From positions 1 to 21,320 of IMG/VR virus record IMGVR_UViG_3300044631_001109: 21,320 bases of DNA, one strand, 5' to 3'. The notes beneath the pieces are model-generated. The model did no database searches. It was given only the letters and a program-made list of their open reading frames with translations, and was not told the DNA's origin. Source of the DNA: a virus. This document shows, one piece after another, positions 1 through 21,320 of the stretch. A program made the translations under genes and the position numbers. Position 1 is the first letter of the stretch. Every line of letters begins with the position of its first letter.

Positions 1-18
1 GAATGGTGGCTTGGCTAA
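1..18 (+). CDS. 3' end of an upstream phage gene (partial)
   Basis: Reading frame 1 gives Glu-Trp-Trp-Leu-Gly followed by TAA at 16-18, and the next gene begins with GTG at the very next base. Tight packing like this is the rule in the window, so this is probably the C-terminus of a head-tail connector or tail-completion gene. Only five codons are visible, so the product cannot be identified. Confidence 0.4.
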   Translation, partial: EWWLG

Positions 19-417
19 GTGATTCCAAGCAATGTTAGAGATGGTTTAAAAACTCGCCTACAAACAATAACTGGGCTTAGAGTTTATGATTTAATTCCAG
101 ATACAGTAACGCCACCAGCAGCGATAATTGGGCAACTAGATTTCACCTTCGATTTAAACAATGCGCGAGGTTTAGACCAAGCCAATTGCGATGTCCTGGT
201 GATTGTTCAACGCCTATCAGAAAGAGTTGCTCAAGATAAGTTAGATGCTTTTCTTGCAGGAACAGGTGCTGGCTCAATAAAAACCGCAATTGAAAGTGAT
301 AGAACTTTAGGTGGGGCAGTAAACACACTTAGAGTAATTAGTGCTGAAGGTGGCACTTATGAATCAGGCGGCGCTTTGTTTTTATCTTATAGATACCGCG
401 TAACGCTTTACGGATAA
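19..417 (+). CDS. Putative tail terminator / tail completion protein
   Basis: This 132-residue protein starts at GTG, directly after the stop of the upstream gene. Its size and its place just before the tail-tube genes match tail terminator (minor tail, lambda gpU-like or HK97 gp10-neighbour) proteins, which cap the tail tube and join it to the head. The sequence is mixed alpha/beta, opens with VRDGLKTRLQTITGLRVYD and ends with a beta-rich SYRYRVTLYG stretch, as usual for this group. No catalytic motif is expected or seen. The assignment rests on gene order and overall character rather than a diagnostic motif. A head-tail connector component is the main alternative. Confidence 0.6.
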   Translation: MIPSNVRDGLKTRLQTITGLRVYDLIPDTVTPPAAIIGQLDFTFDLNNARGLDQANCDVLVIVQRLSERVAQDKLDAFLAGTGAGSIKTAIESDRTLGGAVNTLRVISAEGGTYESGGALFLSYRYRVTLYG

Positions 418-426
418 GGAGAAAAA

Positions 427-576
427 ATGTCTTATGTAATTACCTCAGAGGTTGAGGTTTGTAATAAAGAATTGCTTAATGCAGGAGCCAACATCGAGGC
501 ACTAATTGCTGGTAACCACATTAAGGCAACTGGGGGAACAATCAAACCAGTAATACAAGAAGGAGCCGATAAATAA
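427..576 (+). CDS. Small hypothetical protein in the tail module (49 aa)
   Basis: ATG at 427 is preceded by a good ribosome binding site (AAGGAG at 416-421). The 49-codon frame ends at TAA 574-576, whose last A starts the next gene (TAATG). The protein starts MSYVITSEVEVCNKELLNAG and has an Ala/Gly/Ile-rich middle (ANIEALIAG), with no recognisable domain. Between a tail terminator-like gene and the tube genes it is probably a small virion or assembly factor, but the function is unknown. The RBS and the overlapping junction make it a real gene. Confidence 0.7.
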   Translation: MSYVITSEVEVCNKELLNAGANIEALIAGNHIKATGGTIKPVIQEGADK

Positions 577-986
577 TGCCAAGAATAGTATTAACCAATG
601 CGCAGATCACGATAAATGCAGTTGATTTATCTGATCATATCGCAAGCGTAACTTTAAGCACATCCAATGATGTAGTGGACACAACAGGGTTTTCATCAAC
701 TGCGGCAAGAACTCGCGTTGCTGGTTTAGGTGATAATTCTATAACTCTTGAGTTTCATCAAGATTTTGCAACATCAAATGTGGAACAAACAATTTATCCA
801 CTAATTGGAACTAATACAACAGTTGTTGTAAAACCAACTTCATCAGGAGTTGGCCCAACCAACCCTTCCTATTCATGCTCAGCGACAGTTTCAGAATGGC
901 AGCCTCTCTCAGGCGCAGTTGGCGAACTAGCCACCGCATCCGTTACTTGGCCGATCTCTGGAGCAATCACTAAGGCGGTTGCCTAA
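576..986 (+). CDS. Tail tube-like protein, copy 1
   Basis: This 136-residue protein is probably a tail tube (major tail) subunit, which stacks in rings to form the DNA conduit. Support comes from its position before the chaperone and tape measure, its size, its beta-rich alternating pattern, and a close tandem paralogue immediately downstream. The two copies begin with the same nine residues (MPRIVLTNA), share SVTLSTS, DVVDTT and ARTRVAGL blocks, and have the same 29 residues before the last few positions (VSEWQPLSG through SGAITK). It is coupled to its neighbours by TAATG on both sides. The divergent parts (residues 10-16 and about 72-105) are the likely surface loops. One copy could instead be a specialised tail or decoration protein. 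Confidence 0.65.
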   Translation: MPRIVLTNAQITINAVDLSDHIASVTLSTSNDVVDTTGFSSTAARTRVAGLGDNSITLEFHQDFATSNVEQTIYPLIGTNTTVVVKPTSSGVGPTNPSYSCSATVSEWQPLSGAVGELATASVTWPISGAITKAVA

Positions 987-1393
987 TGCCTAGAATAGTA
1001 TTAACTAACGCCTCTGTTGTTTTCGCAAGTCAAGACCTTTCAAGTTATGTAAGTTCAGTAACTTTAAGCACATCACTAGATGTAGTAGATACAACATCTT
1101 TTGGAAATACTGCTAGAACTAGAGTTGCAGGATTAGCCGATAATCAAGTAACAATTGAATTTTTCCAGGATTTTGGTTCTGGACTTCTTGAATCAATTGT
1201 TTATCCAACAATTGGCACCTCTGCTGCAATGGTAATTAAGCCAGTGGCAGGAACTACAACTGCAACTAATCCACAGTACGCATTCAATGCGCTAGTTTCA
1301 GAATGGCAGCCACTTTCAGGTGCCGTCGGAGAACTAGCAACAGCAAGTGTTACCTGGCCAATATCAGGTGCAATAACAAAAACAACCACATAA
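986..1393 (+). CDS. Tail tube-like protein, copy 2
   Basis: This 135-residue paralogue of the preceding gene is roughly 60% identical by eye and has the same start and C-terminal block. Its start overlaps the preceding stop (TAATG at 984-988). The shared C-terminal 29 residues are identical in protein but differ at many third codon positions, so the duplication is not recent and the region is under strong protein-level constraint. It may be a second tube subunit, forming a mixed tube or a distinct ring, or a structural variant expressed at another level. Position and character point to the tail tube fold; the division of labour between the copies is unknown. Confidence 0.65.
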   Translation: MPRIVLTNASVVFASQDLSSYVSSVTLSTSLDVVDTTSFGNTARTRVAGLADNQVTIEFFQDFGSGLLESIVYPTIGTSAAMVIKPVAGTTTATNPQYAFNALVSEWQPLSGAVGELATASVTWPISGAITKTTT

Positions 1394-1412
1394 CTAATAA
1401 GGGGGAAATAAA

Positions 1413-1691
1413 ATGGATGGATTATCACTAAAGATCAAAACTAACGATGGTGTAGATAGCGTATTTTCACTACGCCCACGCACCATCGTTGCTTTTGAGC
1501 AAAAGTTCGGTAAAGGATTAGCAAAATTATTTGCTGAGGATCAGAAAATGGAACATATCTATTTTCTTGCTTGGCAATCATTAAAAGATAATGGGCGAGT
1601 TGTAAAACCTTTCGGCCCAGAATTTTTAGATACGCTTGAATCCGTCGAAATGATTTCAGACCCAAATTCAGAATCCACCGCAACAGCCTAA
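1413..1691 (+). CDS. Tail assembly chaperone, short form (gpG-like)
   Basis: This 92-residue protein lies between the tube and tape-measure genes, where siphoviruses encode the G/GT pair of tail assembly chaperones that keep the tape measure soluble. ATG at 1413 follows a GGGGGAAATAAA ribosome binding site. The protein contains RPRTIVAFEQKFGKGL, a pattern I associate with actinophage gpG analogues, and an acidic Ser-rich end (SDPNSESTATA). Near its 3' end is a complete -1 frameshift signal leading to a 41-codon extension frame that ends at 1813. Calling this a chaperone is well supported by the frameshift arrangement. Confidence 0.85.
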   Translation: MDGLSLKIKTNDGVDSVFSLRPRTIVAFEQKFGKGLAKLFAEDQKMEHIYFLAWQSLKDNGRVVKPFGPEFLDTLESVEMISDPNSESTATA

Positions 1692-1813
1692 CTTTTACAA
1701 TAGCAACACTTGCGGTGGAGTTCGGAATTTCACCTAATGATTTATTAGATGCCCCTGACGGCATCTTAGAAGCAATGCTCGCCTATCTAAAAGAAAAAGC
1801 AAAGGCAAAATAA
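1413..1813 (+). CDS. Tail assembly chaperone, -1 frameshift product (gpGT-like)
   Basis: The predicted long form reads the 1413 frame to the slippery heptamer CCCAAAT (1661-1667), slips back one base and continues in the overlapping frame from TTC at 1667 to TAA at 1811-1813, giving about 133 residues. The extension contains TFTIATLAVEFGISPNDLLD and a Lys-rich end (LKEKAKAK). The overlapping frame is open only from 1640, so the slip must lie between 1640 and 1691, exactly where the heptamer is. The extension has no start codon and ribosome site of its own. In known G/GT systems the long form binds the tape measure and the ratio of forms is critical. Confidence 0.85.
1661..1719 (+). promoter_or_regulatory. 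Programmed -1 ribosomal frameshift signal
   Basis: Slippery heptamer C CCA AAT in the zero frame (1661-1667) allows both tRNAs to re-pair as CCC AAA. After a 6-nt spacer (1668-1673) comes a perfect 10-bp stem: TCCACCGCAA (1674-1683) pairs with TTGCGGTGGA (1710-1719) across a 26-nt loop. Heptamer, spacer and stem match the canonical X XXY YYZ plus downstream structure. The shift joins the two chaperone frames. The zero-frame stop (1689-1691) lies in the loop. Confidence 0.85.
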
Positions 1814-1815
1814 AA

Positions 1816-2370
1816 ATGGCTGATGAAATTATTGTTCTAACTGGTATCAAAGAAACTGTTGATGCGTTAAAACAATTTGATAAGGCAGCAGCGAGAAAAT
1901 TCAATAAAGTAATTAATGATGAATTAACTAGGGCTGAGCGATCAGCAGATAACTTAGTTGTTCAATTTACTAATCCTGTTTATGGAACACCGATGCGCGG
2001 CTGGCGCAAAACCCCAGCCGCTAATCCAAGAACTCGCGGTGGCGCTGGCTGGCCAGCCTGGGATGTTTCCACGATCCAAGCAGGCATAACCAAAAGCAAA
2101 TCGCAAGGTAAAGTTCGCGGTGATTACACCACTAGCGCAGGTGCTTTGATTAATAAGAGCGCGGCTGGTGCAATATTTGAAGTTGCAGGTAGGCGTGGCA
2201 CTGCATCAAAAAATCAATTTGTTAGATATTTAAGCAACTCATTTGGTAAAGCCTCACGCCTTATTTGGGCAGTTGTTGATAAAGATAAAGATGCAATCCA
2301 AAGACGAGTTTCAGCAGCCCTAGAGGATGCTAAAAAAACATTACAAACTAATTTGAATGGTAGGAGTTAA
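1816..2370 (+). CDS. Tail-region protein of unknown function (184 aa)
   Basis: The protein starts two bases after the frameshifted chaperone ends. It is basic and mixed alpha/beta, with an N-terminal helical part (ETVDALKQFDKAAARKFNKV), a Gly/Trp/Pro-rich middle (GTPMRGWRKTP, GGAGWPAWDV) and a C-terminal helix (AIQRRVSAALEDAKKTLQ). The AGAIFEVAGR segment resembles the 'E.aGr' portion of HK97 gp10-type minor structural proteins, but that is a weak similarity by eye. Its position between chaperone and tape measure suggests a minor tail or assembly protein. I do not recognise the family with certainty. Confidence 0.6.
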   Translation: MADEIIVLTGIKETVDALKQFDKAAARKFNKVINDELTRAERSADNLVVQFTNPVYGTPMRGWRKTPAANPRTRGGAGWPAWDVSTIQAGITKSKSQGKVRGDYTTSAGALINKSAAGAIFEVAGRRGTASKNQFVRYLSNSFGKASRLIWAVVDKDKDAIQRRVSAALEDAKKTLQTNLNGRS

Positions 2371-2371
2371 A

Positions 2372-4477
2372 GTGGCAACTGGCGCAATTATTGCTCGGAT
2401 TATCACCCAATATTCCGCTAAAGGTTCTAAGCAGGCTCAAAAAGATATAACAACTCTTGGCAAGCAATTTGATAAATTTGCTAAAAGAAGTGTTAAAGCA
2501 TTTGGAGTTGCTGCTGCCGCTTCTGCTGCTTTTGCAACTAAGGTTGGCGTTGATGCAGTTCGTGCTGCTATGGATGACCAAAAGAGCCAAGCGTTACTTG
2601 CTTCTACTTTAAGAAATACTGTTGGCGCAACAGATGCTGCTATTGCTAGTACTGAGCAATACATAACTTTGCTACAAAAAGAAGTTAATGTTGCCGATGA
2701 CCAGTTGAGGCCTGCGCTGGCTACCCTTGCTCGCGCCACTGGTGATGTTACCTCTGCTCAGCAATTACTTGGCACTGCTCTTAATATTAGCGCTGGAACA
2801 GGTAAAGATTTACAAACTGTTTCCTTAGCATTGAGTAAGGCAGTAAATGGGAACCTAGGCGCATTAACTCGCCTTGGTATTCCATTAGATGCTAATACAA
2901 TTAAAACAAAAGATTTTAATAAGGCTCTTGGCGTTTTAAATGATACTTTTAAAGATCAGGCTGATGTTCGTGCAAAAACTTTAGAGTTTAGATTAATAGG
3001 TTTAGGTATTGCCTATGGCGAAATTTTAGAAACTTTAGGTTATGCACTACTTCCTGTAATTGAACAATTTGCTAATGTAATCTCAACTAAAGTTTTGCCT
3101 CAATTAGAGGCTTGGATCAATGCTAATAAGGATAGGCTTGCTGCTGGATTAGAAACAATCTTAACTCAAGTTCCTATTTTAATTGAAAATGTAACTAATT
3201 TATTTGCTGCTATTAGTCGCAATATTGGAACTATTAAAGTTTTAGGTGCATTATTAGTTAGCACTTTTGCTGCTGCTAAAGTTTATGCTGGTATTGTTGC
3301 TATTACAGGTGCTATAAACATTCTAACTGCGGCTTTTGGCAGGCAGGCAGCAGCAGCCACCGCAGCAGGAACAGCCACCGCTTTCGCAACAGGCGGTGCC
3401 TCAGCACTAGCCGCAGCAGGAGCATTAGCAGTATTTACAACTGCCGCTTTGATTTCATATAAGCAATTAACTAAGAATAATAAAGTTCTTGATACAACAA
3501 AGAAAACAACAACTGAGATAGCAAAGAGTTCTGCTAAAACAACAGTTGCTACTGGCAGAACTTTAGGCAATACTGTAAAACTAACTGCTGAGCAAAAGAA
3601 ACAACTTGCAAGCCAAGAAGCCTTGAATAAATTAAAATCAATGGGTGTTGTTCCTACATCTGAAATTGATCCTATTCAACTTGAGGCAGTTAGATTAAAC
3701 CTTCTTAAAGAACAAAATCTTAAACAAAGAGAAATGTATGATCGCCTGCTTGCTAATTATGAAGCAACTGAAAGACTTGGAATCGCCTCTCAGCGCTATG
3801 CTGATATTTTAACTGTTATCGCAGATAATAAAGTAACTAGTTATGAAGTAGAAACTCTTGCTAAAAAATGGGGAATAACAACTACTGAAGTTCTAAAGTA
3901 TGTTGGAAATGTTTTAAATGTTCCTGAAATAGATGGTTGGGATTTTGAAGGATTACTTGCGGCTAAAGGTTGGGAAGCAGCGCTTGAAGCATTAAATAAG
4001 TATCTAAAAGCGTTAGCAGCAAAAACAGCAGTTACACTTCCTGAAGTAGAACTTCCTATAAAGCCAATAATTAAAGAGATGGAACGACAATTCGAGCCAG
4101 TAAAACCTGCTGATAAAAATATTGGCGGATACAGTGGTATTCCACCTTTGAAAATACCTCAGAAAAATGTAGGCGGATACAGTGGTATCCCACCTCTACC
4201 TAGACCTGCTGCTAAAAATATCGGTGGGTATAGCGGCATTCCAACTTTTATGGCAGAAGGCGGAATTGTAACTAAGGCAACCTCTGCAATAATTGGTGAG
4301 GCTGGCCCTGAAGCAGTTATTCCATTAAACAAAATGAGTGGAATGGGAACTACTGTAAACATCACTGTAAACGGCAGTGTAACCTCAGCCTCTGATCTAA
4401 CTGAGTATGTTAGAAATGGAATTTTGGCAGGTCAAACTTCAGGTAGAGTAATCACAAATAGTGTAGTGAATTTGTAA
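2372..4477 (+). CDS. Tape measure protein
   Basis: At 701 residues this is the largest complete gene here. It is helix-rich with hydrophobic Ala/Val/Ile segments (about residues 285-365), as expected for the protein that sets tail length and fills the tail lumen. The C-terminal part carries the tape-measure signature AEGGIVTKATSAIIGEAGPE followed by AVIPLN. Shortly before it lie three copies of KN(I/V)GGYSGIP. I place the start at GTG 2372, because AGGAG (2362-2366) lies five bases upstream. An in-frame ATG at 2357 would lie before that site and inside the preceding gene. At the common 1.5 angstrom per residue rule the tail would be about 105 nm (inference). The 3' end overlaps the next gene by TAATG. 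Confidence 0.93.
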   Translation: MATGAIIARIITQYSAKGSKQAQKDITTLGKQFDKFAKRSVKAFGVAAAASAAFATKVGVDAVRAAMDDQKSQALLASTLRNTVGATDAAIASTEQYITLLQKEVNVADDQLRPALATLARATGDVTSAQQLLGTALNISAGTGKDLQTVSLALSKAVNGNLGALTRLGIPLDANTIKTKDFNKALGVLNDTFKDQADVRAKTLEFRLIGLGIAYGEILETLGYALLPVIEQFANVISTKVLPQLEAWINANKDRLAAGLETILTQVPILIENVTNLFAAISRNIGTIKVLGALLVSTFAAAKVYAGIVAITGAINILTAAFGRQAAAATAAGTATAFATGGASALAAAGALAVFTTAALISYKQLTKNNKVLDTTKKTTTEIAKSSAKTTVATGRTLGNTVKLTAEQKKQLASQEALNKLKSMGVVPTSEIDPIQLEAVRLNLLKEQNLKQREMYDRLLANYEATERLGIASQRYADILTVIADNKVTSYEVETLAKKWGITTTEVLKYVGNVLNVPEIDGWDFEGLLAAKGWEAALEALNKYLKALAAKTAVTLPEVELPIKPIIKEMERQFEPVKPADKNIGGYSGIPPLKIPQKNVGGYSGIPPLPRPAAKNIGGYSGIPTFMAEGGIVTKATSAIIGEAGPEAVIPLNKMSGMGTTVNITVNGSVTSASDLTEYVRNGILAGQTSGRVITNSVVNL
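4115..4243 (+). repeat. Three in-frame repeats in the tape measure gene
   Basis: Thirty-base units at 4115-4144, 4163-4192 and 4214-4243 encode KNIGGYSGIP, KNVGGYSGIP and KNIGGYSGIP, separated by Pro/Lys-rich linkers. Spacing is 48 and 51 bases. Units 1 and 2 share most bases, while unit 3 has several synonymous changes (GGT GGG TAT AGC). They form an extended Gly/Pro-rich linker ahead of the conserved C-terminal segment. Confidence 0.85.
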
Positions 4478-5742
4478 TGCCAGGTTTACCAGTTGTAGGT
4501 GTTTCGATTGACTTCGCCAACGGCCCAGCCTTCGGTAACCCTCTTATTTTGGGAGATATTTCTACTCCACTTGGAACAGGTATCTTGGCAGATGCGCCAG
4601 GCGATGTCGTAGATGTTTCAGATATTGCTTTGCAAATTAGTATTCGCAGAGGTAGAAACCGAATCCTTAATAAATTTGAGGCTGGAGTTGCAACAGTAGT
4701 TTTAGCCGATGATAATGGCGATTGGTCAGCCGAGAACACATCCTCGCCCTACTATGGCAAATTGCTACCACTTCGCAAAATTCGTATCTATGCAGATTAT
4801 GATGATGGTGGCGGAATTGATCGCTATTATCTTTATTCAGGCTATATTATTTCTTACAATAGCACCTATGGAGTAGGCATAGAGGATACCTCTAAAATTA
4901 CTTTACAATGCGTTGATGGTTTTAGATTATTAAATTCAAATTTAATTGATACAGTTGCAGGAGCAGGTTCACCGCAATTAAGTGGAGCAAGAATGAATGC
5001 TTTACTAGATGTTGTAAGTTGGCCTTCATCTCAAAGAGATATAGATGCTGGCGATAGCACATTACAGGCAGACCCAGGAACGGCTAATAGAGATTTATTA
5101 ACTGCAATTCAATTAGTAGAATCCTCAGAGTTTGGTGGCTTCTTTATTGATGCTGAAGGTAACGCTACCTTTTTATCAAGAGATACTGTTAGTAAAAAAG
5201 CCGATGAAACCCCAACTGTTTTTGCAGATGATGGTTCAGGTATTACCTATAACCAGATTGAATTTGCCAATGATGACACCTTGCTAGTAAATGATGTAAC
5301 TGTTACTCGCCTAAATGGTACTAGCCAAAATGTTTTTGATCAAACCTCGATAGATACTTACTTCCTTCACTCAGGCAAGCGAGATGGAATCTTGGTTCAA
5401 ACTGATGCTGAGGCACTAGATCAGGCTCAAACCCTGCTAGTAGCCCGAAAAGATACTACTGATCGCATAGATTCAATGACTATAAATCTTGATGATGCGG
5501 CTGCTACCTCTAAAATTGTTGCTGGACTAAAACTAGAAATCTTTGATTTAGTCAATGTAACAAAAACAGTTCCTGGGGGTTCTACAATCACCAAAGAACT
5601 ATTCGTTCAAGGCGTTCAACACGATATAACCAATAACATATTCACCACAAAGATACTAACTTCAGAACCACTAATCCAGGCATTTATCCTTGACAGCACC
5701 ACCTCACAGGGTAAACTTGGTTCAGGTATTCTAAGTTATTAA
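4477..5742 (+). CDS. Minor tail protein (distal tail / baseplate component)
   Basis: This 421-residue protein lies directly downstream of the tape measure, coupled by TAATG. In siphoviruses this slot encodes distal tail or hub proteins. An N-terminal block around residues 48-125 reads ISIRRGRNRILNKFEAGVA, then D..GDWSAENTSSPYYGKLLP and LRKIRIYADY. This arrangement is typical of actinophage minor tail proteins that begin with a beta-sandwich tube-like domain. The middle has VDGFRLLNS and a long alpha/beta part (DPGTANRDLLTAIQLVESSE, then FGGFFIDAEG). The C-terminus is beta-rich. It probably forms part of the tail tip that holds the fibres. The exact hub or Dit role cannot be decided from sequence alone. 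Confidence 0.75.
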   Translation: MPGLPVVGVSIDFANGPAFGNPLILGDISTPLGTGILADAPGDVVDVSDIALQISIRRGRNRILNKFEAGVATVVLADDNGDWSAENTSSPYYGKLLPLRKIRIYADYDDGGGIDRYYLYSGYIISYNSTYGVGIEDTSKITLQCVDGFRLLNSNLIDTVAGAGSPQLSGARMNALLDVVSWPSSQRDIDAGDSTLQADPGTANRDLLTAIQLVESSEFGGFFIDAEGNATFLSRDTVSKKADETPTVFADDGSGITYNQIEFANDDTLLVNDVTVTRLNGTSQNVFDQTSIDTYFLHSGKRDGILVQTDAEALDQAQTLLVARKDTTDRIDSMTINLDDAAATSKIVAGLKLEIFDLVNVTKTVPGGSTITKELFVQGVQHDITNNIFTTKILTSEPLIQAFILDSTTSQGKLGSGILSY

Positions 5743-5755
5743 TTAAGGAGCAATA

Positions 5756-6373
5756 ATGGCAGCAGGATTAGGTTTTAAAACTTTTAATACTGGAGATGTT
5801 TTAACAGCCAGTGATGTAAATGGCTATTTAATGCAAGGAATTTTAGTTTTTGCAAGTGAAGCCGCAAGAAATTCCGCAATTACCTCACCGCAAGAGGGGC
5901 AATTTGCTTACACCAAAGATAATAATAGTTTGTGGTATTACACAGGCTCAGCCTGGGTTGCATCAGGTGCAACAGGTGATATTGAAGGTGTAACTGCTGG
6001 AGCAGGTTTATCAGGTGGCGGAACCTCTGGAACTGTTACTCTAAATATTAATACTCCTTATGTTACTAAAACTGATAATTACACAATTGCTAGCGGCGAT
6101 GAGGGTAAATTATTCTCAATGAATGCTGCTACTACTAAATCATTCTCAATTCCAACTGATGCAACTTTTGATTTTGCAATAGGAACAACTATAAATTTTG
6201 TGTGGGTAACTGGTGCAGGTCAGCCTGATATTAAAGCAGTTACACCAGGAACAACTACAATTATTTCAACAGGTGCTTCCGCAGTTGCTCCTAAATTAAG
6301 AGTAGCGAACTCAGCCGCAACTTGCCTTAAACTAGCAGCAAATTCTTGGTTAGTAGTGGGCGATATTGCCTAA
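5756..6373 (+). CDS. Tail fibre-like / minor tail protein
   Basis: The start at 5756 has AAGGAG seven to twelve bases upstream. The 205-residue protein opens with GLGFKTFNTGDVLTASDVNG followed by YLMQGILVF, a start seen in many phage fibre or tail-tip proteins. It continues with SPQEGQFAYTKDNNSLWYYT and GSAWV, a beta motif recurring in tail fibres. A Gly-rich linker (TAGAGLSGGGTSGTVTLN) precedes a beta-rich C-terminal domain (about residues 105-205). It ends with TAATG into the next gene. It probably assembles as a trimeric fibre or collar on the tail tip; receptor binding is possible but not shown. Confidence 0.65.
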   Translation: MAAGLGFKTFNTGDVLTASDVNGYLMQGILVFASEAARNSAITSPQEGQFAYTKDNNSLWYYTGSAWVASGATGDIEGVTAGAGLSGGGTSGTVTLNINTPYVTKTDNYTIASGDEGKLFSMNAATTKSFSIPTDATFDFAIGTTINFVWVTGAGQPDIKAVTPGTTTIISTGASAVAPKLRVANSAATCLKLAANSWLVVGDIA

Positions 6374-6933
6374 TGCCAATACTTGGAATTTTTGCATCAT
6401 CCAGATTAACAGCCCCCGCAACCGCTTATGAGTCTATTGCTACTACAACTGTTGGCTCAGGTGGAACTTCAAATATAATATTTAGTTCAATACCTTCTAC
6501 CTATACACATTTACAAATTAGAGGTATTGCTAGATGTACTGCTAGTACTAGCGACATTGATCTTTATATGCAATTTAATAGCGATACTGGAAATAACTAT
6601 AATTGGCATTTCGTTTACGGTGATGGTGGTTCTGCTGCCACTTCCAGTGGAGTGCCAGCCGATTACATAGATACACTTAGAACTACTGGTGCTTCAAGTA
6701 CTGCCAATCGTTTTGGTGCAGGTGTTATAGATATTTTAGATTATACAAATACCAATAAATTTACAACTGCAAGAATTTTAACTGGTCAAGATCAAAACGG
6801 TAGCGGCTTAGTTATTTTTACAAGCGGTGCTTGGCGCAATACAGCCGCAATTACTTCTATAAAATTTTATTACCCTACTGGCAGTATTGCTGAAAATTCG
6901 CAACTTGCCCTATACGGAATTAAAGGTGCTTAA
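6373..6933 (+). CDS. Tail tip / fibre paralogue 1
   Basis: I choose ATG 6373, which overlaps the previous stop (TAATG), giving 186 residues. An upstream in-frame start at 6346 would lie inside the preceding gene. After a short N-terminal extension (MPILGIFASSRLTAPATA) the domain runs YESIATTTVGSGGTSNIIFS, then SIPSTYTHLQIRG, MQFNSDTGNNYNWHFVYGDG, and ends WRNTAAITSIKFY with LYGIKGA. The same framework recurs in the next two genes. The beta-rich, Ser/Thr-rich composition suggests a jelly-roll-like tail-tip domain. A receptor-binding or glycan-binding role is inferred from position and from its multiplication. Confidence 0.65.
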   Translation: MPILGIFASSRLTAPATAYESIATTTVGSGGTSNIIFSSIPSTYTHLQIRGIARCTASTSDIDLYMQFNSDTGNNYNWHFVYGDGGSAATSSGVPADYIDTLRTTGASSTANRFGAGVIDILDYTNTNKFTTARILTGQDQNGSGLVIFTSGAWRNTAAITSIKFYYPTGSIAENSQLALYGIKGA

Positions 6934-7440
6934 ATGACAGCAACTTATGAAAAGATAGCGACAACTACTTTAGGTAGTGCTCAGGCGACAGTTTCTTTTA
7001 GCACAATTAGTGGTAGTTATACCGATTTGGTTTTAATTTCCAATGTAGATATAACTGCAGCAGGTGCATCTATAAATATAAGATTTAATTCTGACACAGG
7101 TAGCAATTATTCTTATACTACTATGTATGGTAATGGTACAAGCGCATTATCTACTAGGGGTTCTAATGTAACTTCATCTTATATTGCAGGTTTTGTTGCA
7201 CCTAATACGGCATTAGAAACAGTTGTAATTACTAACATACAAAACTATTCAAACACTACTACTAATAAAACTTTTCTTAGTCGTGCCAATAGAGCCAGCG
7301 CCAATAACTCACCAGGCGCAGAAGCGTTGGTAGGTTTATGGCGCAACACTGCTGCTATAACTTCTATTACTTTAGCGGCTGATTCTGGAAATATTGATAC
7401 AGGCTCAACCTTTACACTTTACGGAATTAAGGCGGAATAA
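6934..7440 (+). CDS. Tail tip / fibre paralogue 2
   Basis: This 168-residue protein follows immediately after the previous stop. It repeats the family framework: YEKIATTTLGSAQATVSFST, SGSYTDLVLIS, IRFNSDTGSNYSYTTMYGNG, WRNTAAITSITL and a final TLYGIKAE. The middle (about residues 65-125) differs from both neighbours, while the ends are conserved, as expected when the variable part contacts receptors. It lacks the N-terminal extension of paralogue 1. It is coupled to the next gene by TAATG (7438-7442). The function is inferred from context. Confidence 0.62.
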   Translation: MTATYEKIATTTLGSAQATVSFSTISGSYTDLVLISNVDITAAGASINIRFNSDTGSNYSYTTMYGNGTSALSTRGSNVTSSYIAGFVAPNTALETVVITNIQNYSNTTTNKTFLSRANRASANNSPGAEALVGLWRNTAAITSITLAADSGNIDTGSTFTLYGIKAE

Positions 7441-7946
7441 TGGCAACTACATATACTTTAATTTCATCCGTAACAGTGGGGGCTGGTGGTGCGGCTAATA
7501 TAGAATTTACTTCTATACCTTCTACATATACAGATTTAGTGTTAAAACTATCTGGCAGAAGCAATAGAAGTGAAACTACTGAATTTTTAAATATAAATTT
7601 AAATTCTAGTGCTAGCAATTTTGATAATAAAACTTTAGAGTCTGCTGGTACTAGTGTTTACAGTGGTTCTTATGGCACTTATATTGGTTCAATACCTGCG
7701 GCAACTGCTACTGCTAGTACATTTGGTTCATTTGAAATATACATACCAAATTATGCAGGAAACAATTTTAAATCTGTAAGTTCTGATTCAGTAAGTGAAA
7801 ACAATTTAGCGCAGAATTATCAAGACTTAATTGCAATTCTTTGGTCACAAACTGCGGCAATAACATCTATTAAATTAGTACCTAGCAATGCTTCAAATTT
7901 TGTGCAATACAGCAATGCTTATCTATATGGAATATCTAACGCATAA
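7440..7946 (+). CDS. Tail tip / fibre paralogue 3
   Basis: This third tandem member has 168 residues. It keeps TYTLISSVTVGAGGAANIEF, TSIPSTYTDLVLKLSGRS, LWSQTAAITSIKL and a final LYGISNA, but has lost the FN.DTG.NY block seen in the other two (here LNINLNSSASNFDNKT). It is the most diverged of the three. Position, coupling (TAATG) and composition support a virion tail-tip role. It could be an alternative receptor-binding module, or a structural partner of the first two in a hetero-oligomer. Confidence 0.6.
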   Translation: MATTYTLISSVTVGAGGAANIEFTSIPSTYTDLVLKLSGRSNRSETTEFLNINLNSSASNFDNKTLESAGTSVYSGSYGTYIGSIPAATATASTFGSFEIYIPNYAGNNFKSVSSDSVSENNLAQNYQDLIAILWSQTAAITSIKLVPSNASNFVQYSNAYLYGISNA

Positions 7947-7957
7947 GGAGAAATGAA

Positions 7958-8179
7958 ATGACTAACAAAATCGTAGTAGATTGCTCAACAGGTGAGGTGC
8001 AAGAGATTGCATTAACAGCCGAAGAAATTGCAGAGCGTGAGGCTATGGCTGCTGAGTACGCAGCACAGAAGGTTCAGGAAGAATTAGACAAAGCAACTAA
8101 GGCTGAGGCTAAGGCAAGTGCTCAGGCTAAGTTAGCAGCCCTTGGTTTAACTGCCGAGGAAATAGCAGCGCTTTACTAA
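7958..8179 (+). CDS. Small coiled-coil protein at the end of the fibre genes (73 aa)
   Basis: ATG 7958 follows AAGGAG (7945-7950). A closer ATG at 7953 hits a stop after two codons. The protein starts TNKIVVDCSTGEVQEIALTA followed by EEIAEREAMA, then an Ala/Glu/Lys-rich helix likely to form a coiled coil, and ends LAALGLTAEEIAALY. Proteins of this type (IVVDC.TGE......TAEE) are common at the end of phage fibre operons, where they may act as fibre-assembly or virion-associated factors. The role is not established. It is the last gene before the integrase. Confidence 0.65.
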   Translation: MTNKIVVDCSTGEVQEIALTAEEIAEREAMAAEYAAQKVQEELDKATKAEAKASAQAKLAALGLTAEEIAALY

Positions 8180-8209
8180 CTAGCACAATCCTCTGAGATT
8201 GTTCTAAAT

Positions 8210-8998
8210 ATGGAACATATACCATTAGAGATAATTAAAGAAAAACTTAGGGATAGATATGAAACCCAAGGTTATTCGATGGCTATGTTTAACAATGATT
8301 TTAATTTGTTATTACGCTTAAATGTTCATCCTCAAGCGGCAACTACCGAGGATTTACAACGGCTAATTATGACAGTTAAAGCAGCCTCTACTAAAGGAAC
8401 CTACGCAGCAAGAGTTCGCAGTATTTTTAAGGCTCTACGCAAAATGGGCGTGATAGATAATATGGCTGATCTTGATTTACCAGCAGTTCGCAAGGGTCGA
8501 GGATTACCTCACCCACTAACTCCAGGTGAGGCTGAACTAGTTATGACTAGGGCTGATCTACCTATGAGGGATTGGTTCATTGTGGGCTGTAAGGCTGGCC
8601 TGCGAGCAATGGAGGTTGCAAACCTTCGTGGGGTTGATTTAGAAAAAGTTGATGATGGTTACATTCTTAGAGTTGCTGGCAAAGGTGGAACTGATCTATC
8701 AATACCAGTAGCGCAGATCGTGGCACAAACAATTTTAAAGCACGAAACCCCAGGTAAGATTTGGTCAGTTACTCCAAATAGATTAACTAAATTGTGTTCT
8801 GAGGAAATGAAGCGATTAGGTATTCCAAAGAAAACATTTCACGCTTGCCGCCATTATTTTGCAACCAATATGCTAGAAAAATCAAATGGTGATTTATTAG
8901 CCGTTAGAGATTTGATGAGGCACTCATCGGTTGCAACTACTCAAGTTTATACTCAACTTGCAAGTGGCAGAACTAGATCATTAGTAAATTTATTGTAA
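8210..8998 (+). CDS. int: Tyrosine recombinase (phage integrase)
   Basis: This 262-residue site-specific recombinase has the complete catalytic set: R132 in GCKAGLRAMEVANLR, K158 in AGKGGTDLSIPV, H211 and R214 in HACRH, H238 in LMRHSSVATT, and the nucleophile Y247 in QVYTQ. An N-terminal helical SAM-like core-binding domain covers about residues 1-90. It would integrate and excise the phage chromosome, or resolve dimers. It lies between the tail and lysis genes in the same direction. ATG 8210 has no clear ribosome site, and the 30-base gap before it holds an imperfect hairpin (8182-8205). I saw no attP or excisionase next to it. Confidence 0.93.
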   Translation: MEHIPLEIIKEKLRDRYETQGYSMAMFNNDFNLLLRLNVHPQAATTEDLQRLIMTVKAASTKGTYAARVRSIFKALRKMGVIDNMADLDLPAVRKGRGLPHPLTPGEAELVMTRADLPMRDWFIVGCKAGLRAMEVANLRGVDLEKVDDGYILRVAGKGGTDLSIPVAQIVAQTILKHETPGKIWSVTPNRLTKLCSEEMKRLGIPKKTFHACRHYFATNMLEKSNGDLLAVRDLMRHSSVATTQVYTQLASGRTRSLVNLL

Positions 8999-9007
8999 GG
9001 AGAACAA

Positions 9008-9088
9008 ATGACACTTTTTGATTTTCCAGATGTAGTAAAAAGTATCGATGAAGCCGTCGATGCTATTGAGGATTCGGGGCTTATTTAA
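9008..9088 (+). CDS. Very small acidic protein (26 aa)
   Basis: ATG 9008 is preceded by AAGGAGAA immediately after the integrase stop. The 26 codons read MTLFDFPDVVKSIDEAVDAI followed by EDSGLI, and the stop at 9086-9088 is followed at once by the AAAGGAGAG ribosome site of the next gene. This framing by two strong ribosome sites is the evidence for a gene. The peptide is acidic and probably one amphipathic helix. The function is unknown. Confidence 0.55.
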   Translation: MTLFDFPDVVKSIDEAVDAIEDSGLI

Positions 9089-9097
9089 AGGAGAGAA

Positions 9098-9349
9098 ATG
9101 CCTATAAGTTCAAGTCAAGTAACAGTTACCACTAGCCCAACTTTATTAGTTGCAGGTGATGGTGTTGCTGAGGGAGTTTATCTCCACGCGAAGCATAAAG
9201 TTTTTATTGGTGCTTCAAATGTAACTACTTCTACTGGATACCTTATGGATAATGGTGACAAATTAACTATTAATAATCACGAATCCCCTATTTATGCAGT
9301 TGCTGAAACTGGTAGTGGAACTATGCAAGTGTTAGTTGTTACCAAATGA
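9098..9349 (+). CDS. Small beta-rich phage protein (83 aa)
   Basis: The start follows AAAGGAGAG. The protein is beta-rich and Ser/Thr/Val-rich (SSSQVTVTTSPTLLVAGDG, VYLHAKHKVFIGASN, ending TMQVLVVTK), with no Cys and no catalytic motif. Similar small beta proteins occur beside lysis or fibre genes in phages and are often virion-associated, but I cannot name a family. Its stop overlaps the next start (ATGA at 9346-9349). Confidence 0.65.
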   Translation: MPISSSQVTVTTSPTLLVAGDGVAEGVYLHAKHKVFIGASNVTTSTGYLMDNGDKLTINNHESPIYAVAETGSGTMQVLVVTK

Positions 9350-9549
9350 CCGCTAACGAATGGGCATCACTAGCCGTTGCTACAACCACTTTAGTAGGCG
9401 CACTGGCAATAGGCGTAAGGCATTTAGTAAAGCATTATTTATCTGAACTTCGCCCCAATGGTGGCTCAAGTGTAAAAGATAAAGTCAATCAATTAGACGA
9501 AAAAGTAGAATTTTTGACAGACTTAGTACTGCAAGCATTAAAGAAATGA
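9346..9549 (+). CDS. Small membrane protein next to endolysin (67 aa, holin-like candidate)
   Basis: One N-terminal transmembrane segment (about residues 5-24, ASLAVATTTLVGALAIGV) is followed by a basic stretch (RHLVKHYLSEL) and a C-terminal helix with coiled-coil character (VNQLDEKVEFLTDLVLQAL). Proteins with this layout commonly sit beside actinophage endolysins. The role could be holin, anti-holin or spanin-like. It begins inside the previous stop (ATGA). The membrane location is clear, but the lysis role is inferred from its place in the cassette. Confidence 0.65.
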   Translation: MTANEWASLAVATTTLVGALAIGVRHLVKHYLSELRPNGGSSVKDKVNQLDEKVEFLTDLVLQALKK

Positions 9550-9555
9550 GTACCG

Positions 9556-10002
9556 ATGACAACTGTTGCCAAGAGAGCCACACCTGCTGCGATTGCTGTA
9601 TTGCGCCAAGCGACGGCATTAAGACCCAAGCGCAAGAAGGCCAGCGATGGGCTGCTACCATCTGCTGCTCATCTAAGTAAAAGCCCTAACTCAGATCACA
9701 ATACAGGTTATGCAGTTGATTTAACGCACGATCCTAAGAATGATATTGATTGCTTTGAGATATACGAGAAATTAAAATCAGACCCTAGAGTTAAGTATTT
9801 AATATTTACTGGTAAGATTTGGTCAGCCAAGAATGGTGAAGCCAAATATACTGGAGTTAATCAACATAATAAGCACATACATATTTCTATCAAAGATAAC
9901 TTCGGTAATGACACATCACCTTGGTTTTCTTGGATGGGAAAAGTAACCAAACTAAAAAAAGTAGTAGCCGCAGTAAAACCATTACCAAAGAAGGAGAACT
10001 AA
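9556..10002 (+). CDS. Endolysin, M15-type (VanY/DD-peptidase-like) peptidase
   Basis: This 148-residue enzyme is predicted to cut peptidoglycan peptides. Zinc-binding residues of the M15/DD-peptidase fold are visible: H48 and D55 in SDHNTGYAVDLTHD and the C-terminal HIHI motif (H107/H109). There is no signal peptide, so a holin is needed for release, and membrane proteins flank the gene on both sides. The C-terminal tail is Lys-rich (KVTKLKKVVAAVKPLPKKEN) and may bind the wall or simply be a linker. The ribosome site is weak. It overlaps the next gene by TAATG (10000-10004). Confidence 0.85.
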   Translation: MTTVAKRATPAAIAVLRQATALRPKRKKASDGLLPSAAHLSKSPNSDHNTGYAVDLTHDPKNDIDCFEIYEKLKSDPRVKYLIFTGKIWSAKNGEAKYTGVNQHNKHIHISIKDNFGNDTSPWFSWMGKVTKLKKVVAAVKPLPKKEN

Positions 10003-10214
10003 TGAAAGATTTAATCGCTAAGTTAAAAAGCCCTAAAACAATTGCTGCATTTAAGTCTTACGCAAGAGCAGTTCTAGCATCAGCCGTAACTATGGCAATT
10101 GCACTCGCTGCTGATCTTGCTCCTCAATATGCAATTTTAATCGGCGGAATAACTGCACCACTTGCTAAGTGGGCAGATAAAACAGAGCAAGAGTACGGCT
10201 TAGGTTCAAAGTAG
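10002..10214 (+). CDS. Putative holin (70 aa, two membrane segments)
   Basis: ATG 10002 overlaps the endolysin stop and has AAGGAG (9991-9996) five bases upstream, so the longer in-frame reading from 9921 is not the start. The 70-residue protein has a basic N-terminus (MKDLIAKLKSPK), two hydrophobic segments (about 20-38 and 42-57) and a polar charged tail. This size and topology, next to an endolysin, fit a class II holin that permeabilises the cytoplasmic membrane. The other small membrane protein upstream (9346-9549) is a competing or partner candidate. Confidence 0.7.
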   Translation: MKDLIAKLKSPKTIAAFKSYARAVLASAVTMAIALAADLAPQYAILIGGITAPLAKWADKTEQEYGLGSK

Positions 10215-10217
10215 CCT

Positions 10218-10484
10218 ATGAATCGGGGGAAAATTTTAGATGAGGCGAAAGCACTCACTTACACCGACAGGCAAGATGATTATGGAACGCCTGCCGTTAA
10301 TTTCAATCGCATTAGTGGGCTGCTATCTGCCTACCTTGAATGCGAGATAACACCAGAGCAAAGCGCTATGATTTGCACACTGATCAAAGTAGCAAGATCA
10401 ATGGAAACCTATAAGGTTGATAATTACATTGATGGTGCTGCTTATTTTGCGATAGCAGGGGAGTTAGCAAATGACGGAAACTGA
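10218..10484 (+). CDS. DUF6378-like protein (88 aa)
   Basis: This small helical protein has the pattern ILDEAKALTYTDRQDDYGTP, then a helical middle (LLSAYLECEITPEQ), then LIKVARSMETYKVDNYIDGA and AYFAIAGELA. I recognise this from phage DUF6378 proteins (typically 'DR..DYG.P..NF', 'K..R', 'D...D.AGY..L'). The conserved acidic/Arg pattern recalls MazG-like nucleotide pyrophosphohydrolase helices, but a catalytic role is not established. No clear ribosome site precedes ATG 10218. It overlaps the glycosyltransferase-like gene by 14 bases. Confidence 0.7.
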   Translation: MNRGKILDEAKALTYTDRQDDYGTPAVNFNRISGLLSAYLECEITPEQSAMICTLIKVARSMETYKVDNYIDGAAYFAIAGELANDGN

Positions 10485-11145
10485 TTTAGTAGTTCTTATT
10501 CCAACTAGGGGGCGGCCTGATAATGCTGTTGCCCTAGAGCAAGCATTTATAGATACAAATACAAAAGCCAAGCGTTTTTATATTGTAGATTTTAGCGATG
10601 AAACTCGCAGTGAATATTCTCAAAAGTTACCGCTTGAATCAGTAATAATGATTCACAATAACACTAGAGGAATGGCTTACCCTTTAAATTTTATTGCTCG
10701 TGAATATAGTCATCAATTCGATAACTTTGCCTTTATGGGTGATGATCATCGACCAAGAACTGCTAACTGGGATGAATTATTTGTTGAGCAACTTTATTCA
10801 GGCTCAGATATTGTTTATGGCAATGATTTATTTCAAGGTGCAAGCCTGCCTACTGCTGTTGCAATGTCGGCTGAAATAGTTAGACACCTAGGCGGAATGG
10901 TTCCTGATACTCAACGCCATTTATACCTAGATAACTTTTGGTTAAAACTAGGGCAAGATTTAGGCAAGATTAAGTATATGCCTGAAGTAATAATTGAGCA
11001 TTGCCACCCTTTCAACGGCAAAGCGCCAATGGATGAAAACTATGCCAGGGTAAATGCTCCTGAAGTTTATTCAGCCGATAAAATTGCCTATGATGATTAT
11101 ATTGCTAGTGATCGATACCAAACGCTACTCGCTAAATTAAAATGA
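10471..11145 (+). CDS. GT-A-type glycosyltransferase-like protein
   Basis: This 224-residue protein opens with LVVLIPTRGRPDNAVALEQA, the usual nucleotide-sugar-binding start of GT-A (family 2-like) glycosyltransferases. It has FAFMGDDHRPRTANWDE, where D91-D92-H93 stands in for the DXD metal site, and an EHCHP motif near residue 177 that may complete the metal site. It would transfer a sugar from a nucleotide donor; the acceptor is unknown. It leads a set of three coupled genes with a methyltransferase (ATGA overlap) and an epimerase. Virion protein, DNA or a host glycan are all possible targets. A ribosome site (AGGGGAG, 10457-10463) lies inside the previous gene. Confidence 0.8.
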   Translation: MTETDLVVLIPTRGRPDNAVALEQAFIDTNTKAKRFYIVDFSDETRSEYSQKLPLESVIMIHNNTRGMAYPLNFIAREYSHQFDNFAFMGDDHRPRTANWDELFVEQLYSGSDIVYGNDLFQGASLPTAVAMSAEIVRHLGGMVPDTQRHLYLDNFWLKLGQDLGKIKYMPEVIIEHCHPFNGKAPMDENYARVNAPEVYSADKIAYDDYIASDRYQTLLAKLK

Positions 11146-11684
11146 GGCAAAGATTGCGATTAGCCTATGAGGATGATGCTTTAAAAAACATTTATCCAGT
11201 TCCACACAATCATTTACAATTTGCCGATCATATAATTAGAGTAAATACCAGCATTGATTTACTAAAGAAATTTGGCAGTTATGAATCAATTGCTGATTTA
11301 TCTGCTGGTGATGCCACAATTATTAACTCTTTAGAATCTGATGAAAAGTATATTGGCGATTTTGCCCCTGGTTATGAAATTACAGGTGCTATTGAAAATA
11401 CTATAAATCAAATTCCTAAAGTTGATTTGTTTATCTGTTCTGAAACCTTAGAACATTTAGATAACCCTGATGTAGTTCTAACCGCTATAAGAGAAAAAAC
11501 TAATTATTTATTTGTAAGCACTCCTAATGGTGAAAGTAATAACTATAACCTAGAGCATTATTGGGGCTGGGATTCTGAGGATATGAAAGAGATGTTAATT
11601 AAAGCAGGCTTTGAGCCGCAGGTATTTCATCTTTTAGAGTTTAAGAATTATGTTTATGATTATCAAATGTGGATTTGCAAATGA
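11142..11684 (+). CDS. SAM-dependent methyltransferase (class I)
   Basis: The protein has 180 residues, with the glycine-poor motif I ESIADLSAGDATIINSL (residues 48-64) binding S-adenosylmethionine and the post-motif DLFICSETLEHLDNPDVVL (95-113) typical of small-molecule or sugar methyltransferases of the Methyltransf_11/23 type. It is coupled on both sides by ATGA overlaps to a glycosyltransferase and an epimerase/dehydratase, so its substrate is probably a sugar or sugar-nucleotide. There is no DNA methyltransferase motif such as DPPY or PCQ. The substrate is not deducible from sequence. Confidence 0.8.
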   Translation: MRQRLRLAYEDDALKNIYPVPHNHLQFADHIIRVNTSIDLLKKFGSYESIADLSAGDATIINSLESDEKYIGDFAPGYEITGAIENTINQIPKVDLFICSETLEHLDNPDVVLTAIREKTNYLFVSTPNGESNNYNLEHYWGWDSEDMKEMLIKAGFEPQVFHLLEFKNYVYDYQMWICK

Positions 11685-12544
11685 AAATCTTAATTACAGG
11701 CGATGAAGGTTTTGTAGGTAGAGCATTCCACCGAGCCTTAGATACTAAAAATAATGATGTAGTTGGCTTTGATATTAAATCAGGCATAGATGCTCGCAAA
11801 TTCTTTGCAGCCGATAACACTTACTTTGATGTAGTAATTCATCTGGCCGCCGTCGTCGGTGGCAGAGCCACCATCGAAGGGAACCCTCTGGCAGTTGCCA
11901 CTGACCTTGCGATTGATTCTGATCTATTTCAGTGGGCGCTACGAACTCGCCCTGGGCGAATTGTTTACTTCTCATCCTCTGCTGCTTATCCAATAATGCT
12001 GCAAAAAGCACAATATAAAGTTAGATTAAGTGAGCAAGATATTGATTTATCGCAGATTAAAAACCCTGATCTAAGTTATGGCTGGAGTAAATTAACTGGC
12101 GAAATGCTGGCTGAGTATGCCAGAGATCAAGGTTTAAAAGTAACAATACTTAGACCATTTTCAGGTTATGGTAATGATCAATCTTTAGATTATCCATTCC
12201 CATCTTTTGTTGCTAGGGCTAGACAAAAAGTAAATCCATTTCCTGTTTGGGGAACTGGTACGCAAGTAAGAGATTTTGTACATATTGACGATGTAGTTGA
12301 AGCAACCTTTGCAGCCGTACTTAACGATGTTGAGGTTATGAATATCTGTTCTGGTAGAGCAACTTCTTTTATTGAATTAGCAGAAATGATGATGCTCGCT
12401 GCTGGTTACTTAGCACCAATTCAAACTAATCCAACCGCGCCAGTTGGCGTTGAGTATCGTGTTGGTAATCCAAGATTTATGAATATGATTTATGAGCCAA
12501 AGATTTCTTTGGAGCAGGGCATAGCGCTAGCACTAGCCCAATAA
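11681..12544 (+). CDS. NAD-dependent epimerase/dehydratase (extended SDR)
   Basis: ATG 11681 overlaps the methyltransferase stop (ATGA), giving 287 residues. The Rossmann start is ILITGDEGFVGRAF (TGxxGxxG variant, residues 4-16). D31 ends the second strand. IHLAA is at 54-58, SSSAAYP follows strand 5, and the catalytic YGWSK (Y133, K137) and RPFSGYG complete the extended-SDR set. These enzymes epimerise, dehydrate or reduce nucleotide-sugars. With its two neighbours it probably makes an unusual methylated sugar donor. It is the last gene of the long rightward run, and its stop codon runs into a strong terminator. Confidence 0.88.
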   Translation: MKILITGDEGFVGRAFHRALDTKNNDVVGFDIKSGIDARKFFAADNTYFDVVIHLAAVVGGRATIEGNPLAVATDLAIDSDLFQWALRTRPGRIVYFSSSAAYPIMLQKAQYKVRLSEQDIDLSQIKNPDLSYGWSKLTGEMLAEYARDQGLKVTILRPFSGYGNDQSLDYPFPSFVARARQKVNPFPVWGTGTQVRDFVHIDDVVEATFAAVLNDVEVMNICSGRATSFIELAEMMMLAAGYLAPIQTNPTAPVGVEYRVGNPRFMNMIYEPKISLEQGIALALAQ

Positions 12545-12588
12545 AAAACCCCTACCTCGCCATCCGTCGGCTGAGGTAGGGGTTTTTT
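12543..12588. terminator. Bidirectional intrinsic terminator
   Basis: A 16-bp perfect stem is formed by AAAAAACCCCTACCTC (12543-12558) and GAGGTAGGGGTTTTTT (12573-12588). A further GCC/GGC pairing lies inside the 14-base loop. The T run (with more T after 12589) ends rightward transcripts, and the A run on the left serves leftward ones. It lies exactly between the converging epimerase gene and the leftward cluster. Confidence 0.93.
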
Positions 12589-12598
12589 CTTTTTTTAA

Positions 12599-12850
12599 TT
12601 ATTTGTTGTATCTTGGATCAGTACCTTGGCAAGCAGCGCACCATTCAGTTACTTCACTTGCAAATTTCCAAAGTCTGCTCTTATTGTTATCTTGAATTAA
12701 ATATCCGTGATTGCGACAAAGTAATTGATATTTTCCGCCGTCATCAGGGCAATCTGCTAATGTAAGTTCAACCCAAGTGTTTCCAACTTGCTTAACATAC
12801 TTAGGTGCCTTGAACTCACTTCTTGCTGGCTTTGCATTTATTACGATCAT
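12599..12850 (-). CDS. Small Cys-rich protein, promoter-proximal leftward gene (83 aa)
   Basis: I place the start at 12850 because AAGGAAGG lies just upstream on the minus strand; the longer reading to 12910 would begin inside the promoter. The protein begins MIVINAKPARSEFKAPKYVK and has C34, C45 and H48 (LLCRNHG) plus C71 and C74 (WCAAC), a plausible zinc-binding set. It is transcribed alone from its own promoter (12898-12926) and ends in front of the bidirectional terminator. The function is unknown. Another 83-residue Cys-containing protein sits behind the twin promoter at 14386-14414, though the two proteins are not clearly homologous. Confidence 0.75.
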   Translation of the reverse strand: MIVINAKPARSEFKAPKYVKQVGNTWVELTLADCPDDGGKYQLLCRNHGYLIQDNNKSRLWKFASEVTEWCAACQGTDPRYNK

Positions 12851-12897
12851 TTTCTTACCTTCCTTTTGTGGGCTACCTGGTGTATCCCAATAAGATA

Positions 12898-12926
12898 AAT
12901 GTATAGACATTTGTCTATCTAGTCAA
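12898..12926 (-). promoter_or_regulatory. Leftward promoter 1 with operator in the spacer
   Basis: On the minus strand TTGACT (12926-12921) and TACATT (12903-12898) are separated by 17 bases, fitting actinobacterial -35 and TANNNT -10 boxes. The spacer is mostly an inverted repeat, ATAGACA-TT-TGTCTAT (12903-12918), so a bound repressor would block polymerase. The 24 bases at 12886-12909, covering the -10 box and the left half of the repeat, are repeated exactly at promoter 2. Confidence 0.75.
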
Positions 12927-12930
12927 GTAC

Positions 12931-13164
12931 CTAGCCCAAAATATCCTTCGGCGTGTCGATCCCTGCTACCGCTCGCTTAGCCTGGCTCTGATACCCCAAA
13001 TTCAGCATCCAAGGGGGTACTGGCCGCAGGGGGCGCTGGCGGCTGAGTAGAACCAAGCCAAAGGCGACCCAACCGCCAAACCAGCCTAGGATCGCCCATA
13101 GCAATACTCGCCTGCCCTTGCCGATTGCAACCAGGGCTGTAAGAACTACCCAAAGAAATTTCAC
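12931..13164 (-). CDS. Small membrane protein, last of the leftward operon (77 aa)
   Basis: This starts at GTG 13164, which overlaps the stop of the ribbon-helix-helix gene (GTGA), with AAAGGA about nine bases upstream. Two hydrophobic segments are visible (MKFLWVVLTALVAIG and LLWAILGWFGGWVAFGLVLL), separated by KGRR, followed by a Pro/Arg-rich tail (RQRPLRPVPPWMLNLGYQSQ). The gene is visibly richer in GC than the genes around it, which hints at a separate origin. Coupling to a DNA-binding protein is notable, but no function can be assigned. Confidence 0.6.
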   Translation of the reverse strand: MKFLWVVLTALVAIGKGRRVLLWAILGWFGGWVAFGLVLLSRQRPLRPVPPWMLNLGYQSQAKRAVAGIDTPKDILG

Positions 13165-13292
13165 TTGATGTAATCCTTTAGATAATCGTTAATTACCTCT
13201 GAGGCGGTTTTGCCCTCAGTGGCTGCTTTTGCTCTTACTTTTTTCCAAACTGCATCTGCAATTCGAACTGATCTTTGTGGTTTCGTAGTCAT
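13161..13292 (-). CDS. Ribbon-helix-helix DNA-binding protein (43 aa)
   Basis: ATG 13292 follows AGGAGAG on the minus strand and overlaps the previous stop (TAATG). The 43 residues read TTKPQRSVRIADAVWKKVRA, then KAATEGKTASEVINDYLKDY and IK. This is the CopG/Arc pattern: a short beta strand (RSVRI), helix A (ADAVWKKVRAKAATEG), a turn, and helix B (TASEVINDYLKDY). Such proteins dimerise and bind short inverted repeats as repressors. It is a natural candidate to bind the ATAGACA-NN-TGTCTAT repeats in both leftward promoters (inference). It is shorter than most family members but contains the whole fold. Confidence 0.8.
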   Translation of the reverse strand: MTTKPQRSVRIADAVWKKVRAKAATEGKTASEVINDYLKDYIK

Positions 13293-13459
13293 TACTCTCC
13301 TAATAAAGTTTTTAGATGCGGATTTAGAACTTTCATATTTGTATAGATAGCCTTGCTCATTTCGTCGGGATCACTGCTATTGCTGGCAGCAATTAGAACC
13401 TCGGCTGAGGCAAGCATATCCATCTGTATTTCTGTAAATAATGCTTTCATTGCTCCCAT
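13292..13459 (-). CDS. Small hypothetical protein (55 aa)
   Basis: I choose the Met at 13459, which overlaps the previous stop (TAATG) and has GGGAGG seven bases upstream; longer in-frame readings to 13504 lie inside the upstream gene. The protein (MGAMKALFTEIQMDMLASAE, VLIAASNSSDPDEMSKAIY, ending LKTLLGE) looks all-helical. No family is recognised. It is coupled to the ribbon-helix-helix gene by a TAATG overlap, so the two are probably made together and might interact. Confidence 0.65.
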   Translation of the reverse strand: MGAMKALFTEIQMDMLASAEVLIAASNSSDPDEMSKAIYTNMKVLNPHLKTLLGE

Positions 13460-13635
13460 TATTGAACCTCCCATTGAGCATTCTTTTTCTTGCAGAACAC
13501 ACAAACATTTACTGAATACTTTTCAGCGTTTGGATGTTCATAAGTTACAAACCATATAGCGTTAAACTTTCTGCACATATCACAGATTTTTAAAGTGGCA
13601 ACTTTGCCACCTTGTTCATTTGCGTATTTATACAT
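13459..13635 (-). CDS. Small zinc-ribbon protein (58 aa)
   Basis: The start at 13635 is preceded by GGGGAAGG on the minus strand, and the stop overlaps the next start (TAATG). It carries two CxxC knuckles, C18-DM-C21 (KICDMCRKF) and C45-VF-C48 (NVCVFCKKK), about 24 residues apart, so it probably folds as a treble-clef or zinc ribbon. It may bind nucleic acid or a host protein. The gene is supported by its ribosome site and by coupling on its downstream side. Confidence 0.75.
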   Translation of the reverse strand: MYKYANEQGGKVATLKICDMCRKFNAIWFVTYEHPNAEKYSVNVCVFCKKKNAQWEVQ

Positions 13636-13800
13636 TTACTTACCTTCCCCTAGGTAGCACTTATCCATTGAGCCAAAGCAATAGCCGTCGCTAGTGTAGT
13701 TAATATGAGTTGCCAAGAAATAAATCAAGGCCAGCGATAATAGCCAGAAACTTATCCTGACTACTCTGCGAACTTTGTAGTAGTTGTTAGAGCGTTGCAT
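13636..13800 (-). CDS. Single-pass small membrane protein (54 aa)
   Basis: ATG 13800 overlaps the preceding stop (TAATG). A basic N-terminus (MQRSNNYYKVRRVVR) is followed by a hydrophobic segment of about 16 residues (ISFWLLSLALIYFLAT) and a polar tail with two Cys (DGYCFGSMDKCYLGEGK). The layout predicts an inner-membrane protein with the tail outside, where the Cys pair could form a disulfide. Small membrane proteins in phage accessory clusters can act in superinfection exclusion, but nothing here proves that. The stop directly abuts the next gene's start. Confidence 0.65.
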   Translation of the reverse strand: MQRSNNYYKVRRVVRISFWLLSLALIYFLATHINYTSDGYCFGSMDKCYLGEGK

Positions 13801-13958
13801 TAGTTTGCCTCACTTTCAAGCAATAAAGCAGTTGCAGATAATTGAACAGATAGTTGATCAATATCCTCCTGAGTTCCATCTTTAATTGCATCCTCGATCC
13901 ATCGAAGTTGCTTGCGCATATTTTTTACTAATGAACGCATTTCTGTTTTGGTTTGCAT
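13800..13958 (-). CDS. Small helical protein (52 aa)
   Basis: The start at 13958 is in a TAATG overlap, with an AGGTG ribosome-like site inside the previous gene's end. Its sequence, TKTEMRSLVKNMRKQLRWIE, then DAIKDGTQEDIDQLSVQLSA and TALLLESEAN, is almost entirely helical and likely a coiled coil or helical hairpin. No known family is recognised. Its last codons (GAG GCA AAC TAA TG) repeat the junction sequence found at the two preceding gene boundaries. Confidence 0.62.
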   Translation of the reverse strand: MQTKTEMRSLVKNMRKQLRWIEDAIKDGTQEDIDQLSVQLSATALLLESEAN

Positions 13959-14095
13959 TAGTTTGCACCTAAGCAGAACTCACATAACATTTTGCCTGTT
14001 TTTACTGCTAATGATTGCTCCAAAACTGTTGTGTAATTGCCACAACTAACGCAATCTGTGTGTTCGATTATTTCTTTTTGTGTTGTTTGTTTCAT
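13958..14095 (-). CDS. Small zinc-ribbon protein (45 aa)
   Basis: The start at 14095 overlaps the preceding stop (TAATG). Two CxxC pairs, C15-VS-C18 (DCVSCGN) and C38-EF-C41 (LCEFCLGAN), with a 19-residue spacing, predict a zinc ribbon. It ends GGT GCA AAC TAA, the same four codons that close the gene before it. It differs from the 58-residue zinc-ribbon protein in this operon outside the Cys pairs. Confidence 0.7.
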   Translation of the reverse strand: MKQTTQKEIIEHTDCVSCGNYTTVLEQSLAVKTGKMLCEFCLGAN

Positions 14096-14346
14096 TAGTT
14101 TGCACCTTTTACATAAACTCTAGTTACTCTAGTACCATCGCGGTTTTCAATTTCTAAACAACCTTCACCATTACTAAAAGGGATAAATACAACCTTGGCT
14201 GGATCGGCATTTAACATTCTTTTAATCCGTTTTTGACCTTCTGGTGTAATTGCATCTGCGTAAGTTCCACCGCATCCACAAGCACATCCTGTTTTGCCAT
14301 TGTAAGTTTTTGTTGCGGTATCTAACATTTCTTGTGTTGATCTCAT
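14095..14346 (-). CDS. First gene of the leftward operon (83 aa, CxCxC motif)
   Basis: I choose the Met at 14346, with AAGGAAGG upstream on the minus strand; the longer reading to 14466 would start above the promoter. The protein starts MRSTQEMLDTATKTYNGKTG, has a GCACGCGG cluster (C21, C23, C25), a helix TPEGQKRIKRMLNAD and a beta C-terminal part (KVVFIPFSNGEG, NRDGTRVTRVYVKGAN). Cys-Gly clusters of this kind often bind metal. It is expressed from promoter 2. Function unknown. Confidence 0.72.
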   Translation of the reverse strand: MRSTQEMLDTATKTYNGKTGCACGCGGTYADAITPEGQKRIKRMLNADPAKVVFIPFSNGEGCLEIENRDGTRVTRVYVKGAN

Positions 14347-14528
14347 TGTTTTGCCTTCCTTTAGGGCGCCTTGCCCAATAAGATAAATGTATAGACACCT
14401 GTCTATCCTGTCAAGTACCCCAAGAATCCAGGCTTTCGGCGTGTCTTGACGCGTCGCCCCTGCCAAATGTCGGTTATGTGTGCCACAATAAAGCCAAGCC
14501 TAGGAACCTAGGTTTAAAAGGGGGGTTT
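14347..14528. other. Divergent control region between leftward and rightward operons
   Basis: This 182-base gap separates the leftward cluster from the rightward early genes. Besides promoter 2 it holds CCTAGGAACCTAGG (14499-14512), two palindromic hexamers close to the rightward gene start, a TTGACG box at 14446-14451, and a G-rich ribosome site (14518-14525). I could not find a -10 box at normal spacing for a rightward promoter, so the early promoter is unresolved. Confidence 0.6.
14386..14414 (-). promoter_or_regulatory. Leftward promoter 2 with operator in the spacer
   Basis: On the minus strand a perfect TTGACA -35 (14414-14409) and TACATT -10 (14391-14386) are 17 bases apart. Between them lies ATAGACA-CC-TGTCTAT (14391-14406), the same inverted repeat as in promoter 1 with a different centre. 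It drives the eight-gene leftward run 14346-12931. Similarity to the promoter 1 region continues upstream (GTCAAGTACC, then TTCGGCGTGTC). Confidence 0.8.
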
Positions 14529-14681
14529 ATGGAGATCGGAATAGTTATAGGCGCAGCCCTAATTAGCCTGATAGGTGCTTACCTAGTCAGTTTAGGGATA
14601 AGCGAATCAGAGGATGTTTTAAGCCAGGTAGAGGCTGCTGAAAGAGAACGAATCAAAATGAAAAAGGCGCTAGGCAAATGA
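14529..14681 (+). CDS. Small membrane protein, first rightward early gene (50 aa)
   Basis: I place the start at ATG 14529 after a long G run (14520-14525) rather than at the upstream in-frame start 14478. The N-terminus is hydrophobic (MEIGIVIGAALISLIGAYLV), predicting one membrane segment, followed by a charged helix (VLSQVEAAERERIKMKKAL). Its stop overlaps the next start (ATGA). No family is recognised. As the first gene of the early operon it might act on the host envelope, which is only a guess. Confidence 0.6.
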   Translation: MEIGIVIGAALISLIGAYLVSLGISESEDVLSQVEAAERERIKMKKALGK

Positions 14682-15013
14682 GTACAAATAGTTTAAGTGA
14701 GTTGTTCAAGGTATTTATTTCTACCGATGATTCTTACTATCTTTACTTAGAGGAGCAGGAAGCCTGCGTTGATCTAATTGAAAATATTGCAGATGAGATC
14801 GATATATTAGATTTTGCCGAAATCAAAAAAGCCTCAGCCGCAGATTTGCGTGATGATTTTGCAACTATGCGTTTGGACAACATTCGCAAAAATCTGCCGC
14901 CGATGGCACTAAAGATTGCCAAATTAAGTGAAACAGAATTATTGGATTTGGCTAAAGAGATAATCCAAGTAGTTGAGAATAAAAACAAAACTAAATTGGA
15001 GATCGTTAGATAA
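14678..15013 (+). CDS. Hypothetical helical acidic protein (111 aa)
   Basis: The start is in an ATGA overlap with the membrane protein gene, and the stop overlaps the next start (TAATG). The protein is acidic and mostly helical (ACVDLIENIADEIDILDFAE, LPPMALKIAKLSETELLDLA), with a Lys-rich end. I do not recognise a domain. It is co-expressed with a resolvase-like nuclease and a WhiB-like regulator. Confidence 0.65.
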   Translation: MSTNSLSELFKVFISTDDSYYLYLEEQEACVDLIENIADEIDILDFAEIKKASAADLRDDFATMRLDNIRKNLPPMALKIAKLSETELLDLAKEIIQVVENKNKTKLEIVR

Positions 15014-15360
15014 TGGCAAACCCAAATGGTAGGAAAGGTGCTGCTTTCGAAACAGCAGTTCTAAAATTCTTTCGCGCTGCTGGTGTCGTCGCGGAGCGGC
15101 TGACCAAGGCAGGTGCGAAGGATGAGGGTGATTTAGTTGTAGTAATTTCTGGATCAACTTATATTTTAGAACTAAAGAATAGAAAAAAGTTAGACTTGCC
15201 TACCTTTTGGGATGAGGCAATTACTGAGGCAGAGAATTACTCTAGGGCTAGGAATTTAGATTTTACTCCGCCTGCTTATGTAATTGTTAAGCGCCGTAAT
15301 GCAGGAATAGAAAAATCTTGGGTGATTCAAGATTTAACTCAATGGCTTGCGAATAAATGA
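15013..15360 (+). CDS. PD-(D/E)XK nuclease, Holliday-junction-resolvase-like
   Basis: This 115-residue protein opens with NGRKGAAFETAVLKFFRAAG, like the start of archaeal Hjc and related phage resolvases (conserved Glu at 13). It then shows the PD-(D/E)XK core: EGDLVVVISG (D40) followed by TYILELKNRKK (E53, K55). The likely activity is endonuclease cleavage of branched DNA during recombination or before packaging. The small size fits a single catalytic domain. It sits between genes coupled by TAATG and ATGA, in an early region that also has an exonuclease and primase-helicase. A host-DNA-degrading role is an alternative. Confidence 0.78.
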   Translation: MANPNGRKGAAFETAVLKFFRAAGVVAERLTKAGAKDEGDLVVVISGSTYILELKNRKKLDLPTFWDEAITEAENYSRARNLDFTPPAYVIVKRRNAGIEKSWVIQDLTQWLANK

Positions 15361-15833
15361 GCGATTTTGAACTTATATCTAATTCCCCTAGATTTCCAAA
15401 CGCGCTTTGTGCGAAGTTGGATGATAAAGATTTTTTCTTTCCCGATGGAAAGAAAACTGAGGCAGAGCGCCTCTCAGAGTTGCAATCAATTTGCTCACTC
15501 TGTATTCACAGAAAGGAATGCTTGGAATACGCTATAAAGGAGAAAATACTTCACGGCATTTGGGGTGGAACAACTAGCGAAATGCGTAAAAGATTATTTA
15601 AAAACCAATCTATTTTCGTGGAACGCAAAGGGAAAGCCAGGGATGTTCGAAAAATGTACGATGAAGGAAAATCTCCAGAACACATAGCATCTGAATTAGA
15701 GGTGAATCTACCTTATGTAAAGGAAATGATCCGCCGCTATAAAAAGATGAAAATGAAGGGAGCAATCCAATCAAACCTGAATATAGAAAACTTACAGCAA
15801 GAATTGCGCTTATCATCGGGGTTAGCGCAGTAA
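15357..15833 (+). CDS. WhiB-family regulator fused to a helix-turn-helix
   Basis: The four iron-sulfur ligands of WhiB proteins are present: C18, C46, C49 and C55 (in NALCAK and ICSLCIHRKEC), followed by the GIWGG turn (67-71). WhiB proteins bind a 4Fe-4S cluster and region 4 of the primary sigma factor to redirect transcription. Unusually, a further segment (about 94-128, ARDVRKMYDEGKSPEHIASE, then LEVNLPYVKEMIRRY) looks like a helix-turn-helix, so this 158-residue protein may bind DNA by itself. It starts inside the nuclease stop (ATGA). Its 3' end overlaps the transglycosylase-like gene. It is a good candidate for controlling early or leftward phage promoters. Confidence 0.9.
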   Translation: MSDFELISNSPRFPNALCAKLDDKDFFFPDGKKTEAERLSELQSICSLCIHRKECLEYAIKEKILHGIWGGTTSEMRKRLFKNQSIFVERKGKARDVRKMYDEGKSPEHIASELEVNLPYVKEMIRRYKKMKMKGAIQSNLNIENLQQELRLSSGLAQ

Positions 15834-16189
15834 CCTCTTTAATAGTTAGTGGAGTTGCACCTCAAGCGGCTATACCAATTGAGAAAACTCTATTGATTGA
15901 GCAAGTCGATGCTAGGGAACTAGCAAAAGAATTGTTAAATAAAGAGGATTTTAAATGTTGGGATCAACTGATGGCAAAGGAAAGCAATTGGAATGATTCC
16001 AAAAATCCAGTTAGTTCGGCTGAGGGGATCGGCCAACTATTGGATGGCACTATGGATAATCTGGGTATGAAACGCTCAGATTATCCAGCAGCGCAAATGG
16101 TAGCCGCCCTAGCATATCTAGGGAGGCATTATGGTTCTGGCGGTGCTTGCAGAGCGTGGGCAAAATGGCAGAAGCATAAATACTGGTAA
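15770..16189 (+). CDS. Secreted transglycosylase-like (SLT/lysozyme fold) protein; start uncertain
   Basis: The conserved part has the SLT signature: LMAKESNWN with catalytic E71, SSAEGIGQL (GxGQ), and HYGSGGACRAWAKWQ near the end. C63 and C127 could pair. This frame continues far upstream of the first usual start (TTG 15893) and encodes a clear signal or anchor segment (about 11-29, IALIIGVSAVTSLIVSGVA). No ATG, GTG or TTG lies between the in-frame stop at 15740-15742 and 15893. A GGGAG site at 15758-15762 lies seven bases before ATC 15770, giving M-KPEYRKLTAR, so I favour a rare ATC start (139 residues). It overlaps the end of the WhiB gene. It probably cleaves peptidoglycan outside the membrane. 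Confidence 0.6.
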   Translation: MKPEYRKLTARIALIIGVSAVTSLIVSGVAPQAAIPIEKTLLIEQVDARELAKELLNKEDFKCWDQLMAKESNWNDSKNPVSSAEGIGQLLDGTMDNLGMKRSDYPAAQMVAALAYLGRHYGSGGACRAWAKWQKHKYW

Positions 16190-16208
16190 ATAAACTCAAG
16201 GGGGTAAA

Positions 16209-16529
16209 GTGAGTATAGAAACCAATCAAGATGTTGTTACATTTGATAACAACACCGCAGCCTGGCTAGAGAATTACAAAAATGCTCTAGCCAAGTTGAA
16301 AGAGTGGCAAGAAGTTGCTGATGTTGCTAGAACGCATATAGAAAAAGCACTCGGCAACGCTGAAACTGGATTGTTTGAAAACAAACCAGTAGTGCGGTGG
16401 AGTTTTGTTGAGAGCCGCAGATTTGATACTAAGAGAGCAAAAGAAATTTTGCCTCAAGATGTTTTAAATAATTTAGAACTTATTTCGTATTCAAGGCGTT
16501 TCGCATTAGTGGAGCAAAATAATGAGTAG
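16209..16529 (+). CDS. Small protein resembling the C-terminal domain of YqaJ-type recombinases
   Basis: This starts at GTG 16209 after a GGGGG ribosome site. The 106-residue protein has an N-terminal helix (AAWLENYKNALAKLKEWQEV) and a C-terminal beta/alpha part, KPVVRWSFVESRRFDTKRAK and then YSRRFALVE. The pattern 'W....R..D...........S..RRF.V' is what I know from the tail of YqaJ-like viral exonucleases. The exonuclease itself is encoded separately, two genes downstream, so this may be a split accessory subunit. The similarity is by eye only. Confidence 0.6.
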   Translation: MSIETNQDVVTFDNNTAAWLENYKNALAKLKEWQEVADVARTHIEKALGNAETGLFENKPVVRWSFVESRRFDTKRAKEILPQDVLNNLELISYSRRFALVEQNNE

Positions 16530-16620
16530 TACAATCATCCCTGAACCATTCGATGACTTACCACCATTCAACCCCATAACGCCAGAGGAAGGCGATGACG
16601 ATTACGAGGATGATGAATAA
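16522..16620 (+). CDS. Very acidic micro-protein (32 aa)
   Basis: ATG 16522 lies inside the end of the previous gene, with GGAG eight bases upstream (16511-16514). The frame reads MSSTIIPEPFDDLPPFNPIT followed by PEEGDDDYEDDE, ending at 16620. It overlaps both neighbours in different frames. The Asp/Glu-rich tail and Pro-rich middle suggest a disordered peptide. It may be a protein-interaction or DNA-mimic tail, or only a coupling peptide. Existence is likely but not certain. Confidence 0.5.
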   Translation: MSSTIIPEPFDDLPPFNPITPEEGDDDYEDDE

Positions 16621-17350
16621 CTTAGTAGCACCCAATAAACCAAGTAAACAAATGGCAATGGATATTGCTAAAATTATTACTGATGCTGGTACTTGGACAC
16701 CTAGAAGTAAACAAATTTCTATTGGCCCATCAGAAATAGGACACGATTGCTTACGCAGACTTGCCTATAAATTAATTGATATTCCAAAGATAAACGAAGG
16801 CAGTAGCGGTAACTGGGCTGCCCAAGTTGGAACTGCAATTCATTCACACTTAGCCCAAATCTTTGAAAAGATTGAAGGTTTCCAGGTAGAGCAAAAAGTG
16901 CAAATCAGAGGCGGATTATCTGGCACTGTTGATCTCTACGATGAAGTTCGTGGAATTGTAATGGATTGGAAAACAACTGGCACTTCAGGATTAAAAGAAC
17001 GCCGAAGCAGTGGTGCTACATCTCAACAACAAATCCAAGTTCAATTATATGGTTATGGCTTAGCACAACAGGGAATGCTAGTTAATCAAGTTGCTTTAAT
17101 CTTTTTACCAACATCAGGGTCGATAGATGATATGCACATTGAACTTTATGATTATGATGAGAAAATGGCATTAGGCGCATTAGAAAGATTAGATAATTTA
17201 TATGCGCTGCTCACTTCAATAGATGTTGAGCAGTTTCCGTCAATGTGGGGAGTAATTCCAAAGGTGAGCAGCCGCCTTTGTAATTACTGCCCATATTTCC
17301 AACCATTTAGTAAGGATGAATCAGTGGCTTGCGCTGGAGATACAATATGA
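16595..17350 (+). CDS. Cas4/RecB-like PD-(D/E)XK exonuclease with Fe-S cluster
   Basis: This 251-residue nuclease has the motifs GTAIHSHL (H83/H85), GTVDLYD (D113), VMDWKTTG (D124, K126) and QVQLYGY (Q150), the metal-binding core of RecB-family nucleases. Four Cys, C52 (HDCLRRLAY) plus C229, C232 (LCNYCPYF) and C246, match the 4Fe-4S layout of Cas4 and AddB nucleases. It probably resects DNA ends in phage recombination together with the YqaJ-tail-like protein and a candidate ssDNA-binding protein. ATG 16595 has GAGGA five bases upstream, but the Mets at 16610 or 16613 are also possible. No cas1 or CRISPR array is nearby, so it is not a CRISPR gene here. Confidence 0.87.
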   Translation: MTITRMMNNLVAPNKPSKQMAMDIAKIITDAGTWTPRSKQISIGPSEIGHDCLRRLAYKLIDIPKINEGSSGNWAAQVGTAIHSHLAQIFEKIEGFQVEQKVQIRGGLSGTVDLYDEVRGIVMDWKTTGTSGLKERRSSGATSQQQIQVQLYGYGLAQQGMLVNQVALIFLPTSGSIDDMHIELYDYDEKMALGALERLDNLYALLTSIDVEQFPSMWGVIPKVSSRLCNYCPYFQPFSKDESVACAGDTI

Positions 17351-17481
17351 GCCTTGATGAAGCAACAATAAATGATTTAAAAAAGTTGAAGGAGGAATTA
17401 GAATCAAATCTAATTCATCAGCAACAAATGCAAGACCCAAACCAAAACACAAACCAAAAAGAAAGTGGGGAAAGAGAATGA
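17347..17481 (+). CDS. Small Gln/Glu-rich helical protein (44 aa)
   Basis: ATG 17347 overlaps the exonuclease stop, and the 44-codon frame ends in an ATGA overlap with the next gene at 17478-17481. The sequence begins MSLDEATINDLKKLKEELES and goes on to a Gln/Asn-rich tail (HQQQMQDPNQNTNQKESGER). An N-terminal coiled coil followed by a disordered tail is likely. Coupling on both sides supports it as a gene. No function can be inferred beyond the recombination setting. Confidence 0.6.
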   Translation: MSLDEATINDLKKLKEELESNLIHQQQMQDPNQNTNQKESGERE

Positions 17482-17936
17482 CCTTCTCAGCACCATCAAT
17501 GAGCGAAAACGGCCCAAAGGTTGCAGACTTAGCAGGGCAGTTATTAATAATCACTCCAACTGATTACAAAACAGGCATCAAAACAATTCACGGCGACGCC
17601 GAGGCAGTTGAAGTATCTTTGGTAAATCTTGATACCAATAAAAATTACGACGGCGTTTTATTTTTCAATGTTGCACTACGCAACTCTTTAAAACAAAAGA
17701 TAGGTCAAAAGGTTCTAGCCCGAATTGGGCAGGGAACTGCAAAGCCTGGTAAATCTGCTCCTTGGATTTTATTAGATGCAACTACTGATGCGGCTGCTCT
17801 TGCAAAAGCAAATGCTTATTTAGGTTCAGCCCCTGCTCCTGCTGCTGCGCAAGCATCGGCTGTGCCTGCGGCGAATGGCACCATTACACCTGAAGTTGCA
17901 GCACTACTTGCTCAATTAGGAGCAACTAAAGCATAA
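17478..17936 (+). CDS. Candidate ssDNA-binding (OB-fold-like) protein
   Basis: This 152-residue protein has a beta-rich first two thirds (GQLLIITPTDYKTGIKTIHG, AVEVSLVNLDTNKNYDGVLF, QKVLARIGQGTAKPGKSAPW) that looks like a single OB barrel. It is followed by an Ala/Pro linker (SAPAPAAAQASAVPAANG) and a short helical tip (PEVAALLAQLGATKA). Globular domain, flexible linker and interaction tip are the layout of single-stranded DNA-binding proteins, although the tip is not acidic. Its place after an exonuclease and before the methyltransferase and primase-helicase supports a replication or recombination role. The call is inferred rather than motif-proven. Confidence 0.5.
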   Translation: MTFSAPSMSENGPKVADLAGQLLIITPTDYKTGIKTIHGDAEAVEVSLVNLDTNKNYDGVLFFNVALRNSLKQKIGQKVLARIGQGTAKPGKSAPWILLDATTDAAALAKANAYLGSAPAPAAAQASAVPAANGTITPEVAALLAQLGATKA

Positions 17937-17942
17937 ATAATT

Positions 17943-17976
17943 CTTGGCGGTTTTAACCTTCCTTTTAACTGCCAAG
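17943..17976 (+). other. 10-bp hairpin before the tRNA-like element
   Basis: CTTGGCGGTT (17943-17952) pairs with AACTGCCAAG (17967-17976), with one G-U pair, around a 14-base loop. It lies between the stop of the preceding gene and the cloverleaf, three bases before the latter. No T run follows, so it is not a normal terminator. It could be a processing or folding partner of the RNA downstream. Confidence 0.6.
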
Positions 17977-17979
17977 ATA

Positions 17980-18037
17980 GCAAGCGCCTGGCGGCTTTCC
18001 TGGGGGAAAAGTTGGTTCGATTCCAACGCTTGCACCA
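17980..18037 (+). ncRNA. Compact tRNA-like cloverleaf ending in CCA
   Basis: The 58 bases fold into a closed four-way junction. A 6-bp acceptor (GCAAGC 17980-17985 with GCTTGC 18028-18033) encloses arm 1 (GCC-TGGC-GGC, 17986-17995), arm 2 (TTTCC-TGGG-GGAAA, 17996-18009) and a canonical T arm (GTTGG-TTCGATT-CCAAC, 18011-18027). These are followed by A and an encoded CCA (18035-18037). The T loop has the invariant TTC-purine-A, and arm 1's loop offers the GG that normally docks with it. It is too short for a normal tRNA: the D and anticodon arms are shrunken. An alternative fold gives a 17-base arm with loop CTGGGGG (GGG, Pro-type) but steals a base of the T stem. It could be a tRNA-like RNA, a decayed tRNA, or an attachment core matching a host tRNA 3' end. 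Confidence 0.6.
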
Positions 18038-18066
18038 TAAATTTCAACTCGGATCGGGGGTTTGTA

Positions 18067-18237
18067 GTGCCACTCTATGATTTCTATTGTAAAAAATGTG
18101 ATGCAAATTTTGAATTGCAAAAAAGTATGAATGATGAAAACAAAGATGCAATTTGTGAGAAATGTAATTCACAAATGAATAGAGTTTACTTTCCAGCCCC
18201 TGCAATATTTAAAGGCTCTGGTTGGGGTGGTCAATGA
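18067..18237 (+). CDS. FmdB-type zinc ribbon protein (56 aa)
   Basis: I start at GTG 18067, six bases after a GGGGG ribosome site. The longer frame from 17944 would translate through the tRNA-like structure. The protein begins MPLYDFYCKKCDANFELQKS and has zinc ligands C8, C11, C30 and C33, then RVYFPAPAIFKGSGWGG. This is the standard layout of the FmdB/CxxC-ribbon family (MP.Y.Y.C..C...F, then FKGSGF). These small proteins are common in actinophages; a DNA- or RNA-binding role is assumed but untested. The stop overlaps the methyltransferase start. Confidence 0.85.
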   Translation: MPLYDFYCKKCDANFELQKSMNDENKDAICEKCNSQMNRVYFPAPAIFKGSGWGGQ

Positions 18238-19331
18238 AAGAATTAACAGCAGTATCTTTATTTGCAGGTGTAGGTGGATTTGACTTAGCGCTAGAACGCA
18301 ATGGAGTAAAAGTTGTGGCTAGCGTTGAGATAGATCAAAAAGCATCATCAATACTTGCAAAACAATTTCCAAATTCAAAACTGTTTAACGATATAAAGGG
18401 GGTAACAGGTGAACAACTTATCAATGCAGGATTTGATCCTGAGAATGGAATCATTACAGGAGGATTCCCTTGCCAGGACTTGTCCGTTGCAGGTAAACGA
18501 GCAGGTCTTGATGGAAATAGATCAGGATTGTTCTACGAAATCGTGCGGCTATTGGATGAAACGAAAGCGCGGTACTTTATCCTCGAAAATGTTGTTGGAT
18601 TGCTCTCATCAAACGCAGGAGCAGATATGGGAGCCGTCATCGGGGCGCTGGTTGAGCGCAGGTATGGGGTCGCATATAGAGTTCTTGACGCTCAGTACTT
18701 CGGAGTTCCCCAACGACGGCGTAGAGTGTTTATTGTCGGATGTGCTAGAGATTCAGGGCGAACACCTGCGCAAATATTGGCTCTCACCGAAAGCAGCATC
18801 GGGCATTTTAGCAAGAGCAGAAAAAAGAGAAAAGATTTTACCGAAAGCATTGATACAGGCGTTGAACAATCTGATCAATCAGAATTAATTTATGATGTTC
18901 CATTAACTTTAAGTTGGTGGGATGGTACTCAAGTTGCATCAACTTTAACTGTTAAATCTAATGAACAAAGAATGCCTGATAAAAATCAAATGCAAATGGT
19001 TGTTGCTTATCCAATGCACGGCGCAATGGTTGGCAGAAAAGAAACTGCTGGCCCGAATGGTTCAGGATTTTTAGGTGAGAATGAGGCAAGTTATACATTA
19101 ACTGCAAGCAATCAATCTAGGCATGGTGTAGGTGTAATTGGTAATGAATTTAGTGTCGTTCGCCGTTTAACTCCTGTTGAATGCGAAAGGTTGCAAGGCT
19201 TTCCTGATGATTGGACTAGTGGTCAGGCTGATCAACACCGCTATAAACAAATGGGCAACGCGGTAGCCGTGCCTGTTGTTGAATGGATTGTAAAACGATT
19301 AGTGGGGGCAGTAAATGATTCTACTAAATGA
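18234..19331 (+). CDS. DNA (cytosine-5) methyltransferase
   Basis: I choose ATG 18234 (ATGA overlap), giving 365 residues. All core motifs are present: I (SLFAGVGGFDLAL), IV with catalytic C80 (GGFPCQDLS), VI (LENVVGLL, E118), VIII (QRRRRVFIVG, 160-169), IX (RRLTPVECERLQGFP) and X (MGNAVAVPV). The target-recognition region lies between VIII and IX (about 175-310). It methylates cytosine in a sequence I cannot predict, probably protecting phage DNA from host restriction; no endonuclease partner is adjacent. The part encoding motifs II-VIII (about 18420-18800) has more GC and different codons (CTC, GCG, CGG) than the rest, suggesting a recombinant gene. Confidence 0.95.
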   Translation: MKELTAVSLFAGVGGFDLALERNGVKVVASVEIDQKASSILAKQFPNSKLFNDIKGVTGEQLINAGFDPENGIITGGFPCQDLSVAGKRAGLDGNRSGLFYEIVRLLDETKARYFILENVVGLLSSNAGADMGAVIGALVERRYGVAYRVLDAQYFGVPQRRRRVFIVGCARDSGRTPAQILALTESSIGHFSKSRKKRKDFTESIDTGVEQSDQSELIYDVPLTLSWWDGTQVASTLTVKSNEQRMPDKNQMQMVVAYPMHGAMVGRKETAGPNGSGFLGENEASYTLTASNQSRHGVGVIGNEFSVVRRLTPVECERLQGFPDDWTSGQADQHRYKQMGNAVAVPVVEWIVKRLVGAVNDSTK

Positions 19332-19413
19332 GGCAGGTTACGATGAAAATTGGGTAGATACTGATGATCTAAGAATTAAAATAACACCATTTATATCTAA
19401 AAGGGGGCAGTAA
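19315..19413 (+). CDS. Micro-protein between methyltransferase and primase (32 aa)
   Basis: ATG 19315 lies inside the end of the methyltransferase gene after a GTGGGGGCAG ribosome site. The frame reads MILLNEAGYDENWVDTDDLR followed by IKITPFISKRGQ, and its stop overlaps the next start (TAATG at 19411-19415). Overlaps on both sides and a good ribosome site support it. It is acidic in the middle, and no function is recognised. Confidence 0.6.
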   Translation: MILLNEAGYDENWVDTDDLRIKITPFISKRGQ

Positions 19414-19553
19414 TGTTAAAACTAAAATCACCAATTAAAAGCAGAAAGAATAAAAAGTCATTTATATTATTTAACTGCTATCAATGTGATGCCCCTTTCT
19501 TTGTGACTAGAAAAAATCGTCGCAGTATCAAGTATTGTGTTAATTGCCGATGA
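19413..19553 (+). CDS. Small basic zinc-ribbon protein (46 aa)
   Basis: The start is in the TAATG overlap, with AGGGGGC a few bases upstream. The sequence begins MLKLKSPIKSRKNKKSFILF and carries C22-YQ-C25 and C42-VN-C45, a CxxC/CxxC ribbon. The very basic N-terminus suggests nucleic-acid binding. It is coupled to the primase-helicase gene by ATGA (19550-19553), so it may be an accessory subunit of the replication machinery, by context only. Confidence 0.65.
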   Translation: MLKLKSPIKSRKNKKSFILFNCYQCDAPFFVTRKNRRSIKYCVNCR

Positions 19554-21320
19554 ACGATATTTATCTAGCAGCCCTTCAACTTGCCAAAGAGAACATTTCA
19601 GTAGTTCCTGTTGCAACCGATGGCACAAAGAAACCAGCACCATTTTCTTGGCGTAAGTATCAAGATAACAGGCCAACAACTCAAGAGTTAATTGATTGGT
19701 TTGCGCAAGGCACTCAGCAAGGTGTTGGCGCTATCTGCGGAGCAGTATCAGGCAACTTAGAGATGTTAGAACTTGAAGGTAGAGCAGTTGCAGCCCAGAT
19801 ACATATTCAGGCTAAAGAAATGGCTGAGAACTCAGGGTTAGGACACATCTGGCAAAAGATTCAAGAAGGCTACTGCGAAGTTACTCCTTCAGGTGGAATC
19901 CATTGGCTCTACAAAATATCAGATGCGCAAGTTCCTGGTAATCAAAAACTTGCTCGCAGACCAGGTGAAAATGGTGGCGTTGATGTCCTTTGCGAAACAA
20001 GAGGTGAAGGCGGCTTTGTAATTCTGGCTCCATCAGGGGGAACCTGCCACCCATCAGGTGAATCTTGGAATATTCTTTCTGGCTCGATTGCCACAATTCC
20101 TACTCTTACATTTGCAGAACGCGAAGCACTGTTCTCAATCTTTAGATGCTTTGATGAGATGCCTAAGATTGAAAACATAGCGCAAGAGGTAAAAAGCCGT
20201 GAGGTAAACCTGGCACTGCCAGGAGATGATTACAACTCTAAAGTTACTTGGGATCAAATACTTACTCCCCTTGGTTGGAGCAAGGTTTACACTAAAGGTG
20301 AAGCAACTGCCTGGCGCAGACCAGGAAAGAATGAAGGCATCAGCGCCACCACAAACTTTAATGGCAAAGATAATCTCTATGTCTTTACCACCTCAACAAT
20401 ATTTGAATCAGAACACTCTTACTCAAAGTTCGCTGCCTTTGCCACATTAGAACACCAAGGCAACTTCTCGGCGGCTGCCAGTGCCTTGCGAAGCCAGGGC
20501 TACGGCAAAGCCCCCGAACTAACTACATTACAAACAGTTACAACTCACTCACCATCATTAGTTCAACTGCGTGATGAGAATGAGGAACCAACAACCTCAT
20601 CTTGGATTCCTGAATTAATCAATGCCGATAACATCTTTGATGAGCCAGAGCCAAGCATCTTGCGCAGGGCTGATGGCCACAATATTTTCTACGCTGGCAA
20701 GATCAACGCACTCTTTGGCGAATCTGAATCAGGTAAAACTTGGATAGCACTTGAGGCAGTTAGGCAGGAGTTAGATAAAGGTAATTTTGTTTTCTATTTA
20801 GACTTCGAGGATTCAGTTAGAGGAATCTACAATAGGCTAAAAACGCTAGGAGCCGATTTAAGCCACTTTAAATCTTTTCTGTATAGTAACCCTAGCGAAC
20901 CCCTTACTGAAGGCTCTAGGGAGGCTTTGCTGACCAAAATCGACCAATATAAGCCCTCACTTATCGTTGTCGATGGTGTAAATGCGGCAATGAATGTAAT
21001 GGGATTAGATTTAGAGAAAAATAAGGATGCCACTGCATTTAGCCAAGAGGTTCTGCGCCCACTGCGGCTGCATAATGCTGCAATTCTTACAATCGATCAT
21101 GTAACTAAATCTAAAGATAATCGTGGCAATTACGCTATCGGCGCCCAAGCAAAGCGAGCAGATATAGATGGCTGCGCTGTTGCAGTTGAGGTTGAGATTG
21201 CATTTGGCAGAGGCATTGACGGCGCCCTTGCGTTAAAGGTAACTAAAGACCGCCCTGGCTTTGTCAGAGCCATCTGCCAGGAGGGTAAGAACCTTGGCGT
21301 TGCCAATATCAAGGCTCAAG
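19550..21320 (+). CDS. Bifunctional primase-polymerase / helicase (3' end beyond window)
   Basis: The frame is open from ATG 19550 to the window edge (590 complete codons). The N-terminal domain (about 1-200) is a primase-polymerase: LEMLELEG (E74, E76 at the usual acidic metal site), SGGIHWLYK (H118) and GVDVLCETRGEGGFVILAPS. A middle linker (about 200-375) has a helix-rich NFSAAASALRSQGYG segment resembling primase C-terminal domains. Then comes a RecA-fold ATPase: Walker A GESESGKT (390-397), Walker B LIVVDGV (D475) and ILTIDHVTK (513-520), as in RepA/DnaB-type phage helicases. It unwinds and primes the replication fork. It starts within the zinc-ribbon gene's end (ATGA). The C-terminal end of the helicase is not visible. 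Confidence 0.92.
   Translation, partial: MNDIYLAALQLAKENISVVPVATDGTKKPAPFSWRKYQDNRPTTQELIDWFAQGTQQGVGAICGAVSGNLEMLELEGRAVAAQIHIQAKEMAENSGLGHIWQKIQEGYCEVTPSGGIHWLYKISDAQVPGNQKLARRPGENGGVDVLCETRGEGGFVILAPSGGTCHPSGESWNILSGSIATIPTLTFAEREALFSIFRCFDEMPKIENIAQEVKSREVNLALPGDDYNSKVTWDQILTPLGWSKVYTKGEATAWRRPGKNEGISATTNFNGKDNLYVFTTSTIFESEHSYSKFAAFATLEHQGNFSAAASALRSQGYGKAPELTTLQTVTTHSPSLVQLRDENEEPTTSSWIPELINADNIFDEPEPSILRRADGHNIFYAGKINALFGESESGKTWIALEAVRQELDKGNFVFYLDFEDSVRGIYNRLKTLGADLSHFKSFLYSNPSEPLTEGSREALLTKIDQYKPSLIVVDGVNAAMNVMGLDLEKNKDATAFSQEVLRPLRLHNAAILTIDHVTKSKDNRGNYAIGAQAKRADIDGCAVAVEVEIAFGRGIDGALALKVTKDRPGFVRAICQEGKNLGVANIKAQ

Follow-up and report, generated by a model that had tools for sequence, protein, structure and literature searches.

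A covarying, non-decoding tRNA-like RNA element behind a probable single-stranded-DNA-binding-like gene in actinophages

The window, the whole 21,320-base virus record analysed here, carries a WhiB gene that marks it as actinophage DNA. In its replication gene cluster, a PDDEXK exonuclease gene (16595–17350) is followed by a phrog_870 gene, an FmdB-like zinc-ribbon gene, a cytosine methyltransferase gene and a Prim-Pol/AAA gene. The 130-base gap between the phrog_870 and FmdB-like genes (17937–18066) is occupied by a hairpin and a tRNA-like cloverleaf, laid out as follows.

17478–17936, plus strand: phrog_870 gene, probably encoding a single-stranded-DNA-binding-like protein (PHROG match 2.8e-26, annotated function unknown)
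17943–17976, plus strand: upstream hairpin from fold prediction, 10 bp, with loop TTAACCTTCCTTTT containing CCUUCC; no T-run behind it
17957–17962, plus strand: CCUUCC in the hairpin loop, candidate kissing partner of the GGGG loop by complementarity in almost all lineages
17980–18035, plus strand: tRNA-like cloverleaf, the family core, ending in the conserved AC (covariance model and covariation)
17980–17985, plus strand: acceptor stem, 5′ strand, pairing with 18028–18033; compensatory changes at all six pairs, the innermost often unpaired
17986–17995, plus strand: D-like arm GCC-TGGC-GGC with GG kept in the loop (58 of 62 distinct elements)
17996–18009, plus strand: middle hairpin at the anticodon position, TTTCC-TGGG-GGAAA, non-decoding; GGGG in 55 of 62, stem covaries
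18011–18027, plus strand: T arm GTTGG-TTCGATT-CCAAC with a 5-bp stem; all cells paired in alignments A3 and A5
18028–18033, plus strand: acceptor stem, 3′ strand, covarying with 17980–17985
18034–18037, plus strand: A-C-C-A, of which only A-C is conserved family-wide (ACCA in 3 of 62)
18067–18237, plus strand: downstream FmdB-like zinc-ribbon gene (Pfam Zn_ribbon_8, 5e-11), with a GTG start and a GGGGG Shine-Dalgarno site

We assign the phrog_870 product as SSB-like with moderate confidence. Its AlphaFold model (mean pLDDT 70, pTM 0.53) has the element order β-β-β-α-β-β, and the top Foldseek match of this model is the PRD1 SSB P12, with a probability of 0.95 but an E value of 0.054; HMM searches against PDB and Pfam returned no convincing match.

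In the predicted structure, positions 17943–17952 pair with 17967–17976, including one G–U pair, and a 3-nt spacer, ATA, leads to the four-arm fold, which in the window spans 58 nt (17980–18037). Minimum and centroid folds concur on hairpin plus cloverleaf at −36.1 kcal/mol (z = −3.0), confirming the arrangement described in the initial annotation, a 10-bp hairpin and, three bases later, a 58-base four-arm fold; 2 of 200 shuffles folded as well. ARAGORN called no tRNA or tmRNA at the element itself in the window or in relatives, and Rfam 15, applied at gathering score to the window and 8 diverged loci, placed no family on it. The best related Rfam score was 22 bits for tRNA-Sec, against a cut-off of 47. 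Between 16500 and 18400 we found no terminator-like site, that is, no GC hairpin followed by a U-run as in an intrinsic terminator.

Relatives were collected by protein search with phrog_870, yielding several hundred viral contigs. In freshwater lineages with protein identity down to ~60%, an element of the same shape but mostly different sequence lies directly behind phrog_870, its acceptor strands pairing as GCAAGC/GCTTGC, GAAATG/CATTTC, GACATT/AATGTC, GGCGTT/AACGCC, GTGTTG/CAACAC, GCGCAG/CTGCGC, GAGGT/ACCTC and others. A strict parser recovered the complete motif from 78 of 131 distinct 3′ regions, compared with a mean of 0.05 in dinucleotide shuffles, and from none of the 131 on the opposite strand. 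Among 37 distinct cores of acceptor and T arm (alignment A3), 97.1% of cells pair, double, compensatory changes occupy 149 cells versus 43 in shuffles, and the covariation score is 0.935 versus 0.19 shuffled and 0.13–0.19 slid; the acceptor half of these figures is partly circular, because acceptor 5′ strands were located through complementarity, the T stem needed only 4 of its 5 pairs, and the shuffle control on the parser (78 of 131 against 0.05) bounds the bias. T stems contain 5 G–U pairs and no A–C pair among 310 cells, with a parser that tolerated few mismatches.

When 12 of these sequences were aligned at full length with MAFFT, the covariation score of the cloverleaf was 0.624 versus 0.19, and the middle hairpin, which was never a selection criterion, changed on both sides at all five of its pairs; the small D-like arm had no covariation support in this alignment. 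A covariance model (R1) built from those 12 sequences, with the window subfamily left out, matches the window at 37.9 bits (E = 6.8e-9). It also matches nearly every relative once, right behind phrog_870, with one main copy per contig; whole-genome searches of three genomes gave marginal matches only, 13 prophage loci gave no match to R1, and a DNA search in cultured phages gave no match. The cloverleaf fold is real, selected and more than chance, and the independent RNA proposed in the initial annotation is decisively borne out by the compensatory changes in its homologues.

What this family keeps of a tRNA, and what it discards, can be counted over 62 distinct elements. The T loop reads UUCRANN or UGCAANN in all 62 (UUCRA/UGCAA was a search filter), GG appears early in the middle part, as the D-loop GG, in 58, and GGGG is present in 55. 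The acceptor begins with G in 58 elements and is preceded by A or C in 60, and the acceptor/T stack is mostly 11 bp and sometimes 12. Behind the acceptor, 61 elements have unpaired AC and one has GC, and any of the four bases may come next; ACCA is present in three, CCA is not encoded in 59 and even CC is rarely kept. The middle loop varies from 4 to 12 nt, with GCAA replacing GGGG in one group, and an element with such a variable middle hairpin and a loop that is usually GGGG cannot decode. The tRNA elbow and stack are thus retained, and decoding and CCA are not. This agrees with the initial description of a T loop and D-loop GG able to form the elbow, of acceptor and T arms and of an anticodon arm unfit for decoding; the CCA end included in that description is not a family property, and its emphasis on CCA-dependent handling is unsupported. 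Together these elements constitute an RNA family without an Rfam entry in phages of freshwater actinobacteria, hosts that we infer; a literature search of open-licence papers found no description of such a family.

The initial annotation did not notice that the element always stands behind one gene, that the CUUCC and GGGG loops are complementary, or that related phages have real tRNAs in its place. In one lineage, a search of the collection with RNA sequence only found phrog_870 directly upstream in all 24 newly numbered loci with enough upstream DNA. The downstream gene varies (FmdB, cytosine methyltransferase and others) and the element stays, so the element is no leader dedicated to a single gene. 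In L060 and L077 a 46-codon ORF lies between phrog_870 and an intact hairpin–cloverleaf, so hairpin and cloverleaf move together. We also considered whether the element belongs to FmdB and rejected this, because FmdB homologues without phrog_870 are without the element as well.

Streptomyces-type phages also have a strong hairpin at this site, and behind it lie canonical tRNAs in L228 and L231 (Thr CGT) and in L268 (Leu CAA). In L226, L230, phiSAJS1 and Xkcd426 the site holds tRNA-like RNAs in which the anticodon arm is replaced by an extended hairpin; the Streptomyces-phage versions score as tRNA in Rfam. At this position, many or most of the other cultured phages with phrog_870, and many prophages, show nothing beyond a strong hairpin. 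Descent of the element from a tRNA is likely.

In the cultured phages phiSAJS1 (L376, about 821–944) and Xkcd426 (L377, about 951–1055), these stretches behind phrog_870 have canonical acceptor, D and T arms and are unannotated. The Streptomyces phage YDN12 (L143:2490–2600) and L227 have, after the same gene, a bigger tRNA-like cassette that includes two hairpins resembling T arms, and BabyGotBac (L134), a close relative of YDN12, has no cassette at that place.

The hairpin and the cloverleaf may also touch. Nearly all relatives have CCUUCC or CCUUUC in the upstream loop, complementary to GGGG(AAG) of the middle part in almost all lineages, with L030 and L281 as misfits. In L317 and L318 the loops are swapped, purine-rich upstream and pyrimidine-rich in the middle arm (AGGGG/UCCCU), and L319, closely related to them, has AGAAG/UUUCU and so differs by two compensatory changes; only L317–L319 give real loop–loop covariation. 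In a permutation test over 27 hand-curated lineages, cognate loops paired no better than mixed ones (p = 0.10, and 0.81 without L290), a null result explained by motifs that are nearly invariant. We regard a kissing contact between the upstream and middle loops as likely but not established.

In L244–L248, L267 and L344–L349, the phrog_870 3′ region is without the tRNA-like part; its strong hairpins carry CAGGGG/TAGGGG and pyrimidine-rich loops, which may make the same loop–loop contact without a cloverleaf. Downstream of the element, ARAGORN or Rfam reports a further unusual tRNA gene in several contigs (L174:3615–3690, L282:3582–3657, L019:3093–3168, L030:5538–5613 and L066:4778–4849); the one in L019 overlaps an ORF and may be spurious. 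These have a 6-nt loop on a 6-bp anticodon stem or an 8-nt loop YNUUCCAR, several encode CCA, and the UUCC in the loop would be complementary to the GGGGAA loop in the main element.

We consider it reasonably probable that phages of abundant freshwater actinobacteria carry an undescribed RNA family derived from a tRNA that now serves as a structural device without decoding. The device would consist of a kissing-loop hairpin and a cloverleaf lacking its anticodon, built into the mRNA of the ssb operon, and canonical tRNAs, tRNAs with a hairpin arm and miniatures of ~53–76 nt would be successive stages at one genomic site.

The element most likely marks a point at which the joint phage mRNA is cut or controlled. 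For its function, the reading that we favour, tentatively and at somewhat short of an even chance, is a cis-acting tRNA-like processing element, or tRNA punctuation, in the mRNA of the ssb operon, with RNase P as the probable nuclease. The element would be transcribed together with the ssb-like gene, and host RNase P would recognise the stacked acceptor/T arm and cut just before G17980 (17979/17980); a second, 3′ cut would fall behind the conserved A-C. The ssb-like mRNA would be freed with the upstream hairpin as its protective 3′ end and the downstream gene would gain its own mRNA, allowing replication-gene products to be made in different amounts, and CUUCC/GGGG loop pairing would tie hairpin and cloverleaf into one compact fold. 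A fixed position, an upstream hairpin that stays constant, a downstream gene that is exchanged and a shape kept without decoding are together best accounted for by operon punctuation. The G at +1 in 58 of 62 elements and the 11–12-bp acceptor/T stack resemble features of RNase P substrates. Known RNase P substrates include tRNA-like structures, polycistronic mRNAs and, among phage RNAs, C4 and M3; T4 gene 32 was the earliest mRNA reported to be cut by this enzyme (PMC11143913).

Other features argue against RNase P. The single-stranded leader from hairpin to acceptor is only about 2–10 nt (3 in the window), and RNase P usually likes a longer one. Of RCCA, the RCC that pairs with RNase P RNA survives only as A-C. 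At −1, 60 of 62 elements have A or C where U is preferred, and RNase P has no need of the GGGG and CUUCC motifs. The function is dispensable or replaceable, since strong hairpins are all that most cultured phages with phrog_870 have at the site.

Two rivals likewise place the function in the RNA. A cloverleaf excised, matured and accumulating as a stand-alone, trans-acting small RNA, a non-decoding tRNA mimic serving as a decoy for EF-Tu, the CCA enzyme or a defence nuclease, would explain why elbow, acceptor and T arm, the parts gripped by such proteins, are kept while the decoding arm is free to vary, and true tRNAs do occupy the same site in related phages. We consider it unlikely: the fixed place behind one gene, the constant upstream hairpin and the single main copy per phage point to action in cis, CCA is unencoded in 59 of 62 elements and 11-bp stacks are usual. 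The decoy or primer role envisaged in the initial annotation gains no support over a cis element. It is similarly improbable that the element controls translation in cis without being cut, with the ssb-like protein or another factor binding it and CUUCC/GGGG pairing switching access to a Shine-Dalgarno site. Such control has a parallel in T4, in which gp32, the product of the SSB gene of that phage, gene 32, autoregulates its own mRNA; moreover, the GGGG loop resembles the GGGGGAA Shine-Dalgarno sites of these phages and CUUCC/CUUUCC resembles the 3′ end of 16S rRNA. However, the loops of L317–L319 are swapped or changed and still complementary to each other, indicating that mutual pairing is kept and not resemblance to Shine-Dalgarno or anti-Shine-Dalgarno sequences, and the downstream gene is not constant.

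The remaining two rivals deny the RNA a role. Location in the replication gene cluster and a downstream gene that differs among phages would suit an element acting as DNA, such as a replication origin, a recombination hot spot or an attP copied from a host tRNA, but the motif lies on the coding strand only (0 of 131 opposite), and the T stems admit G–U and not A–C pairs (5 versus 0 in 310 cells, few mismatches being tolerated by the parser); we judge this highly unlikely. The attP version, raised in the initial annotation, was rejected as unlikely on three grounds: the 5′ strand of the acceptor changes in concert with its 3′ strand from lineage to lineage, the integrase gene is 9 kb away, and the 3′ part of the element, with up to 3 mismatches allowed, has no match in any of 396 Actinomycetota genomes. 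A decayed phage tRNA without present function, suggested by the true tRNAs that Streptomyces phages have at this position, is refuted as a complete explanation by strong compensatory evolution across very diverged lineages, and we give it almost no weight; of this earlier proposal, the tRNA ancestry is the part that holds up as likely.

Among known systems, the RNAs cut by RNase P share with this element a tRNA-like shape in a longer transcript between operon genes, and one of these precedents is itself an ssb mRNA. They include T4 gene 32 mRNA, polycistronic operons (Li and Altman 2003), P1/P7 C4 RNA and M3 RNA (PMC11143913). Those are single biochemical cases, whereas the element here belongs to a covarying family in which the tRNA elbow is complete, the gene context is fixed and cleavage is a prediction. 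The 3′ tRNA-like structures of plant RNA viruses, such as that of TYMV, are also viral and tRNA-shaped, with acceptor and T arm in a non-decoding role. They sit at genome ends, have a pseudoknotted acceptor and are aminoacylated at CCA; in contrast, the phage element is internal to the mRNA of a double-stranded DNA phage, normally without CCA, and has an ordinary acceptor. With phage tRNA genes (RF00005), canonical examples of which stand at the same site in related phages, it shares the cloverleaf, T loop and D-loop GG. It differs in its 6-bp acceptor, minimal D arm, absent anticodon and variable loops and sub-cut-off tRNA score: of the marks of RF00005 it has the elbow, and lacks a curated-threshold or ARAGORN call, a 7-nt decoding loop and a 12-bp acceptor/T stack with CCA. 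tmRNA (ssrA) likewise has a tRNA-like domain without an anticodon arm, but the element has no tag reading frame and no conserved CCA, is a single short piece and occurs in another context.

If our interpretation is correct, shape rather than decoding is what phages maintain in this tRNA-like RNA family, its likely tRNA ancestry can be seen at one site, and it offers a testable case of tRNA punctuation in phage mRNA. Because the cultured phages phiSAJS1 and Xkcd426 carry an unannotated relative, a role for RNase P in phage mRNA processing is directly testable. tRNA finders and Rfam miss such elements.

Elsewhere in the window, a 46-nt repeat occurs at 12886–12931 and 14374–14419 with 91% identity. 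On the minus strand it resembles a sigma-70 promoter, TTGACT-17-TACATT, with the dyad TAGACA..TGTCTA within the spacer, and is likely to be a shared repressor operator. The window also holds tandem paralogous genes, two encoding similar proteins at 576–986 and 986–1393 and three similar ones at 6346–7946.
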